Made by a program: the position numbers and the translations under genes. A stretch of DNA of 64,000 nucleotides from Syntrophorhabdus sp. PtaB.Bin027 (GTDB lineage Bacteria; Desulfobacterota; Syntrophorhabdia; Syntrophorhabdales; Syntrophorhabdaceae). Shown in pieces: positions 1 through 64,000 of this stretch. The stretch is taken from contig MVQO01000228.1 in the NCBI GenBank assembly GCA_002067585.1, positions 1-64,000 on the forward strand. Reading direction: 5' to 3'. The first letter of the stretch is position 1. Each line of letters starts with the position of its first letter. The notes beneath the pieces are model-generated. The model was not told where the DNA came from. It did no database searches and saw only the letters and a list, made by a program, of their open reading frames with translations.

Positions 1-186
1 GTATCCTCCGTTTTCCCCCTTTGCCGAGGGGTATTGTTGGTGTTTGAATTACCAAAGGATACGTCTTTTTTTGTGCCATACACAAGATTTGATTATAACT
101 CTAATTTGGGGCAGGACTGCCCGGATTGTAAACAGTACGGAAAACAGCTGGCGCAGGGCCCGATGCAATTCTTTAAGAGCATCTAA
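1..186 (+). CDS. possible 3' end of an unidentified protein, cut by the window edge
   Basis: The first plus-strand frame is open from base 1 to a TAA at 184-186, giving 61 residues with no start codon in view. The distal part contains a CPDC motif (about residues 40-43) and ends in FFKSI. It would converge on ald, whose stop lies at 215, which is a normal arrangement. A 61-codon open frame can arise by chance and I recognise no family. The first 20 or so residues look less protein-like than the rest. Treat it as a candidate truncated gene only. Confidence 0.25.
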   Translation, partial: VSSVFPLCRGVLLVFELPKDTSFFVPYTRFDYNSNLGQDCPDCKQYGKQLAQGPMQFFKSI

Positions 187-214
187 TGGTCATGGGCTTC
201 AGAAGTACATTGGT

Positions 215-1324
215 CTAAACCACCTTCTTCCATGAAACACATTTCATATTAAAGGACTCGGCTACTGCCGGGTGAGTAAGGACACCACGGGCAAGGTTAA
301 TGCCCGCGGCAAGAGAAGGGTCATGTTCAGCAGCCTTTTTCAGTCCCTTGGATGCAATAGCCCTGATGTAAGGAAGTGTTGCATTTGTTAGGGCAGCAGT
401 CGAAGTTAGGGGCACTGAAGCAGGCATATTCGGAACTGCGTAATGGATCACATCATGGATTTTGTAGATGGGTTCGGCATGGCTAGTGGGCCGTGTTGTC
501 TCGATGGAGCCTCCCTGATCAACGGATATATCGATAATGACAGAGCCTGGTTTCATTTCCGAAACCATTTCTTCTGTTACAAGTACAGGAGCCCTGGCTC
601 CAGGGATTAATACAGCACCGATTAAAACATCCGCATTGGCGACAGCCTGTTTAATCATGTACGGGTTTGAGAAAAGGGTCATAACCTTACCGTGTAAGAC
701 ATCATCAGCATATTTGAGCCGGCTGTAATTGATATCGATGATTGTAACATGTGCACCCTGACCTTCGGCAACTTTTGCGGCATTATAACCGGTTACGCCA
801 CACCCAAGAATCACAACCTCGGCAGGTGGTACACCAGGAACTCCGCTCAGCAGAATTCCCCTACCTCCATATTCAGCTTCCAGAAAATGCACAGCCAGTT
901 GAACAGCCATCCTTCCTGCAACTTCACTCATAGGTATGAGAAGGGGGAGGTTTCCGAGTTTATCCTGAACAGTCTCATATGCAATACCAGTTATGCCAGT
1001 CCTCAAAAGGCCATTTGTGAGATTCCTTGATGACGCAAGGTGAAGGTACGTAAAGAGTATTTTGCCTTCTCTCAGATATGGCCATTCTGATTCCAGTGGT
1101 TCTTTCACTTTCAGGATTAACTCAGCTTTGTCAAAAAGATCCTTCTTGGAAGCTATTGTGGCACCTTCCAAAATATATTCTTCATCGGACAACCTGCTGC
1201 CCATGCCTGCGCCTGTTTCAACAACAACGGAATGTCCGTCATGTACCAGGACATGAACTCCGGCCGGTGTTAAAGCTACTCTTTTTTCTCCTTCTTTAAT
1301 TTCCTTTGGTACTCCTATAATCAT
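215..1324 (-). CDS. ald: alanine dehydrogenase
   Basis: Predicted NAD-dependent alanine dehydrogenase, interconverting L-alanine and pyruvate plus ammonia. The 369 residues match the usual family length. The N-terminus MIIGVPKEIKEGEKRVALTP is the classic AlaDH/PNT opening. The substrate-binding lysine lies in LILKVKEPL and the conserved histidine in TYLHLAS. The Rossmann fold shows VVILGCGVTGYNAAKVA near residues 170-186 and the C-terminal domain carries HYAVPNMPASVPLTST. A purine-rich Shine-Dalgarno (AGAGAGGAAGAG) precedes the ATG. It lies 57 bp downstream of the DUF6125-like gene on the same strand and is probably co-transcribed. In an anaerobe it could regenerate NAD+ or use alanine; that role is inferred. 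Confidence 0.97.
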   Translation of the reverse strand: MIIGVPKEIKEGEKRVALTPAGVHVLVHDGHSVVVETGAGMGSRLSDEEYILEGATIASKKDLFDKAELILKVKEPLESEWPYLREGKILFTYLHLASSRNLTNGLLRTGITGIAYETVQDKLGNLPLLIPMSEVAGRMAVQLAVHFLEAEYGGRGILLSGVPGVPPAEVVILGCGVTGYNAAKVAEGQGAHVTIIDINYSRLKYADDVLHGKVMTLFSNPYMIKQAVANADVLIGAVLIPGARAPVLVTEEMVSEMKPGSVIIDISVDQGGSIETTRPTSHAEPIYKIHDVIHYAVPNMPASVPLTSTAALTNATLPYIRAIASKGLKKAAEHDPSLAAGINLARGVLTHPAVAESFNMKCVSWKKVV

Positions 1325-1381
1325 CTCTTCCTCTCTTATTCTTTATTCAGATTTTACTCTTGTTCTGTAGCTTGTGAACCT

Positions 1382-1888
1382 TTATATTGTGAATCTCCAT
1401 TTGCAAAACATATCTTTCGGGTGGGGGTCTGGCGGACCGAACATACATTCTACCTTGATGGTTGGATCAATGGCATGGGCAAAGGAATTGAATTCTCCCT
1501 CATGCATGTATTTGCAAACAAATTCATCAAGTCCTCTCCTAAGTCTTGCCTCCTGGGTAGGACAGTGGGGAACACTAATGATGATCTCGTCTTCTTTTTC
1601 TTCGATCTGATATTCCACAAGAACAGTCCATGGAAAGAGCTTTAAAGCCTTGAGAAAACCTTTTAGCCCTTTTTCCTGAATCCCGAACCGTTTGACTAAA
1701 TCCTCTGCAGCCATTCGGGGCACTCTGCTCCAGACGCTTTCATTGAGTCTTTCTGCAATCTCCTGGTCGAACTGTTCAGCAACCTTAATGAACCAGAACG
1801 CATCGACAACCCTGTAATGCCAGAAGAGGAACTCGAGATAACTGATGAGTTCATTTTTTTCCATTGATTGAAAGATTCTTAAGTCCAT
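1382..1888 (-). CDS. DUF6125-like hypothetical protein
   Basis: A soluble protein of 168 residues with no signal peptide or membrane segment. The helical N-terminal half contains a [20 protein letters not shown] segment. A conserved-looking C-terminal stretch has [11 protein letters not shown] (about residues 127-137), then a cysteine in EFVCKYMH, and the protein ends in MFCKWRF. This cysteine-bearing pattern recalls the DUF6125 family seen in anaerobic deltaproteobacteria, whose function is not established. It sits directly upstream of ald in the same orientation. The family name is from memory of the motif pattern and is moderately certain; no function is claimed. Confidence 0.75.
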
Positions 1889-2003
1889 TTATCTCTCTCC
1901 TTATTTTTTTACAAGAAGTTATATTTTATCACAAAGTTACAAGGTGTCAATGATGGAATAAATCAGGAAGAAAGAATGTAATTCTCGCTGAAGACTCAAT
2001 GCA

Positions 2004-2663
2004 TCAGCTTTTTTTGAAAAGTTTTGCAATTCTTCTGTCGAGACCCAGAAGGACAGGTGGGATGAACAAATATGCACTGTTTTTCCACGATTTTCCTTTT
2101 GGATTTATCCACGCTTTTTTCCATTCCTCGAATCTTGGCAAAAATCGTTCAAGAGAGTCACTCATAAAATTTGATCCTTTAACCCCAATTGCTATGACAG
2201 TGTGGGGAAAACTCTCGCGGCCTGCTGATCCCACGAAGAAAAACGAAAAAGGACGAAGGAGACTCCTCAGCCCATCTGGTGTGAAACGCCAGTAATCTGC
2301 AGGCGAATCATGGATTCGGAAATCGAGGACTGTGCTGAGAAAAACCACACCCCCCGGCTTGAGTATGCGATGAATTTCCAAAAGGGCTTTGTGTGGAAAC
2401 TCCACATGTTCCAGTGTGTCACATGTAATTGCTGTGCCAACAGTCTCGTCAGGTATTGCTATTTCGTGAAGATTGAGTACCTTGTCAACCCCTCGTCCTT
2501 CTCGCATATCGCAACCGACATAGGATTTCCCCGTGAAGAATGATCTGAGGTCCGCAAAATCTTCAAAACCTGGGAGTTGTAAAGCCCCAAACTCATAGAT
2601 TGGTTCTTCCACAGGAAATGTATCTGCAAATATCTTGACTATTTGCCGTATTGATTCGCGCAA
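2004..2663 (-). CDS. class I SAM-dependent methyltransferase
   Basis: A 219-residue cytoplasmic protein with a Methyltransf_11-like Rossmann core. YVGCDMREGRGVDKVLNLHE (about residues 50-69) carries the acidic residue expected to bind the SAM ribose. DTLEHVEFPHKALLEIHRIL gives motifs II and III, followed by KPGGVVFLST, the usual post-motif loop. The segment DSPADYWRFTPDGL is typical of a subgroup often found near glycan or lipid biosynthesis genes. The canonical glycine-rich motif I is weak (FGALQLPGFEDF). The substrate cannot be read from the sequence. It lies 106 bp downstream of htpG on the same strand. Confidence 0.88.
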   Translation of the reverse strand: MRESIRQIVKIFADTFPVEEPIYEFGALQLPGFEDFADLRSFFTGKSYVGCDMREGRGVDKVLNLHEIAIPDETVGTAITCDTLEHVEFPHKALLEIHRILKPGGVVFLSTVLDFRIHDSPADYWRFTPDGLRSLLRPFSFFFVGSAGRESFPHTVIAIGVKGSNFMSDSLERFLPRFEEWKKAWINPKGKSWKNSAYLFIPPVLLGLDRRIAKLFKKS

Positions 2664-2769
2664 AATCTATCCGGGCGGTAAATTGGCATGAATGAGTAAT
2701 TCTCTTCATGCCTGTATGGTTATATACTATGGTGGGATCGAAATCAACCAGGAATGAGCGGAAATAATG

Positions 2770-4683
2770 TTACGTTCCTGTTTTTTCCAGGCTTTCAACC
2801 ATCAGCTGGGCTATTTTCTGTGTAAAGGCGGATGGATCCTGCGGTTTTGATCCCTCAAGCAAGAGTGCTTGGTCGTACAGAAGAAAAATAAAATCTGTTA
2901 GAACCGGCTCACTCCTGTTCTTCTCAAAAATTCGGTTCATGGCTGCAAACAAAGGATGATCCGGGTTGATTTCCAGAACTCTCTTCGCGGCAGGTACCTC
3001 TTGCCCCATAGCTTTGAGAAGTTTTTCCATATGTGGATCAGGATCACCTTCATCTGCAACGAGGCAACATGCCGAATCAATAAGACGGCCTGACATTCTC
3101 ACATCTTTCACATGATCTTTCAGAACATCTTTGATCATATCCATGAGTTTGCCATATTCCTTTTTAGTTTTCTCTTTTTTACTTTCATCCGATTTATCGA
3201 GTTCAATGCTGCCTTTTGATATGGATTTAAATTTTTTTCCTTTATATTCGAAACCACTGAAAAGAAAATCATCAATATCATCTAATAAAACGAGAACCTC
3301 ATAATCCTTTTTCGAGAATGCTTCCATATAAGGTGACTTCAGAACTTCAATCATGGATGTGGCAGTGGCATAATAAATATCCTGTTGGTCCTCTTTCATG
3401 TCTTTTACGTATTCTTCCAGGGTTCGAAATTTGCCTTCCTCAGTCTTAGTTGTGGAGAAAAGGAGAAGGTCTGCAATGGTTTCTCCTCTTTCGAAATCAT
3501 AATGTATTCCTTCCTTGAGCACCCTTCCGAATTCCTTGTAAAACTCAGCATACGAGTCCTTTTCTTCATTTTTCATATCCTGAAGGGTATCGAGTACTTT
3601 TTTTGTGATGTTTGCCTTAATGATATCCACCTGCCTGTTGTTTTGCAGGATTTCTCTTGAAACATTAAGGGGAAGGTCAGAAGAATCGACAACACCTTTG
3701 ATAAAACGCAGGTAAGGAGGAATCAATTCTTCGCAATGATCCATGATTTGAACCCGTTTCACATACAGGGTCGGTCCTATTTTGTAGTCGCGATAAAGTA
3801 TGTTGAAAGGCGCCTTCGAAGGGGTGTATAGAAGGGCGGTGAACTCTGATGTGCCTTCTGCTTTGTAATGTATTACTTTTGATGGCTTAGCAAAATCGTG
3901 CGAGATGTGTTTATAGAACTCATTGTACTCATCTTCGTTTATGTCATTTTTATCTTTGAGCCAGATTGCCTTTTGTGAGTTGAGTGTTTCATCTTCTCTG
4001 ATTTTTACTCGCTGGCTCTTGTCAATGTCACTCTGCTTCTCCCGCTCGACTTCCATGACAATAGGATGCTCTATGAAGTCCGAGTATTTTTTGACAATAC
4101 TTTTTATCTCCCATTCCTGGAGATATTTTTTTTCGTCATCCTTCAGATGGAGAGTAATATCTGTTCCTTTCGTTAATTTTTCAATGTTTTCTATTGTAAA
4201 TGAGCCATCGCCTGTTGACTCCCACCGTACTCCCTTTCCAGGGTCCTGACCGGCTCTGCGCGAGACAACTGTTATTTTGTCTGCCACCATGAAGGAGGAA
4301 TAAAAACCTACGCCAAACTGGCCGATGAGCTCCGGATTATCTTTGACTTCTTTACTTTGAAGGGCTGTAATAAATTCTCTTGTCCCTGAATGGGCAATAG
4401 TGCCAAGAGCGGTAATGATCTCCTCTTTTGACATGCCGATACCATTGTCGCTCACTGTAAGAGTGTTGGTGGCCTTGTCAGGAGTTATTCTTATATGCCA
4501 TCCTCCATCCTTTTCTGCGATTTCCGGGTTAGTAAGGGATTCGTATCTGGCCCTGTCAATGGCGTCTGATGCATTTGAAACTAGTTCCCTGAGGAACACC
4601 TCTTTATGGGAGTAAAGGGAATGGATCATGAGATCCAAGAGTTGTTTGATTTCAGTTTTGAATTCCATTCGTTCAATCGTCAT
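2770..4683 (-). CDS. htpG: Hsp90-family chaperone HtpG
   Basis: ATP-dependent cytosolic chaperone of the bacterial Hsp90 family, 637 residues, the expected length. The N-terminal GHKL ATPase domain shows KEVFLRELVSNASDA, DNGIGMSKEE and a lid/G-loop segment GQFGVGFYSSFMVADK. The middle domain has RVQIMDHCEELIPPYLRFIKGVVDSSDLPLNVSRE, whose later part is a family signature. The C-terminal dimerisation domain lacks a eukaryotic MEEVD tail, as expected. The start is supported by a GAGGTGA Shine-Dalgarno. A good sigma-70-type promoter lies about 70 bp upstream; no CIRCE element was seen. Confidence 0.99.
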   Translation of the reverse strand: MTIERMEFKTEIKQLLDLMIHSLYSHKEVFLRELVSNASDAIDRARYESLTNPEIAEKDGGWHIRITPDKATNTLTVSDNGIGMSKEEIITALGTIAHSGTREFITALQSKEVKDNPELIGQFGVGFYSSFMVADKITVVSRRAGQDPGKGVRWESTGDGSFTIENIEKLTKGTDITLHLKDDEKKYLQEWEIKSIVKKYSDFIEHPIVMEVEREKQSDIDKSQRVKIREDETLNSQKAIWLKDKNDINEDEYNEFYKHISHDFAKPSKVIHYKAEGTSEFTALLYTPSKAPFNILYRDYKIGPTLYVKRVQIMDHCEELIPPYLRFIKGVVDSSDLPLNVSREILQNNRQVDIIKANITKKVLDTLQDMKNEEKDSYAEFYKEFGRVLKEGIHYDFERGETIADLLLFSTTKTEEGKFRTLEEYVKDMKEDQQDIYYATATSMIEVLKSPYMEAFSKKDYEVLVLLDDIDDFLFSGFEYKGKKFKSISKGSIELDKSDESKKEKTKKEYGKLMDMIKDVLKDHVKDVRMSGRLIDSACCLVADEGDPDPHMEKLLKAMGQEVPAAKRVLEINPDHPLFAAMNRIFEKNRSEPVLTDFIFLLYDQALLLEGSKPQDPSAFTQKIAQLMVESLEKTGT

Positions 4684-4699
4684 ATAAGTTCACCTCGTT

Positions 4700-4713
4700 C
4701 AACTAAATAGTTG
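4700..4713. repeat. short inverted repeat in the htpG 5' leader
   Basis: The arms CAACTA and TAGTTG are separated by AA and lie between the predicted htpG -10 element and its Shine-Dalgarno. In the htpG mRNA this would be a small hairpin roughly 10 nt upstream of the ribosome-binding site. It could be an operator half-site pair or a weak RNA thermosensor-like stem, or it may be chance. Confidence 0.3.
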
Positions 4714-4751
4714 TGTTCGCTGAATGATACAAAAAATGCGAATGCAGTATT

Positions 4752-4780
4752 TATATAATTCCTGAGGTCTGGTTAGTCAA
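4752..4780 (-). promoter_or_regulatory. sigma-70-type promoter of htpG
   Basis: Read on the minus strand: -35 TTGACT (4780-4775), 17-bp spacer, -10 TATATA (4757-4752). The predicted transcription start is near 4745, leaving a leader of about 60 nt. The fit is 5/6 at both boxes with ideal spacing. It is a housekeeping-type promoter rather than an obvious sigma-32 promoter. Confidence 0.6.
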
Positions 4781-4792
4781 TATCAAAACGCC

Positions 4793-4820
4793 TTGCGTGT
4801 CCCATGATTCATGCTATAAT
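4793..4820 (+). promoter_or_regulatory. possible promoter of the cooC-plsC-ftsK-lolA-recO operon
   Basis: A perfect TATAAT at 4815-4820 is preceded at 16 bp by TTGCGT (4793-4798), a weak -35. It drives away from htpG, so the 249-bp intergenic region would hold two divergent promoters. The leader would be about 105 nt. Confidence 0.4.
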
Positions 4821-4932
4821 AGTCCGTGTGTCCGGGAAAAGACTTATTCAAGAGAATTGACCATATCCGCTCAGTTTTAACCGGGATCATCATTACAGTT
4901 AAGATTGTTGGTGACAATAGTCGGAGGTTGAT

Positions 4933-5709
4933 ATGAAGGTTGCCATATCAGGAAAAGGTGGAGTAGGTAAGACAACCCTTGCTGGCGTTATGGCACGGAT
5001 TCTTGCCAAACAAGGCTACAAAGTCCTTGCAATTGATGCAGACCCCGACTCGAACCTTGCGAGTGCAATCGGAGTGGACCAGAAAAAGCTTGACTCTGCG
5101 AAACCCCTTGCCCTCATGAAAGAATTTATCGAAGAACGTACGTCCAGCAAAAAAGGAACATATGGTTCATTCTTTAAGTTGAACCCCCGGGTTGATGACA
5201 TCCCAGAGAGATTTGCTGTTGATAAGGATGGTATCAAACTGGTTATACTAGGCAACATCCAGCAGGGCGGGGGCGGTTGCTTCTGCCCAGAAAGCGTGTT
5301 ACTCAAAAGCCTTCTTTCTTATATCATTATTGAAAGGGATGAGTCGGTGATTGTAGACATGGAAGCCGGTCTTGAACACCTTGGTCGGGGAACGGCCGAA
5401 TACGTAGATGCTTTGTTAGTTGTCGTTGAGCCTGGTAAGAGAAGCTTTCAGACAGCATACCAGGTGAAAAGACTGAGCCAGGACCTTGGTATTAAAAACC
5501 TTTACATTGTAGGTAACAAAATCATGGATATTTCTGATGATGAGCTCATGAGGAATAGCCTGGAAGGTTTTACAGTTCTTGGAACTATTTCATATAATGA
5601 GAAAGTTATCGAGGCTGACAAGTTAGGTGTGTCTCCCTTTGATATAGATGAAAAAATAAGGACAGAGGTGGGATACATTATTGAAGCCCTTCGAAATCGA
5701 GTGACATGA
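4933..5709 (+). CDS. cooC: CooC/AcsF-type nickel-insertion ATPase for CO dehydrogenase
   Basis: A 258-residue SIMIBI-class P-loop ATPase. The deviant Walker A SGKGGVGKTTLAGV lies at residues 6-19, followed by AIDADPDSNLASAIG. The family's metal-binding CxC is present in GGGGCFCPES (about residue 115), and VDMEAGLEHLGRGT forms the Walker B/switch region. CooC proteins couple ATP hydrolysis to nickel insertion into the C-cluster of Ni-CO dehydrogenase / acetyl-CoA synthase. No CODH genes lie in this window, so the target must be encoded elsewhere. The start has an upstream CGGAGG. It heads an operon whose other members are envelope and DNA-repair genes; the ATGA overlap with plsC implies translational coupling. 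Confidence 0.92.
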   Translation: MKVAISGKGGVGKTTLAGVMARILAKQGYKVLAIDADPDSNLASAIGVDQKKLDSAKPLALMKEFIEERTSSKKGTYGSFFKLNPRVDDIPERFAVDKDGIKLVILGNIQQGGGGCFCPESVLLKSLLSYIIIERDESVIVDMEAGLEHLGRGTAEYVDALLVVVEPGKRSFQTAYQVKRLSQDLGIKNLYIVGNKIMDISDDELMRNSLEGFTVLGTISYNEKVIEADKLGVSPFDIDEKIRTEVGYIIEALRNRVT

Positions 5710-6413
5710 GCAAGATTCTCATTATTGTCGAATATGTAGTTGTTACAATCATTCTTTCAGCAATTGCACTCTTAGTATCTCTTTTTGACAAACAGGGTAG
5801 AGCATTGCATCGTATGGCTCAATTTTGGGCAAAAATCCATCTTATGACAAGTGGCATACAGGTGTCGGTAACAGGCCTTGAAAATATCTCATCGCCTCCG
5901 TACATATTTATGTGTAATCATCAGAGTGCACTCGATATTTTTTCGCTCCTCAATAGTCTCCCTGTCCAGTTCAAATGGATAGCAAAGAGAGAACTTTTTT
6001 ATATCCCTTTTTTAGGATGGGCAATGAAGAGGGCAGGATACATAAGCCTCGATAGAAAACATCCCCGGGAAGCCATTAAGGCAATGGATGATGCGGCAAA
6101 AAAGATAAGGGAAGGGACCAATATCATTATCTTTCCTGAAGGAACAAGAAGCAAGGATGGACACCTTCTCCCTTTCAAAAAAGGGGGGTTTTCTCTTGCG
6201 CTCCGTGCAAAGGTTCCTATAGTGCCAGTGGGGATATCCGGATCAAACAGGCTACAGCCAAAAGGTAGTTTCATTCCGAATCAAAAAGGGGTAATATACT
6301 TAAGAATCGGCAAGCCAGTAGAAACAGCCCAGGGCAGCCGTTCTGCTAAAACTGAAATAATGATGACAGTCAGACAGGCTATTGAAGGCTTGATGACCGA
6401 GAAAGAGGCTTAG
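5706..6413 (+). CDS. plsC: 1-acyl-sn-glycerol-3-phosphate acyltransferase
   Basis: Transfers an acyl chain to the sn-2 position of lysophosphatidic acid, giving phosphatidic acid, at the inner membrane. 235 residues. The catalytic HX4D motif is NHQSALD, about residue 72. The glycerol-phosphate-binding motif is FPEGTRSKDG, about residues 145-154, and VPVGISGSNR is the downstream block IV. A hydrophobic N-terminus (residues 5-25) acts as membrane anchor. The start codon overlaps the cooC stop by 4 bp (ATGA). Family assignment is firm; lysophospholipid specificity is inferred. Confidence 0.95.
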   Translation: MSKILIIVEYVVVTIILSAIALLVSLFDKQGRALHRMAQFWAKIHLMTSGIQVSVTGLENISSPPYIFMCNHQSALDIFSLLNSLPVQFKWIAKRELFYIPFLGWAMKRAGYISLDRKHPREAIKAMDDAAKKIREGTNIIIFPEGTRSKDGHLLPFKKGGFSLALRAKVPIVPVGISGSNRLQPKGSFIPNQKGVIYLRIGKPVETAQGSRSAKTEIMMTVRQAIEGLMTEKEA

Positions 6414-6425
6414 GTACACCAGAAC

Positions 6426-8456
6426 ATGTCGCCAGAGCTGAAGAAGGAGATGTTAGGGGTTGGATTATTGGGTCTTTTTTTATTCCTCCTTGTAAGTCTT
6501 ATCTCATACCATCCGTTTGATCCTTCTCTTAATGCATTGGCTTCTGGTGGGGCAAAAAACTGGTGTGGCAAGGTTGGTTCATATATATCAGATATCCTCA
6601 TACAGTTATTCGGCATGATGAGCTTCATATTGCCCGCTGTTTCCCTCCTCTTCGGTTTATTCTTCGTCAGGAAAAAAGATCCTCCTCATATACTGCTCCT
6701 TACATCAGGTATTGTTCTGCTCTTTTTGTCTCTATCTGCCATACTCCAGATTAGTATCGGGCAGATTCACCTGAGGGGCGTAGGAATGCCTTTCTCAGGT
6801 TTCCTGGGCTCGTTTTTTGGAAAAATGTTTCTGAAATTCTTTAACTATTTTGGAAGCTACCTTATCCTCTTAATTCTACTTTTAATTTCAGCTTTTTTGA
6901 TTGTTCAGGCGCCATTGCTTTCAATGTTTGAGGCCAGAATAGAGAGAAGAAAACCTCTTGAACGGAGAAAAGAGATAAAGGTAACCGAGGAAGCGCCAAA
7001 AGAAGAGAAGAAGGTTGAGAAAAAACCTGTACAGGAGGCATTTGATTTCTTTAATGAAATCGGGCCGTACAAACTCCCGTCGGTCTCTCTTCTTGATACA
7101 ACGGAAAAGAAAGAGGTCAAAATCGACAAGGAGAGCATTCAGGCCAATGCAAGTATTCTGGAAAAGAAGCTAAAAGACTACGGTATAGATGGTAAGGTAG
7201 TAGAAGTACGCCCCGGGCCTGTGATAACCATGTACGAATTCCAACCGGCAGCAGGAATTAAGGTATCCAGGATTTCGAATCTTGCTGACGACCTCGCCAT
7301 GGCGTTGAGCGCTGTTTCGATTCGAATCATTGCCCCTATACCTGGTAAGGATGTTGTTGGTATTGAAATACCAAACAAGATTAGGCAGACAGTCTATTTC
7401 AAGGAGATTATCGAATCCCCTCAGTTTGCCGCATCGAATTCCTTTCTGAGTCTGGCCCTTGGGAAAACCATCGCAGGTGAGCCATTCGTAGCTGATCTGA
7501 CCAAGATGCCCCACCTTCTTGTTGCTGGTTCTACAGGGTCAGGAAAAAGTGTCTCCCTCAACAGTATGATTTGCAGTATGCTCTACAAAGCAACGCCAAT
7601 AAATGTCAAGTTCCTCATGATCGACCTGAAAATGTTAGAGCTTTCATTCTACGATGGTATACCCCACCTGCTTTTGCCGGTAGTCACGAACGCCAAAAAT
7701 GCAAAAGCCTCACTCAGGTGGCTCATCGATGAGATGGAGCGCAGATACAAAATGATGGCTGAGAAGGGTGTCAGAAACATCGACAAATATAACCAAAAAA
7801 TGGTGAAAGGGAACATGGAGGCAATCCCTTACATTGTAGTTGTCATTGATGAGCTGGCTGATCTTATGATGGTCTCCACAAAAGAAGTTGAGGAGTATAT
7901 TGCCAGGCTTGCGCAGATGGCCAGGGCATCAGGCATCCATCTGATTCTTGCCACACAGCGACCGTCAGTAGATGTCCTTACAGGGATAATTAAGGCAAAC
8001 TTTCCCGCCCGGATTTCCTGCCAGGTTTCTTCGAAGGTTGATTCGCGGACAATCCTTGACACTAACGGTGCAGAGAGCCTTCTTGGGTATGGCGACATGC
8101 TTTTCTTGAGCCCGGGCTATGGGAGATTGCAGAGACTTCACGGACCTTTTGTATCAGAGAGTGAGATCAAGAGAATTGTGGAATTCCTTAAACAACAGGG
8201 GACGCCGGTCTACCACCAGGAGATACTTGAAGAAAGGGAAGAAGAGGGAGCTGGTGAAGAAAACATGGATGACGAAAAATACCAGGAGGCTGTTGAATTT
8301 GTCATGGAAAGAGGTGAAGCCTCCATTAGCATGGTGCAGCGAAGATTCAGGATTGGGTACAACAGGGCTGCCCGAATTGTGGAGCGTATGGAGGCCGAAG
8401 GAATCGTTGGCCCCTCTGATGGTGTGAAACCGAGGGAGGTATTGAAAAGAAAATGA
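6426..8456 (+). CDS. ftsK: DNA translocase FtsK/SpoIIIE
   Basis: Septum-located hexameric DNA pump that clears and aligns chromosome dimers at division. 676 residues, a compact version without the long proline/glutamine linker of E. coli FtsK. The N-terminus has four hydrophobic membrane segments (about residues 10-160). An acidic/basic linker follows, then the alpha/beta motor with Walker [21 protein letters not shown] and Walker [14 protein letters not shown]. The C-terminal winged-helix gamma domain, which reads KOPS-like polar sequences, is seen as [20 protein letters not shown]. It starts 13 bp after plsC and overlaps lolA by 4 bp. Confidence 0.98.
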
Positions 8457-9184
8457 GTGATAGCATTGAATGTTTAGCGATTACCATGCGGCGAGAACAA
8501 AAAAAATGTATAACCTGCATTTTTTTCATTGTGATGATTGCAATCTGTTTTTGTGTTGGGGCAGGGTATGCTGCTGGACCGCACCCCAGAACTCCGAACT
8601 CAGAATACCAAACTGTTTTACACCAGTCCTCCTTCGATGAAATAAAAAAGGCATATGCTGAGATCAAAACCCTTGAGGCCCAATTCAAACAAAGAATTTT
8701 TATATCAAGCCTGAAGAAAGAGCGTGACTCGAAAGGTGAGTTTTTCTTTAAGAGGCAAAAGGGCTTCTTATGGCGCTACAAAACACCCAAGGTTCAATAT
8801 TTTCTTTATGATGGAAAATTTATCTGGCAGGAAGAGGATGACAAGCCCTATGTGGCAAAGAATAAAATCGACAAAGAAAAGACCGGTGGAACATTTTTTG
8901 ACCTTATTGAAGATATAGCAAAAATCGATGAGCTCTTCACGCTCAAGGAACAAAAGATAGAGGAAAATTTTGAGGTCTTGCAACTTATACCCAAAAAAGA
9001 AGGGACTGTTATTTCTGCAAAGATATGGATCGATAAACAAAAATTGATCAAGAAGATTGAGATTCATGAATTTACCGGTAACGTAAACACAATCGAGTTT
9101 TCATCCATCAAAGTGAATCAATCCTTGGATGAAAGCAAGTTTGTTTTCAAGTCTGACGGTAAGAAGGAGATTGTTGAGAGATAA
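8453..9184 (+). CDS. lolA: outer-membrane lipoprotein carrier protein LolA
   Basis: Periplasmic chaperone that carries lipoproteins from the LolCDE transporter to the outer membrane. 243 residues from the ATG that overlaps ftsK. An internal ATG at 8486 (residue 12) would start a cleaner signal peptide, [20 protein letters not shown], ending near AGYAA. The mature domain shows [11 protein letters not shown], the family-typical [20 protein letters not shown] and a C-terminal [21 protein letters not shown]. An odd polar insert [11 protein letters not shown] follows the signal peptide; its DNA looks like a short degenerate repeat (see findings). Its presence implies a diderm envelope. Confidence 0.88.
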
Positions 9185-9972
9185 TGCCCCTCCACAAAGA
9201 TGAAGGAATAGTTTTGTTTAAAAGAGCCTACGGAGAATCGGACAAGATTATACGACTTTTCACGCTTAACTCCGGGAAGGTGGCTGCTATCGCCAAAGGG
9301 GCAAACAAAAGTCAAAAAAGGTTTATGAATACCCTTGAACCTTTCAACCACATCTCTCTGGAGTATTTTGAAAAGCACGGTAAAGGCATGGTCCGCCTGG
9401 AAAACGCGTATGTCATAGAAACGAATGAAGGCATAGAAAAAAGCCTGAAAAGGGCATGCGTGGCTGGATTTTTCACGGAATTTGTCGATAGGCTGACACG
9501 AGACAGGGAAAAACATACTGAGCTTTTTTATATGCTGAAAGATGTTCTAGCTACAATCAAGCAACGCGACCTCACATATAGTGATGTGCTCTATCACGAA
9601 TTAAACATGCTTCAAATTCTCGGTTTTGAGCCAAATTTTCAAACCTGTGTTTACTGCGGAAAAGCAATGGATGAAGAAGAAAAGATTTGTTTTTCCAACC
9701 AACGTGGTGGCACTCTTTGTAATCGGTGTGCCCGTTTCATAGCACACAAAAGGTATGATCAGGGGGTTATAGCACAACTTGCATCCATGAGAGGTAAAAA
9801 AAGGGAGCAATTATCCTGTGAACCGGTTGGCAACTATTCACCTTTCAACAATGGAAACGGAAAGGATGTTATTTTTGAGAGAGACGCTCGGGAATTACTT
9901 GAAGGTTTTGTCTCTTTTCATCTCGAGGTAGAATTCAAATCTTACCGGATTCTCAAAAGCATAATGGGCTGA
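9184..9972 (+). CDS. recO: DNA repair protein RecO
   Basis: Recombination mediator of the RecFOR pathway, helping RecA load on SSB-coated single-stranded DNA. 262 residues. The N-terminal OB-fold begins LHKDEGIVLFKRAYGESDKI, with GKVAAIAKGANKSQKRF following. The helical domain carries a zinc site with CVYCGK (about residue 156) and CNRCARF (about residue 179). The ATG overlaps the lolA stop by one base (TAATG). It ends the operon. Confidence 0.95.
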   Translation: MPLHKDEGIVLFKRAYGESDKIIRLFTLNSGKVAAIAKGANKSQKRFMNTLEPFNHISLEYFEKHGKGMVRLENAYVIETNEGIEKSLKRACVAGFFTEFVDRLTRDREKHTELFYMLKDVLATIKQRDLTYSDVLYHELNMLQILGFEPNFQTCVYCGKAMDEEEKICFSNQRGGTLCNRCARFIAHKRYDQGVIAQLASMRGKKREQLSCEPVGNYSPFNNGNGKDVIFERDARELLEGFVSFHLEVEFKSYRILKSIMG

Positions 9973-10037
9973 CTAACATATATTAACATCTCCTTGTTTA
10001 CACGCAAACGCTTCAATTAGTTTACAACTTAGCAACA

Positions 10038-11101
10038 TCACCTTGGTTTTAATGAACAGTAGGAGATAAAAACACAGGCAATTCCAATTAATCCCGCGAA
10101 ATAAAAGACAGAGTGTATTCCCTGAGTATCCATTATAAATTTTCCACGAAAAGGAGTTATTGCAAATCCCAGGTTTATTGTAGCGTTGAAAAGACCGAAA
10201 ACTAGCCCCATTCCAAGGTTATCACCCTCCTCCATGACTATATCGGTGCTTGCAGGTGAAGAAATAACACTTCCAAACCCAGGAACAACAGCCATACATA
10301 ATAGACTCCAAAACCCGAAAGCAAACGGTAGAAAGGAAATCAAAATGGAAGTCAAAAGCCCGCCCATAAGTACAAGTACTCACCGGTTTCGATGATCTCC
10401 TAAAAAACACATGGGTTTTATGAACGCCATCATGCGAACTGTCCCTGAAACCATGATGGCTCCAATCTGCATTTCACCGGGGTCACGGTCGATCTCTATG
10501 AAAAGGGGAAGAAAGATTGTAAAAATACTTATTCCAATAGCCCTAGTGAAGATAAAAGTGAGAAGTCCTGCGAGAATATTATTTTTTTAATAGAGTATGG
10601 CCGATCCTTACCAGTACCGATCGTTCCCTACCTTTGGAGCCCCAGGAATCAGAAAAGGATCTGCCAGTAGCGCAACAGTAGTAATGACTGCACGGATTTT
10701 GAAGGCACCCAGTATCCCGAAGAAGTTTCAGATGATCGCGCCAAAACTGGACGGAGCCCCAATGCGCAGTAAAAAAAGTACCAAAGGTAGCGATATTCGT
10801 TCCTTCTTTTTTCCTTTGTTGGCTGATCACCCATAGCAGCCAAGATAACAGTCCGTAAGAACGAAGCAGCAATGCATTGAAGAAATCTGGCTATGATGAG
10901 CGAAATCGCACTTGGCAGGAAAAGATACAGAATGGAAACGCATGTGTATAATTCAAGATCAATTGATATAAAACTGCGTCTTCCCGAACGATCTGAACAG
11001 AAACAAACCCGGGAGCTTATTGCCATCTTTGCAATGGTTAAAAGAGAAAAACGTTGCGAAATGAAGTCCTGTGATACCTATGTTTCTGATATAAATAAAA
11101 A
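10038..11101 (-). pseudogene. decayed major facilitator superfamily (MFS) transporter
   Basis: Several minus-strand frames together read as one MFS permease. The distal part (10367-10038) gives GDNLGMGLVFGLFNATINLG and a terminal transmembrane helix. Just upstream, in the same frame, FLGDHRNR, the typical MFS inter-helix loop, is followed by an in-frame TGA (about 10390) and then VLVLMGGLL. Further upstream FIFTRAIGISIFTIFLPLFI continues in frame, then the reading frame shifts. The N-terminal half, in other frames, contains LIIARFLQCIAASFLRTVIL and a break near 10850. At least one nonsense codon and two frameshifts mean it is not functional as sequenced. Its former substrate is unknown; it lies just downstream of the flavocytochrome gene and could have served the same pathway. 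Confidence 0.85.
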
Positions 11102-11182
11102 AAGTTAACTATGGCAAAATCAAAGGAGATGAAAAAATTGACAATGAAAAGGGACGCGAGGTTAATGCCCATGAAGGGCGGT

Positions 11183-11215
11183 AGCCAAGGGGCAGATTAG
11201 TTCTACCCCTTGGCT
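11183..11215 (-). terminator. strong hairpin downstream of the flavocytochrome gene
   Basis: A perfect 10-bp stem AGCCAAGGGG / CCCCTTGGCT with a 13-nt loop lies 7 bp after the stop of the minus-strand flavocytochrome gene. No T-run follows on either strand, so it may be a 3'-end-stabilising stem or a Rho-assisted terminator rather than a classic intrinsic terminator. Confidence 0.5.
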
Positions 11216-11221
11216 CTTGAT

Positions 11222-13045
11222 CTACTTCTTTAGAACAACTTTTGCCGTTGTTGTACCTGCTATTCGTCCGAAGGTAATCGTTTCTGAAATAGAGTTGCCG
11301 CCCAGGCGATTTGCCCCGTGGACCCCACCTGTCACCTCACCGGCAGCATAAAGACCAGGAATTGGTTTACCATTGTTGTCAATTACCCTGGTTTGTTCGT
11401 CAATTTCAAGCCCGCCCATGGTGTAGTGAATGCCTGGTTGTACGCCTATGGCATAGAACTTTGGAGTCTTAATAACACGTGGCATGTCAGCTCGTTTAAA
11501 TTCAACATCGTTCTTGGTTTCAACTGCTGTGTTATACTTTGCAACTGTTGCTTCCAATGTGTCAGGATGTGCACCAATAGCAGCAGCAAGATCCCTCAAT
11601 GTGGCACCTTCTTTTACTAGTTCCAGATGAAAGTAGCCTTCAATCTGCCGAAGGCTTTTGCGGATATTTTCATCAATGATCAAATAAGCCATTTTGTCCT
11701 GTTGTTTTAGTATTGCAGCTGATGCAGCGTCCCTGGTTGTCAACTCATTTACAAATCTCTTGCCCTCCTTGTTAACAAGGATTGCACCATTTCCACGTAC
11801 TGCTTCGGTAATGAGTATCCTGCTTCCATATGCAACAGTGGGGTGTATCTGAATATCTTTCATGCCAATGAGCTTCCCCCCTGCGGTTTCACCAAAGCGC
11901 ATACCGTCTCCCGTTGCTCCTGGTTGATTCGAAGTAGTCATACCTTTATATTCAGGCCGATATGATTCCACCATGACCGCATTAGCAGAAAAGCCACCTG
12001 AAGCAATGATAACAGCTTTTGCATTGATCACATACAGTCCACGGTGCTTACCTTCCACCTGGATACCTGTGGCGCGTCCATTGTTATCTCGGAGTACCTG
12101 GATAACCCTGCTGTTCAATCGCACATCAATCTTCCTGTCAGCTGCATTTTTACGAAGAACATCTACAAGATGAGCGCCTATTGCTGCTCCTCCAGTAGGA
12201 CGGTGGGCTCTATTGACAGTTGCTCCGGCCAATCGGCCCACATCGCTTACATCTGCTCCGATAGATGTTAACCAGTCAATGGATTCGGCTGATTTCTCCG
12301 CAAGTATTTTGACCAGGGCAGGGTTGTTCGTATTTTTACCGCCTGTCATTGTGTCCTTAAACATGATATCAGGGCTGTCTTTAATGTTTTTCTTCGTTTG
12401 CATTTGCGTGGCTGCAGCATTCATGCCTCCTGCGGAAAGCATGCTGTTGCCGCCTGTAATAGGGTTCTTCTCGACAAGGATGACCTTTGCCCCAGCGTCA
12501 TGGGCAGTTATGGCTGCTGTAAAACCTGCAGCTCCTGCGCCTACGATAACTATGTCAGTTGAGTCCACTTTTTTGTCGCTTCTAACAGGCTCTTTCTTTA
12601 CCGCCAGAGGTCCGCCACTTCCGGGTATAGGCATGTTAAATGAGTGACAACCCAGGCAGTATGGTCTTGAAGCCACGTGTCCGTGGTGACAAACCGTGCA
12701 GTTTATCTGTCCGAGATGGGATTTGTGAGCGTTTATGTGACCTTTGCCTTTTTTAGCCATCTCTGGAAGAGGACCATGACACTCTATACACTTGGTATTG
12801 ACAATCGTTTCATTGTCATCTACCACTTGGTTTTTACCATGACAGGCAGCACAATCAACAGCTTTGGCTTCGTGAATAGCAACGAGGCTGCCGCCGGGAG
12901 AAACCAACGCTGCTTTTGTTGGCTCAAGTGCTTCTTGGCGTGAGTGCTGTGCTTGTGGGACGGTACAAGATATGACCAGCATGCCCAACAGAACGACAAA
13001 AGGCAACAAGGCTGAATATTTTTGACGGGGAATCCGATTATTCAT
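11222..13045 (-). CDS. tetraheme flavocytochrome c (fumarate reductase-like), lipoprotein
   Basis: 607 residues combining an exported cytochrome c domain and an FAD-dependent reductase. A lipobox-like MLVISC ends at Cys27, suggesting lipid anchoring. Four CxxCH heme sites follow: CAACH (65-69), CIECH (86-90), CTVCH (116-120) and CLGCH (130-134). The FAD domain begins IVIVGAGAAGFTAA (about 166-179). Active-site regions typical of the Fcc3 family are present: HPTVA, ITEAVRGNGAILVN, GKRFVNELTTRDA and GANRLGGNSISE. Relatives reduce fumarate, urocanate, methacrylate or other enoates with electrons from the quinone pool or c-type cytochromes; the substrate here cannot be assigned. It stands alone, with a dead MFS transporter downstream. 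Confidence 0.93.
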   Translation of the reverse strand: MNNRIPRQKYSALLPFVVLLGMLVISCTVPQAQHSRQEALEPTKAALVSPGGSLVAIHEAKAVDCAACHGKNQVVDDNETIVNTKCIECHGPLPEMAKKGKGHINAHKSHLGQINCTVCHHGHVASRPYCLGCHSFNMPIPGSGGPLAVKKEPVRSDKKVDSTDIVIVGAGAAGFTAAITAHDAGAKVILVEKNPITGGNSMLSAGGMNAAATQMQTKKNIKDSPDIMFKDTMTGGKNTNNPALVKILAEKSAESIDWLTSIGADVSDVGRLAGATVNRAHRPTGGAAIGAHLVDVLRKNAADRKIDVRLNSRVIQVLRDNNGRATGIQVEGKHRGLYVINAKAVIIASGGFSANAVMVESYRPEYKGMTTSNQPGATGDGMRFGETAGGKLIGMKDIQIHPTVAYGSRILITEAVRGNGAILVNKEGKRFVNELTTRDAASAAILKQQDKMAYLIIDENIRKSLRQIEGYFHLELVKEGATLRDLAAAIGAHPDTLEATVAKYNTAVETKNDVEFKRADMPRVIKTPKFYAIGVQPGIHYTMGGLEIDEQTRVIDNNGKPIPGLYAAGEVTGGVHGANRLGGNSISETITFGRIAGTTTAKVVLKK

Positions 13046-13165
13046 CTGCTTATCTCCTGAATTTATTCGTCAACGAAGACAAGGAATTTTATCGTCAAAA
13101 CTTTGGAAAAGCAACTGAAATGGAATATCGTATATTCATTTTCATGTATATTGTTTATTTAAATT

Positions 13166-13918
13166 CTATGCTTCACAGGGTTGCCATTTTATCCGCGCCC
13201 TGCAAAGTTCTTTCTCATCTACGTAATTTTTCACGCTGTACAGTCTGAATCCATTCGATACTTCTGAATAAACTGCCACCACATCATCTGAACTTGCCTC
13301 TGAAAGGAAACTTATTTCAATAGATCCGATATTATTTGTCTCAAGATGTTTTTGTGAGTGGCTATTGATGATCCACTCTACGTACTTGGCGGAATTCACA
13401 TGCCGGTTAACATCGATGTCAGAAAAATGAATTCGAAATTTTCTGAGTTCTTTACCGTAATTTAACTGTGGAACCTTTTCAAGACTGGTTTCTATCTCAT
13501 TCTTTTGGGGGTTCCACGGAAGACTTTTTGATTTCTCATCAAAACGCTGAGGTTTGCCGTTTTTCCTATCCAGAATCATCCAAGAGGAAGTGGCCGATAT
13601 AAGTTTTTCTCCTTCTTCTGACGTGATAATAAAGTCTCGGAGTGCATAAAGCCTCACTTTCCTCTTACCCCATGTTTCAATTGTTATCTGTTCGCGCCAA
13701 TTCGGCAATCGTTTAATGAGTATTTGTGCCTTTACGAGTACCCAGTACAAATCGTGGGCAGTCAATTCCGTGAATCCATATGTACCTTTGCAGGCATGAT
13801 TCCAGGCTGCGTTCAAGAGAAAGGAAAATAAGGTTTGAGGGTGTAGGCGGCCGAGGATATCTACATCAAATGACTCAATGACTCTTTTTTCTTTCCAAAC
13901 GGCTGGGATTAGACACAT
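13166..13918 (-). CDS. acyl-ACP thioesterase (FatA/FatB-like)
   Basis: 250 residues forming two tandem hot-dog domains. It opens with ESFDVDILGRLHPQTLFSFL, the usual start of bacterial acyl-ACP thioesterases, and the second half has the catalytic-region pattern SDIDVNRHVNSAKYVEWI with Asn and His in place. It hydrolyses acyl-ACP, releasing free fatty acids from the fatty-acid synthase; chain-length preference is unknown. No Shine-Dalgarno precedes the ATG; instead a promoter-like -10 ends 5 bp upstream, suggesting a leaderless message. No other fatty-acid genes adjoin it. Confidence 0.9.
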   Translation of the reverse strand: MCLIPAVWKEKRVIESFDVDILGRLHPQTLFSFLLNAAWNHACKGTYGFTELTAHDLYWVLVKAQILIKRLPNWREQITIETWGKRKVRLYALRDFIITSEEGEKLISATSSWMILDRKNGKPQRFDEKSKSLPWNPQKNEIETSLEKVPQLNYGKELRKFRIHFSDIDVNRHVNSAKYVEWIINSHSQKHLETNNIGSIEISFLSEASSDDVVAVYSEVSNGFRLYSVKNYVDEKELCRARIKWQPCEA

Positions 13919-13923
13919 TTAAA

Positions 13924-13952
13924 ATGATACGATTTGTCAGGTGATAAGACAA
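13924..13952 (-). promoter_or_regulatory. promoter of the thioesterase gene, possibly leaderless
   Basis: On the minus strand: TTGTCT (13952-13947), 17-bp spacer, TATCAT (13929-13924), then TTTAA and the ATG at 13918. Transcription would begin at or next to the A of the start codon. Confidence 0.45.
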
Positions 13953-14068
13953 GGACGAAATGAGTGCCAAAGCATCTGACCACGGGCGGTTAGTCTTATA
14001 GCTTACCAGTGTCACGACCAACAGGTAGCACAAACAGGAATTTATTGACACGTAAAATATTCCTTTTT

Positions 14069-15001
14069 TTATTCAGCTATTGAGACTTTGGTTGATGGGT
14101 TTCGAGTTGCTTTTACAGTTCTTGTAGGGCCTCGAACACCATAGTTAACCGCACCTTTGATAACATCGCCTGATACGCGTCCTTCAATAGAAAAAGAACC
14201 TGTAGTGCAACGGATGGCTGCGCCTTTTAGGGAGCAGGTCAGGAAAGGCTCGTTGTTATTACCGGGCAATGTGCCTTGTACCTCCTGAAATTTCTGAGTC
14301 ATTCTGATGTTGGTGGCTTTGCCATTTAATCCTGTCCAAAGCCAGGTACCTGTTAAATTAACTGGAACGATATATAGATAAAGGCTGTGGCCCTCCACGT
14401 TTTGAGTAGCATCTGCTTTCCATCCACCCATGGTGTGGCTATGAGAGACTATCCTGGTGCCTGGTTTTAGGTCTTTAAGGAGTTTTGGTCGCAGTTTGAT
14501 GTTGACCTCAGGCCAAAGATAGAGCATCATTACTGTTGCTGGAGTTATGTCGGTAATGAAGAGGTCTTGTTCAATGAAACGTACAAGATTGGATACTCCG
14601 GCAGCTTTTGCATTTTCAATACTTTCTTTTATACGAACAGGGTCGATATCCACTCCTACCCCTCTGGCTTTCCTTTCTTTTGCGGCCATGATTACTATTC
14701 GCCCATCTCCGCAACCAAGATCGTACACAAGATCTTTAGCTGTTACGTCAGCCATTGCAAGCATAACCTTGGCAATCCCGTAACTGGTCGGTTCGTAAGG
14801 GACATCAAGTTTCGGTTTTTGGTTAACCGACACTGCTTCTGTACCGAAAACCGTATTTCTATCCCACAACACATAACATGCAACAACCATCAGCAGGATT
14901 GTGACAATTCCTCCTAGAAATAATCTCCTTATATTCAACCTAAAATAACTATGCATATTCTTCAAAGATGGCACAATATTTATCTCTATTGTCTTTCGCA
15001 A
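14069..15001 (-). CDS. membrane-anchored SAM-dependent methyltransferase with C-terminal beta domain
   Basis: 310 residues. An N-terminal transmembrane anchor (about residues 28-47, LFLGGIVTILLMVVACYVLW) is followed by a class I methyltransferase core with DLVYDLGCGDGRIVIMAAKE (motif I, about 92-111) and GVGVDIDPVRI (motif II). A C-terminal domain of about 90 residues (WTGLNGKATNIRMTQKF onward) resembles small beta-barrel modules of exported proteins. The topology suggests a periplasmic or membrane-surface location, which is unusual for a SAM enzyme because SAM is cytoplasmic. Similar anchored proteins are common but uncharacterised. It is followed upstream by a membrane protein on the same strand 27 bp away, so they likely form an operon. 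Confidence 0.82.
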   Translation of the reverse strand: MRKTIEINIVPSLKNMHSYFRLNIRRLFLGGIVTILLMVVACYVLWDRNTVFGTEAVSVNQKPKLDVPYEPTSYGIAKVMLAMADVTAKDLVYDLGCGDGRIVIMAAKERKARGVGVDIDPVRIKESIENAKAAGVSNLVRFIEQDLFITDITPATVMMLYLWPEVNIKLRPKLLKDLKPGTRIVSHSHTMGGWKADATQNVEGHSLYLYIVPVNLTGTWLWTGLNGKATNIRMTQKFQEVQGTLPGNNNEPFLTCSLKGAAIRCTTGSFSIEGRVSGDVIKGAVNYGVRGPTRTVKATRNPSTKVSIAE

Positions 15002-15028
15002 ACCTGTTTCGAGGTTCTCCCATACGAT

Positions 15029-15949
15029 TTACACGACTGTTTCCGCTGCCTTTGCTTTCAATTGTCGAAACTTGTCAGAAAATTGTTCCATTTTCATTTC
15101 CCAGTCTCTATTAGGTTCTTGTCCGATAATTATCCTGTTGTACGTTATAATTGTGGCAACAAGGCAGAAGGGGTTAATTATAGCCACTTTCAATCCGTAG
15201 CCGATCGTCAGTGCGCAAAATAAGAAAAATGCTTTCAAGAGCTCATTTGTTGTCACAAAAGAAAGAAACCCAAAAGGGATTAGCATAATTGCAACGAATA
15301 ACAGAAAGCCAACAATGCTGACAACTGCGAGTATAACCGCATTGGTAAGAATTGGTTTCCAGTTCTGGGCATAGAGGATAACACCTTTTTTTGCACTTTC
15401 CCAAATATTCTTATCATTTTTTGCTAAGCTAAAACTGAGAATCGCTTCATCAATGTAGGTTACAGCAAGACGAGTTATTGATCCTTCAACTCTGGCAATA
15501 CCGTCGATGCCAGGGATTGGAATCTTACCCGCAATATCCATCACCTTTCTGTTAAAAGATTTCACCGTGCCTGAGATCAATTGGTCCAATAGAAACAGCG
15601 CTGAAATTTCCTTGAATAACCTCGATACGGTTTGCTTGCCAAACTCAATCTGGTTTACGTTTGGTGGCAAAGAGCCTTTATGAATAAGTTCAGTGATTAC
15701 GGCAACATGCCCTGCTTTTACTAAATAAAAAAGGTAGCGCTGAATCAGTTTCAACAAACCGAAGAGACACGCTAGTCCAATGAGAAAGACCAGGAACCCA
15801 GCTCCTCCAAAAATTTTGGCCATCAACAATAGTAAACCAAGAAAAATCGCTGCGCCTACGCCCATCAGTCCATAGATTGCCACCATGACCCCCAGGTATG
15901 GGGAAGTCTTCAATAGGATGCTCCACGTTTCTTTAAAATCTAACTTCAT
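15029..15949 (-). CDS. hypothetical integral membrane protein
   Basis: 306 residues when started at the ATG at 15949, which has an AGAGGTG Shine-Dalgarno; an upstream in-frame GTG (15970) would add seven residues and lacks one. Two or three hydrophobic helices cluster at about residues 18-75, and three more at about 200-280, separated by a soluble loop containing GKIPIPGIDGIARVEGSITR. I do not recognise the family. It lies 27 bp upstream of the anchored methyltransferase and is probably translated from the same message. Confidence 0.75.
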   Translation of the reverse strand: MKLDFKETWSILLKTSPYLGVMVAIYGLMGVGAAIFLGLLLLMAKIFGGAGFLVFLIGLACLFGLLKLIQRYLFYLVKAGHVAVITELIHKGSLPPNVNQIEFGKQTVSRLFKEISALFLLDQLISGTVKSFNRKVMDIAGKIPIPGIDGIARVEGSITRLAVTYIDEAILSFSLAKNDKNIWESAKKGVILYAQNWKPILTNAVILAVVSIVGFLLFVAIMLIPFGFLSFVTTNELLKAFFLFCALTIGYGLKVAIINPFCLVATIITYNRIIIGQEPNRDWEMKMEQFSDKFRQLKAKAAETVV

Positions 15950-16201
15950 AGAGCACCTCTTCGGTTCCACGAAAATTTTTCGAAATTCTCCTGTATTAAT
16001 GACTTTGATTCACATCTTTCCTAAATATATTTTCAGGGACACCTTTAAAAGTCCCAAATTTTATTATAACCTGTCATGAAACATACTTAAGTTTTATTAA
16101 CTCAAAAACTTTTACTTCCAATTAACACTTAAGAAAAACCGCCTTTTGCAATAGAACCAATTCTCTTAACACAACCGAACCCATGCATACTTTTCATCTG
16201 T

Positions 16202-17431
16202 TCACTCAGTCGGGGTTAGGCGCCATATCTCGCCCCCGTCTGTGGCAATATAAAGGGTTCCATCAGGTGCCTGGACAAGTGAGCGTATGCGCTGTGAAGG
16301 TATGCCGCTAACCGTGGTGTGTCCGATTGTTATGCCAGCAGCGTCTAACCGCAGAATATCGATCCGTGCGCCCCGAAGGAAGCCAACTGCAAGACGACCG
16401 TCCCATCCTTGCCATTGTTTCCCGTTGAGGAAAGTGCAGTGTCCCATTCCTTCGGAAACCCCTTTATTTGTCCAGGAAGGTCGCAGGGCATCTGGAAATT
16501 TGAAGAGATCAGTCATTGAAGTAGGTCTTCCATCCGACCTGTTTGAGGTATATCCACAGTAGTTGGACATGCAACTCACGCCAGGGTCAGGCTTGGGGTC
16601 CCACCCTCCATTGCCGCCGGCTACCAGCGGTGTCACTTCGTCACTATGACCGGGTCCATGTTCACAGGAAAACGGCTGGCCAGTACCTGGGCGAAAGGCT
16701 ATGCCCTGCACGTTACGGTGGCCATAAGTAAAGATGCGTGAATCGCCGCCGGCAGGTGTATTGTTGCCAGGGGCTGCATTACCATCGCGATCTACCCGCA
16801 ACACTTTGCCCCCCAACCGGGTAAGATCCTGAGATAACAGACCATTGTGATTATCGCCGGTGGTAACATAGAGCAACCTGTCAAAAGGGCTAAAGCGAAT
16901 GCGGCCCCCGCTATGTGCCCCGGCACCTCCCCAGAGAGTGGTAGAACTTTTATAGGGAATATCAGTAATGATGTCTTTGCGGCTGTTGACCGTGGTATAC
17001 CCGGCATCCAGAACAAGTCTGACCACTCTATTTGTCTTCCTGTCATTGAGGTTTGAGGTCATGAAGATATAAATGAAATGATTATCAGCAAAATTCGGAT
17101 CTACAGCAACACCGAGCATGCCGCTCTGACCCTGGCAAAAGAAATCGGGAGCAACGACAGCTGATCCTGTAGCTCCGTATAATCGCTTGACCATTCCATT
17201 CGGTAGGCGTACCGAGAGGCCACGGCATTTTTCTGTGAATAGCATTGCCCCGTCAGGGGTGAATGCTATATCCCAGGGTTCTCGCAGACCTGATAGCACA
17301 ACTGTTCTTTTCAATTTAGGTTCGTTGGCTGCCATCGTGGATGTAACCTGCTGTCCAGCACAGTCGACCGTGATAACAGCCAAGAAAATCGTCAAAACTG
17401 CAATCAAGAGAATCTTTGTTCCCTGGTTCAT
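16202..17431 (-). CDS. exported PQQ-type glucose/sorbosone dehydrogenase
   Basis: 409 residues from ATG 17431, chosen because GGAGGT lies 6 bp upstream; a start at 17452 would add seven residues. An N-terminal signal peptide (MNQGTKILLIAVLTIFLAVI) is followed by a six-bladed beta-propeller of the GSDH family. It shows LSGLREPWDIAFTPDGAMLFTEKCRG, GMLGVAVDPNFADNHFIYIF, GGRIRFSPFDRLLYVTTGDN and YGHRNVQGIAFRPGTG, all diagnostic. It would oxidise an aldose or related sugar in the periplasm using PQQ; some family members have lost cofactor binding, so activity is inferred. No PQQ biosynthesis genes are in the window. Confidence 0.9.
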   Translation of the reverse strand: MNQGTKILLIAVLTIFLAVITVDCAGQQVTSTMAANEPKLKRTVVLSGLREPWDIAFTPDGAMLFTEKCRGLSVRLPNGMVKRLYGATGSAVVAPDFFCQGQSGMLGVAVDPNFADNHFIYIFMTSNLNDRKTNRVVRLVLDAGYTTVNSRKDIITDIPYKSSTTLWGGAGAHSGGRIRFSPFDRLLYVTTGDNHNGLLSQDLTRLGGKVLRVDRDGNAAPGNNTPAGGDSRIFTYGHRNVQGIAFRPGTGQPFSCEHGPGHSDEVTPLVAGGNGGWDPKPDPGVSCMSNYCGYTSNRSDGRPTSMTDLFKFPDALRPSWTNKGVSEGMGHCTFLNGKQWQGWDGRLAVGFLRGARIDILRLDAAGITIGHTTVSGIPSQRIRSLVQAPDGTLYIATDGGEIWRLTPTE

Positions 17432-17539
17432 AACTATACCTCCATATACCAATGGTACGAATGCACATGAGGCTGGAGGCCCAGCGCAAGGATTATTCTT
17501 TCAGTAGCATACCGCCATCGATGGTGTTTTTCAATACTG

Positions 17540-18145
17540 GGAGAGGTTTTTACAAGGAAGTTCACGGACACCACAAACTCGAAGCATACATTGCCTGTAG
17601 CAGATAACCTTCTCGATCAGACATTTACGGTTTGTGGCCCCAATCGGACCTGGGTTAGTGATATCACCTACATCTCTACAGATGAAGGCTGGTTTTACAG
17701 TGTCGCCCATATGAATCTCTTCAACAGTGAGATTGTAAGCTATGCACTGGGATCAAGAATTACCAGAGACCCCATCATCACATCCCTTCTCATGGCTGAG
17801 AAAAAGAAACCAACCTGTGCCAGGTCTCATCAATCATTCTGATCGGTGAAGCCAATACTGCTCGCAGAGTTACGCAAGACTTCCTGAACAGTTCAACATG
17901 AAATCTTCCAAAAGCAAGAAAAGACGACCCTGTTTTGATAATGTCCCCATGGAGCGTTTCTGGGGAATACGAAAGGATAAACTCCTGTTTATCATCAGCG
18001 CTGTGCATCAACAGAACTGGCAATCAGAGAGATCACAGAATACATTGAGATCTTTTATATAAAGCAACGGATACAGGCCAGACCTGGATATGTATGGCCT
18101 GTATCCTATGAACAGTATTACTACAGAACAAGATGTACACCATGA
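17540..18145 (+). mobile_element. decayed IS3-family insertion sequence (transposase orfB remnant)
   Basis: A plus-strand series of frames reads as the catalytic half of an IS3-family DDE transposase. RKFTDTTNSKHTLPVADNLL and NRTWVSDITYISTDEGWFY (first catalytic Asp in SDITY) are followed by a frame change near 17840. Then HSDR and SQYCSQSYARL appear with an in-frame TGA, then NVPMERFWG with the last catalytic Glu, then another shift. The tail ITEYIEIFYIKQRIQARPGY ends at a TGA at 18143-18145. OrfA and the N-terminus of orfB are missing. A possible right end is marked by TGTACACC / GGTGTACA (18134-18161). It is immobile by itself and abuts the next gene. Confidence 0.85.
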
Positions 18146-18183
18146 AGACAATCGGTGTACACTATTTATACCAGGCTATCTCA

Positions 18184-18558
18184 ATGAATAGGGAAAAGAA
18201 TACAGATATTGGTTGTCGTCGATGTGGCAATTGTTGTCATGTGGACGTAACAGCTTATGTAACCATTGAAGATGTTCAGCGATGGGAGAGAGAAGGGCGG
18301 CAAGAAATTCTTGATCACGTGCGCAGTAATAACGTAACGTGGACTTCCGGGGGGATCATCAATAAGTTCGGGTCAAATATCAGGACCTGCCTTATGAGCT
18401 GCGTATATCTAAAATGGTACGGGCCAATCGCTTCATGTGAAATCTATGAAACACGAACAAAGGTGTGCCGGAGCTATGTTCCCGGTTCATCAAATCTGTG
18501 CCCGCAATATAATGAGGTGAGACAGGTGGGAAAGGAAATAAACAGGGTTACAGATTAA
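18184..18558 (+). CDS. YkgJ-like cysteine-cluster protein
   Basis: 124 residues from the ATG at 18184. An in-frame ATG at 18133 would overlap the insertion-sequence remnant and adds non-conserved residues, so it is rejected. The CxxCGxCC pattern CRRCGNCC sits at residues 11-18, with further cysteines in CLMSC and in CEIYETRTKVCRSY and LCPQY, the usual layout of the UPF0153/YkgJ (zinc- or iron-binding CxxxCxxCC) family. The metal ligand set looks complete. Function of the family is poorly known. The IS remnant ends about 40 bp upstream and may have removed the native promoter; no clear Shine-Dalgarno is present. Confidence 0.75.
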   Translation: MNREKNTDIGCRRCGNCCHVDVTAYVTIEDVQRWEREGRQEILDHVRSNNVTWTSGGIINKFGSNIRTCLMSCVYLKWYGPIASCEIYETRTKVCRSYVPGSSNLCPQYNEVRQVGKEINRVTD

Positions 18559-18999
18559 GGGGTAAAGATAGGAGAGCAGGGCGGGAAAAAAGGAAAGGAG
18601 ACTTGCGGGACAACATAGAACAGTACCACGCATTGAAAAGAGTCGAAAAGAGATTGCCAGTAGTACTTTGTATGGAAGTCGGCAAAACTGAAATATGCGA
18701 GGTTAAGAATAAGGCTGGTGTTGTGGAAGGTGATGCCGAGGACGAGGTAAGGATAAGCTACCGGTATGTTGTGATTGGGGATAACAAGAAAACGGATGGT
18801 TTGGGTGAGAGTGAAGGCAATGAAAACGGCAATGGCCCTTAAACCGGTAATCAGGCATGAATCAGATTTTGAACGACCCTGGGTAAGCAACAAAGTTGCC
18901 ATAAAAGCTAATTGATCCACGAGGGAGGGTTACAATATGCCCTTTATTGACTAAAAACAACCTTAAGTGCATGACGCAATGTTATATTGAAGGGACACA
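18559..18999. other. intergenic stretch without a convincing gene
   Basis: It begins with a purine-rich tract (GGAGAGCAGGGCGGGAAA). Open frames exist on both strands (18603-18842 plus; 18920-18555 minus, the latter hydrophobic), but neither has a recognisable domain, a good ribosome-binding site or partners. I see nothing else in it. Confidence 0.5.
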
Positions 19000-19002
19000 A
19001 AG

Positions 19003-19030
19003 AAAAGGGCTGAGAATAAAAACTCAGCCC
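19003..19030 (-). terminator. intrinsic terminator of the BNR/HYDIN/IPT protein gene
   Basis: On the minus strand, a perfect 8-bp stem GGGCTGAG / CTCAGCCC with an 8-nt loop is followed by TTTTCTTT. It starts 32 bp after the stop codon of the gene at 19063-21159. Confidence 0.8.
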
Positions 19031-19062
19031 CTGTAAGTTACTGCCTTTGTTATTAATGCCTC

Positions 19063-21159
19063 CTAAGTAGGATTGCCGCTGTAAATTGTGAATTCTCCTA
19101 CCTCAACTGACCCCACCTTGTTGGAGACTTTTAGTAGATAAGTATCTGCCGGGAATTGCCTTGTTGTTTTTGGCACAACAAAGACTATCTTGTTCATCGA
19201 CCACTCTTTGACCTTGCAGCTCTTATTCTTGATCGTGCCAGCCTGCTCATACTCAAAGTATACTTTACCTTTTTTGGGACCGAAAAAGTTTCCATTTAAA
19301 GTAATCTCTTCACCGGTGAAGCCGGATGAAGATGGTGGATCATCGGTGATTTCCGGATTTTTCATAATAAAAGGGTCTGATAAAATTATTACTTCCTTCC
19401 TCAATGGCCTGATTTCAACAATATGAGGACCCTCAGGCAGAGGCTTGTTTACTGTGCAGGTTATTGCAGTATCAGTCCAACCGTTCTTGCCAATCTTGGT
19501 AGGATAACCCCCTATGAGAACCTTACCCTTCTTTTCGCCGAAGTCTGAACCAGTAATGGTCAGCACCGTGCCGATAGTTCCTTCAGAGGGTGTAAACAAA
19601 GCCATTACTCCTTTCCCAGTCAAAGATATCTGGAGTGGAGTCATATCGTTGTCGTTTGAGTTGATGTTGAGAAACGCGTCCTGAGAGCCAAGTTCAGTAG
19701 GGGTAAAGATGATTTGGATGGTGCAGGAAGAATCCGGGGTAAGAATGGGCGTGAGGTTTTCGCAGGGAGTTGCTCCGCCAGGACTTACGGAATACATTGA
19801 AGCCGAAGTACCATCAACGGTGATTGAGTCAACAACGAGATCTGTTAACCCCATATTTGTAATTGTGACTGTTTGGAGTAAAGATTCATTCAACAATACA
19901 GACTCGAAATTGATTGTGTCAGGATAAACAGCAATTTCAGGACTATCTTTAACAAAAAGGACCAGGTCTTCCCCTCCAGTAATATTGTTTGGTTCAATCC
20001 AGATGAGATCCATTTCATTAGGCTGGTTCATAACATATTTTGAGCTCCTGAGGTTGGGCCATCTCGCCTCTGGATGAACAGAAACCCTTTTTGTAGACAC
20101 AAAGCTGTCTGAGGAATCCTTGAGAAATACACCTGCGTGCTTCTGACTTTGATTATCATAGGTATCATAGGCGATAACAACCTTATCACCTGAATAGATT
20201 CCCATTGTTGAATAATATGCATTCGTTGAGTCTGGTGTGAGCGCAATGGGCATTGAGAAGTCTTGAGTGCCTGGGTTATAGGTTCTGTACAAAATCTGGT
20301 AATTCTGGGTGATGCTATTCTTTTCGTGATAAATAATGTGGAGTAATCCACTGGAATCGACAGCAATATCTCCAGTCAACATGCTAATGTCTTCTGATGA
20401 GACAGTCAGGGGTGATGACCATGTTGTACCGTTGAAATGAAGGAGTTTCTTGGTTATAAGATGTGGCTCGGTAAAGGTAAGATAGTCTGAGTAGAGAACA
20501 AACAGGTTGTTCCCGGACCCGGCATACATGTTGGGATGTTGAGCTCCCAGTCCGTAATTGTCCAAATTGGGAATGCCAGTAAGATCCATGCCAGGGCTCC
20601 AGGTATCCCCATTATCAGAAGATGTTTTATAAATAACATTCGCCGGCCAGTCCCCCCAGCCAAAAGCAGCGAAATAAACCGTGTGGAGTGTTCCAGATCC
20701 GTCAATGATCAGGGAAGGCCAGTAGTCCCACGCCCCCCAACCTCCATCATGAAGCTGTGTCGCAGGTGTCCAGGTAACGCCGCCGTCTGTTGATTTGGTA
20801 AAAAAGGAACCCACGTTGAAGGTGAAACCCTGATAGAGATTGTCTGATGTATCTACAACAAGGCTCTGGATACTGATCGAATCGGGAAGCGTCTCGGTAT
20901 TCACGGGTTCTGACCATGTTTTTCCATTGTCACTGCTCCAGCGGATGTAGTTATGCCATTGAAGGCTGTAAGCTACATAAAGTTTGCCTGTGGAATCTCT
21001 CACTATATGATTATGTGCTGATGATACATACAGCGTATTACGACCTGGAGAACTCTGAATTACACGGAAAGCCCCAGAAGACTCATGCACCGCACCCAAC
21101 AGGAAAGCGATAACCGAGAGAAGAATGAATAACTGCAACCTTCTGCCATTTTTTAGCAT
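19063..21159 (-). CDS. secreted protein with BNR/sialidase-like propeller, HYDIN/ASPM-like and two IPT/TIG domains
   Basis: 698 residues with a signal peptide (MLKNGRRLQLFILLSVIAFL, cleavage near SSGA). Residues about 30-400 carry repeated Asp-box motifs (SSDNGKTW, STDGGVTW, SSDNGDTW) of a sialidase-like beta-propeller, without an obvious catalytic Arg triad. About 405-517 form a HYDIN/ASPM-type Ig domain (INFESVLLNESLLQTVTITN). Two IPT/TIG domains follow (about 518-601, ITGSDFGEKKGKV; 602-698, LNGNFFGPKKGKV). It is probably a surface or secreted carbohydrate- or protein-binding factor; enzymatic activity is not supported. GGAGGTTTTTGT precedes the ATG, and a clear terminator follows. Confidence 0.88.
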   Translation of the reverse strand: MLKNGRRLQLFILLSVIAFLLGAVHESSGAFRVIQSSPGRNTLYVSSAHNHIVRDSTGKLYVAYSLQWHNYIRWSSDNGKTWSEPVNTETLPDSISIQSLVVDTSDNLYQGFTFNVGSFFTKSTDGGVTWTPATQLHDGGWGAWDYWPSLIIDGSGTLHTVYFAAFGWGDWPANVIYKTSSDNGDTWSPGMDLTGIPNLDNYGLGAQHPNMYAGSGNNLFVLYSDYLTFTEPHLITKKLLHFNGTTWSSPLTVSSEDISMLTGDIAVDSSGLLHIIYHEKNSITQNYQILYRTYNPGTQDFSMPIALTPDSTNAYYSTMGIYSGDKVVIAYDTYDNQSQKHAGVFLKDSSDSFVSTKRVSVHPEARWPNLRSSKYVMNQPNEMDLIWIEPNNITGGEDLVLFVKDSPEIAVYPDTINFESVLLNESLLQTVTITNMGLTDLVVDSITVDGTSASMYSVSPGGATPCENLTPILTPDSSCTIQIIFTPTELGSQDAFLNINSNDNDMTPLQISLTGKGVMALFTPSEGTIGTVLTITGSDFGEKKGKVLIGGYPTKIGKNGWTDTAITCTVNKPLPEGPHIVEIRPLRKEVIILSDPFIMKNPEITDDPPSSSGFTGEEITLNGNFFGPKKGKVYFEYEQAGTIKNKSCKVKEWSMNKIVFVVPKTTRQFPADTYLLKVSNKVGSVEVGEFTIYSGNPT

Positions 21160-21657
21160 ACAAAAACCTCCGTTTTAATTTTTTTGATATCCCTCGTATC
21201 CGAGTCCAATATGTAATGGTATATAACAGATTGGCGGGTAAGTACTGTAACCGCCACCTATGAGTTAATCGCAAAAATGCCACGAAGGTTAAGCTACAGC
21301 AAAAACTTTTTGTTTAACTGCATGCAGAACGTTTGGACGACCTCATCTACCCACTTGGCAAGCAGGTCAAAGCAGACTGTGTAATGTTTCGTCATATTTT
21401 CTGTGAAATTAAAGGTAAATCAACTCATGTCGAAAGAAAGAGAAGCCATAACCATGTGAAGTAAGGATAAAAAAATAAGGTATCTATGATGAAAAAATCT
21501 GTACATCTGATCATTATCGCCTGGTTGTCGCAATTCTCTATTTCTTCATTATATGTTTTGTGGCACTCCAGTTTATCAGTTTTGTTTTTATGATTGCAGT
21601 ACCCATGTGACGAGTTGGAAAGGTATCGGTATTCCTGGGAGCAAGGAATCGTCGTTT
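21160..21657. other. intergenic stretch with a possible gene fragment
   Basis: The region contains the promoter side of the BNR protein gene and the 3' flank of the isochorismatase-fold gene. A 48-codon plus-strand frame (21318-21464) with RLDDLIYPLGKQVKADC could be a relic of an unidentified gene, but has no start codon or partner. No RNA gene or repeat was seen. Confidence 0.35.
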
Positions 21658-22428
21658 TTACTTGCCGGATATAGCTTTTACCATATCCTTTGTTGACGTA
21701 ACCCACCCAAAAAGAGCTTCCACATTCCACAAAGTTGCCTGTTGTGTTATTGGAGGCCCTGCATTGTTCGTTGCATCTGCCACGAGAATTGGCCAGTAAT
21801 CGAGAAAATATCCGTCCCTCAACGTAGACTCCACACACACATTGGTGGCAATACCAGTAAGAATCAGATATTTTACATTATATGTTTTCAAGACCACATC
21901 AAGACTGGTGCCTCTAAAGCCGCTGTAGCGCATTTTTCGTATAACAATGTCACCTGGTTCTGGCTTCAGTTCATCCACAACGGCCTCGTCCCACGTACCT
22001 TCGATGAGGAACTTTCCTTTATATTCCGGTTTCTTATTCATCATGGCAAGGCCGAATTCCTTATACCAGTTTGGTGAACCAGGTCCACCGCTATTTGAAA
22101 GATCAGGTGTGTAGCTCATCAGCAGGTATATGACCTTGATCCCTGCTTTCCGTGCAGCAGTAATAATCTGCTTGTTGTTAGCGATCACACTCTTAGCACC
22201 TGAGATGTCCTGGCCTACAAGATCAAACATGCCGCCCTTGGATGCGAAGGCGTTTTGCATATCGACCACTACCACTGCTGTTCTCGCCAGATCTATCTTA
22301 AGCGGCTCAGGTTTAGCCTGTACTGTTACCATTTTCTCAGCACCCTGTGCAATATCAGACATGGTTGCAGTCATAAAAAACGCGACCGAACAGGCAATCA
22401 ATACCAGGAATAATACATTTAATCTCAT
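21658..22428 (-). CDS. exported isochorismatase-family cysteine hydrolase
   Basis: 256 residues with an N-terminal signal peptide (MRLNVLFLVLIACSVAFFMT, likely ending at AQGA near residue 29). The isochorismatase fold follows: catalytic Asp in TAVVVVDMQNAFASKGGMFD, a conserved MRYSGFRGTSLDVVLK with the RutB-like SGF, and the nucleophile Cys in LTGIATNVCVESTLRDGYF. The overall pattern is closest to RutB/ureidoacrylate and related amidohydrolases, which are normally cytoplasmic; export is the odd point. Substrate is unassigned. The start has GGAGGTGCTTGA ahead of the ATG. Confidence 0.9.
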   Translation of the reverse strand: MRLNVLFLVLIACSVAFFMTATMSDIAQGAEKMVTVQAKPEPLKIDLARTAVVVVDMQNAFASKGGMFDLVGQDISGAKSVIANNKQIITAARKAGIKVIYLLMSYTPDLSNSGGPGSPNWYKEFGLAMMNKKPEYKGKFLIEGTWDEAVVDELKPEPGDIVIRKMRYSGFRGTSLDVVLKTYNVKYLILTGIATNVCVESTLRDGYFLDYWPILVADATNNAGPPITQQATLWNVEALFGWVTSTKDMVKAISGK

Positions 22429-22582
22429 TCAAGCACCTCCATAAAATAGACGCTCCCTGCTCCCAGGAATTCAACAAAACGATACAATTATCCATGATCA
22501 GGAGTCAAGTAGGCAGGCGGGGGAGTGGAAATTGAGAAATAAAGAGGCAGGAGGGCTGGAAGGGCAGGGTGGCAAAAACCAC

Positions 22583-24064
22583 TCACAGATACACTGCTTC
22601 AAATAGTGCTATCTGAACACCTTTGTCATCGATAAATTCAAGGACATTGTCTTTGAGTTGCCATTGCTTCGTCCTGGTAATTATATCATTTAAATATTTC
22701 TCCAGGGTGTCGAGTATTGGCGGGCATGCCATCATAGTAGAGGCAGTATTGTTAAAGGCTATGTTTTTGCCGGTGATAGTATAAGTACCCACCAGTTGAT
22801 TACAACCGACAGTTGCAGCGAAAGTCTGACGCTGATCTTCACTTATGAAAAGAATGTGCGGTTCGCGCCAACTGTTGAACGGGTTGACAGGGCGCCCATC
22901 AAGGCTCGTAATACGCCAGTATGTGTTTGTGAGTGAAGCGTCTGTTTGGTACTGCTTGCATTTTTGGTTCGACCGGGCATCGATGAACCTGTGCACAACC
23001 ACACGGCGCTCAATACTGGCGCCCTCCATCCGGGGGCTGTGTATGATTGATCCATCAAAGGTTACATAAAGGTGTGCACCGGGATTACTGGCATTCTTAA
23101 GGTAGGTTCTGTGGATTTTTTTAAAATCACCTTCCTGAGCAACAGGGTAGCTCCGACCGGTGAGGCATTCAGTGAAACGCGCTGCGTCCGCCATGTACGT
23201 CATCTCTCCTTCTAATGTTAGGGATAGATCGATGGGGGAAAACTTACCCTCGTCGAGCAACTCGCAGGGTAAAGTGGATTCAATGGGTGCGCCTTTTATA
23301 TCAAGTTGTCTGAGTCTGTTTCCTGGCCTGATTTGAAACTGGGCCTTTGTCTCCCCGCCACCATGCAGGATAAGCGCATGCCGGGAGGGGTCTACGCGCC
23401 ATCTCCCGACCTCATCACGAATCAGATTCTTTCCTACCCATTCCCGTCTGAGATGAAACACCTGATCCGGCCAGAGGTCCAGGTGATGTCGAATTGCCAG
23501 ACAATCAAAGCACGGAAGATCTCCGTGAAAAGTTGCAGGCAGTCGCAGACCGTGCGCTCCAATGGTCTGTAAATCACAGGTTGTGATACTTTCGGGTGGC
23601 ATACTTTTGTTAAAATTATGTTCCACCATCTTAAGGAGAATATCCACCGTATGCCCGGCACCACGAGTCAAAACGGGATGTAGCCTATCCGAAGCAAACA
23701 TGGGCCTTCCATTTGCCAGAATGTGTGCTCTAACTGAGTAGAGCCGATTGGGGTCAATCCTTGCGGGATTAAAAGTGATTGAGAAGCGGATCGGAGGACC
23801 TCCAGAAGGGCGAAACGAAACCTGCCCGATCTCAATGGTTTTTGCATCAATAATTGTCACATCTTCAAGAATTGCCTCGAAAACCGAGTTTGGTGGAATA
23901 GCTATCCGCTCTCTGTAAATTGCGGTGCCTTCAATAATAGCTCCTCTTGCCAAGTTTGACATGTCTTCATTCTTGCCATGAAAATGGGTGCTGTTACAGC
24001 TCGCAATCAGCCCAATGAATACCAACATGAGGTATTGTATATGTGATTTAAGAATGATTTTCAT
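22583..24064 (-). CDS. lipoprotein with YbaY, NlpE-like and META (HslJ-like) modules
   Basis: 493 residues. The signal peptide ends in the lipobox LIASC, so the protein is probably lipid-anchored. Residues about 40-150 match the YbaY/YscW-type module (GTAIYRERIAIPPNSVFEAI; SFRPSGGPPIRFSI; LYSVRAHILANGRPMFAS). About 165-270 resemble the N-terminal barrel of NlpE with the CFDC cysteine pair (TFHGDLPCFDCLAIRHHLDL), and about 270-375 its C-terminal OB-type domain (YMADAARFTECLTGRSYPVA). The last 110 residues are a META domain (SLTNTYWRITSLDGRPV; FAATVGCNQLVGTYTI; TMMACPP). NlpE and HslJ are envelope-stress and copper/drug-resistance proteins in enterobacteria; the joint arrangement suggests envelope sensing, by inference. 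Confidence 0.88.
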   Translation of the reverse strand: MKIILKSHIQYLMLVFIGLIASCNSTHFHGKNEDMSNLARGAIIEGTAIYRERIAIPPNSVFEAILEDVTIIDAKTIEIGQVSFRPSGGPPIRFSITFNPARIDPNRLYSVRAHILANGRPMFASDRLHPVLTRGAGHTVDILLKMVEHNFNKSMPPESITTCDLQTIGAHGLRLPATFHGDLPCFDCLAIRHHLDLWPDQVFHLRREWVGKNLIRDEVGRWRVDPSRHALILHGGGETKAQFQIRPGNRLRQLDIKGAPIESTLPCELLDEGKFSPIDLSLTLEGEMTYMADAARFTECLTGRSYPVAQEGDFKKIHRTYLKNASNPGAHLYVTFDGSIIHSPRMEGASIERRVVVHRFIDARSNQKCKQYQTDASLTNTYWRITSLDGRPVNPFNSWREPHILFISEDQRQTFAATVGCNQLVGTYTITGKNIAFNNTASTMMACPPILDTLEKYLNDIITRTKQWQLKDNVLEFIDDKGVQIALFEAVYL

Positions 24065-25306
24065 AAGGAACCCTTCATATTATCCATACTCAGTCACCAT
24101 ATGCTTCCAGATGTTCTATATTAACGTCATGAGTTGGTGAAGTCAAAGGTGGAGTACATGGACGGAGGATGGTGAATTTGCGAACTGTAAGTCAACAAAG
24201 GTTCCTTTTACAACGATACAACCTACTACGATATTTTGATAATTCATAGCGTGATATAATCATGGAGGGTAGAGAAAAGTTTTCCCCCATTTCCACAACG
24301 CAGGAAAAAACCAGATACCGCACACAAAGAACGCGATTGTTCACTAAAAATGTTGTTTAATTTTAAAAAAAACTCAGCAAAAGATAGATTCCCACCCTGG
24401 AATCTGGGGTATTAAGACCTTACTGGAAGGGTGTATTATAGGGAAAAAAATCTTCGTTCACATCTTCATATAAGAGAAGCCCTGATTACTTGTAGTGTCT
24501 GTCGAGATGGTACCGGAGTGTAAGGATACGATTGCCACTGCATTTCTCTGATTTGTCAAGAGTAACTGTGGTGTGGGATATTCCGGTGCAATCCATTTAA
24601 CTCTTTGAGTAGCGTTGGTGACATCCCTGATAAACAATTCGACTGTGATATGAACTGTTATGTCAAGACGGTACGTTGATGCATTTCTTTTACGGGGGTA
24701 GGAATCCTCACACAGCACTCCGAATATGGCACTGCTTCCGCTGTCTGATTGGAATATTGGAACCGGGCAACAATGGGATGTGCATACTCATGCACGTTCC
24801 TGGTTGCTATGATGAGACCTGTAAACAGGAGCCATTAAAGATACTGGTAAGGAATAGATCGCTTCAAGAGCATTTATACCATCGTTCTTGTAAATATGTG
24901 TAAAGATGATGTGGACTACATCCACAATTGTCGATGTGGATCTTAAAGATAGCTGAACTACCATGGAGTTGTAGCTTTTCGAAAAAAGTGTGGAGAAAAG
25001 GTTTTATCGTTTTGATCCTTCGGGAGCAGGGGAATTCCTCTCGCAAATAATTGTCTCAAAAGGATGTATAGTGCTGCAATCATAAGAACAAAAAAAGTGC
25101 AACAGGTTTCATGAATAATTTCCTATAATATGGATTGACACGTATCTGTTTTTTATAGACAGAGGTGGGCATGAAAAGCTCCTGAAACAGAGAAAAAAAC
25201 CAGATAATATTTTAACCACGGAGGATGCAAATCGATGTAGATGACGGCACATTGACGATATAGTACAATATACTCATAGTAATAAAAAAGACAGGGAGGT
25301 CAGATA
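24065..25306. other. long intergenic stretch without a convincing gene
   Basis: About 1.24 kb with many stops. One minus-strand open frame (24718-24458, 86 codons, ending NQGFSYMKM) has a moderately protein-like composition but no family resemblance and no clear ribosome-binding site. A short hairpin GTGGA-CTACA-TCCAC lies near 24913. No tRNA, CRISPR or IS ends were seen. It may contain decayed genes. Confidence 0.4.
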
Positions 25307-25477
25307 ATGCCAGGTAAAGAATATGAGTGCAAAGATTGCGGTCGCGCATTCCTGGTATATGAAGAAGAGAAGAGGGCAGCGAAGTGTCCGAGCTGTGAAA
25401 GCAAGAGCGTATCTTTGAAAAAAGCACAACCTCTGCCTTCATGGATAGTGGCCAAAAATTTGGAAGGTTCAAGCTGA
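25307..25477 (+). CDS. small FmdB-like zinc-ribbon protein
   Basis: A 56-residue protein. The ATG at 25307 is preceded by GGGAGGT (25294-25300). It has two CxxC knuckles, CKDC (residues 8-11) and CPSC (27-30), separated by YEEEKRAAK, the layout of FmdB/zinc-ribbon proteins that often precede or modify larger partners. The tail LPSWIVAKNLEGSS is hydrophilic. It probably binds one zinc; role unknown. Another small zinc-ribbon gene follows 126 bp downstream. Confidence 0.8.
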   Translation: MPGKEYECKDCGRAFLVYEEEKRAAKCPSCESKSVSLKKAQPLPSWIVAKNLEGSS

Positions 25478-25603
25478 AAGTAGAAGAATGAATGGCGGAG
25501 CCATTTAATGAGAAATCCACAAATAGCATACAGTCAAAAAAAGTGATATTTTTTAGTTCATGAGGCTGGCGTTGTCGTACAACAAAAAAACAGGGGATTA
25601 ATT

Positions 25604-25798
25604 ATGAAAAAAGGTCCGAGATGTCCTGTATGTGGGTCAACAAATATTAAGGAACTTACCGAAGGTGGTCCCAGAACAGATACTGGTTCATTGAAGAAAG
25701 AAGATACAGATAACAATGCTGTACCGACGGGCAACACGACGTGGAAGTGCGGGGATTGTTACCGGAAGTTTGCAGAACCCTACGAAAAATCACAGTAA
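25604..25798 (+). CDS. small zinc-ribbon protein
   Basis: 64 residues with CPVC (residues 7-10) and CGDC (about 49-52) flanking a polar, disordered-looking middle (GGPRTDTGSLKKEDTDNNAV). The spacing fits a single zinc ribbon with a long loop. An AGGGGA Shine-Dalgarno precedes the ATG. No known family was recognised. Its position behind another zinc-ribbon gene of similar size on the same strand suggests a related function or duplication. Confidence 0.7.
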   Translation: MKKGPRCPVCGSTNIKELTEGGPRTDTGSLKKEDTDNNAVPTGNTTWKCGDCYRKFAEPYEKSQ

Positions 25799-26093
25799 TG
25801 TCCTAAAGATATTCTCATATCCCTTTATATCTTTATTTCGGTACATTATTGCCAGAGAAGAATAAAGAAAAGAGTAATTCAGCATATGATCCTCACCAGT
25901 TATGTGTCTTCTCTGTTAAGCCTCTGTCCTCTATCTTTTACGGGTAAGAACGATGGCTTGCCACCTCTGGAACTGTTCCTGATCCTTTCATGCCTGTATT
26001 CTCATACCTTGAGCTCATGCTGTTCCAAATGATTCATCAATCCTGCGGGTCTCATTGCACCCCTTCATTGGTGCATTTGAAACGGGGGTATAT

Positions 26094-26309
26094 CTATCTT
26101 AGGATAGCTGTAGTTTGATAGCGGGGTGGTGTAAAATTGTTTATGCATGCTTGTAACTGGGGATCACTTTCCATCCGTGCTCTAAGGTCGTGTGTGAACA
26201 TTGGTGGAAATACCTGAATAAAATCGAGATGGCCTGATATAGCGTTCTCTTTTGTGTCTCTGGCATAGATATGTTTAGTCAATCCTACCAGTTTGAACGA
26301 ACCTGGCAC
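26094..26309 (-). CDS. hypothetical small protein downstream of the sirtuin gene
   Basis: 71 residues from a GTG at 26309 that has AGAGGG 5 nt upstream and lies 27 bp after the sirtuin stop codon on the same strand. The protein is soluble, with HLDFIQVFPPMFTHDLRARM in the middle and no cysteine motif beyond one Cys. I do not recognise it. It could be a real co-transcribed gene or a relic. The remaining bases to 25799 contain nothing I can support. Confidence 0.3.
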   Translation of the reverse strand: MPGSFKLVGLTKHIYARDTKENAISGHLDFIQVFPPMFTHDLRARMESDPQLQACINNFTPPRYQTTAILR

Positions 26310-26336
26310 AAGCCCTCTTTACCGGATTTTTTTTAA

Positions 26337-27041
26337 TTATCCCAAGCCCATGAGAACCATCAACCGGTTTACAGCAGCGGGCAAGATATCCCCAATTCTT
26401 TCACGAAATCGAATATGGGCGTAGCGGTCAAATGGCGTATCTCCTTCGTTGATTATAACGAGTTTCGCTCCATGCTGGAGCGCTTCCTTTGGCATGTCTG
26501 CCGCTGGTGTTACCACGAGACTTGAGCCAATTACCACAAAAAGATCGCTTTTTCGTGAATGTTTAAAGGCGAGCATAAGATCATGTTCCGGAAGGGATTG
26601 GCCAAAGCCCACAGTACTTGGCACGAGTGAACTGCCACATTTGCATTCAGTAAACCCCCAGAAGGTGTCGTATACCATATCACAATGCGGACATTTTAGT
26701 TTTGTAATATTACCATGGAGTTCTGCAATGAGCTCGGGCTTTATTCCTGACTTCAGGTGAAGATTGTCCACATTTTGGGAGATTAAGAATTTGAGTTTTC
26801 CTGCTTTCTGTAGATTAACAATAGCATAATGGCCTGTGTTTGGCTCAAACAAGTGCCATGGCTTGCTTGTCGTAGGCGGCGGCAGCCCTTTATCCTGACG
26901 AGTCCATACTCCATCAGGCCCCCTGAAGTCAGGGAGTCCTGATTCCGTGCTAATACCCGCACCTGTAAACATAACAAGATGGCGCGATTTGAACATCATT
27001 TTTGCAAATGATTCGATTCTTTCCTCAACACTCTTATTCAT
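26337..27041 (-). CDS. cobB: Sir2-family NAD-dependent protein deacylase (sirtuin)
   Basis: Removes acyl groups from lysines with NAD+ as cosubstrate, yielding nicotinamide and O-acyl-ADP-ribose; cytoplasmic. 234 residues, normal length. The NAD site shows FTGAGISTESGLPDFRGPDG (about residues 25-44) and SQNVDNLH. The catalytic His is in ELHGNI. The zinc site has CPHC (about residue 118) but its second half is CKCG, an altered spacing of the usual CxxC that still supplies two cysteines. VVIGSSLVVTPAADMP is the conserved late motif. AGGAGT precedes the ATG. Confidence 0.95.
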   Translation of the reverse strand: MNKSVEERIESFAKMMFKSRHLVMFTGAGISTESGLPDFRGPDGVWTRQDKGLPPPTTSKPWHLFEPNTGHYAIVNLQKAGKLKFLISQNVDNLHLKSGIKPELIAELHGNITKLKCPHCDMVYDTFWGFTECKCGSSLVPSTVGFGQSLPEHDLMLAFKHSRKSDLFVVIGSSLVVTPAADMPKEALQHGAKLVIINEGDTPFDRYAHIRFRERIGDILPAAVNRLMVLMGLG

Positions 27042-27152
27042 CTCATACTCCTAAGACTATATGTCTGAAAAGAGTGAATAGCAAGAAGACGTGACCACAA
27101 TCTGGTAGGACTGTTAGGCGGTAAATTGGATAGCAGAAGTATGCTGGTCTAC

Positions 27153-28115
27153 CTATCTATTTACATTTAGGCGACTGAGATTGTTTATTTCCTTGTACAA
27201 AGAAGTATGTCTGCTTTTGTCGAACTCAAGCATGGTGTCGACAAAAATGGAAAGATAACCTTGCTGCTTAAGAACAGACACAATTTGATTTACGAGAAAC
27301 CCAAGCTGTCCCGGGTCACATTGATAAAACCCGACAGATGACCGATATCGGTTAAACATTCCCTGAATCATTGCTATGAATATAGTTACAATCTTGGTAG
27401 GGATTAGAATCCTGCCAGTCTGGAACGCGAACTCTTTCAACATCTTTTCTACAAAAGCAATAAGATTCTCAGTGCTTGCCCGCTCCAAAAGATGCTGTAT
27501 GTAGAAACAGAAAGTATTTATATACTTGTCCACATCTTCAGCGTGAGATTCGAGCATCTCAGCAAAATACATGCTATCCACCACCTGACGTAGAGAATCA
27601 GATTTAGGAAGAAGAAGCTTCTCTATACCCTCATACCCGGTTTTTGGCAGATACTCCTCATATTCAATATAGTCTATTCCTCTTATAAAGCCCGGATTCG
27701 ATTCATCTGATTCGAAGAATATTTTATCCAAAACCACACCAGAAATGTTGAGTGTGGTCTGGAGGGTATAGGCCTTCAGAAATCCATCGCCGAGAAAAGG
27801 AATGATAAACCTGTTCTGTTCGATGATAATATGTTCCCTGTATTTTGTCACATTTCCCTGAGTTATTGCCCCTCTGAGCCAAAAGTCATTGAGTATGCCC
27901 CATGTATAGAACTCCTTGGCCGTATCCTTTAGTTTCTGGAAATCAGCAGATACACAAAAGATGCTGTCAGACATGAGGAAGATCGTTACATCTGGATCTC
28001 TGCGTGAGTTCATCATCTCAATCAACCCGTCGTATCTTTTCGAGAGCGTTCCTGAGATGAAGCTGGAAGTAAACCCTAAAACATCGAAAAAACAGACGTA
28101 AGCATTTTCAATCAT
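27153..28115 (-). CDS. class III nucleotidyl cyclase-like protein, possibly degenerate
   Basis: 320 residues, soluble. The first 140 residues follow the order of a class III adenylate/guanylate cyclase domain: VCFFDVLGFTSSF with a metal-type Asp at about residue 11, FLMSDSIFCVSADF at the position of the second metal Asp, FWLRGAITQGNVTKY in place of the usual R-G-V-G strand, and GDGFLKAYTLQTTLNISGVV in place of the 'vn.AaRL' helix. The purine-specifying and transition-state residues cannot be assigned by eye. The remaining 180 residues are helical with no known domain. It is the last gene of a minus-strand cluster with a GAF/H-box protein and an HD phosphohydrolase. Confidence 0.6.
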   Translation of the reverse strand: MIENAYVCFFDVLGFTSSFISGTLSKRYDGLIEMMNSRRDPDVTIFLMSDSIFCVSADFQKLKDTAKEFYTWGILNDFWLRGAITQGNVTKYREHIIIEQNRFIIPFLGDGFLKAYTLQTTLNISGVVLDKIFFESDESNPGFIRGIDYIEYEEYLPKTGYEGIEKLLLPKSDSLRQVVDSMYFAEMLESHAEDVDKYINTFCFYIQHLLERASTENLIAFVEKMLKEFAFQTGRILIPTKIVTIFIAMIQGMFNRYRSSVGFYQCDPGQLGFLVNQIVSVLKQQGYLSIFVDTMLEFDKSRHTSLYKEINNLSRLNVNR

Positions 28116-28581
28116 ATTAGAGGAACCTTTTAGTTACTTTTTTTCCTGTTGAGAACAAAGCGCCTTATAGAAACTTTCCATCATCGAATCAGGAATTATG
28201 GGCGACCAACCTTCAGAAGGCTGCCATTTAGAGGTTATGGGTAAAATCATATCGATTACCAATTCTCCATTTGATATTTTTTCCTTTGCTTGCCAGAATA
28301 TTCAATCTTTTCCCAAAAATCTTATTATACTGTTTTGAAATTCTGTTAGCGTCCCATTAATATAAAAGAATTTATTACCTCCTAATACTGCGCCTGCTGA
28401 AAGCTATCCTGCTCCTTGTGCCCGAGGCATAATGAGAATAAATGTCAATAAAAGCAAAAAAGGAATAATCCCTATACCGTTACTATTTGACCAACCTTCG
28501 TCACTGAAATTAGATTGCAGCGAACAATGTATTCTTTGTAATTGTAACCGATTCATAAATTTTTGTCGACATGTTAGCGTA
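28116..28581. other. gap between the cyclase-like and GAF/H-box genes, with a possible small ORF
   Basis: A minus-strand frame from an ATG at 28250 to a TAA at 28134 encodes 38 residues (WQPSEGWSPIIPDSMMESFY in its middle). It ends 18 bp before the cyclase-like start, so it could be a small coupled gene or the tail of a decayed one; its frame is open upstream to a stop near 28310. Otherwise the gap is AT-rich and holds nothing I can support. Confidence 0.25.
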
Positions 28582-29334
28582 TCAGGATTCCAGGTTGATA
28601 TTCCTTTCAAACTCAGCGAAATGTTTTTCAAGGTCTCTTACCTCTTCCTGTAAATCCAGGGCAATTTTAGCAATTTCAGTATTCTTTGCCAATTTGGTTA
28701 TTCGTCGTGAAAATCCTCCTATGATTAAAATGTCATTTCTAAAATTATGGGCAGCCTCCATAAGGATAGCTTCTTGCCGACGGCATGACTGCATAAGCTG
28801 TTCGATAAGTGCTTTTCTTCCGACAATTGCGCTGATTAACTGACCAATCACCTGGAGATACTCGAAATCTTCGTCAGAAATTGGAACGCCTTCTTTTCCT
28901 GAATCAACAATTAGCGCACCTAATTTCATTTGCTGTTTAGTCAGGGGATCATCATAGCTTAAAGGGATGATAGATTTAACATTTATAGGATCACCTAATG
29001 TATGTTCAAAATGGTCTGATTGATGTCCATCGGTAAGGTTGATGGGAATTCCTTTTTTTACCGCATCCCATACGATACTATTTTCCCTTATCTTAACACC
29101 GCCTATGGGACAGGTATGTTCTCCTGCCCAGAAGCGAAGATTCAAATCCTTCCCTTCAAGGAGAGCACATCGAGCCCTTTTACCTAATCTTCCACTGAGA
29201 CCTGTAAGGACGGTCTCTATGGCTTTTTCAGGGATTTCACTCGCACTAAGAACAACGACAGTATCGAGAATGTCGCGCAAGGGTCCTGGTTTATCCTTCT
29301 CTGTTCTTGTTTTTTTGATTGAAGTCTTGGACAT
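28582..29334 (-). CDS. GAF-domain protein with a histidine-kinase H-box but no ATPase domain
   Basis: 250 residues. Residues about 35-170 form a GAF sensor (EKAIETVLTGLSGRL; LRFWAGEHTCPIGGV; SIIPLSYDD; KLGALIVDSGKEGVPISDED). A linker helix leads to an H-box-like helix, MEAAHNFRNDILIIGGFSRR, with His196 where histidine kinases have HELRNPL. The protein stops at residue 250 after a coiled helix, so DHp is present but the catalytic HATPase is absent. No frameshifted HATPase is visible downstream. It could dimerise and accept phosphate from another kinase, or be a truncated kinase. A GAGGAG Shine-Dalgarno precedes the ATG. Confidence 0.8.
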   Translation of the reverse strand: MSKTSIKKTRTEKDKPGPLRDILDTVVVLSASEIPEKAIETVLTGLSGRLGKRARCALLEGKDLNLRFWAGEHTCPIGGVKIRENSIVWDAVKKGIPINLTDGHQSDHFEHTLGDPINVKSIIPLSYDDPLTKQQMKLGALIVDSGKEGVPISDEDFEYLQVIGQLISAIVGRKALIEQLMQSCRRQEAILMEAAHNFRNDILIIGGFSRRITKLAKNTEIAKIALDLQEEVRDLEKHFAEFERNINLES

Positions 29335-29400
29335 TGGATAGCTCCTCTCAATACTATACTATGATAACGTTTCTTCAATGCTATGATCAAGGCAAGAGAA

Positions 29401-30591
29401 TTAAAACCATTCCATGATCAGGCCAAAATCAATACCTCCGATATTTCTATTTCTGTACCTTTCCTTAATAGATTTTTGAGAATCAAATAAGTCTTTTGAT
29501 TTGATACCGTTACCGATGGAAATATAAGCCTCAACAAGGGCAGCAAGGTCATCAGCAGCTTTAACTATTTCACCATCACGGGGATTAAACGCATCAGTGT
29601 TAAATTTCTGGCTGATCGTATCTGAATCAATGCGGGATGTTACAGCGTTTACACTCACGATGTTCAGGAATTCATCCTCCGTAAACATCTTCATCTCGTT
29701 GTGCCACTCAGGTGGTAGTGAACCGTAAACTTCTTTTTCCATCTGTTCTTTCTCATAAAGTATTATGAGCTCATTCAGCCCTTCTATGGATCTTTTAACA
29801 GGAGAAATGATATCTCTGGTGAGTGCCTCGGGCAGATCGTGAAATAAGCCTGTGAGATAATTGTTAACGATCCTTTTTGTGCACCCTTGTATCTCGACAG
29901 TAAAGAGATAGGAGAGAAATGCAACAGTGAGCATGTGTCCAAGGACTGAAGTGTGTGGAACCATGGTGATGTGGCCCCATCGGTGCTGGAATCTCAACTG
30001 ACCGCAGAGATCGATGAAATTGCGATATTTCTCGTAAAGGGCAAGCTGCTGAATGCCTATCAGGTCATAGTAACGTTCCTGCTTCTCCTGAAGATGTGTT
30101 TTGATCTCCCGTATCTCATAGCCTTGTGGATTTGCCCGTTCGATGATGTTGAACTCCCACTGTGTTGCATAGAAATGGGCTGCACTCAATATTCGCTTGT
30201 TTAGAGTATTATCAGTAGTCGCAAAATATGACCTGAACTTGCGGCAGAACTCTACTCCTAAAGGTGAGATTATGGGTTCAAGACGTTTGAAAACCCATTC
30301 ATTTAATTCTTTATATTTTTTTCGATCCTGTTTTATGCGATCAAAGATTTGAGGTTTTAGGTCCGTAATAACAAGACGTTGAAGGAACTCGAAGAGCCCT
30401 CCATCAATTATTTCCAGCCAGTTAAACTCATCCCTTGATTCCTCGAATTTGGCGAGAAAGTAAGCTATGATCATCTTGTGAGCCTGTTTATCAAGTTCTC
30501 TCAGGTCAACCGGGCGAATCTTGTCATTCCATCTTTGCATGCTTGCTGCATCGAGTACTTTTATTATGAAATCTTTGACGACCATATCCAT
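29401..30591 (-). CDS. HD-domain (YfbR/HD_3-like) phosphohydrolase
   Basis: 396 residues, soluble. The HD-fold metal ligands run His in [14 protein letters not shown] (about residue 216), His-Asp in [15 protein letters not shown] (about 250) and a later Asp in [12 protein letters not shown] (about 350). The N-terminal 200 residues are helical and unassigned. The nearest relatives by motif are 5'-deoxynucleotidase-type HD_3 proteins, so a nucleotide or cyclic-nucleotide substrate is possible but not shown. It is transcribed divergently from glyQ and precedes the GAF/H-box gene by 66 bp. A promoter-like sequence ends 12 bp before the ATG and no Shine-Dalgarno is seen. Confidence 0.8.
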
Positions 30592-30603
30592 CCAGATAGA
30601 AAA

Positions 30604-30632
30604 AGAATATCAACACCAGGTAAATTTGGCAA
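30604..30632 (-). promoter_or_regulatory. promoter of the HD phosphohydrolase gene
   Basis: On the minus strand: TTGCCA (30632-30627), 17-bp spacer, TATTCT (30609-30604). The ATG at 30591 is only 12 bp beyond the -10, so the leader would be about 5 nt. Confidence 0.4.
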
Positions 30633-30694
30633 TATATTCACAAAATAATGGCAAAAAACTAATCTTTTATGATATACATTTTGCGCGAAAGGTT

Positions 30695-31570
30695 ATGTAT
30701 TTTCAAGACCTCATTTTGTCACTTCAAAAGTTTTGGGCTGAGAAAGGATGCATCATCCAACAGCCTTATGATATGGAAGTAGGTGCCGGCACCTTCCATC
30801 CTGCAACTTTCCTTCGCTCCCTCGGGCCAGAACCGTGGAATACAGCATATGTGCAACCGTCTAGAAGACCTGCTGATGGCAGATATGGCGAGAATCCAAA
30901 TCGTCTTCAGCATTACTACCAGTTTCAGGTTATAATGAAACCGTCTCCCAAAGATATTCAAGATATTTACATTGAAAGTCTCAGAAGCTTTGGTATAGAC
31001 CCTGCATATCATGATATCCGATTTGTTGAGGATGACTGGGAATCACCCACCCTTGGTGCATGGGGATTGGGCTGGGAAGTCTGGCTTGATGGTATGGAGA
31101 TTACGCAGTTTACCTATTTTCAGCAGTGTGGGGGCATTGATCTTTCTCCTATTACTGTTGAGATAACATATGGTGCTGAGAGAATTGCCATGTACCTTCA
31201 GGATGTAGACAATGTGTATCATGTGAAGTGGAATGAAAACATTCTGTACGGCGATGTGTTCCTTGAACCTGAACGGGAGTTTTCCATATATAACTTCGAG
31301 GAGTCCGACTCTGAAATGTTACGCGAACTCTTCAATATTTTTGAACGGGAAGGCAAAAGGCTTATTGATGGACGAGGGCTTGTATTCCCTTCGTACGATT
31401 ATTGCCTGAAGTGCTCGCATATTTTTAACCTCCTTGACGCTAGGGGGGCCATCAGCGTGACAGAGAGGGCAAATTACATTGCGCGGGTACGGAACCTTGC
31501 AAAGATATGTGCAGAATTATACGTGAAAAAAAGAGACGAACTGGGTTTTCCTCTCTTAAAAAATAATTAA
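30695..31570 (+). CDS. glyQ: glycyl-tRNA synthetase alpha subunit
   Basis: Catalytic subunit of the bacterial alpha2beta2 glycyl-tRNA synthetase. 291 residues from the ATG at 30695, which has AAAGG upstream. The conserved start is [20 protein letters not shown], so a longer in-frame start overlapping the HD gene is wrong. Class II signatures include [37 protein letters not shown] and [15 protein letters not shown]. The C-terminus carries the usual [13 protein letters not shown]. It is followed by glyS at 74 bp. Confidence 0.99.
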
Positions 31571-31644
31571 TAGTTTCAGGTTGCAGATTCCAGGTTGAGA
31601 GACAGGGTTTCCAACTTTATCTCAAAGAACAGGATAAATTTAAG

Positions 31645-33717
31645 GTGAAAACATTACTGCTTGAAATTGGCGTGGAAGAGATCCCCGCACGTTTTATTGA
31701 ACCAGCAAAAGAAGGCCTTGTCAGAAATCTCCAAGAAATTCTGAGCGCTGCAAGGTTGCCTTTCAACGACATAAAAGTATCTGCTACACCCAGAAGGTTG
31801 ACGGCATTTGTGCACGGACTAGCAGAAAAACAGGGTGAAACAGTTATAATCAAATATGGTCCTCCCTTTAATAGAGCGTTTGATGAAACCGGTAATCCGA
31901 CAAAGGCTGCTATCGGCTTTGCTAAATCACAAGGAGTAGAAATTAATGAACTCAGTAAAGGCCAAAAAGATGGAGTCGATTTTATTATTGTAGAGAGGCG
32001 AGAAAAGGGTGAATCTGCATCTACTGTGCTCCCGGGATTGTTGAAGGATGTTATTGGTAAAATTCCCTTCCAGAAGAAAATGCGCTGGGGTGACCAATCT
32101 TTTGAGTTCGCCCGTCCAATTCAATGGCTCCTTATTTTATTTGAAAACGAGCAGATCAATGTTCAGGTTGCAGATGTCAAAAGTGGAAGGGTTACCTTCT
32201 GCCATAGATTTCTTTCACAGGGACCGCACACAATAAAGAATCCGGCAGAATACGTCGATACATTGCGTTCGAATTGGGTTGTTATCGACGAGATTGAACG
32301 TATGTCCATTATCGATAAGGGCATAGAAAAAATTGAGAATGATGTCGGGGGCAAGGCACTCAGAGAAGAAGAACTCATAAAGGAAATCCTTTATATCACC
32401 GAGTTTCCCTATCCCCTGTGCGGGAGTTTTGAAAAATCTTTTCTGAAAATACCGAAAGAGGTACTGGTGAATGTAATGAAGAGTCACCAGCGATATATCC
32501 CTATTCAGGATAATACGCAATTACTCATGCCTTATTTCATATTTTTTGCCAATACCAAACCGATTGAAGACACGATCGTTATCAAAGGCAACGAAAAGGT
32601 TCTTAAGGCAAGGCTTGCCGACGCTGAGTTTTTCTTTGAGGAGGACAAAAAAACAAACCTTACCGAGTTATATGAGCGCCTGTCTTCGATTGTATTCCAT
32701 GTTAAACTTGGGACGGTAAAGGACAAAAGTGACAGATTGGGTTCAATATGTCGGTACCTATGTTCTATTCTCAATTACAGTGACAGTGTATTGTTGGAAA
32801 AGGCAGTCAAGATTGTCAAAGCAGATCTGCTTACACACATGGTGGGAGAATTTCCTGAACTCCAGGGAACAATGGGCAGAATATATGCCCAGGTCCAGGG
32901 GGAACACCCAGATGTTGCGGCTTCGATTGAAGAACATTATCTGCCAAGCAGCGTAGACGGAGCTCTGCCGCAGACACAACTCGGATCAATTATCGCTATT
33001 GCGGATAAGATCGACAGTGTTGTCTCCTTTTTCTCTGTGGGGATAACACCAACAGGAAACCTAGACCCATATGCTTTGAGAAGACAGACGCTCGGAATTA
33101 TCAAGATTATAATTGACAGGAAATTGCATATACCTCTGCATGGGCTTTTCAGTGCTGCTTACGAGAGCGGAAAAAACATTGGCAAACGGTCAAGCTTCGA
33201 AGATACAAAGGCTTCACTTGCTGATTTTGTGACAGCGCGGTTTAAATTTTCCATGATCGATGAAGGTCATAACCAGGAATTTGTAGAGAGTCTTCTTCCT
33301 GTTGTGGGAGAAGACATCTATGATGGTTATCAGAGGCTTGTAGCCCTGGAATCTCAGAAGTCAGTGGAGGATTTTCAAAAACTCCTGGTTGGGTTTAAGA
33401 GGGCCTATAATATCACGAAACAGATATCTGACGATCACACAGTTGACCCGGTGCTCTTCAAGGAGAAAGAAGAAGATGCACTTTTTAATGCCTATGAATC
33501 GAAGAAAGAACTGTTTTTTTCAGCCATGAGGTTGAGAAACTATGACGATGCCATTTCAATCCTGATAAGTTTCAAGGAGAGTATCGACAGATATTTTGAC
33601 AAGGTTTTTGTCATGGACAAGGATGAAAATATCAAGATCAACCGGCTGGCACTGCTTAAAAAGATCAAGGATATGTTTCTTGCATATGCCGATTTTTCAA
33701 AAATACGCATTGAGTAG
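31645..33717 (+). CDS. glyS: glycyl-tRNA synthetase beta subunit
   Basis: tRNA-recognition subunit paired with GlyQ. 690 residues, as expected. It starts at a GTG (31645) with the family-typical [17 protein letters not shown]. Further signatures are [19 protein letters not shown] (about 150), [12 protein letters not shown] (about 280) and the HD-like core [20 protein letters not shown], with the anticodon-binding region near the C-terminus ([20 protein letters not shown]). It precedes ppdK by 10 bp, a gene order also seen in other deltaproteobacteria. Confidence 0.99.
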
Positions 33718-33727
33718 GGAGGAGGGA

Positions 33728-36487
33728 ATGAAAAAGTACGTATATTTCTTTGGTGGCAAGAAAGCAGAAGGCGGAGAAAAACTAAGAAATCTTCTTGGTG
33801 GTAAAGGTGCCGGCTTAGCCGAGATGATTAATCTCGGGATACCTGTTCCTCCGGGTTTTACAATTACTACCGAGGCATGTGTCTATTTTTATCAACATAA
33901 GATGGCTTTCCCTGACGGGCTCAAGGAAGAGGTTCAAAAAAACCTAAAAAAGGTTGAAAAAGAGATGGGTGCAATCTTTGGTGATCCCAAAAATCCATTG
34001 CTTTTCTCAGTGAGATCCGGAGCACGGGTTAGTATGCCCGGCATGATGGATACCGTTCTCAATCTCGGCCTCAATGAAAAAACAGTCAAAGGCTTGGGAG
34101 AACGAACAAACAACGAATGGTTTGCCTATGATTGTTACAGAAGGTTCGTACAGATGTACGGCGATGTTGTTCTCGGGTTAAAGCCACAAACCAAGGAAGA
34201 GCACGATCCATTCGAGGACTTAATTGAAAAGAAAAAGAAGGACCGCAAGATCACGCTCGACACAGAAATGAGTGTCGCAGACCTTAAAGACCTTGTTAGC
34301 AGTTTTAAAGGCCTGATCAAAACCCGTCTTGGCATTGTTTTTCCCGAAGATCCTCTGGAACAGCTGTGGGGGGCTATCGGTGCAGTTTTTAAATCGTGGA
34401 ATACTGAAAGGGCCATTGCCTACCGTGAATTGAACAACATTCCTGATACGTGGGGAACTGCGGTGAATGTCCAGTGTATGGTCTTCGGCAATATGGGGGC
34501 AAACTGTGGGACAGGTGTAGCCTTCACCAGAAACCCAGCAACCGGAGAGAATCAATTCTATGGTGAATATTTGCTTAATGCTCAGGGCGAAGACGTTGTT
34601 GCTGGCATCAGAACACCTCTGCCAATCAATAAGAAGCAAAAAACAGATAAGTCGGTAAAATCCCTTGAAGAGGTAATGCCGGGTATCTACAAAGAATTGT
34701 TGAAGATTATTCAAATCCTGGAAGGCCACTTTAAAGACATGCAGGATATTGAGTTTACCATTCAGGACGGTAAACTCTGGATGCTTCAGACACGAACAGG
34801 GAAAAGAACCGCATTTTCTGCGTTTAAGATTGCTGTGGATATGGTGAAAGAAAAACTAATCGACAAGGAAGAGGCGCTCATGCGCGTTGAGCCAGAACAG
34901 CTGAACCAGTTATTGCGTCCAATTTTTGACCCTAAGGAAAAAGAGAAGACTCTGAAGGCCGGTAACCTTATGACAAAAGGACTTAATGCAGGCCCTGGCG
35001 CTGCTACGGGAAAAGTTGTTTATAACGCCGAAGACGCTGAAAGCTGGGCGGCAAAGGGTGAAAAGGTTATCCTGGTGAGGATCGAGACATCTCCGGAAGA
35101 CATACGTGGCATGAATGCTGCTCAGGGTATCCTCACATCTCGCGGTGGCATGACAAGTCATGCTGCCCTTGTGGCGCGCCAGATGGGCAAAGTATGCGTG
35201 GCAGGATGCGGTGACCTGGACATTGACTATAAGAAGAAAACCATATCAGTAAATGGCAAAACCATCAGGGAGGGTGAATACATATCCATTGATGGTACAA
35301 CAGGCGAAGTCTTCAGCGGTGAGATCAAAACCATTCCATCTGAAATCTTACGGGTACTTGTAGATAAAACACTCAGGCCATCACAATCTCAGGTTTATCA
35401 GGATTTTGCGCTTCTCATGAAGTGGGCGGATGAAACGAGAAAACTCGGCATTCGAACCAATGCCGATCAGCCTGACCAGGCGGCCATAGCTATCGCCTTC
35501 GGAGCAGAAGGAATTGGCCTGTGCCGAACCGAGCATATGTTCTTTGAGAGTGAAAGAATTGATGTAGTTCGGGAGATGATCATTTCAGACGACAGGGAAG
35601 GTAGGGTAAAGGCACTGAAAAAACTCCTTCCCATTCAGAAAAAAGATTTTGTAGCAATCTTTAAGGTAATGAAAGACCTGCCTACAACCATCAGAACGCT
35701 CGATCCACCTCTCCATGAATTTCTACCCCATACAGAGAAAGAGATAAAAGATTTGGCGCAGAAGATGGGCATATCCGCAGAGAAAGTGTCAACAAAGGTG
35801 GAGAGCCTCCATGAAGCAAACCCAATGCTCGGTCATCGTGGATGCAGGCTTGGAATTGTCTTTCCCGAGATTACCGAGATGCAAGCTCAAGCAATATTTG
35901 AAGCGGCATGCGATGTAAAGAAAAAAGGTTTCAACGTGAAACCTGAAATTATGATCCCTCTGGTTGGCAATGTAGCAGAACTTGTGTTGCAGAAAGAAGT
36001 TGTAGACAGGGTAGCTCAGGAGGTTATGAAAAAGACAAAAGTGAAGATTGATTACATGGTCGGAACAATGATAGAGATACCCAGGGCAGCCATAACAGCG
36101 GATGAAATTGGAACAGTAGCAGAATTCTTCTCGTTTGGAACGAATGATCTGACTCAGACAGCACTGGGGATGAGCAGGGACGATGCAGGCAAATTTCTCG
36201 GATATTATGTAGAAAACGGCATTTATGCTTTTGATCCCTTCCAGAGAATTGATGAGGACGGGGTAGGCAAACTAATGAAAATTGGCGTTGATCTTGGTAG
36301 AAAGGCACGTAAAAATCTGAAAATCGGTATCTGCGGTGAGCATGGTGGTGAGCCTAATTCAGTAGAATTTTGCCACAAGACAGGTCTGAATTATGTGAGC
36401 TGCTCACCATACAGAGTGACTGTTGCAAAGCTTGCAGCGGCCAGGGCAGCCATCAAAGAGAAGAAAGGCGAAAGGGCACTGGATTAA
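33728..36487 (+). CDS. ppdK: pyruvate, phosphate dikinase
   Basis: Interconverts pyruvate + ATP + Pi and PEP + AMP + PPi; in anaerobes it commonly feeds gluconeogenesis. 919 residues. The start is ATG 33728 after GGAGGAGGG; a longer in-frame start inside glyS is rejected. The ATP-grasp domain opens [20 protein letters not shown] and carries [20 protein letters not shown]. The phosphohistidine swivelling domain has [20 protein letters not shown] with the catalytic His. The PEP-binding barrel has [13 protein letters not shown] and the active-site Cys in ICGEHGGEP. It closes the glyQ-glyS-ppdK operon and is followed by a terminator. Confidence 0.99.
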
Positions 36488-36707
36488 TCATGTTTCCCGT
36501 TTCTTCTATCCTTGACAGAACCCTGATCTTACGCTATTAACAATATTAAGAGGGTTCGCGTCGAGACATAACAGTGGCTCGGTTTGTCATGGCTGGCATG
36601 ATCGAATAAGACATTGCTCTTGAGTCGATTATTCCCGATAAGGCGTGGCAAAACATAAAAAAAGTAAGACACGAGAGATGTTTAAAACAAAAGAATGCGA
36701 GCCTTTG

Positions 36708-36735
36708 AGACCCGGTTAAAACCGGGTCTTTTTTT
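36708..36735 (+). terminator. intrinsic terminator of glyQ-glyS-ppdK
   Basis: The 8-bp stem GACCCGGT / ACCGGGTC (36709-36716 / 36721-36728) with a TAAA loop is followed by seven T residues (36729-36735), preceded by A residues. It is a classic rho-independent structure 220 bp after the ppdK stop. The 200 bp between ppdK and the hairpin contain no gene I can support. Confidence 0.9.
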
Positions 36736-37012
36736 ACACTTAATATTTTGACATGAACAGTGTTCAAGAAGAAGTATAAAAAAAGGCCCCAAGGCAGCTG
36801 ATGTCCGAGGGGTAAGCTACGGTAGGAACAGCGTGACCTCGAGGCCCGTGGACTTTATGAATCTATATAAGGTGATCGACTTTAGCTTTCAGAGCTTAAA
36901 TCGCTGGTAATTGGGTGAAGATGACGCTAAAACTTATAACCGAAAAGCAGTGGAATATGGTATTATTATGGATTCTTGTTGTTAATGAGCTAAGAATTCT
37001 GAGAGATATGGT
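36736..37012 (+). other. intergenic stretch with nested complementary segments; possible structured RNA leader of queH
   Basis: Between the ppdK terminator and queH. GTCCGAGG (36803-36810) can pair with CCTCG (36837-36841) and then GGAC (36850-36853), closing a bulged stem over GGTAAGCTACGGTAGGAACA. I do not recognise a named riboswitch; in particular it does not show a PreQ1 consensus. A 54-codon open frame also runs through this stretch without a start, so a coding relic is an alternative. Confidence 0.3.
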
Positions 37013-37543
37013 TTGAGAATTCTTCTTCACATATGTTGTGCCCCATGTACCATCTATTCACTCCAAAGCTTGAGATCGAATGGAATGGACGTAACAGGAT
37101 ATTTCTTTAATCCAAACATCCATCCCCTAACTGAATTCCGTAAACGTCTTATAACTCTTGAAAATTATGCGAATATAGCATTGCTTCCCCTTATAACAGA
37201 TAAAGAGTACGAGCTCGAGAGCTTCCTTGAGGGTGCTCTGGGATATGGGAAGGACCGTTGTCTCTTCTGTTACAAAACGAGATTAGAGAAAGCCTTCCAG
37301 AAGGCTGCAGATGACAGATACGATGCGGTTACAACCACGCTATTATACAGCAAACACCAGCGCCATGACAGTATAAGAGAAATGGGAGATGAGTTGGCAG
37401 ATGTATACCGGATACGTTTTTTTTACCAGGATTTTCGGAAAGGGTGGAAAGTTGGTATAGAAGAATCAAAAAAGATTAATATGTACAGACAACAGTATTG
37501 TGGCTGTATTTTTAGTGAACGAGATCGCTATAGGGATGCATAA
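37013..37543 (+). CDS. queH: epoxyqueuosine reductase QueH
   Basis: Catalyses the last step of queuosine synthesis in tRNA anticodons, reducing epoxyqueuosine, as the non-homologous alternative to QueG. 176 residues from a TTG start; the in-frame context begins MRILLHICCAPCTIYSLQSL with the CCxPC-type motif. Further metal-site cysteines occur in DRCLFCYKTRLEKAF (about residue 82) and YCGCIFSERDR near the C-terminus, matching the QueH Fe-S/mononuclear iron ligand pattern. SKHQRHDSIREMGDELA is the family middle motif. Translation initiation looks weak (TTG with GAGAG upstream). The stop overlaps the next gene's start. Confidence 0.95.
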   Translation: MRILLHICCAPCTIYSLQSLRSNGMDVTGYFFNPNIHPLTEFRKRLITLENYANIALLPLITDKEYELESFLEGALGYGKDRCLFCYKTRLEKAFQKAADDRYDAVTTTLLYSKHQRHDSIREMGDELADVYRIRFFYQDFRKGWKVGIEESKKINMYRQQYCGCIFSERDRYRDA

Positions 37544-37755
37544 TGCCTGCAATTGGAAAGATACTCATTATATCCGGGGTTGTACTCATTATAGTTGGTA
37601 TTGGGTTTATGGTCAGTGATAAAATTCCCTTTATTGGCAGACTGCCCGGGGACATAATGATAAAAAAAGAGCGATTTAGTTTCTATTTTCCCATCACAAC
37701 TAGCATAATAATCAGCATTATCCTCACTATCATTTTCTCTCTTTTTAGAAAATAG
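37543..37755 (+). CDS. DUF2905 small membrane protein
   Basis: 70 residues with two transmembrane helices (about 5-25 and 47-67) flanking the conserved loop GRLPGDIMIKKERFSFYFPI, the DUF2905 signature. Function unknown. Its ATG overlaps the queH TAA by one base, so it is translationally coupled; the pairing with DNA/RNA-metabolism genes is frequent for this family. Confidence 0.88.
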   Translation: MPAIGKILIISGVVLIIVGIGFMVSDKIPFIGRLPGDIMIKKERFSFYFPITTSIIISIILTIIFSLFRK

Positions 37756-37884
37756 TATTGAGCCTACGTGAAGTCTTTATAGAATGGCAAAGCCACATCG
37801 TGAACATGTATATTTAGTTGAATATGAAGTACAAATAGTCTAATGTATAGAAATTCTAAAGCGCTATTGAGGAGGACGTACAGG

Positions 37885-38592
37885 ATGCTGAAGAGGTTAA
37901 TAGCCCTACTTGTTGTGAGCCTTTCTCTCATGTTCTTACCGTCACTGGCTATGCCACAGAATGTAGAAGAAAGCTTTAAGAAGTTATTCCCCAATATACC
38001 TGTTGAATCAATTCATCCCACCGAAATAAAAGGAATTTATGAAATTATTGTACAAAATCAGATAGGTTATTTTGCTCCTGAGCCAGGATACCTGATTTTG
38101 GGTGAGATTATAGATAAGGATGGTACTAATATTACAACAAAAAGAAGAAACGAAAATATTGTTTCCAAGGTCAGAGATCTGCCGCTTGACAAAGCAGTGA
38201 AGATTGGGAATGGAAACAGTACTATATATGAATTCACGGATCCTGATTGCCCATATTGCCGGAGAGCTTCTTCTTTTTTAAGCGAGAAAACAGATGTAAC
38301 CAGGTATATCTTCTTTCTGCCTTTACCAATGCACAAAGATGCCGAGAACAAAGTAAAATACATCTTTTGCTCCAATGACACTGCAAAGGCGTATGAGGAA
38401 GCAATGCATGGCAAACTCGATAATAAGAAATACGAGATCTGTAAAAAACCAGAAGTCGATGTACTTCTGAAAACACATAAGGATGTATCAAGAAAAATGG
38501 GTATAAATAGTACGCCCTTCTTCATTGTTAACGGAAAGCCTATCTCCGGCGCCAATGCACCGGAGATTGATAAAGCATTGCAGCAGAAATAG
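37885..38592 (+). CDS. DsbC-like periplasmic thiol-disulfide protein
   Basis: 235 residues from ATG 37885, supported by GGAGGA 8 bp upstream. The signal peptide is LKRLIALLVVSLSLMFLPSL. Residues about 25-95 match the DsbC/DsbG dimerisation domain (LFPNIPVESIHPTEIKGIYE; PGYLILGEIIDKDG). The thioredoxin-fold domain follows with the active site CPYC in FTDPDCPYCRRASSFL (about residue 129) and the cis-Pro loop INSTPFFIVNG. A second cysteine pair (IFCSND ... YEICKK) corresponds to the structural disulfide seen in DsbC. It likely isomerises or reduces periplasmic disulfides. It starts about 130 bp after the DUF2905 gene. Confidence 0.9.
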   Translation: MLKRLIALLVVSLSLMFLPSLAMPQNVEESFKKLFPNIPVESIHPTEIKGIYEIIVQNQIGYFAPEPGYLILGEIIDKDGTNITTKRRNENIVSKVRDLPLDKAVKIGNGNSTIYEFTDPDCPYCRRASSFLSEKTDVTRYIFFLPLPMHKDAENKVKYIFCSNDTAKAYEEAMHGKLDNKKYEICKKPEVDVLLKTHKDVSRKMGINSTPFFIVNGKPISGANAPEIDKALQQK

Positions 38593-38601
38593 AGCACCTA
38601 T

Positions 38602-39069
38602 ATGAAGAGAATAGGCGTGATTTCTGATACCCATCTCAGTAAACCCACTGATGATTTTAAGTATACCCTGGACAAGTGTTTCGCTGAAGTTGAGATCGTG
38701 ATTCATGCTGGAGACATGACAGGTCTACTTGTCCACGACTATCTGGTAAAGTGGGATTTGAAAGCTGTCGCTGGCAACATGGACGACTCCGATTTGTGTG
38801 CTATCCTTCCGGAAAAGAGAGTTGAAGAAATAGAGGGATGGAAAATAGGAATTACCCACGGAAGGGGGTCTCCCTTCTGGTTGGAACAATTCGTACTGGA
38901 CAAGTTCGAGAACGTTGACATCGTAATCTTTGGTCATTCCCATATTCCCTTGTCAACCAAAAAGAGAAATATCCACCTGTTTAATCCCGGTTCATATAAG
39001 AGCAGCCGAACTGTGGGCATACTTGAACTTGGAGAAAAGATTTCATTTAATCTTATAGAGCTAAGATAA
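38602..39069 (+). CDS. YfcE/MJ0936-family metallophosphodiesterase
   Basis: 155 residues of the calcineurin-like fold. The metal-binding motifs are in order: GVISDTHLS (Asp, His), HAGDMTG (Asp), AGNMDD (Asn), ITHGRG (His) and FGHSHIP (His-x-His). Family members hydrolyse phosphodiesters in vitro with Mn2+; the physiological substrate is unknown. It starts 9 bp after the DsbC-like gene and overlaps the GH57 start by one base, so the three are one translational unit. Confidence 0.92.
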   Translation: MKRIGVISDTHLSKPTDDFKYTLDKCFAEVEIVIHAGDMTGLLVHDYLVKWDLKAVAGNMDDSDLCAILPEKRVEEIEGWKIGITHGRGSPFWLEQFVLDKFENVDIVIFGHSHIPLSTKKRNIHLFNPGSYKSSRTVGILELGEKISFNLIELR

Positions 39070-41213
39070 TGAGTGGAATTCATCTTGCATTTTTGTGGCA
39101 CATGCACCAACCTTTTTACAAAAATCTATTTACAGGCGAATACTTGCTTCCTTGGGTACTTCTCCATGGAACCAAGGATTATTATGATATGGCTTATATT
39201 TTAAAAGAATTCCCTGGTCTTAAGCAGAATTTTAACCTTGTCCCATCTCTACTCAGGCAATTAATGGATTACGAAGATTTACAGGCAAAGGACGTGTATC
39301 TTGAGATATTCAGGACACCGCCCAGGGATCTCACAGAATCTCAAAAAACCTATCTTTTGATGAATTTTTTCAGTGCCAACTGGGACAACATGATAAAACC
39401 CTTTCCCCATTATTTTGAGTTATTAAAGAAGAGGGGTTTTTACTATCCTAAGGAAGGTATAAAAGAGATCAAAGATTATTTTACTGATGAGGAGCTCCGT
39501 GATATTCAGATCTTTTTTTTCCTGGCATGGATCGATCCCATGTTTTTTGAACAATATGATGGTCTGAAATACTTAAAGTCAAAAGGTAGATCATTCAGCG
39601 AAGACGATAAAAAAATTATTCAGGATGTTCAGAAAAATATCCTGAAAAGTATCATCCCGTTATACAGGGAACTTTACGAAAACGGCTCCATTGAGCTTTC
39701 CACGTCAGCCTATTACCATCCTATTATCCCGCTCCTCATAGACAGTGCTGCTGCCAGGGAAGCCTTACCTGATGCAGTTCTTCCTCAAAAGTTATTTAGA
39801 CAGAGAGAAGATGCATCATACCAGATAAAGAAAGCTATTGACTTTTTCTCTGAACTCTTTGGGCATAGACCGCGCGGTATGTGGCCACCTGAGGGTTGTG
39901 TAAGTAATGATTCATTTGCCCTATATGCTGAGCACGGTGTAGAATGGTCAGTTACAGACGAAGAAATTCTTTTCCAGAGCCTTGGGGTAAACAACACACG
40001 GGATGGCTACGGAAACCTTACGAATCCTGACCTTCTGTATCGGCCCTATATTTGGGAAAGGGAAGGGAGGTTGCTCAAGGTTCTATACAGGGACAAGCAG
40101 CTTTCCGACCTGATATCATTTCACTATTCACGGATGGCATCGAAAGATGCTGCCAATGACTGCCTGAGAAGGCTTAAAGAAATCAGGAATTCAGTGAAGG
40201 GCCGCATCAGAATGCCAATCATTACTATCGCCCTGGATGGAGAGAATGCGTGGGAAAACTACGCAAATGACGGATGGGACTTCCTTAGATACCTCTATGA
40301 TGACATTCTCAAGGAGGAAAGTATAGTACCCACCACCATTAGTGAATATTTTGATAAAACGGAAGATTATGGAAGGATTTCGGGCACTTTTGCCGGTTCT
40401 TGGATTGGCCACAATTTTTCTATCTGGATTGGGCAAGTCGAGGATAACGCTGGATGGGATCTGCTCTCACAGACCAGAGAGTTTCTTCAGAACGAAGACC
40501 CTGAGATGAAAAATGAACAAGCGTGGGAAAGTATCTACATAGCTGAGGGGAGTGATTGGTTCTGGTGGTATGGTGATGATCATTCATCGGAAAATGATGA
40601 GGTCTTTGATTTTCTGTTCAGGGAAAATCTTGCCAATGTGTATCGATTCTCCGGTAAGGAGCCCCCAGAGGTGCTGGCCATTCCCATCCTTCTTGAAGAT
40701 CAGGAGATTAAGCCAACGCGAGAGCCTATTGACTTCATTTACCCAAAAATTGACGGAAAAGTTACCACATACTTTGATTGGATAGGGTCAGGATTTATAG
40801 AAGGAAAAGGCCATGGTGTTGCAATGCATGATACTGCTTTACTCATTAAAGGCTGCTACTATGGTTTTAATGAAAACTCATTTTTCCTTCGTGCTGATAT
40901 TGATCGTAACTTTGTGGAAAACATGGGTGATGTGTCTTTTGAAATAAATCTCATAACAGAGTCTTCAACCAAAATAATATACCGTGTCAAAGATGCCATA
41001 AAGGAAGCGCCAATTCAAGTTTCGCTGGCCTACGCTGATATCCTCGAACTGGAATGTCCCCGAAAGGCCCTTGACATGAAAGCAGATAAAAAGATTAACA
41101 TATGGCTGTCATTAAAGGTTAGGGATATGATGGTCGACAGGCTTCCAAAGAGGGGATACGTTTCTGTGAAGGTGCCCTCTGAGAGTTTCGAAATGGAAAT
41201 GTGGTATGTCTAG
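39069..41213 (+). CDS. glycoside hydrolase family 57 enzyme
   Basis: 714 residues. The family's first motif is LAFLWHMHQPFYK (His-x-His-Gln-Pro). The putative nucleophile Glu lies in GMWPPEGCVS (about residue 275) and the putative acid/base Asp in ITIALDGENAWENY (about residue 390), with FAGSWIGHNFSIWIG and EGSDWFWWYGDDHSSENDEV further on, the usual GH57 C-terminal blocks. GH57 enzymes act on alpha-1,4/1,6-glucans (amylase, branching enzyme, amylopullulanase types). No signal peptide, so it is probably intracellular, acting on glycogen-like polymer or on maltodextrin; the exact activity is not assignable. Confidence 0.95.
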   Translation: MSGIHLAFLWHMHQPFYKNLFTGEYLLPWVLLHGTKDYYDMAYILKEFPGLKQNFNLVPSLLRQLMDYEDLQAKDVYLEIFRTPPRDLTESQKTYLLMNFFSANWDNMIKPFPHYFELLKKRGFYYPKEGIKEIKDYFTDEELRDIQIFFFLAWIDPMFFEQYDGLKYLKSKGRSFSEDDKKIIQDVQKNILKSIIPLYRELYENGSIELSTSAYYHPIIPLLIDSAAAREALPDAVLPQKLFRQREDASYQIKKAIDFFSELFGHRPRGMWPPEGCVSNDSFALYAEHGVEWSVTDEEILFQSLGVNNTRDGYGNLTNPDLLYRPYIWEREGRLLKVLYRDKQLSDLISFHYSRMASKDAANDCLRRLKEIRNSVKGRIRMPIITIALDGENAWENYANDGWDFLRYLYDDILKEESIVPTTISEYFDKTEDYGRISGTFAGSWIGHNFSIWIGQVEDNAGWDLLSQTREFLQNEDPEMKNEQAWESIYIAEGSDWFWWYGDDHSSENDEVFDFLFRENLANVYRFSGKEPPEVLAIPILLEDQEIKPTREPIDFIYPKIDGKVTTYFDWIGSGFIEGKGHGVAMHDTALLIKGCYYGFNENSFFLRADIDRNFVENMGDVSFEINLITESSTKIIYRVKDAIKEAPIQVSLAYADILELECPRKALDMKADKKINIWLSLKVRDMMVDRLPKRGYVSVKVPSESFEMEMWYV

Positions 41214-41248
41214 CCCCTTTTGCGGGGTGGTTCAAATCACTGATTTAT

Positions 41249-41998
41249 TTAACGGAGTATTCCCTGCTCCAGGAGAAATTCCTTAAGCCTCCTTGCACCT
41301 TTTTTGAATGATTCTTTAGAAAAACCAGGTTTCCATTTGTCTTTCCTTAAGAGGTCGGAGACAACGAGGAAAGCAATCCCTTTGAGTCTTTTTGCCTTAC
41401 AAACCGCGTAAAACGAGGCCACCTCCATTTCTACAGCATGCATCCCCATCTTCTTATGCAGGTTGATTTTTTTTCTTGTTTCCCTGTACAGGGCATCACA
41501 GCTCCAAATCAGGGAAGGAATGATCTGTGATGCAATTGCTGCTTTGCGCCACTTTGGGAACCAACTCGAATAGACAAAGTCATCGTTATCACTGAGGTAA
41601 TGATATGACAGACCATCCTGTCGCAAGGCTCCCTCTGCAATGAGCAGATCTCCTATAGATATATCATCAGCGATTCCGCCGCAATATCCCCAAAGAAGAA
41701 ACTCGCGCACTCCGAAGGCGGATAGTTCTTCAACAAGGGCTGCTATGTTGGGGCCACCAAAAAAGCTTCGTGTTACAATGGTATTGCTTTGGGCAATCCT
41801 GAAAAGAGTTCGAAAGTTTTCCCATGCTTTAACAGGCTTCTGACAACCACCTGTGAGTAGTGCTTTTACATCACCAGCATTGAATGTTATGATTGCTCTT
41901 CGCGGCAGTTGAAGATCTTCCTGGCTTTTACCGGTAAAAGTCCTTACAATGTCAGCGGGTTTTATTACTGGTGGCGAGGTATCAAAAAGACTGCTCAA
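41249..41998 (-). CDS. phosphorylase-superfamily nucleoside phosphorylase
   Basis: 249 residues of the PNP/UDP fold. VVTRSFFGGPNIAALVEELS (phosphate region), LLWGYCGGIADDISIGDLLI (loop with GxxGG-like motif) and MGMHAVEMEVASFYAVCKAK with the nucleobase/ribose-site Met-Glu are all present. It probably cleaves a nucleoside with phosphate, giving ribose-1-phosphate and base; specificity is unclear. Its start overlaps the HIT gene's stop by 17 bp, so the two are coupled. It is convergent with the GH57 gene. Confidence 0.9.
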   Translation of the reverse strand: MSSLFDTSPPVIKPADIVRTFTGKSQEDLQLPRRAIITFNAGDVKALLTGGCQKPVKAWENFRTLFRIAQSNTIVTRSFFGGPNIAALVEELSAFGVREFLLWGYCGGIADDISIGDLLIAEGALRQDGLSYHYLSDNDDFVYSSWFPKWRKAAIASQIIPSLIWSCDALYRETRKKINLHKKMGMHAVEMEVASFYAVCKAKRLKGIAFLVVSDLLRKDKWKPGFSKESFKKGARRLKEFLLEQGILR

Positions 41999-42470
41999 GA
42001 AATCTTCTCTTTAAACGTTCGTAGCTTGCATGAAGGTGTTCGGATATTACACGTGTTTCTCCAAAGATGGGCATGAAGTTTGTATCTCCAAACCACCGCG
42101 GCACAATATGAATGTGACAATGCTCTTCAAGGCCGGCACCGGCGGCCCTACCAAGGTTCATACCAATATTCAGCCCATCAACGCTAAATTCTTTTTTAAA
42201 AATAGCCACCATGATTTTTGTCAGCCTCATCATGTCAAGGGTTTCCTCATCTGTCAGGCTATCAATGGAACCAACATGTCTGATCGGAACGACCATGACA
42301 TGACCGTTAGTATAGGGGAATCTGTTCATGATAATGAAGGCAGTATTATTTCTTCCAACCACGAGGGCCTGGTCATCACGCGATGAATCCACGCAAAGAA
42401 AACACCTGTTATCTGATGTTGATGAAGCAGTTATGTATTCCATTCTCCACGGCGCCCAAATTCGATCCAT
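41982..42470 (-). CDS. HIT-family nucleotide hydrolase/phosphorylase
   Basis: 162 residues. The histidine-triad motif HCHIHIVPRW (about residues 118-127) is intact. The N-terminus has two cysteines in CFLCVDSS, the zinc-like feature of the Ap4A-phosphorylase branch, and RFPYTNGHVMVVPIRHVGSI is the standard HIT core strand. It likely hydrolyses dinucleoside polyphosphates or adenylated compounds. It sits between an HNH gene and a nucleoside phosphorylase on the same strand with almost no spacers. Confidence 0.95.
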   Translation of the reverse strand: MDRIWAPWRMEYITASSTSDNRCFLCVDSSRDDQALVVGRNNTAFIIMNRFPYTNGHVMVVPIRHVGSIDSLTDEETLDMMRLTKIMVAIFKKEFSVDGLNIGMNLGRAAGAGLEEHCHIHIVPRWFGDTNFMPIFGETRVISEHLHASYERLKRRFLEQSF

Positions 42471-42471
42471 T

Positions 42472-42984
42472 TTAATCCCTCAAAAATAGATAGTCCCTCC
42501 AATAATCTGGAAGGCTCTTAACACCAAGATGCAACGTAAGCATATAGAAACCGCTTGGCCGCGAAGGCCTCTTGCGGGGAAGCATATTGACCTCCTCAGG
42601 AAGCTTGTCACCCTTCTTATGGTTGCAGCGAATGCAGGAGGTAACAATGTTTGTCCACTCCGTTGCCCCGCCCCTTGACTTGGGAATTATATGATCGCAG
42701 GTAAGGCCTTTGGGATCGTGCCTTTTTCCACAATACTGGCAGGTAAAATCGTCTCGTAAAAAGATATTCCTTCTGGAAAATTTAACGCTTACATGGTTGT
42801 TGCGCACAAGGCGTACAAGTCGTATTACTGCAGGTTGTCTGATGCTGCGCGAGACACCCTTAATTTCCCTTTCATATTCCTTCAGAACTTCCACTTTTCC
42901 AAGAAAAATCAAGGTAACTGCCTTTTTCCACGAAAGCACGCTAAGGGGTTCAAATGTTGTGTTGAGAAGGAGTGTTCTATCCAT
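42472..42984 (-). CDS. HNH endonuclease-family protein
   Basis: 170 residues. The opening RTLLLNTTFEPLSVLSWKKA is typical of the widespread bacterial HNH group often seen near housekeeping genes. The zinc/nuclease module is CQYCG ... LTCDHIIPKSRGGATEW ... CIRCNHKKGD with both CxxC pairs and the His-Asn-His residues. It should bind and cut DNA; the biological role of this group is not established. The next gene, HIT, begins within 2 bp of its stop, suggesting shared expression. Confidence 0.93.
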   Translation of the reverse strand: MDRTLLLNTTFEPLSVLSWKKAVTLIFLGKVEVLKEYEREIKGVSRSIRQPAVIRLVRLVRNNHVSVKFSRRNIFLRDDFTCQYCGKRHDPKGLTCDHIIPKSRGGATEWTNIVTSCIRCNHKKGDKLPEEVNMLPRKRPSRPSGFYMLTLHLGVKSLPDYWRDYLFLRD

Positions 42985-43139
42985 GTAACCTATTGAAAAT
43001 TACCCTTTTTTTCACTCGTTTGTCAATGTTCTTGAAGCAGATACATATAATTTAAACTCCCACAGAACTCTTTTAGTTTTGTAATTTACCTGGATAATAT
43101 GGTAATTAAAACATCATAGACGGTTTGAGGAGATTAGAG

Positions 43140-43607
43140 ATGGCCAATTTTGATGAAGAAATGAACAAGATAGACGATTCTGAAGATCTTTTAAAACTTT
43201 TAGAAAGTCAGGAAAAGAAAAGACCAAAAAAAAGTAGCAGTGTAGTACCTTTTATGAAAAGTTTACCCTTGGGGACCATTGTTCTCGTTATTGTAGTTGT
43301 AATCCTTGGTGCAATGGTACTATCACTGGGTTCAAATATGGCCGCCCTTAAGGGTGAACTTACAGACTTAAAAAATGTTAAAGGGCAGATTTCTGAGCTT
43401 GAAGGTAAAATTGAGAAGTCCATACGGGAGAAGGATGGGCTAAAAAGTGAAATAGCGCAACTTAAAAACGAAATAAACAGTAGTAAGGTTCAAAGAAGAG
43501 AAGCTGAGGCAAAGGCACAACAGCAGAAACAGAAAACAGAAAAGAAGAAAGCCACACCAGAAAAACCAAAACTATCTAAACCAGCACTTCCACCGCCTAA
43601 AAGATGA
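43140..43607 (+). CDS. membrane-anchored coiled-coil protein
   Basis: 155 residues from the ATG at 43140, which follows GAGGAG; an upstream TTG lies within the Shine-Dalgarno and is rejected. The N-terminus is acidic (MANFDEEMNKIDDSEDLLKL), then one transmembrane segment at about residues 43-65 (GTIVLVIVVVILGAMVLSLG), a coiled coil (about 70-125, ISELEGKIEKSIREKDGLKS) and a Lys/Pro-rich tail. The design suggests a periplasmic coiled-coil spacer or division/envelope protein. No family recognised. Confidence 0.75.
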   Translation: MANFDEEMNKIDDSEDLLKLLESQEKKRPKKSSSVVPFMKSLPLGTIVLVIVVVILGAMVLSLGSNMAALKGELTDLKNVKGQISELEGKIEKSIREKDGLKSEIAQLKNEINSSKVQRREAEAKAQQQKQKTEKKKATPEKPKLSKPALPPPKR

Positions 43608-43619
43608 AATAGCGCAACA

Positions 43620-44915
43620 TCACTTCAGAAAATGAGATCCACCACTGGTGTAGAAGATGCCTGCTACAGCCCCGGTAATAAAGCAGGCAATATTGGAAGC
43701 GATAAGCGCCCACACCCCAAGTATCGATATGTCCTTTGTTCTTTCCGGAACTAAGCTTGCTGTACCTCCCACAAAGATGGCAAGGGAAGGTATATGTGCG
43801 AATCCGCACAGAGCATACGTTGCAATTACAATACTTCTTTCATATACGATCTTACCTTCCTTGATCAATAAAGCAAGATCCTGATAGGATTTGACCTCTG
43901 TTTCTATTATCCTTTCACCAATGATTCTGGCTATGGTCTGGGCATCAACAAGTGGCACACCCATTGCTACAGTAAATGGATAAAAGACATACTGGAGGAT
44001 TGTGTGAAGGGTTACATCAACCCTTATACCGAGGACTGTGCTGAAAAGTTTTCCAGTAAAGAGGAGACCCACATCAATTAGAGAAATCAGGCCTATAAAA
44101 GCAATAAGCAGAGTGCCAATTCCCACCACCATTTTGAGACCTGCCATGGAACCATTGATGATTGACTCGATTACATTACCTGCCCTCTGGCTTTCAATTT
44201 TTACAGTGGTTCCCAGAGTAAGGGGCTTGTATGTCTCAGGGATTATCAGTTTGCTCGCGAGGATGGCTGCTGGTGCCAGGAGGATAGACGCTGATATGAG
44301 GTGGGCTGCCACTTTGGGAAATGAATCTGACAGTATAATCACATAGAGTCCCAAAACACTCGATGCAATGGTAGCCATGCCAGTCGTTAAGACAACGAGA
44401 AGTTCTGACTGTGTCATTTTCGACAGATATGGTCGTACAGTCAGGTTTGATTCAATGCCAAGAAAAATCTGAGCCGAGGCGCAAAGTGCCTCGGCTCCGC
44501 TTATGCCCATAACTTTTATAAAAATTCTGGCAAAAAGGGCGATTATCTTCTCCATAACGCCAATATAATAGAGTAATTCCATAAGGGCAGCGAAAAAAAT
44601 AATCGAGGGAAGAGCTTGAAAAGCAAGGATGAATCCAATAGAGCCTTCCTTGCCTGGAGCAATAGCAAGTCTTCCAAAGAGGAATTGTGAACCCTGAAAA
44701 GAACTATCAATTACGCCCATGGCAAAATCGTTCAAAAAGAGAAAAAACTTGGTTCCAACGGGTATGCAGAAGAGAAAAAAGGCAAAAAGGATTTGAAGAC
44801 CTATCCCCCAGAATAAAATCCTTACACTAATAGATCGTTTTTGTCGCGAAAGAAGGGCAAGGAAACATATAAAAAAAAGAATGCCGAAACATGAAATGAG
44901 ATTGTATTTACTCAT
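43620..44915 (-). CDS. concentrative nucleoside transporter (CNT/NupC family)
   Basis: 431 residues with about ten hydrophobic segments. The CNT core is clear: GIESNLTVRPYLSKMTQSEL (nucleoside and cation site region), a hairpin-like VLTTGMATIASSVLGLYVII, and the C-terminal ATYALCGFAHIPSLAIFVGG. It imports nucleosides with H+ or Na+ across the inner membrane. The distance to the nucleoside phosphorylase/HIT pair (about 2 kb away, same strand) suggests a salvage theme, though the coiled-coil gene intervenes on the other strand. Confidence 0.95.
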   Translation of the reverse strand: MSKYNLISCFGILFFICFLALLSRQKRSISVRILFWGIGLQILFAFFLFCIPVGTKFFLFLNDFAMGVIDSSFQGSQFLFGRLAIAPGKEGSIGFILAFQALPSIIFFAALMELLYYIGVMEKIIALFARIFIKVMGISGAEALCASAQIFLGIESNLTVRPYLSKMTQSELLVVLTTGMATIASSVLGLYVIILSDSFPKVAAHLISASILLAPAAILASKLIIPETYKPLTLGTTVKIESQRAGNVIESIINGSMAGLKMVVGIGTLLIAFIGLISLIDVGLLFTGKLFSTVLGIRVDVTLHTILQYVFYPFTVAMGVPLVDAQTIARIIGERIIETEVKSYQDLALLIKEGKIVYERSIVIATYALCGFAHIPSLAIFVGGTASLVPERTKDISILGVWALIASNIACFITGAVAGIFYTSGGSHFLK

Positions 44916-45023
44916 GGAAATTGTATCAACAATAAATTTCTCGTAAAGTTATTGTACACGGCGATTCTATGTTTTCGCAATGGAAATCGCAGGTACTGAT
45001 AGAAAGTCAGGTGAATTATATCT

Positions 45024-45050
45024 TAAAACAAATCGTTGAATATCCGATAA
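45024..45050 (+). promoter_or_regulatory. sigma-28 (FliA)-type promoter of the first HDOD gene
   Basis: TAAAACAA (45024-45031), 11-bp spacer, TCCGATAA (45043-45050). The canonical motif is TAAAGTTT-N11-GCCGATAA, so the -10 matches 7/8 and the -35 core TAAA is exact. Transcription would start about 45057, 16-37 nt before the candidate starts. Confidence 0.7.
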
Positions 45051-45093
45051 TGATATTAATGTCTGAAATCTTGTGAATAGATGCAGGTGTTTT

Positions 45094-45978
45094 GTGATAA
45101 TTAAGGATTTTAAGTCAAAAGTGTTAAAAATGATCAGTTATTTGCCACCGGTACCGACCGTTATGGTGGAGCTTGTTCAGGCGCTTAATAATGAGGATAT
45201 TGAATTGAATGTCCTTGGAAAAATTATCGCAAAAGACCCTTCGATGAGTGTCAATGTTTTAAAAGTAGCCAACTCAGCGTTTTATAAATTGCCTGTGAAG
45301 GTTACCACTATAGATCATGCAGTGCGTATGTTAGGTACGCGAGAAATTGCCTCGCTTTGTATAGCGTGTACTGCAGGAAAAACTTTAAAGGCACCGGCTA
45401 ATAAAGCTACCATTGATCTCAGTATGTTTTGGCAGCATTCTGTGGCTACCGGTGTGATTTCCAAAGTGCTTTGCAACGAACTTGGTATTCTGACACAAAA
45501 TAACATATATCTTGCAGGTCTTATCCATGATGTTGGTAAGATCATTCTGGATAGGTTTATGCATGATATCTACAAAGAGATTGTGAAGATTACTTACAAT
45601 GAAAATATATCAATGATTGAGGCAGAACAGCGGGTAATAGGCGAATCACATGCAAAGGTTGGTGGGTGGCTGATGAAGGCATGGAATCTGCCTTCAATTT
45701 TCGTGGATATAGCCAACTACCACCACTCAGTAATGGAAACCAGGGAGGAAAGTAGGCTGGAAGTGGCTATAGTCTCTCTTTCGAACCAACTTGCAAGACT
45801 CAAAAGCTTCGGGTTTGGTGGCGATATGAGTGGCGTTGTACTTGCAGATATCGATGCGTGGAAGATTATTGATGAAGCCTATCCACAAATAAAGAATCTA
45901 GATGTAGTCAAGTTCATTTGGGATCTCGACGAGGCATATAATGAAATTGTGGCAATGGAGAGGATCATCAATAATTGA
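45094..45978 (+). CDS. HDOD-domain protein, first of a tandem pair
   Basis: 294 residues from GTG 45094, chosen because it aligns with the start of the paralogue downstream; an upstream in-frame GTG (45073) would add seven residues. It is almost entirely an HDOD domain: ISYLPPVPTVMVELVQAL, KIIAKDPSMSVNVLKVANSA, HAVRMLGTREIASLCIA, GLIHDVGKIILDRF (HD residues kept) and the YHH motif near residue 216. HDOD proteins act in signalling or motility control rather than as proven enzymes. The upstream sigma-28-type promoter links it to the motility regulon by inference. Confidence 0.93.
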   Translation: MIIKDFKSKVLKMISYLPPVPTVMVELVQALNNEDIELNVLGKIIAKDPSMSVNVLKVANSAFYKLPVKVTTIDHAVRMLGTREIASLCIACTAGKTLKAPANKATIDLSMFWQHSVATGVISKVLCNELGILTQNNIYLAGLIHDVGKIILDRFMHDIYKEIVKITYNENISMIEAEQRVIGESHAKVGGWLMKAWNLPSIFVDIANYHHSVMETREESRLEVAIVSLSNQLARLKSFGFGGDMSGVVLADIDAWKIIDEAYPQIKNLDVVKFIWDLDEAYNEIVAMERIINN

Positions 45979-46050
45979 ATAGTTTGAGCTGTGATGTAAC
46001 TCATTTCAATCAATGTCAAAACACCGGTAAATAATCTCAAAAATCATTTT

Positions 46051-46077
46051 TAAAGTAGAAAAGAGATTTTCCGATAA
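46051..46077 (+). promoter_or_regulatory. sigma-28 (FliA)-type promoter of the second HDOD gene
   Basis: TAAAGTAG (46051-46058), 11-bp spacer, TCCGATAA (46070-46077), the same -10 octamer and spacing as the promoter of the neighbouring paralogue. Predicted transcription start about 46084, 40 nt before the ATG. Confidence 0.75.
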
Positions 46078-46123
46078 TAAGTACAAAATACGTATGAAGC
46101 AAATGTGCTGCTGAGACAAAAGT

Positions 46124-47002
46124 ATGATGGAAGATTTCGAGAGCAAGATTAAGCAGACTATAGAATACCTGCCTCCAATCCCGTCGGTCATGGCAGAACT
46201 CATACAGGCTTTGAATGACGACATCGACCTCAATGATCTTGGGAAAATTATCTCCAAAGACCCATCAATGAGCATGAACGTCTTAAAGGTTGCGAACTCA
46301 GCCTTTTATGGTCTTAGAAATAAGGTTGCAACGATAGAACACGCTGTGAGAATGCTTGGGACAAGAGAGATTACCTCCCTGTGTATTGCCTGCAGCGCAT
46401 GCAGTATATTGAGACCGTCATCAAGACAACCTACGATTGATTTGATAATGTTCTGGAGGCATTCTGTAGCAACGGGGGTGTTTTCAAAACTTCTTTCCAG
46501 CGAGCTAAATATAGGACTGCTGAATAATATCTATCTTGCGGGTCTCATCCATGATGTAGGCAAGATTGTGCTTGATAGGTTTGCTCATGATATGTATACG
46601 GATGTCTTGCGTCTGGCCCGTGGCCAGAATATTTCGGTCCTGGAGGCGGAAAAACGTGTGATCGGCGCTTCTCACGACATGGTGGGAGCCTGGCTTATGG
46701 AGAAATGGCAACTCCCCATTATTTTTAGCCAGGTCGCCATGTACCATCACCAGACATATAAGGCTCCTGACGAATGCCTGATTGCAGTGTCAATTGTCTC
46801 ATTCGCTAATCATATTTCAAAACTTAAAAGCTTTTGTTTTGGAGGAGAAATAGATGGGACAACACTTAGAGAAACAGACGCTTTCAAAATACTTGAACGG
46901 ATAAATCCTGGAGTTCGTGGACTCGATTTTCTTGATTTCATAGAGAGTCTGAATGGTGCTCGTGAGGAAATCGTTAATATAGAGAGAGTTATTAATGTTT
47001 GA
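46124..47002 (+). CDS. HDOD-domain protein, second of a tandem pair
   Basis: 292 residues, closely similar along its whole length to the HDOD protein encoded just upstream: IEYLPPIPSVMAELIQALN, KIISKDPSMSMNVLKVANSA, HAVRMLGTREITSLCIACSA, GLIHDVGKIVLDRFAHDMY and MYHHQTYKAP. The HD pair is retained. The two genes are separated by about 145 bp that contain a separate sigma-28-like promoter, so this is a tandem duplication with independent transcription rather than one operon. Role presumed in motility, chemotaxis or cell-cycle signalling. Confidence 0.94.
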   Translation: MMEDFESKIKQTIEYLPPIPSVMAELIQALNDDIDLNDLGKIISKDPSMSMNVLKVANSAFYGLRNKVATIEHAVRMLGTREITSLCIACSACSILRPSSRQPTIDLIMFWRHSVATGVFSKLLSSELNIGLLNNIYLAGLIHDVGKIVLDRFAHDMYTDVLRLARGQNISVLEAEKRVIGASHDMVGAWLMEKWQLPIIFSQVAMYHHQTYKAPDECLIAVSIVSFANHISKLKSFCFGGEIDGTTLRETDAFKILERINPGVRGLDFLDFIESLNGAREEIVNIERVINV

Positions 47003-47003
47003 T

Positions 47004-47033
47004 TTGCCCCTGTTTTTCAAGATGCTGTATAAT
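47004..47033 (+). promoter_or_regulatory. promoter of the zinc-ribbon regulator, probably leaderless
   Basis: TTGCCC (47004-47009), 18-bp spacer, perfect TATAAT (47028-47033). Only 5 bp (AGTTC) separate the -10 from the ATG at 47039, so the transcript should start at the start codon. No Shine-Dalgarno is possible. Confidence 0.6.
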
Positions 47034-47038
47034 AGTTC

Positions 47039-47371
47039 ATGCAAAAACAGTCAAAAGAGTCCATTACCCCTATTGAAAGACATGAGACGATTCGTCAGTA
47101 CATTGTAGCCCTTTTACAGGACTATACTATTTCAGCGAAAGAGCTTTCAAATTTTTTAAAAATTCCTGAAAAAGATGTTCATGATCATCTTGTGCACATA
47201 AAAAAGACCATGAATAAGGGCAGTTATCACCTTGTTGTTTACCCTGCTGAGTGTTCTAAATGCAGTTTTGTTTTCAGGAAAAGAGATAAACTGGCAAAGC
47301 CTGGCAAGTGCCCGATCTGCCACTGCAACCAAATCATTCCTCCCTTATTTTCTATTATCAAGTATACATGA
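47039..47371 (+). CDS. small transcription regulator with helix-turn-helix and zinc ribbon
   Basis: 110 residues. An N-terminal winged-helix-like segment (ERHETIRQYIVALLQDYTIS, then AKELSNFLKIPEKDVHDHLV, about residues 12-50) is followed by a zinc ribbon with CSKC (about 73-76) and CPICHCNQI (about 92). This two-part layout is common in archaeal and deltaproteobacterial 'predicted transcriptional regulators' of unknown regulon. It sits between the HDOD pair and lpxK with its own promoter. Confidence 0.82.
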   Translation: MQKQSKESITPIERHETIRQYIVALLQDYTISAKELSNFLKIPEKDVHDHLVHIKKTMNKGSYHLVVYPAECSKCSFVFRKRDKLAKPGKCPICHCNQIIPPLFSIIKYT

Positions 47372-47401
47372 TCCTCATTGCCCAGTGATGTAGCTATCCC
47401 C

Positions 47402-47430
47402 TTGAATTTTATGCCATTATCTGGTATAAA
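47402..47430 (+). promoter_or_regulatory. promoter of lpxK, very short leader
   Basis: TTGAAT (47402-47407), 17-bp spacer, TATAAA (47425-47430). The ATG of lpxK is at 47442, giving a leader of about 4-6 nt and no Shine-Dalgarno. Confidence 0.55.
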
Positions 47431-47441
47431 TTATCCTATAA

Positions 47442-48542
47442 ATGAAAGATATTGTAATAAAATTTTGGAAAGGTGAAGCAAGATACTGGAAATGGTTCTT
47501 ATTGTTGCCATTCATTTGTCTTTCAAAACTATATGGTCTTTGTCTTCATTTAAGAAATGCATTGTACGACTCGGGTTTATTAAAAATAGATGAAGTCCCA
47601 ATCCCTGTTTTAGCCATTGGGAACATCACAATTGGTGGCACGGGAAAGACCCCCTTGGTAGAAAGACTCGGTTACAGAATGAAAGAAATTGGGTTCAATC
47701 CTGGAATAATAACGCGTGGATATAAAAGAAAAAAAAAGGGCATCTTCTGTGTTGACAAAGATAATGATAAGGCAAAGGATGTGGGAGATGAGGCACTAAT
47801 GCTTGCCAAAAAAACAAAGATCCCAGTCTTTGTCGGTAAAAGGAGATCAATGGCTATTGTTGAAGCAATGAGAAAGAATAACATTAATTTGGCGATTCTC
47901 GATGACGGGTACCAGGTAAAAAATATTTTGAAGAATGTTGACATTGTAGTCCTGAAGAGTGATCAGTATAATAAATCCACCAATCTTTTTCCTCTTGGTC
48001 CTTGTCGAGAACCCATTATCAGGCTAAAGGATGCTGATGCCATTCTTGTTAATAATGGCAGCATAGAGCCTGAGATTGCAGAGGTAATATATGGGATTCC
48101 AACGTTCAGGATGACATACAGACCAATGCATCTCTACAACGTAAAACATAACCTCAGTACCCACTATAACATACTCAATGGGAGGAAAGTTCTTGCATTT
48201 TCGGGGCTTGGTGATAACAGGTCATTCTTTGAACTTGTGAGAACATTGGGGGCCGATGTGGTGCACGAGGTCGCCTATGAAGATCATTACACGTACAAAA
48301 ATAAGGATATTGAAGAACTGTCGTCATATGGTGATATAAGTTTAATTGTTACAACTGAAAAAGATGCGGTGAAAATGATTGGAATGCCTGTACCAGACAA
48401 TCTATTTTATCTTTCCATTGAGGTAAACATTGAAAAAGAACAGGAACTTATTGATGTTATCCTGAAAAAAATTCATGCAGCAGCAGTACCTATGCCAGCT
48501 ATGGGAGATGGCATCAGGGCTCAAAAATACTGGATTCATTGA
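47442..48542 (+). CDS. lpxK: tetraacyldisaccharide 4'-kinase LpxK
   Basis: Phosphorylates the 4' position of the lipid A disaccharide precursor at the inner membrane. 366 residues. A membrane-associated N-terminus (WKWFLLLPFICLSKLYGL) precedes the P-loop of the family, IGNITIGGTGKTPLVERL (about residues 60-77), then GIITRGYKRKKKG, VGDEALMLAKKTKIPVFVGK and NLAILDDGYQ, and the later LAFSGLGDNRSFF. Its presence, with LolA, argues for a lipid A-containing outer membrane. Other lpx genes are not in the window. Confidence 0.96.
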   Translation: MKDIVIKFWKGEARYWKWFLLLPFICLSKLYGLCLHLRNALYDSGLLKIDEVPIPVLAIGNITIGGTGKTPLVERLGYRMKEIGFNPGIITRGYKRKKKGIFCVDKDNDKAKDVGDEALMLAKKTKIPVFVGKRRSMAIVEAMRKNNINLAILDDGYQVKNILKNVDIVVLKSDQYNKSTNLFPLGPCREPIIRLKDADAILVNNGSIEPEIAEVIYGIPTFRMTYRPMHLYNVKHNLSTHYNILNGRKVLAFSGLGDNRSFFELVRTLGADVVHEVAYEDHYTYKNKDIEELSSYGDISLIVTTEKDAVKMIGMPVPDNLFYLSIEVNIEKEQELIDVILKKIHAAAVPMPAMGDGIRAQKYWIH

Positions 48543-48636
48543 CATTGATTAATGAATATGGTTTTTTAGTATTCCGTTATTTTTCATGGTGATCAAAGGA
48601 AAGGAATGAACGTTTAGAAGTTACTTGGAGGAAAGT

Positions 48637-50166
48637 ATGGCGGATCGAGTTTTCCTATTCGACACAACATTGCGAGATGGCGAGCAATCGCCTGGCAACA
48701 CAATGAATACGCCTGAGAAGTTAAGGGTTGCAAAACAGCTGGAAGCTCTTGGTGTTGACATTATTGAGGCCGGATTTCCTATTGCGTCTGAAGGGGATTT
48801 TGAGTCTGTAAGGCTAATAGCGGAAGCTATAAAAAACAGTGAAGTCGCTGGGTTAGCAAGGGCAAACGATGAAGATATTGACCGTGCATGGGAGGCGATC
48901 AAGGTTGCAAAGAAACCAAGGATCCATACGTTCATCTCAACCTCTGACATTCATCTAAGACATCAATTTAAAAAAAATAAAGAAGAAATTCTCAACCTTG
49001 CAGTTAATGCAGTAAAGAGGGCCAAGAGGTACACTGATAATGTAGAGTTCTCCGCCATGGATGCAACACGAAGCGATCGGGACTATCTCTGTAAGGTGTT
49101 TGAAGCAGTTATTGATGCCGGGGCTAATACCTTAAATATTCCGGACACGGTAGGCTACGCTGTTCCTGATGAATTCGGAGGCCTTATCCGTTATATTAAA
49201 ACAAATGTGCCAAACATATCAGAGGCAATTATCAGCGTTCACTGCCATAACGATTTGGGGTTAGCAGTTGCCAATTCGATTGCCGCAATCCAGAATGGAG
49301 CTCGTCAGATAGAATGTACTGTAAATGGTATCGGAGAAAGGGCAGGAAACGCATCCCTTGAAGAGATAGTAATGATCCTCCGAACAAGAAAGGATTTATT
49401 TGGCCTTGATACACGGGTTAAAACAGAGAAGATTTATCGCACAAGCAGATTGATTACATCTATTACAGGGGTACCGGTGCAACCAAACAAGGCCATTGTA
49501 GGTGCTAATGCTTTTGCACATGAATCAGGCATCCACCAAGATGGACTTTTAAAGTCAAAAATTACTTACGAAATTATGACTCCAAAATCAGTAGGTATTC
49601 CAAAAAGTTCTCTGGTTCTAGGAAAGCACTCCGGCAGGCATGCGTTTCGTGAAAGAATCATAGAAATGGGCTATTCCTTGGAGGATAAAGAGATCAACCT
49701 TGCATTCAAGAGATTCAAAGCCCTGTCTGACATTAAAAAAGATATTTATAACGAAGACATTGAAATGATCATCATGGACGAGATTTACAAGATTCCCGAG
49801 AAATACGAACTTGTTTATCTCAACGTGACCTGTGGGAAGGCAACAATCCCAACAGCAACAGTCAAGATAGATATCGATGGTACAACGTATCAGGATGTTG
49901 GTGTAGGGGTTGGACCTGTTGATGCAACGTATAAGATTATTAAAAAATTGGTTAAGACGAACAGCAAGCTTCTCAGATTTTCCATTAACTCAATAACGCA
50001 AGACATGGATGCCCAGGGAGAAGTCTTTGTAAAACTTGAAGAGAAAGGACATGCAGTGATAGGTAAAGGAGCTGATACTGACATCATTGTGGCCAGTGCC
50101 AAAGCATACATAAACGGATTGAACAAGCTTGAATATCTTAAAGGTAAGAAAACTGGAGACATATAG
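48637..50166 (+). CDS. leuA: 2-isopropylmalate synthase
   Basis: First committed step of leucine synthesis: acetyl-CoA plus 2-oxoisovalerate gives 2-isopropylmalate. 509 residues from ATG 48637 after TTGGAGGAAAGT; an in-frame TTG at 48625 lies inside that Shine-Dalgarno and is rejected. It has [20 protein letters not shown] at the N-terminus, the metal-site [14 protein letters not shown], the [14 protein letters not shown] signature and GIHQDGLLK. The C-terminal leucine-regulatory domain is present (residues about 385-509), so feedback inhibition is likely. It heads leuA-leuC-leuD-asd. Confidence 0.97.
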
Positions 50167-50168
50167 TT

Positions 50169-51431
50169 ATGGGAATGACATTAACTGAAAAAATACTTGC
50201 TGCCCATGCAGGAAAGGAATATGTGGAACCTGGTGAAATCATTGAAGCGAAGCTTGATCTCTGCCTTGCTAATGACATCACTGCCCCGCTTTCACTGGAA
50301 GAATTCGACAGAGTGGGCGCAAAAAAAGTTTTCGATCCAGAGAAGGTTGTTTTCGTCCTTGATCATTTTACTCCAAATAAAGATATTCCCTCTGCGGAGA
50401 ATTGTAAAAAAATTAGGGAGTTTTCAAAAAAGTTCAGCATCAACCACGTTTATGATGGCGGTGCTTGCGGTATAGAACATGCCTTATTGCCTGAAGAGGG
50501 GCTTGTGGTCCCAGGCGATGTTGTCATAGGCGCTGACAGTCACACATGCACCTATGGAGCCTTGGGTGCCTTTTCAACCGGAGTCGGGAGCACAGACCTT
50601 ACTTACGGCATGGTAACTGGAAAAAACTGGTTCAAAGTGCCGGAAAGCATAAAATTTCATTGCACCGGCAAATGGCAGAAATGGGTCACAGGAAAAGATC
50701 TTATTTTGAATATTATCGGAATGATTGGTGTTGATGGAGCTCTGTATGCCTCAATGGAGTATGATGGTGATGCTATTTCCGCCCTCTCTATGGACTCACG
50801 GTTTGCCATTGCTAACATGGCCATTGAGGCGGGAGCAAAGAATGGTATTTTTAGGGCGGATGAAAAGACTCTGGCGTATGTTAACGGTCGCGGCAAGAGA
50901 CCTTTCACTGTTTTCGAGAGCGATAGCGATGCCAAATATCGGGAAATTTATGAGATCAATGTGGGAGAGTTGGACCTTAAGGTAGCATGCCCATCCCTCC
51001 CCTCAAATGTGAAAGATGCGAAAGAACTTTACAATATTCGTATAGATCAGGTTGTAATCGGTTCATGTACAAATGGGAGGATTGAAGATCTTGCCATGGC
51101 AGCGACTGTGTTGAAGAATAAAAAGGTTGCCCAAGATGTCCGATGTATTGTCATTCCTGCAACTCCGAAGATTTATCTTGAAGCTATGCGCAGAGGTTAT
51201 TTGGAGATATTCATGGAAGCAGGATGTATCATTTCACCCCCTACGTGCGGTCCATGTCTCGGTGGTCATATGGGGATTCTGGCGAAGGGAGAAAAGGCGA
51301 TTGCAACAACAAACAGAAATTTTGTCGGCAGGATGGGCCATCCCGAGAGCGAAGTTTATCTTTCAGGACCTGCAGTTGCTGCGGCGAGTGCCGTCAAGGG
51401 TCTTATTATCCATCCTTCGGAGGTAGTATGA
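50169..51431 (+). CDS. leuC: 3-isopropylmalate dehydratase large subunit
   Basis: Aconitase-family subunit carrying the 4Fe-4S cluster; isomerises 2- to 3-isopropylmalate with LeuD. 420 residues. The shorter archaeal/deltaproteobacterial type begins [20 protein letters not shown]. Cluster ligands are Cys in [12 protein letters not shown] (about residue 300) and the pair in [13 protein letters not shown] (about 360). [20 protein letters not shown] is the substrate-site signature. It starts 2 bp after leuA and overlaps leuD by 4 bp (ATGA). Confidence 0.97.
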
Positions 51432-51928
51432 GACTGAAAGGCAGAGTTTGGAAGTTTGGCGACAACATTGATACAGATGTTATTATTCCTGCACGATACC
51501 TGTCATCTACAGATCCAACAATACTGGGTGACCATTGTATGGAACCTCTTGATCCATCTTTTTCTAAGAAGGTCAAAAAAGGCGACATTATCATAGGTGG
51601 GTTCAATTTTGGTTGTGGGTCTTCTAGAGAGCATGCTCCTATCGCAATATCTGCTCTGGGTATACCCCTTATAATAGCAAAGAGCTTTGCAAGGATTTTT
51701 TACAGAAATGCCTTTAATAAAGGACTCGCACTTCTCGAGGCTGACATTTTTGATGAGATAGATCAGGGTGAAGAAATCGTGGTGGACCTTTCTACCGGCA
51801 TCATTAAATGGGGTTTGAATGAAGTCAAGGCAAAGTCAATCCCTCCTTTTATGGTTGAGTTGGTGAATGAGGGCGGGCTGATAAACTACTTGCGCAAAAA
51901 ACTGGAGGAGGAGAATGAAAAAATTTAA
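51428..51928 (+). CDS. leuD: 3-isopropylmalate dehydratase small subunit
   Basis: Small partner of LeuC, supplying the swivelling domain. 166 residues from ATG 51428, which overlaps the leuC stop; a longer frame starting within leuC is rejected. It has [20 protein letters not shown], the [18 protein letters not shown] substrate-recognition loop and [20 protein letters not shown], all family blocks. It overlaps asd by 14 bp. Confidence 0.97.
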
Positions 51929-52931
51929 TGTAGCTGTTGTTGGCGCCACTGGTGCTGTAGGAAACGAAATGGTTGCAACACTGGAACAAAGGAAATTTCC
52001 CATAAAAAAACTAACACTTCTTGCATCAGCACGTAGCCTCGGAAAGACATTAACCTTTAAAGGAGAAGAAATCCCAGTAGATGAACTTAAAGAGGATTCA
52101 TTCAAAGGGATTGATATAGGACTTTTTTCGCCAGGAGGTGCAGTGAGTACGAAGTTTGCACCTATTGCAGTAGCAAGCGGCTGCGTTGTTATTGATAACA
52201 CAAGCGCTTTCAGAATGGAACCCGATGTCCCCCTTGTTGTCCCAGAGGTTAACGAACACGCCATTTCACAGTATAAAAAGAGAGGTATTATTGCGAATCC
52301 CAACTGTTCGACCATCCAGATGGTAGTGGTGTTGAAACCTCTTCACGATGCAGCGAAGATCAAGAGGGTTGTTGTTTCAAGCTATCAGGCAGTATCCGGT
52401 ACAGGTAAGAAAGCAATATATGAATTGGAGCAACAGGTGCTTGCTATTTACAACAATAAGAAGGTTGAAAACAAAGTTTACCCGTGGCAGATAGCGTTCA
52501 ATGTTCTACCCCACATCGACTCTTTCCTTGAAAACGGTTACACAAAGGAAGAAATGAAGATGGTAAATGAGACAAAAAAGATTATGGAAGATGACAATAT
52601 AAAGGTGACAGCAACGACAGTAAGGGTCCCTGTGTTTTATGGTCACTCAGAGGCTGTCAACATCGAATTTGAAAAGGATATGAGCCCGGAAAAGGCAAGA
52701 AAACTACTCAGAAAAGCGCCCGGTGTAAAAGTTGTAGATGATCCAGCAAAGAATAAATATCCTCTTGCCATTCATGCAGCAGGAAAGGATGATACCTTTG
52801 TAGGGAGAATCAGGAAGGATGAATCAGTGCCATTTGGATTGAACATGTGGGTGGTGGCTGATAATATCCGCAAGGGTGCAGCGTTGAATACCGTTCAAAT
52901 TGCAGAAGTCCTGGCACAAAAGTATCTTTAG
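51915..52931 (+). CDS. asd: aspartate-semialdehyde dehydrogenase
   Basis: NADPH-dependent reduction of aspartyl phosphate to aspartate semialdehyde, common to lysine, threonine and methionine synthesis and diaminopimelate for the wall. 338 residues. The NADP loop is VVGATGAVGNEMV (residues 7-19), the nucleophile Cys lies in IIANPNCSTIQM (about residue 131), and substrate contacts appear in SYQAVSGTGKKA and VPVFYGHSEAVNIEF. It closes the leu operon. The usual leuB between leuD and asd is missing. Confidence 0.98.
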   Translation: MKKFNVAVVGATGAVGNEMVATLEQRKFPIKKLTLLASARSLGKTLTFKGEEIPVDELKEDSFKGIDIGLFSPGGAVSTKFAPIAVASGCVVIDNTSAFRMEPDVPLVVPEVNEHAISQYKKRGIIANPNCSTIQMVVVLKPLHDAAKIKRVVVSSYQAVSGTGKKAIYELEQQVLAIYNNKKVENKVYPWQIAFNVLPHIDSFLENGYTKEEMKMVNETKKIMEDDNIKVTATTVRVPVFYGHSEAVNIEFEKDMSPEKARKLLRKAPGVKVVDDPAKNKYPLAIHAAGKDDTFVGRIRKDESVPFGLNMWVVADNIRKGAALNTVQIAEVLAQKYL

Positions 52932-52980
52932 ATAAAGAAAGACTTATGGTACTGTGAACATCCATGAGCTTTGTGCTTTC

Positions 52981-53008
52981 AATTGGTTTTTTTAATTTTT
53001 GACCAATT
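52981..53008. terminator. possible bidirectional hairpin between asd and the convergent gene
   Basis: AATTGGT (52981-52987) pairs with ACCAATT (53002-53008) around a T-rich loop. The stem is AT-rich and has no clear trailing T-run, so termination is uncertain. Confidence 0.3.
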
Positions 53009-53049
53009 AGTTCCTTAATCCTGAGTTTGGGGTAGCATTGAGTCGCTTG

Positions 53050-53388
53050 TTATGGCTCTGGTTTTGGTGGACGGGCTAACTGGATTTCATGGATCTCCTC
53101 CTCAATGAGGTCAATCTCTGAACGCATGTGAGTAATGGAGGAGGTTTTTTCTTTGATGAAAGGATCATCTTTACTGAGATTTCTCCCTGACGTTACTTCA
53201 TCATAGGTATACTCTCCGATTTCAATGAGGAGTTTATCAATGGCACGTTGGATTTTGGCAATGTCAAGATACTTCTTTTTGCCTAGTTTTGCCTGTTTTT
53301 CAACGTTGAATGCAAGGTCCTGAGCAGTTTCTTTTAAAGCTTTTAAGCCATCTTCAGCCATTTTTTTCCAGTCATCTAAAGTTGTCAT
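53050..53388 (-). CDS. hypothetical helical protein
   Basis: 112 residues from the ATG at 53388, preceded by GGGAGGAG; an in-frame ATG at 53400 lies just upstream of that site and is rejected. The protein is charged and helical, with ALKETAQDLAFNVEKQAKLG then AKIQRAIDKLLIEIGEYTYD and a long C-terminal helix RSEIDLIEEEIHEIQL ending in PPKPEP. It has no cysteines or membrane segment. Similar short proteins with a 'KKKY.DI..I....EIG' pattern occur in anaerobic deltaproteobacteria without known function. Confidence 0.7.
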   Translation of the reverse strand: MTTLDDWKKMAEDGLKALKETAQDLAFNVEKQAKLGKKKYLDIAKIQRAIDKLLIEIGEYTYDEVTSGRNLSKDDPFIKEKTSSITHMRSEIDLIEEEIHEIQLARPPKPEP

Positions 53389-53638
53389 CACTCCTCCCAT
53401 GGAGTATTCAATTATGGTAAAATATACTTGTAATTCACCCTTTTTTCAAGTATTTAGGTGTAATCAAAACAAGTTTCCGAATCTATTGGGCGATTTGGAA
53501 TGACATTTAAATGCCCCTCCTCAGGTAAGAGGCTATAAGTATTAGCTTATTGAAATACCTATACTCATGTGATAGATTACGAACAACCATGTACAATGGT
53601 TATTGTCAATTCCTTTTCTTTGTTTGCGGATAACAAGC

Positions 53639-54682
53639 ATGAATATAAGGTTAAAGTTGGAAGAAAGAGAGGAACTCATACTGGGACCCTTTGCGCAGAG
53701 GAGTGGAAAGACAAGAGGACGACTGAGAGAGGAGACAGAGTGCGATATTAGACCGGCCTTTCAGCATGATCGTGACAGGATAACTCATAGCAAAGCATTC
53801 CGAAGACTCAAGCACAAAACCCAGGTCTTTCTTACACCTGCTGGCGATCATTACAGAACGAGGCTGACTCATACCCTTGAGGTGGCCCAAATTGGAAGGA
53901 CCATTGCAAGGGCGCTTGCTTTGAATGAAGATCTTGTTGAAGCCATTTCTCTTGGCCATGACCTCGGACATACACCTTTTGGACACGCAGGGGAAGAGGT
54001 TTTGAATAGAATTCATGCAGGAGGCTTCAGGCATTATGAGCAGAGTCTCAGAGTGGTTGATATCCTTGAAAAGGAAGGACAAGGCCTTAATCTTACCGCT
54101 GAGGTCAGGGATGGGATATTGAAACATTCTAAAGGGAAGGGAAGTGTTGTCATTCAAGATGATTGCGACAAACCCCTTACCAAAGAAGCTGAAGTGGTCA
54201 GGGTTGCTGACATTATAGCCTATATAAACCACGATATTGATGATGCAATGCGGGGAAATGTGATTCATGACAATGATCTGCCGCGGGAATCTATAAAATA
54301 TCTTGGTGAAACCAGTTCGGATAGAATTGATGCGATGGTCAGGGGAGTGATTCAAGAAACCCTGAAAAACATAGATGCAAGGATTAGTGTGGGTGCTGAA
54401 CTTGAACATCACATGGTTACGCTTAGAGATTTTTTATATGATAGAGTCTACGACAGTGTAACGGTCCATCAGGATTTTTTGAAGTGTTCAAGGATCATTG
54501 AAGATCTTTATACTTATTTTCTCCGCAATAAGGATGCTTTTCTAGATGAAACCAAAAAGAATGAATACTATGACGATCCTGCAGTGTGTGTGTGCGATTT
54601 TATAGCTGGTATGACTGACAGATACGCATTCAATTTGTTTGAAAAAATATTCCTGCCGTTGCCATGGAAGATGCAGATATGA
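53639..54682 (+). CDS. dgt: deoxyguanosinetriphosphate triphosphohydrolase-like protein
   Basis: HD-type dNTPase that cleaves dNTPs to deoxynucleoside and triphosphate. 347 residues from ATG 53639; the in-frame ATG at 53603 adds a hydrophobic dozen residues with no support. The signatures are RDRITHSKAFRRLKHKTQVF, HYRTRLTHTLEVAQIGRTIA (first metal His), SLGHDLGHTPFGHAGEEVLN (HD pair) and the later Asp in ADIIAYINHDIDDAMR. It belongs to the shorter dGTPase type 2 group. It precedes valS by 103 bp on the same strand. Confidence 0.96.
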   Translation: MNIRLKLEEREELILGPFAQRSGKTRGRLREETECDIRPAFQHDRDRITHSKAFRRLKHKTQVFLTPAGDHYRTRLTHTLEVAQIGRTIARALALNEDLVEAISLGHDLGHTPFGHAGEEVLNRIHAGGFRHYEQSLRVVDILEKEGQGLNLTAEVRDGILKHSKGKGSVVIQDDCDKPLTKEAEVVRVADIIAYINHDIDDAMRGNVIHDNDLPRESIKYLGETSSDRIDAMVRGVIQETLKNIDARISVGAELEHHMVTLRDFLYDRVYDSVTVHQDFLKCSRIIEDLYTYFLRNKDAFLDETKKNEYYDDPAVCVCDFIAGMTDRYAFNLFEKIFLPLPWKMQI

Positions 54683-54785
54683 AAACAGTGTGTTAGCAGA
54701 AAGCAGTCATCAGTGAGCAGCAGAACTATATATAGTCACGATAAAAACTGGATTGTAAACTTGTACCGAAAGGAATTGGAAAAGG

Positions 54786-57422
54786 ATGATGGAAAAAATA
54801 TATAACCCTCACATTATTGAGGGAAAGTGGTATCAGTTCTGGATTGACAGGGGTTTTTTTACCGCTCACAATGGATCTGAAAAACCCCCGTTTTCAATGG
54901 TTATCCCTCCGCCAAATGTGACTGGGTCGCTTCACATGGGGCATGCCTTAAACAACACCTTGCAGGATATTATGGCAAGATATAAAAAAATGTGTGGATT
55001 CAACTCGCTCTGGGTGCCGGGCACTGATCATGCAGGTATTGCCACACAAAATGTTGTTGAACGAGAACTTGCAAAAGAAGGTCTAGATCGTGAAACACTG
55101 GGTCGTGAGAAGTTTATTGAGCGCGTGTGGAAGTGGAAAGAACAATCGGGTGGAATCATCATAGAGCAACTCAAAAGACTCGGATGCTCGTGCGATTGGT
55201 CCAGGCAACGATTTACCCTCGATGAAGGTTTATCGAGGGCAGTACGGGAAGTATTTGTCAGGCTGTACAATGAGGGGTTGATTTACAGGGACAACTATAT
55301 CATCAATTGGTGTCCACGATGCAAAACAGCCCTTTCAGACTTGGAGGCAGAGCACGAAGAAACGCAGGGCTATCTCTGGCATATTAAATACCCTCTTGCA
55401 GATGGGTCCGGTTATCTGACAGTGGCGACAACGAGGCCTGAAACCATGCTGGGTGATACAGCTGTTGCAGTTAATCCTCAGGACGAACGATACAGTAAAT
55501 ATATTGGCCAATATGTAATACTTCCTATTGTCGATAAAAAAATACCTGTTATTGGCGATTCGTATGTGGATACCTCATTCGGCACAGGCGTACTTAAAGT
55601 AACACCTGCTCATGATATCAATGACTTTGAAATTGGCAAGAGACAAAACCTTGCAATAGTCAAGGTCATTGACGATGATGGAAAAATGAATGAAAATGCT
55701 GTTCATTATCACGGGATGGACAGGTTTGAGTGTCGTGAAAAAATAGTTGCAGAACTCACTGGTAAGGGTTTACTCGAAAAGGTGGAACCTTATACCTTAG
55801 GTGTGGGCAAATGCTACCGTTGTAAAACAGTGGTCGAACCAAGCCTGTCTCTCCAATGGTTTTTAAAGATGAGGCCTCTTGCGGAACCTGCTATTACCGC
55901 GGTTCGTGATCACAAGATCAGGATAATTCCTGAAATGTGGGAGAAAGTTTATTTTGAGTGGATGGAAAACATCCGGGATTGGTGTATTTCACGGCAAATC
56001 TGGTGGGGTCATAGACTGCCAGTGTGGTACTGTGATACATGTAATAAAACCTATGTTTCAGTGGAAGATATCACAACTTGTGACAGGTGTAATGGGGTTT
56101 TACGAAGAGAAACGGATGTTCTTGACACATGGTTTTCATCCGGATTATGGCCTTTTACAACACTTGGTTGGCCTGAACACACAAAAGATCTCCAGGTGTT
56201 TTACCCGACAGCACTCCTGATCACCGGGTTTGATATTCTTTTCTTTTGGGTCGCTAGAATGATCATGATGGGAATAAAATTCATGGGGGATGTACCATTC
56301 CGTGAGGTTTATATACACGCCCTTGTCCGTGACGCAGAAGGCAAAAAAATGAGTAAATCTAAAGGTAATGTAATTGATCCGCTCCTGATGATAGATGAAT
56401 ACGGGACAGATGCCTTCAGGTTTTCTCTTGCCATGCTTGCAGCTCAGGGAAGGGATATTTTGCTATCTGAAGAGCGCATAGAAGGTGTTAGGAATTTCGT
56501 AAATAAAATATGGAATGCATCGAAACTGTCCCTATCATTTATTGGCAATTCTAACTACAAGGAGTTCCCTGCAAGATCTTCTTTCCTTCCAGATCAATGG
56601 ATTCGTTCACGGAGCCAGAAAATGGTGCGTGATGTGTCTGACTCAATAGAAGGATATCGATTCAATGAGGCAGCAAATGTGATTTACAATTTTGTTTGGA
56701 AGGAATTTTGTGATTGGTACTTAGAACTGATAAAGCCAAACCTGTATGGGAAAGTGACAACGTTTGATAAAGAGTCAACGAAAGCAACTCTTCATAAAAC
56801 ATTGTCTGAGATTCTCAAAGTGCTTCATCCGTTTATGCCTTTTGTTACAGAAGAAATATTCCAAAGGATACCCGGAAAAACAGAGGATACTATAATGGCT
56901 GCCACTTTTCCCAGATTTGATGAAAGTGAGTGTGATGAGGATGCTGAGAACCGTATGGATCTTATCATGGGTGTCATAGATGTGGTTCGAAATATTAGAG
57001 GTGAAACGGGCATTGCACCCAATGTAAAAGTCGACGTTGTGATCCGTAGCGACAGCAACCAGTCGCTCTTGAAAGAGTATGGGTATTATATAAAAGAACT
57101 TGCAAAGATAGCCCACCTATCTTTTACAGATGGTGCTGTCCCGGATCAGTCAGCTGTGGGGGTGTACCGTGAGGTCGAGATCTTTGTACCGTTGAAAAAT
57201 CTTATCGATGTCTCGAAAGAGCTATCGAGAATAGACAAAGAGCTATTTAAAATTGATGAAGATTGTGAAAAAGTGAAGCAAAAACTGAATAATCCTTCGT
57301 TTATGAAAAAGGCTCCCGAGGAAGTGATCGAGAAAAATCAATCTCATTATGAGGATTTACAAAAGAAACGAAAAAAGCTTATTATAAGTAAAAACTTATT
57401 GGAAAACCTTTCAGGGAATTAA
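54786..57422 (+). CDS. valS: valyl-tRNA synthetase
   Basis: Class Ia aminoacyl-tRNA synthetase, 878 residues, a typical bacterial length. HIGH-type motif PPPNVTGSLHMGHALNNTLQ (about residues 37-56); KMSKS motif AEGKKMSKSKGNVIDPLL (about 518-535). Editing (CP1) domain with TTRPETMLGDTAVAVNP. CxxC pairs CPRC, CYRC and CDTC...CDRC suggest structural zinc sites. The C-terminal coiled-coil arm (LSRIDKELFKIDEDCEKVKQ) binds tRNA. The ATG follows GGAATTGGAAAAGG. It abuts the DUF294 gene directly. Confidence 0.99.
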   Translation: MMEKIYNPHIIEGKWYQFWIDRGFFTAHNGSEKPPFSMVIPPPNVTGSLHMGHALNNTLQDIMARYKKMCGFNSLWVPGTDHAGIATQNVVERELAKEGLDRETLGREKFIERVWKWKEQSGGIIIEQLKRLGCSCDWSRQRFTLDEGLSRAVREVFVRLYNEGLIYRDNYIINWCPRCKTALSDLEAEHEETQGYLWHIKYPLADGSGYLTVATTRPETMLGDTAVAVNPQDERYSKYIGQYVILPIVDKKIPVIGDSYVDTSFGTGVLKVTPAHDINDFEIGKRQNLAIVKVIDDDGKMNENAVHYHGMDRFECREKIVAELTGKGLLEKVEPYTLGVGKCYRCKTVVEPSLSLQWFLKMRPLAEPAITAVRDHKIRIIPEMWEKVYFEWMENIRDWCISRQIWWGHRLPVWYCDTCNKTYVSVEDITTCDRCNGVLRRETDVLDTWFSSGLWPFTTLGWPEHTKDLQVFYPTALLITGFDILFFWVARMIMMGIKFMGDVPFREVYIHALVRDAEGKKMSKSKGNVIDPLLMIDEYGTDAFRFSLAMLAAQGRDILLSEERIEGVRNFVNKIWNASKLSLSFIGNSNYKEFPARSSFLPDQWIRSRSQKMVRDVSDSIEGYRFNEAANVIYNFVWKEFCDWYLELIKPNLYGKVTTFDKESTKATLHKTLSEILKVLHPFMPFVTEEIFQRIPGKTEDTIMAATFPRFDESECDEDAENRMDLIMGVIDVVRNIRGETGIAPNVKVDVVIRSDSNQSLLKEYGYYIKELAKIAHLSFTDGAVPDQSAVGVYREVEIFVPLKNLIDVSKELSRIDKELFKIDEDCEKVKQKLNNPSFMKKAPEEVIEKNQSHYEDLQKKRKKLIISKNLLENLSGN

Positions 57423-58730
57423 ATGGCACTCAACCTTATTACCCTTGAGAATTTTTTAGCTGAAAACAAAGAACGGATGCACGACAAAGCTTTGCTCCGT
57501 CATGAAAGATACAGAATCCTGTCCAAGTTGAGGGATAAACTTCAACATTCCTTGGATGATTATATCCGATTTGAGAGCGAGTTGTCCTCCCTTGTAGTTG
57601 ACAAAATAGCAAGTTCAAAAACCTTTCAAGACCTGCTTTTATGCCACAAGCGTGCTGTAGCGGGCATAGAAAAATATTTTTTTGAAGAAGATACAATCGT
57701 AGATGTCCATGATCTCTTTCGAATAGTGCGGGATGGTTTAACTATCAGGGTAATCGAACTTGTAGAAGCAGAAATGGAAAACGAAGGATATGGATATCCC
57801 CCGACAAATTTTGTCTGGGTAGGAATGGGTAGCGAAGGGCGAGATGAGCAAACCCTCTTGACGGATCAGGACAACATGGTTCTGTATGGAGAAGTTGAAG
57901 ATGAATTTGCAACGGACCCACTCAAAAATGCATGTTATGAATATTTAAAAAATGATAAAGGAGTTGGGAATCCAAAAGAAGTAACCAAGAAGCAACTGCT
58001 TGATTATTATTTTAAGGTCTTTGCAGAAAAAATGGTGGAACGGCTCCATGAAGTCGGTTTTGAAAAGTGCAAAGGGGGTGTAATGCCCTCCAACGAAAAA
58101 TGGCGCGGTTCCATAGACCAATTTCGTGACAGGTTGATACAAAGAATAACTTACGAAAAAGGAATCTTTGAAACCCTCGACATCATAATCCTAACAGATG
58201 CAAGGCCGATATATGGTGACAAAAATTTATTGAACAGCTTTAGACAAGAATTTTTCAAGATATTGATCGACAATAAAGCAGTTATGAAAGATCTTTATGA
58301 GTCAGCTGTACTTATGCCAACTGCCTTGAGTTTTTTTGGAAATTTCAAAACAGAGAAATCCGGGGAGCACAAGGATATGATCAATATCAAATTGCACGGA
58401 TGGGCGCCCTTGATTTTGGCAGTACGCATGGTTGCAATAACAAACGAGATTTTTGAAACGAACACTTTGAAGAGAGTCAAACTTCTGAGAGAGAAAAATG
58501 TAATTAGAAAGGAGATGGAAGCTGATCTCATAGATGCGTATTTGATTTTTGTAAAGTTTCGCCTCCAAAGTCAAAGCAATAATAAAGATAGTAATCAGGC
58601 AAACATGAATTTCTTGTTTCCGAGGAATTTAAGCGATGATGAACAGAGCAAATTGAGAAAAGCGATGCGAACTGTGGAGAGTTTTCAGAAGTTCATACAG
58701 GAACGCTTGTTATTTGGACAACCGATTTAA
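57423..58730 (+). CDS. DUF294 nucleotidyltransferase-like signalling protein
   Basis: 435 residues. The GlnD-like nucleotidyltransferase core is FVWVGMGSEGRDEQTLLTDQ (about residues 135-155), which continues DNMVLYG and gives the G-S ... D-x-D metal-binding pattern of DUF294. A second domain (DUF294_C-like) occupies the C-terminal third (INIKLHGWAPLILAVRMVAI). Family members usually carry cyclic-nucleotide-binding or CBS domains in the same chain; here these are absent and a separate CBS gene follows 10 bp downstream. The start codon is the next base after the valS stop. The modified substrate is unknown. Confidence 0.9.
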   Translation: MALNLITLENFLAENKERMHDKALLRHERYRILSKLRDKLQHSLDDYIRFESELSSLVVDKIASSKTFQDLLLCHKRAVAGIEKYFFEEDTIVDVHDLFRIVRDGLTIRVIELVEAEMENEGYGYPPTNFVWVGMGSEGRDEQTLLTDQDNMVLYGEVEDEFATDPLKNACYEYLKNDKGVGNPKEVTKKQLLDYYFKVFAEKMVERLHEVGFEKCKGGVMPSNEKWRGSIDQFRDRLIQRITYEKGIFETLDIIILTDARPIYGDKNLLNSFRQEFFKILIDNKAVMKDLYESAVLMPTALSFFGNFKTEKSGEHKDMINIKLHGWAPLILAVRMVAITNEIFETNTLKRVKLLREKNVIRKEMEADLIDAYLIFVKFRLQSQSNNKDSNQANMNFLFPRNLSDDEQSKLRKAMRTVESFQKFIQERLLFGQPI

Positions 58731-58740
58731 GGAGGGATGG

Positions 58741-59112
58741 ATGAAAGTTGTGGAGCTTATGAACAAAAATGTGACAACTTGTCACCCTGATGAAAAATTA
58801 AGCGTCATAGTAAACAAGTTTGAGCTGTTTAATATAGCAGGCATGCCCGTGGTGGAAAAAGGGAAACTCGTGGGCATTGTTTGTCAAACTGATATATTGA
58901 AAGGCCTAAAAACTGGTAACATGCAGAATTTAACAGTTAAGGATGTGATGGTAACGAACGTTATTTTCGCTTCCCCCACAGAATCTGTCGTTACTGTTGC
59001 AAAAATAATGGTTGAAAAACACATCAACAGGATACCAATCGTTGAAAACGACAGCTTAGTAGGGATAGTGACTCGAGGAGACATCATAAAAGCTGTGGCA
59101 GAGTCTGGATAG
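58741..59112 (+). CDS. CBS-domain protein (Bateman pair)
   Basis: 123 residues from ATG 58741 after AAGGAGGG; an upstream in-frame start inside the DUF294 gene is rejected. It contains two CBS motifs: about 1-58 (VVELMNKNVTTCHPDEKLSV; GMPVVEKGKLVGIVCQTDIL) and 66-120 (VKDVMVTNVIFASPTESVVT; RIPIVENDSLVGIVTRGDII). Such pairs bind adenine nucleotides and regulate partners. Its place beside the DUF294 gene suggests that it supplies the sensory part of that protein in trans. Confidence 0.95.
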   Translation: MKVVELMNKNVTTCHPDEKLSVIVNKFELFNIAGMPVVEKGKLVGIVCQTDILKGLKTGNMQNLTVKDVMVTNVIFASPTESVVTVAKIMVEKHINRIPIVENDSLVGIVTRGDIIKAVAESG

Positions 59113-59167
59113 GTATGGAAGTATCAGTTTATAATCCCGTCAAGGGGAAGTAAAATCTGAGGAGGGT

Positions 59168-59464
59168 ATGAAGATAACAAGAGAAGTGGTTGAGTATGTT
59201 GCACATCTCGGAAGGCTTGATTTGGAATCTCATGAGGTTGATCTCTACACGAATCAGCTTGATAGGATTCTTGAGTATATAGACAAACTTAATACACTCA
59301 ATACTGAAGGTATTGAACCGACAGGTCATGCAATGATTGCACAATGCCTGCTACGGGAGGATGTTGTCAAAGACTCCTTTAATGTAGAGGAATCACTACG
59401 AAACGCTCCAGAGCGGAAGGGAAATTTTTTTAAAGTACCCCCGATCATTGAACTTGAAGGGTAA
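59168..59464 (+). CDS. gatC: glutamyl/aspartyl-tRNA amidotransferase subunit C
   Basis: 98 residues. Family start KITREVVEYVAHLGRLDLES, then QLDRILEYIDKLNTLNTEGI and EPTGHAMIAQCLLREDVV, with the C-terminal APERKGNFFKVPPII. GatC wraps around GatA and GatB in the GatCAB complex that makes Gln-tRNA or Asn-tRNA by amidation. A GAGGAGGG Shine-Dalgarno precedes the ATG. gatA follows 84 bp later; gatB is not adjacent. Confidence 0.96.
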   Translation: MKITREVVEYVAHLGRLDLESHEVDLYTNQLDRILEYIDKLNTLNTEGIEPTGHAMIAQCLLREDVVKDSFNVEESLRNAPERKGNFFKVPPIIELEG

Positions 59465-59548
59465 TGATCCAGCGATAATGCATAGGGCTTAAGAGTGAAG
59501 AGGTCAAGCTTGTACTCTAAGCTGTCGTAGAATTGTGAGGAGGACAGT

Positions 59549-61024
59549 GTGGAAAATCTTCTCGATATGACAATATCAGAGATGAGAGCCCTCTTAAAAA
59601 AAAGAGAGATCACTGCTGTGGAATTGGCATCTTTTTATCTGAAAAGGATAGAGCGATATGACAATGATGTAATGGCATACCTTAATGTCACTGAGGATAA
59701 GGCGCACGAAATGGCCCGCATCGCCGATCGTAAAATGGAACAGGGAGAGGATGGCCCCCTTTTGGGCATACCATTTGGTATTAAAGATATTTTTTGTACC
59801 AAAGGTATTGAAACTACCTGTGCGTCCCAGATTTTAAAGGGTTTTATGCCGCCTTACGATGCAACAGTAATAAAAAAGCTTAAGGATGCATCGTTTGTGC
59901 ACCTTGGAAAACTTAACATGGATGAGTTTGCTATGGGATCCTCTACTGAGAACTCGTCATTTCATATAACAAAAAATCCATGGGATTTAACTCGAATACC
60001 AGGCGGTTCAAGCGGCGGCCCGGCAGCTGCCGTAGCTGCCGGGCTTTGTGCTGCTGCCCTGGGCACGGACACAGGAGGTTCGATCAGACAGCCTGCAGGC
60101 CTTTGTGGGGTTGTTGGTATGAAACCAACCTATGGGAGGGTTTCCCGTTATGGGCTGATTGCATTTGCTTCTTCCCTTGATCAGGTTGGTCCTTTGACAA
60201 GAAATGTTTCTGATTGTGCAATTGTAATGAATGAAATAGCTGGTTTTGATTCCATGGATTCGACATCAATTCCCCAACCGGTACCTAATTATACAGAGAA
60301 TTTGGGTAAAGATATTGCAGGGCTTAGAATAGGCATTCCGAAAGAATACTATATTGATGGAATGGATTCTCATGTCAAAAAAGCAATGGAGGAATCCTTA
60401 TCGATATTTGAAAAGCAGGGAGCCATCCTCATCGATATTTCTTTACCCCATACGGAATACGCTGTTGCAACATATTGTGTTATTGGTACTGCCGAAGCAT
60501 CTTCAAATCTGGCTAGATATGATGGTGTAAAGTATGGTTTGAGGACTGAAGGCAAGGATATTGCCGATATGTACAAAAAGACACGGCTGAAAGGCTTTGG
60601 AAAAGAGGTAAAGCGGCGCATTATTCTGGGTACCTTTGTTTTGTCATCTGGTTACTACGATGCATATTACCGGAAGGCGGGGAAGGTGAGAACGTTAATC
60701 AGGAGAGATTTTGATGAAGCTTTCAAAAGTTGCGACATACTTATAACACCTGTATCGCCAACAACTGCCTTCAGAATAGGGGAAAAGACAGAGGATCCTT
60801 TGACCATGTATCTCTCAGATATGTTTACTATACCAAGCAGCCTTGCCGGCTTACCCGCACTATCTCTCCCCTGCGGATTTGATGATAATAGTTTGCCCAT
60901 TGGGCTACAGATCATTGGGAGGCCACTGGACGAAGCACTCATGATGCAAGCAGCATATGTTTTCGAAAGCGTCAAGAATATAGAAAAGATACCGGGTGCT
61001 TTTCGAAAAGAATATTTGTTATGA
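59549..61024 (+). CDS. gatA: glutamyl/aspartyl-tRNA amidotransferase subunit A
   Basis: Amidase subunit releasing ammonia from glutamine. 491 residues from a GTG (59549) with GAGGAGGA upstream. The Ser-Ser-Lys triad is visible: Lys in LGIPFGIKDIFCTKG, the serine loop in RIPGGSSGGPAAAVAAGLCA, and the nucleophile Ser in GTDTGGSIRQPAG. The C-terminal LSLPCGFDDNSLPIGLQIIG is standard. Its stop overlaps the uracil-DNA glycosylase start by 4 bp. Confidence 0.98.
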   Translation: MENLLDMTISEMRALLKKREITAVELASFYLKRIERYDNDVMAYLNVTEDKAHEMARIADRKMEQGEDGPLLGIPFGIKDIFCTKGIETTCASQILKGFMPPYDATVIKKLKDASFVHLGKLNMDEFAMGSSTENSSFHITKNPWDLTRIPGGSSGGPAAAVAAGLCAAALGTDTGGSIRQPAGLCGVVGMKPTYGRVSRYGLIAFASSLDQVGPLTRNVSDCAIVMNEIAGFDSMDSTSIPQPVPNYTENLGKDIAGLRIGIPKEYYIDGMDSHVKKAMEESLSIFEKQGAILIDISLPHTEYAVATYCVIGTAEASSNLARYDGVKYGLRTEGKDIADMYKKTRLKGFGKEVKRRIILGTFVLSSGYYDAYYRKAGKVRTLIRRDFDEAFKSCDILITPVSPTTAFRIGEKTEDPLTMYLSDMFTIPSSLAGLPALSLPCGFDDNSLPIGLQIIGRPLDEALMMQAAYVFESVKNIEKIPGAFRKEYLL

Positions 61025-61662
61025 AATTTCCAGTTACAGATCGAACTGTCAGAGGTTTTCTGTTAGCACTCAAGGGAATGGGAATTGAATCGTATGTGGT
61101 AAACAAAAAAGATACAATGACCCTTTCAGCATTACAGAGGGCTGTCAGGGGCTGCCGAAGATGCAACCTGGCTTCGACAAGACGGAATGTAGTCTTTGGC
61201 GAAGGGGATAATAGAGCAAGGGTTGTATTTGTTGGTGAAGCCCCAGGAGAGGAGGAAGATATCCAGGGAAAGCCTTTTGTTGGCAGGGCAGGGAAACTCC
61301 TTGACCAGTTAATTGAACAGGCAGGTCAAAGACGTGAAAGCGTATATATTTGCAACATCCTGAAATGCAGGCCACCTAATAATAGAGATCCTGAAGGATC
61401 TGAAATTGCTCTTTGTAAGAATTATCTGTTAACTCAAATTGACCTCATAAAACCGAAAATAATCTGTACTCTTGGAAGACATGCCTATAATACCCTGATG
61501 AATGTTGACGAGAGAATCACCAGAGTGCGCGGTATCTTAAAGGATTACAGGGGAATGATTCTCCTGCCCACTTATCATCCTTCTTTTCTTCTTCGCAATC
61601 AGGACAAAATTAAAGAAGCATTAGAAGATATGGAACGTTTGAAGCAACTCCTCAAGGTATGA
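61021..61662 (+). CDS. type 4 (Fe-S) uracil-DNA glycosylase
   Basis: Removes uracil from DNA; the type 4 group carries a 4Fe-4S cluster. 213 residues. The motif FVGEAPGEEEDIQGKPFVGR (about residues 70-89) holds the catalytic region, and LLPTYHPSFLLRN near the C-terminus is the conserved His motif. Cluster cysteines are CRRCNL (about 41-46) and CNILKCRPPNNRDP with CKNYL. It is tightly coupled to gatA (ATGA overlap) and to engB downstream (4-bp overlap). Confidence 0.94.
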   Translation: MKFPVTDRTVRGFLLALKGMGIESYVVNKKDTMTLSALQRAVRGCRRCNLASTRRNVVFGEGDNRARVVFVGEAPGEEEDIQGKPFVGRAGKLLDQLIEQAGQRRESVYICNILKCRPPNNRDPEGSEIALCKNYLLTQIDLIKPKIICTLGRHAYNTLMNVDERITRVRGILKDYRGMILLPTYHPSFLLRNQDKIKEALEDMERLKQLLKV

Positions 61663-62270
61663 AAATACTGACAGCTGAATATCTGACAACAGTCGTTAAG
61701 CCTGAAAAGAGAGAATTCAGGGGTATACCTGAAATCTGTTTTATCGGACGATCGAACGTGGGAAAATCGTCCCTCATCAACAGGCTTGCTATGAGAAAAA
61801 TTGCGAGAACAAGCTCAACCCCGGGCGCAACAAAGGCGATTAATCTTTACAGGGTAGGTTATGAGTTCAGGGGATTGAGAAAATGGACCATTTTTTCAGA
61901 TTTCCCCGGTTTTGGCTACTCGAAGGTTGCACGATCCACCTATCTTGGCTGGGAGTCAATGATTGACACCTATATAACAGAAAATTCATCAATACAAGGG
62001 TTTGCTTGGGCTTTTGACATAAGGAGAGATCCTGACATCCTCGATAAGACAGTTCTTGAATGGATAGAATACAGTCGGCTTCCATTTTGTCTTATTCTTA
62101 CCAAATGTGACAAGGAGAGACGCAGTTACGGTTTGAGTAAAAGGGATACGCTAAAGAAAGAGTTTTGCACAGATGATGTTTTCGTATTTTCATCAAAGAA
62201 TGGATATGGTAGGGATGAAGTACTTACCCACTTGTTTTCAACCCTATCAAAGGCAACAGAATCCGTATAA
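61659..62270 (+). CDS. engB: ribosome-biogenesis GTPase EngB/YsxC
   Basis: 203-residue GTPase of the TrmE-Era-EngA-EngB superfamily. G1 GRSNVGKSSLIN (about residues 32-43), G2 Thr in TSSTPGATKAIN, G3 SDFPGFGYSKV, G4 LTKCDKE, G5 SSKNGYGRDEV. It is required for 50S assembly and division in many bacteria. The N-terminus KILTAEYLTTVVKPEK is family typical. It is the last gene of the gatC-gatA-udg-engB run and converges on pyrE. Confidence 0.97.
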   Translation: MKILTAEYLTTVVKPEKREFRGIPEICFIGRSNVGKSSLINRLAMRKIARTSSTPGATKAINLYRVGYEFRGLRKWTIFSDFPGFGYSKVARSTYLGWESMIDTYITENSSIQGFAWAFDIRRDPDILDKTVLEWIEYSRLPFCLILTKCDKERRSYGLSKRDTLKKEFCTDDVFVFSSKNGYGRDEVLTHLFSTLSKATESV

Positions 62271-62290
62271 AATTTATTAAATCAATATAT

Positions 62291-62836
62291 TTATCGTAAA
62301 TCCTTCAATGTGAATATTGACCTAAATAGATATCCTTTTGATTCGATTGCTTCTTTACCGCCTTCTAACCGATCAAGGATGGCAACTATCCCTTTAACGT
62401 TGTATCCTTCTTTCTCGGTTACCTCTATTGCCCTCAGGGAAGAACCTCCAGTTGTGATGACATCTTCAAGAATAACAACACTCATTCCTTTCTTAAGGTT
62501 TTTACCACCCTCGACCCATCTGTTGGTACCATGGCCCTTAGGTTCTTTTCTGATAAGAAATCCTGCAAGATTATCTTTTTTATTATACGATTCCAGTACT
62601 ACAGCGCAAACGAGCGGATCTCCACCTATGCTGACTCCGCCAACTGCCTCAATACCTGGTATTTCTTTTGCCATTTGGTACATTAATTTGCCAATGAGAA
62701 ACATCCCCTCAGGATTTAGCGTGGTTTCTTTGGCATCGATGTAATAGGTGCTTTTTTTGCCGCTCACAAGGGTAAAATCGCCTTCTTCATACGATAAATC
62801 CTTGAGGATCATTAAAAGCTTGTCTTTCTCCACCAT
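62291..62836 (-). CDS. pyrE: orotate phosphoribosyltransferase
   Basis: Transfers ribose-5-phosphate from PRPP to orotate in pyrimidine synthesis. 181 residues. The N-terminal half shows KSTYYIDAKETTLNPEGMFL and AVGGVSIGGDPLVCAV. The PRPP loop is VVILEDVITTGGSSLRAIEV (about residues 116-135). It converges on engB with a 20-bp gap and stands alone on the minus strand. GGGAG lies about 11 nt before the ATG. Confidence 0.96.
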   Translation of the reverse strand: MVEKDKLLMILKDLSYEEGDFTLVSGKKSTYYIDAKETTLNPEGMFLIGKLMYQMAKEIPGIEAVGGVSIGGDPLVCAVVLESYNKKDNLAGFLIRKEPKGHGTNRWVEGGKNLKKGMSVVILEDVITTGGSSLRAIEVTEKEGYNVKGIVAILDRLEGGKEAIESKGYLFRSIFTLKDLR

Positions 62837-63290
62837 AGTTGATCAATCTCCCTTGTAAAATATTTTAAATTCTTTATCGATTTAGGCTCTCCACCAGTAT
62901 ACCAGGCTTTTTACATGTGCTTTACCATGTGTGGCAACATATCACATTGAAGCTTTAGCAAACAACTGCCAGAGAAACAGGCATCACAAAACAGGCAATC
63001 AAAAGAAAAGTTCATATAGGTGTCAATTGCAACTGCCACCCCATGGGCACTCAACTGTACCGGCACTTTTCTGGATCAGTAATGTAAGATGTGAAGGCAG
63101 AGACATATTATGTTTGATGCTTCCTTTGAGTTAAAAAATCCTTAAACACCGTACAGTTCGAAATATTATCTCTGGTTTTCTTAATATTTTTTGCATGATC
63201 CAAGTTTTCCTGTAAAAAGAGCAAAAAAGTAATTAATGCGCTGTTAGTGATTATCTTTCCAATTATAATATTGTAATATAAAAAGTCTCC
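62837..63290. other. divergent promoter region between pyrE and recG
   Basis: 454 bp without a supported gene. It ends with a perfect TATAAT at 63264-63269, a candidate recG -10 without a good -35. A 67-codon frame at 62931-63134 has no domain and no ribosome-binding site. No riboswitch recognised upstream of pyrE. Confidence 0.45.
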
Positions 63291-64000
63291 ATGGAAAAGG
63301 AAAATGACATAACAAAAAAACAGATAAGATATATAAAAGGTGTTGGTCCAAAGATTGCTGCACTGCTCAATAAAAAAGGCCTGAATACTGTTGAAGACCT
63401 TTTCTATTTTCTACCAAACAGGTATGTGGATAAAAGAAGCATAAAAAATATAAACGAGATAACCGAAGGTGAAACTGTGCTGATAATTGCAAAGGTGACA
63501 AGCTCGCGCTCTGTTTATTTTCCAAAGGCAAGAAGACGGGCTTTTGAAGCAACTGTTCAGGACAGTACAGGGTCACTGACTCTCAGATGGTTCAATGTGG
63601 TACTCCCGTATTTAAAAGAGCTTTGCATCAAAGACAACACCGTCTTGCTATCAGGTAGGGTTACGAAGTTTGGAAAGAATCTGCAGATGGTTCATCCTGA
63701 AGCCGTTCTTCTTGCGAGTGAGGCTAAACGAGAAGAACATCAGGGAATCATTCCTGTATATCCGGAAATATCCGGTTTGAAGCAGGGAACTCTGAGAAAT
63801 ATAATCAACCAGGCTTTTGTTCAATATGCAGATTCTTTGTGCAGCATTATACCTTCAGGACTAGAAGATTTATTAGGAGTTCCACGGTTCAAAGATATGC
63901 TGATTAAGATTCACTTTCCGGATGAGACGATAGTTGACGAAGCATCACGTCAGAAATACATAGATCGGTTAATCTTCGAAGAGTATCTGCTTTTCCAGAT
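63291..64000 (+). CDS. recG: ATP-dependent DNA helicase RecG, 5' part
   Basis: Branch-migrating helicase acting on stalled forks and Holliday junctions. Only the first 236 residues are in the window; the gene runs off the end. It opens with QIRYIKGVGPKIAALLNKKG (helix-hairpin-helix) and YFLPNRYVDKRS, then an OB-fold wedge domain: AKVTSSRSVYFPKARRRAFE, LTLRWFNVVLPYLKELC, VLLSGRVTKFGKNLQMVHPE and PVYPEISGLKQGTLRNIINQ. Frame and start are clear. The message lacks an obvious Shine-Dalgarno. Confidence 0.93.
   Translation, partial: MEKENDITKKQIRYIKGVGPKIAALLNKKGLNTVEDLFYFLPNRYVDKRSIKNINEITEGETVLIIAKVTSSRSVYFPKARRRAFEATVQDSTGSLTLRWFNVVLPYLKELCIKDNTVLLSGRVTKFGKNLQMVHPEAVLLASEAKREEHQGIIPVYPEISGLKQGTLRNIINQAFVQYADSLCSIIPSGLEDLLGVPRFKDMLIKIHFPDETIVDEASRQKYIDRLIFEEYLLFQ

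Follow-up and report, generated by a model that had tools for sequence, protein, structure and literature searches.

Predicted sigma-28 (FliA) promoters upstream of a tandem pair of HDOD genes in Syntrophorhabdus sp. PtaB.Bin027

HDOD is a common bacterial signalling domain for which we know of no established mechanism. In the 64-kb window analysed here (the whole stretch of DNA, 64,000 nucleotides), two adjacent HDOD genes are each preceded by a sequence resembling a promoter of the flagellar sigma factor FliA. The initial annotation took this as a sign of control by FliA and of a link to motility or the motile cell state, and we confirm its remark that the window contains no flagellar genes. 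We asked whether these elements are sigma-28 promoters and what such promoters would say about the HDOD proteins.

Two predicted promoters and the genes behind them

The region contains the following features:

45024..45050, + strand: predicted sigma-28 (FliA) promoter of HDOD gene 1, with -35 region TAAAACAA (45024-45031), N11 and -10 box TCCGATAA (45043-45050); based on sequence, rarity, matrix score and conservation
45094..45978, + strand: HDOD gene 1, GTG start, about 294 aa; Pfam HDOD PF08668 (4.7e-58) and alignment
46051..46077, + strand: predicted sigma-28 (FliA) promoter of HDOD gene 2, with -35 region TAAAGTAG (46051-46058), N11 and -10 box TCCGATAA (46070-46077); based on sequence, matrix score and conservation
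46124..47002, + strand: HDOD gene 2, 292 aa; Pfam HDOD (2.7e-53)
47039..47371, + strand: gene of a PF0610-like N-terminal / zinc-ribbon protein; Pfam PF21476 (9.8e-14)

Read directly, the letters of site 1 are TAAA-ACAAATCGTTGAATA-TCCGATAA (45024 to 45050) and those of site 2 are TAAA-GTAGAAAAGAGATTT-TCCGATAA (46051 to 46077). At both sites 15 nt separate TAAA from the octamer, that is, TAAANNNN-N11-octamer, and the sigma-28 pattern of a TAAAGTTT-like -35 and a GCCGATAA-like -10 separated by N11 is found with exact spacing. The octamer is identical at the two sites and matches GCCGATAA in seven of eight positions, as had been described, and the second half of the -35 region is weak at both (ACAA, GTAG). 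The elements had been called near-identical, which is true of the core boxes; the spacers and flanks do not align. Their distances to the genes had been described as matching, and they are indeed similar (43 nt from the -10 box to the start codon for gene 1 and 46 nt for gene 2), once the start of gene 1 is moved from 45073 to 45094. The longest open frame of gene 1 begins at GTG 45073, and the GTG or ATG starts of the orthologues correspond to GTG 45094.

We estimated how unusual these sites are. The exact form TAAA-N15-TCCGATAA occurs in the window at these two sites only. When two mismatches were allowed, we found 25 matches compared to 21.6 expected, which is chance level, and thus only the exact form is informative. 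Pattern searches of the 3.07-Mb genome detected eight exact sites, compared to three for the reversed control; three of them are within genes, and the five intergenic ones are each at most about 70 nt from where a long open frame starts. A scoring matrix trained on flagellar promoters only ranked the site of HDOD gene 2 first in the window (17.2 bits, P 0.001) and that of HDOD gene 1 fourth among distinct window sites (13.0 bits, P 0.006, with the -35 shifted by one base), where P values were obtained by shuffling the 160-nt region upstream of each gene. We used a matrix with variable spacing, as a rigid one under-scored sites with 12 nt between the boxes. A looser motif, TWAA-N16-SCGATRA, gave 29 matches in this genome compared to 18 for the control and was discarded as evidence.

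The HDOD domain is full-length in both proteins (196 and 181 bits, curated cut-off 22.9). Neither has a match to PF13487 (HD_5) at E 0.001, and the GYP motif after the HH pair is absent from the HDOD alignment; we thus conclude that they are not HD-GYP enzymes. Six residues of the HD fold that are putative metal ligands (H115, H145, D146, H186, H210 and H211) are invariant in ten orthologues. In the pattern H...HD...H...HH...D, only the two window proteins have N in place of the last D (SLADQLAR), which hints that the tandem pair may bind metal differently. Sequence relatives with solved structures are 3hc1 and, more distantly, 1vqr (Cj0248). The zinc-ribbon gene begins 36 nt after HDOD gene 2 and is possibly co-transcribed with it. 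Searching the flanks of HDOD orthologues in relatives with tblastn, we found no match to the zinc-ribbon protein, and the neighbouring genes of the pair are not common to the relatives.

FliA and the motif in this genome and its relatives

Absence of fliA from the organism would have spoken against control by FliA. However, FliA is encoded at C201:86005-86670 (TIGR02479, 247 bits, cut-off 189.6), as the only copy above the cut-off in this genome. The gene order around it, read from translations, is flhF-flhG-fliA-HDOD-cheB, and flgM, rod protein genes and flagellins are encoded in the genome as well.

The five intergenic exact sites precede the two window HDOD genes, two HD-GYP genes and one MshEN-domain gene. 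The GAF-PAS-HD-GYP gene (C220) has TAAAGTTA-N11-GCCGATAA 67 nt upstream, and the HAMP-HD-GYP gene (C216) has ACCGATAA 55 nt upstream. The MshEN-domain gene is preceded by TAAAGCAT-N11-GCCGATAA, with a full-consensus -10 (C158:23067-23093). Leaving out the window pair, two of the three remaining sites each lie before one of the five HD-GYP genes of the genome (P about 7e-6, assuming about 2,900 genes as estimated from genome size). Furthermore, a cNMP-HDOD gene (C145) has TTAAG-N14-GGCGATAA 67 nt upstream. Further HDOD and HD-GYP genes (C78, C178, C72, C123 and C147) were inspected in the same genome and have no good element upstream, and the promoter region of the HDOD paralogue on C205 is near chance (P 0.08).

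A search for the same motif at late flagellar genes had been proposed as a check. The motif is present in this genome in degenerate versions: TTAAG-N14-GGCGATAA upstream of flgM (28 nt before the start), TAAG-N15-CACGATAA upstream of a methyl-accepting chemotaxis protein (MCP) gene and TAAAGTTT-N11-TGCGAAAA upstream of a flagellin gene. This degeneracy counts against our reading, and the strict pattern of the relatives, TTAAG-N15-SCGATRAT, has no match in this genome. In six relatives the motif is clear at flagellin genes, for instance CTTAAG-N14-GCCGATAATA. Across the 33 fliA-containing genomes of the order (this one included), the strict pattern has 77 matches compared to 8 for the control; across the 11 genomes lacking fliA, it has 6 compared to 2. 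In relatives, we read the genes behind the motif at a large, manually selected share of the matches; they encode flagellin, FlgM, CheW, CheV, MCP, FapA and HD-GYP or HDOD proteins, the last two kinds in at least 12 cases.

We next consider the HDOD genes across 59 relatives, 18 of which have an orthologue (E 1e-60 or better). When the upstream regions were compared, an element of the type CTTAAG-N13/14-NCCGATRATA was found before the orthologue in 17 of the 18, covering seven genera of two families, although members of the same genus do not count as independent cases. The distance of the element to the start codon is about 46-85 nt, and P is between 0.001 and 0.047 per 160-nt region; the case of G015 is borderline (P 0.047). 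The remaining relative, G014, has a weaker TTAAG...ACCGATAT at the same place, which is not the best-scoring site by the matrix. Furthermore, the element before the HDOD orthologues agrees with that of the flagellin promoters in the respective lineages.

The orthologue was detected in 18 of 40 relatives with fliA and in 0 of 19 without (Fisher P 2e-4); within the family, the numbers are 16 of 26 and 0 of 10 (P 8e-4). These P values ignore shared ancestry, and many of the genomes are incomplete. Losses inside genera are consistent with the link between fliA and the orthologue: G004 lacks both, whereas the other sampled members of its genus have both. As 22 relatives with fliA have no orthologue, the HDOD protein is not an obligate flagellar partner.

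It had also been suggested that the duplication copied, or preserved, the promoter. The two window proteins are 58% identical, adjacent and in one clade with proteins of G018, G039 and G041, whereas a second clade contains the paralogue on C205 and proteins of fifteen relatives. The tree does not resolve the pair as mutual sisters, and no tandem HDOD pair was found in the flanks examined in relatives. As the flanks of the two sites contain no alignable remnant, preservation is better supported than copying, which is unproven given the unsettled sister relation. The promoter is probably old and preserved; a recent event in which it was copied with the gene is not supported.

Alternative readings and the motile state

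We consider it very probable that both elements are sigma-28 promoters, from which FliA would transcribe the HDOD genes together with late flagellar genes; the proteins would most likely have a motility role linked to c-di-GMP. The presence of fliA, the motifs at flagellar genes, the conservation in 17 of 18 relatives and the co-occurrence all support the proposed control by FliA and a link to the motile state.

Among the alternatives, the one that survives best accepts promoters for FliA, or for a second FliA-like factor, and assigns the HDOD proteins a duty outside swimming, such as type IV pili, surface attachment or nutrient state. The lack of flagellar genes in the window fits this explanation, as does the motif before the MshEN protein, whose domain family is found in pilus ATPases. 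Some motif-bearing genes of relatives are also non-flagellar, e.g. those of nucleotidyl cyclase, FIST and hemerythrin proteins, and a few members of the order (G037 and G041) carry two FliA-class proteins above the cut-off. However, there is a single such protein in this genome, flagellin, chemotaxis and HD-type signalling genes abound in the motif set of the relatives, and HDOD proteins elsewhere affect motility (PMC11813219, PMC11004494). We thus regard a duty outside swimming as rather unlikely.

A second alternative is that the sites are ordinary sigma-70 promoters (TTAAAA-17-GATAAT and TTTAAA-18-GATAAT) and that the likeness to sigma-28 is a by-product. Sigma-70 matches at 9 of 12 positions do overlap both sites, but such matches number 14 in the region compared to 8.4 expected and are thus uninformative. 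The orthologues mostly keep CTTAAG and CCGAT, whereas the bases after CGAT vary, so that GATAAT becomes GATGAT, GATCAT or GATATT; a kept CCGAT core with varying last bases is more consistent with sigma-28 than with a sigma-70 -10 box. As the flagellin promoters have the same element and the orthologue was detected only in genomes with fliA, we consider the sigma-70 explanation quite improbable. Chance resemblance in functionless AT-rich intergenic DNA, which the chance-level count of two-mismatch matches might suggest, is extremely improbable, as spacing and octamer are exact at both genes and 17 of 18 relatives have the element at the same distance. We therefore rejected both the sigma-70 and the chance explanation, based on conservation, exact spacing, the kept CCGAT core, the likeness to flagellin promoters and the co-occurrence with fliA.

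Returning to promoters recognized by FliA for genes of the motile state, the following model can be proposed. FlgM is exported once the hook-basal body is complete, and this frees FliA. Free FliA would then transcribe the late flagellar genes and, from similar promoters, each of the window HDOD genes, as well as further genes of the HDOD and HD-GYP kinds in this genome. The HDOD proteins would be made along with the filament and be present in the motile state, where they would most likely be output or adaptor proteins of c-di-GMP-linked motility control: in the simplest model, HD-GYP phosphodiesterases would lower c-di-GMP and hold it low, and HDOD outputs would read the low level in swimming cells. 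The promoter part of this model is well supported, and from it we infer that FliA would transcribe the HDOD genes. The role of the proteins is one that we infer, with involvement of HDOD proteins in c-di-GMP signalling documented in other systems only.

In Escherichia coli, YhjH is an EAL protein and YcgR a PilZ protein. FliA drives there the genes of the phosphodiesterase YhjH (PdeH) (PMC4866697) and of the effector YcgR (PMC5300878) along with late flagellar genes, which resembles the arrangement proposed here; the difference is that the FliA-type promoters of this genome are on HD-GYP, HDOD and MshEN genes. FliA of Pseudomonas likewise influences c-di-GMP via the gene of a phosphodiesterase, BifA/PA4367 (PMC5300878, PMC4866697); unlike here, this is an EAL-type enzyme and no HDOD gene is involved, and the PAO1 bifA promoter has no sigma-28 consensus according to the P. 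putida paper. By analogy, the FliA regulon of the family might form a complete HD-type c-di-GMP branch of HD-GYPs, several HDODs, EAL-HDOD and MshEN, the latter a c-di-GMP receptor (PMC5013675), which would do the job of YhjH/YcgR with HDODs as motility effectors. We put this forward tentatively, as a possibility that we do not favour.

Several HDOD proteins have been linked to motility: loss or overexpression of Cj0248 (C. jejuni), GsmR (Xanthomonas), PSPTO_4229 (P. syringae) and SadB (Pseudomonas) alters swimming or flagellar gene expression (PMC11813219, PMC11004494, PMC6543031). Cj0248 is a sequence relative of the window proteins, although the similarity of all four to them is low. SadB, unlike the window proteins, has an extra YbaK-like domain and is reported to bind c-di-GMP (PMC6543031). 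The accounts of these proteins, in the parts consulted, describe no conserved sigma-28 promoter, in contrast to the genes studied here. The link between HDOD proteins and motility, which comes from scattered mutants, thus gains a regulatory basis in a predicted sigma-28 promoter that is conserved over genera, co-occurs with fliA and is shared with HD-GYP genes. Such a promoter points to the time of HDOD production and to likely partners, and makes HDOD function testable in culturable relatives.

Further sigma-28-type elements

In at least four relatives (G017, G021, G034 and G042), the HDOD gene that comes next to fliA has a sigma-28-type promoter of its own, located between the two genes (L121:4520, L122:4920, L085 and L159); in the genome studied here, the corresponding HDOD frame instead overlaps fliA at its end and has no such element. 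An EAL-HDOD gene of G003 (L124:11385-12602) has TAAAGTTC-N11-CCCGATAA 94 nt upstream, and its homologue in this genome (L030:1258-2484, on C201) retains ACCGATAA with a poor -35.

Two other arrangements recur. A sigma-28-type element lies about 210 nt before a response-regulator gene on the minus strand of L022 (C123 of this genome) and recurs in several relatives (L075, L088 and L093), with a small open frame between promoter and response regulator (about 80 aa in L093). Lastly, a gene with a nucleotidyl-cyclase domain (Guanylate_cyc) starts 12-13 nt after the strict motif in G030 and G015 (L079 and L136).
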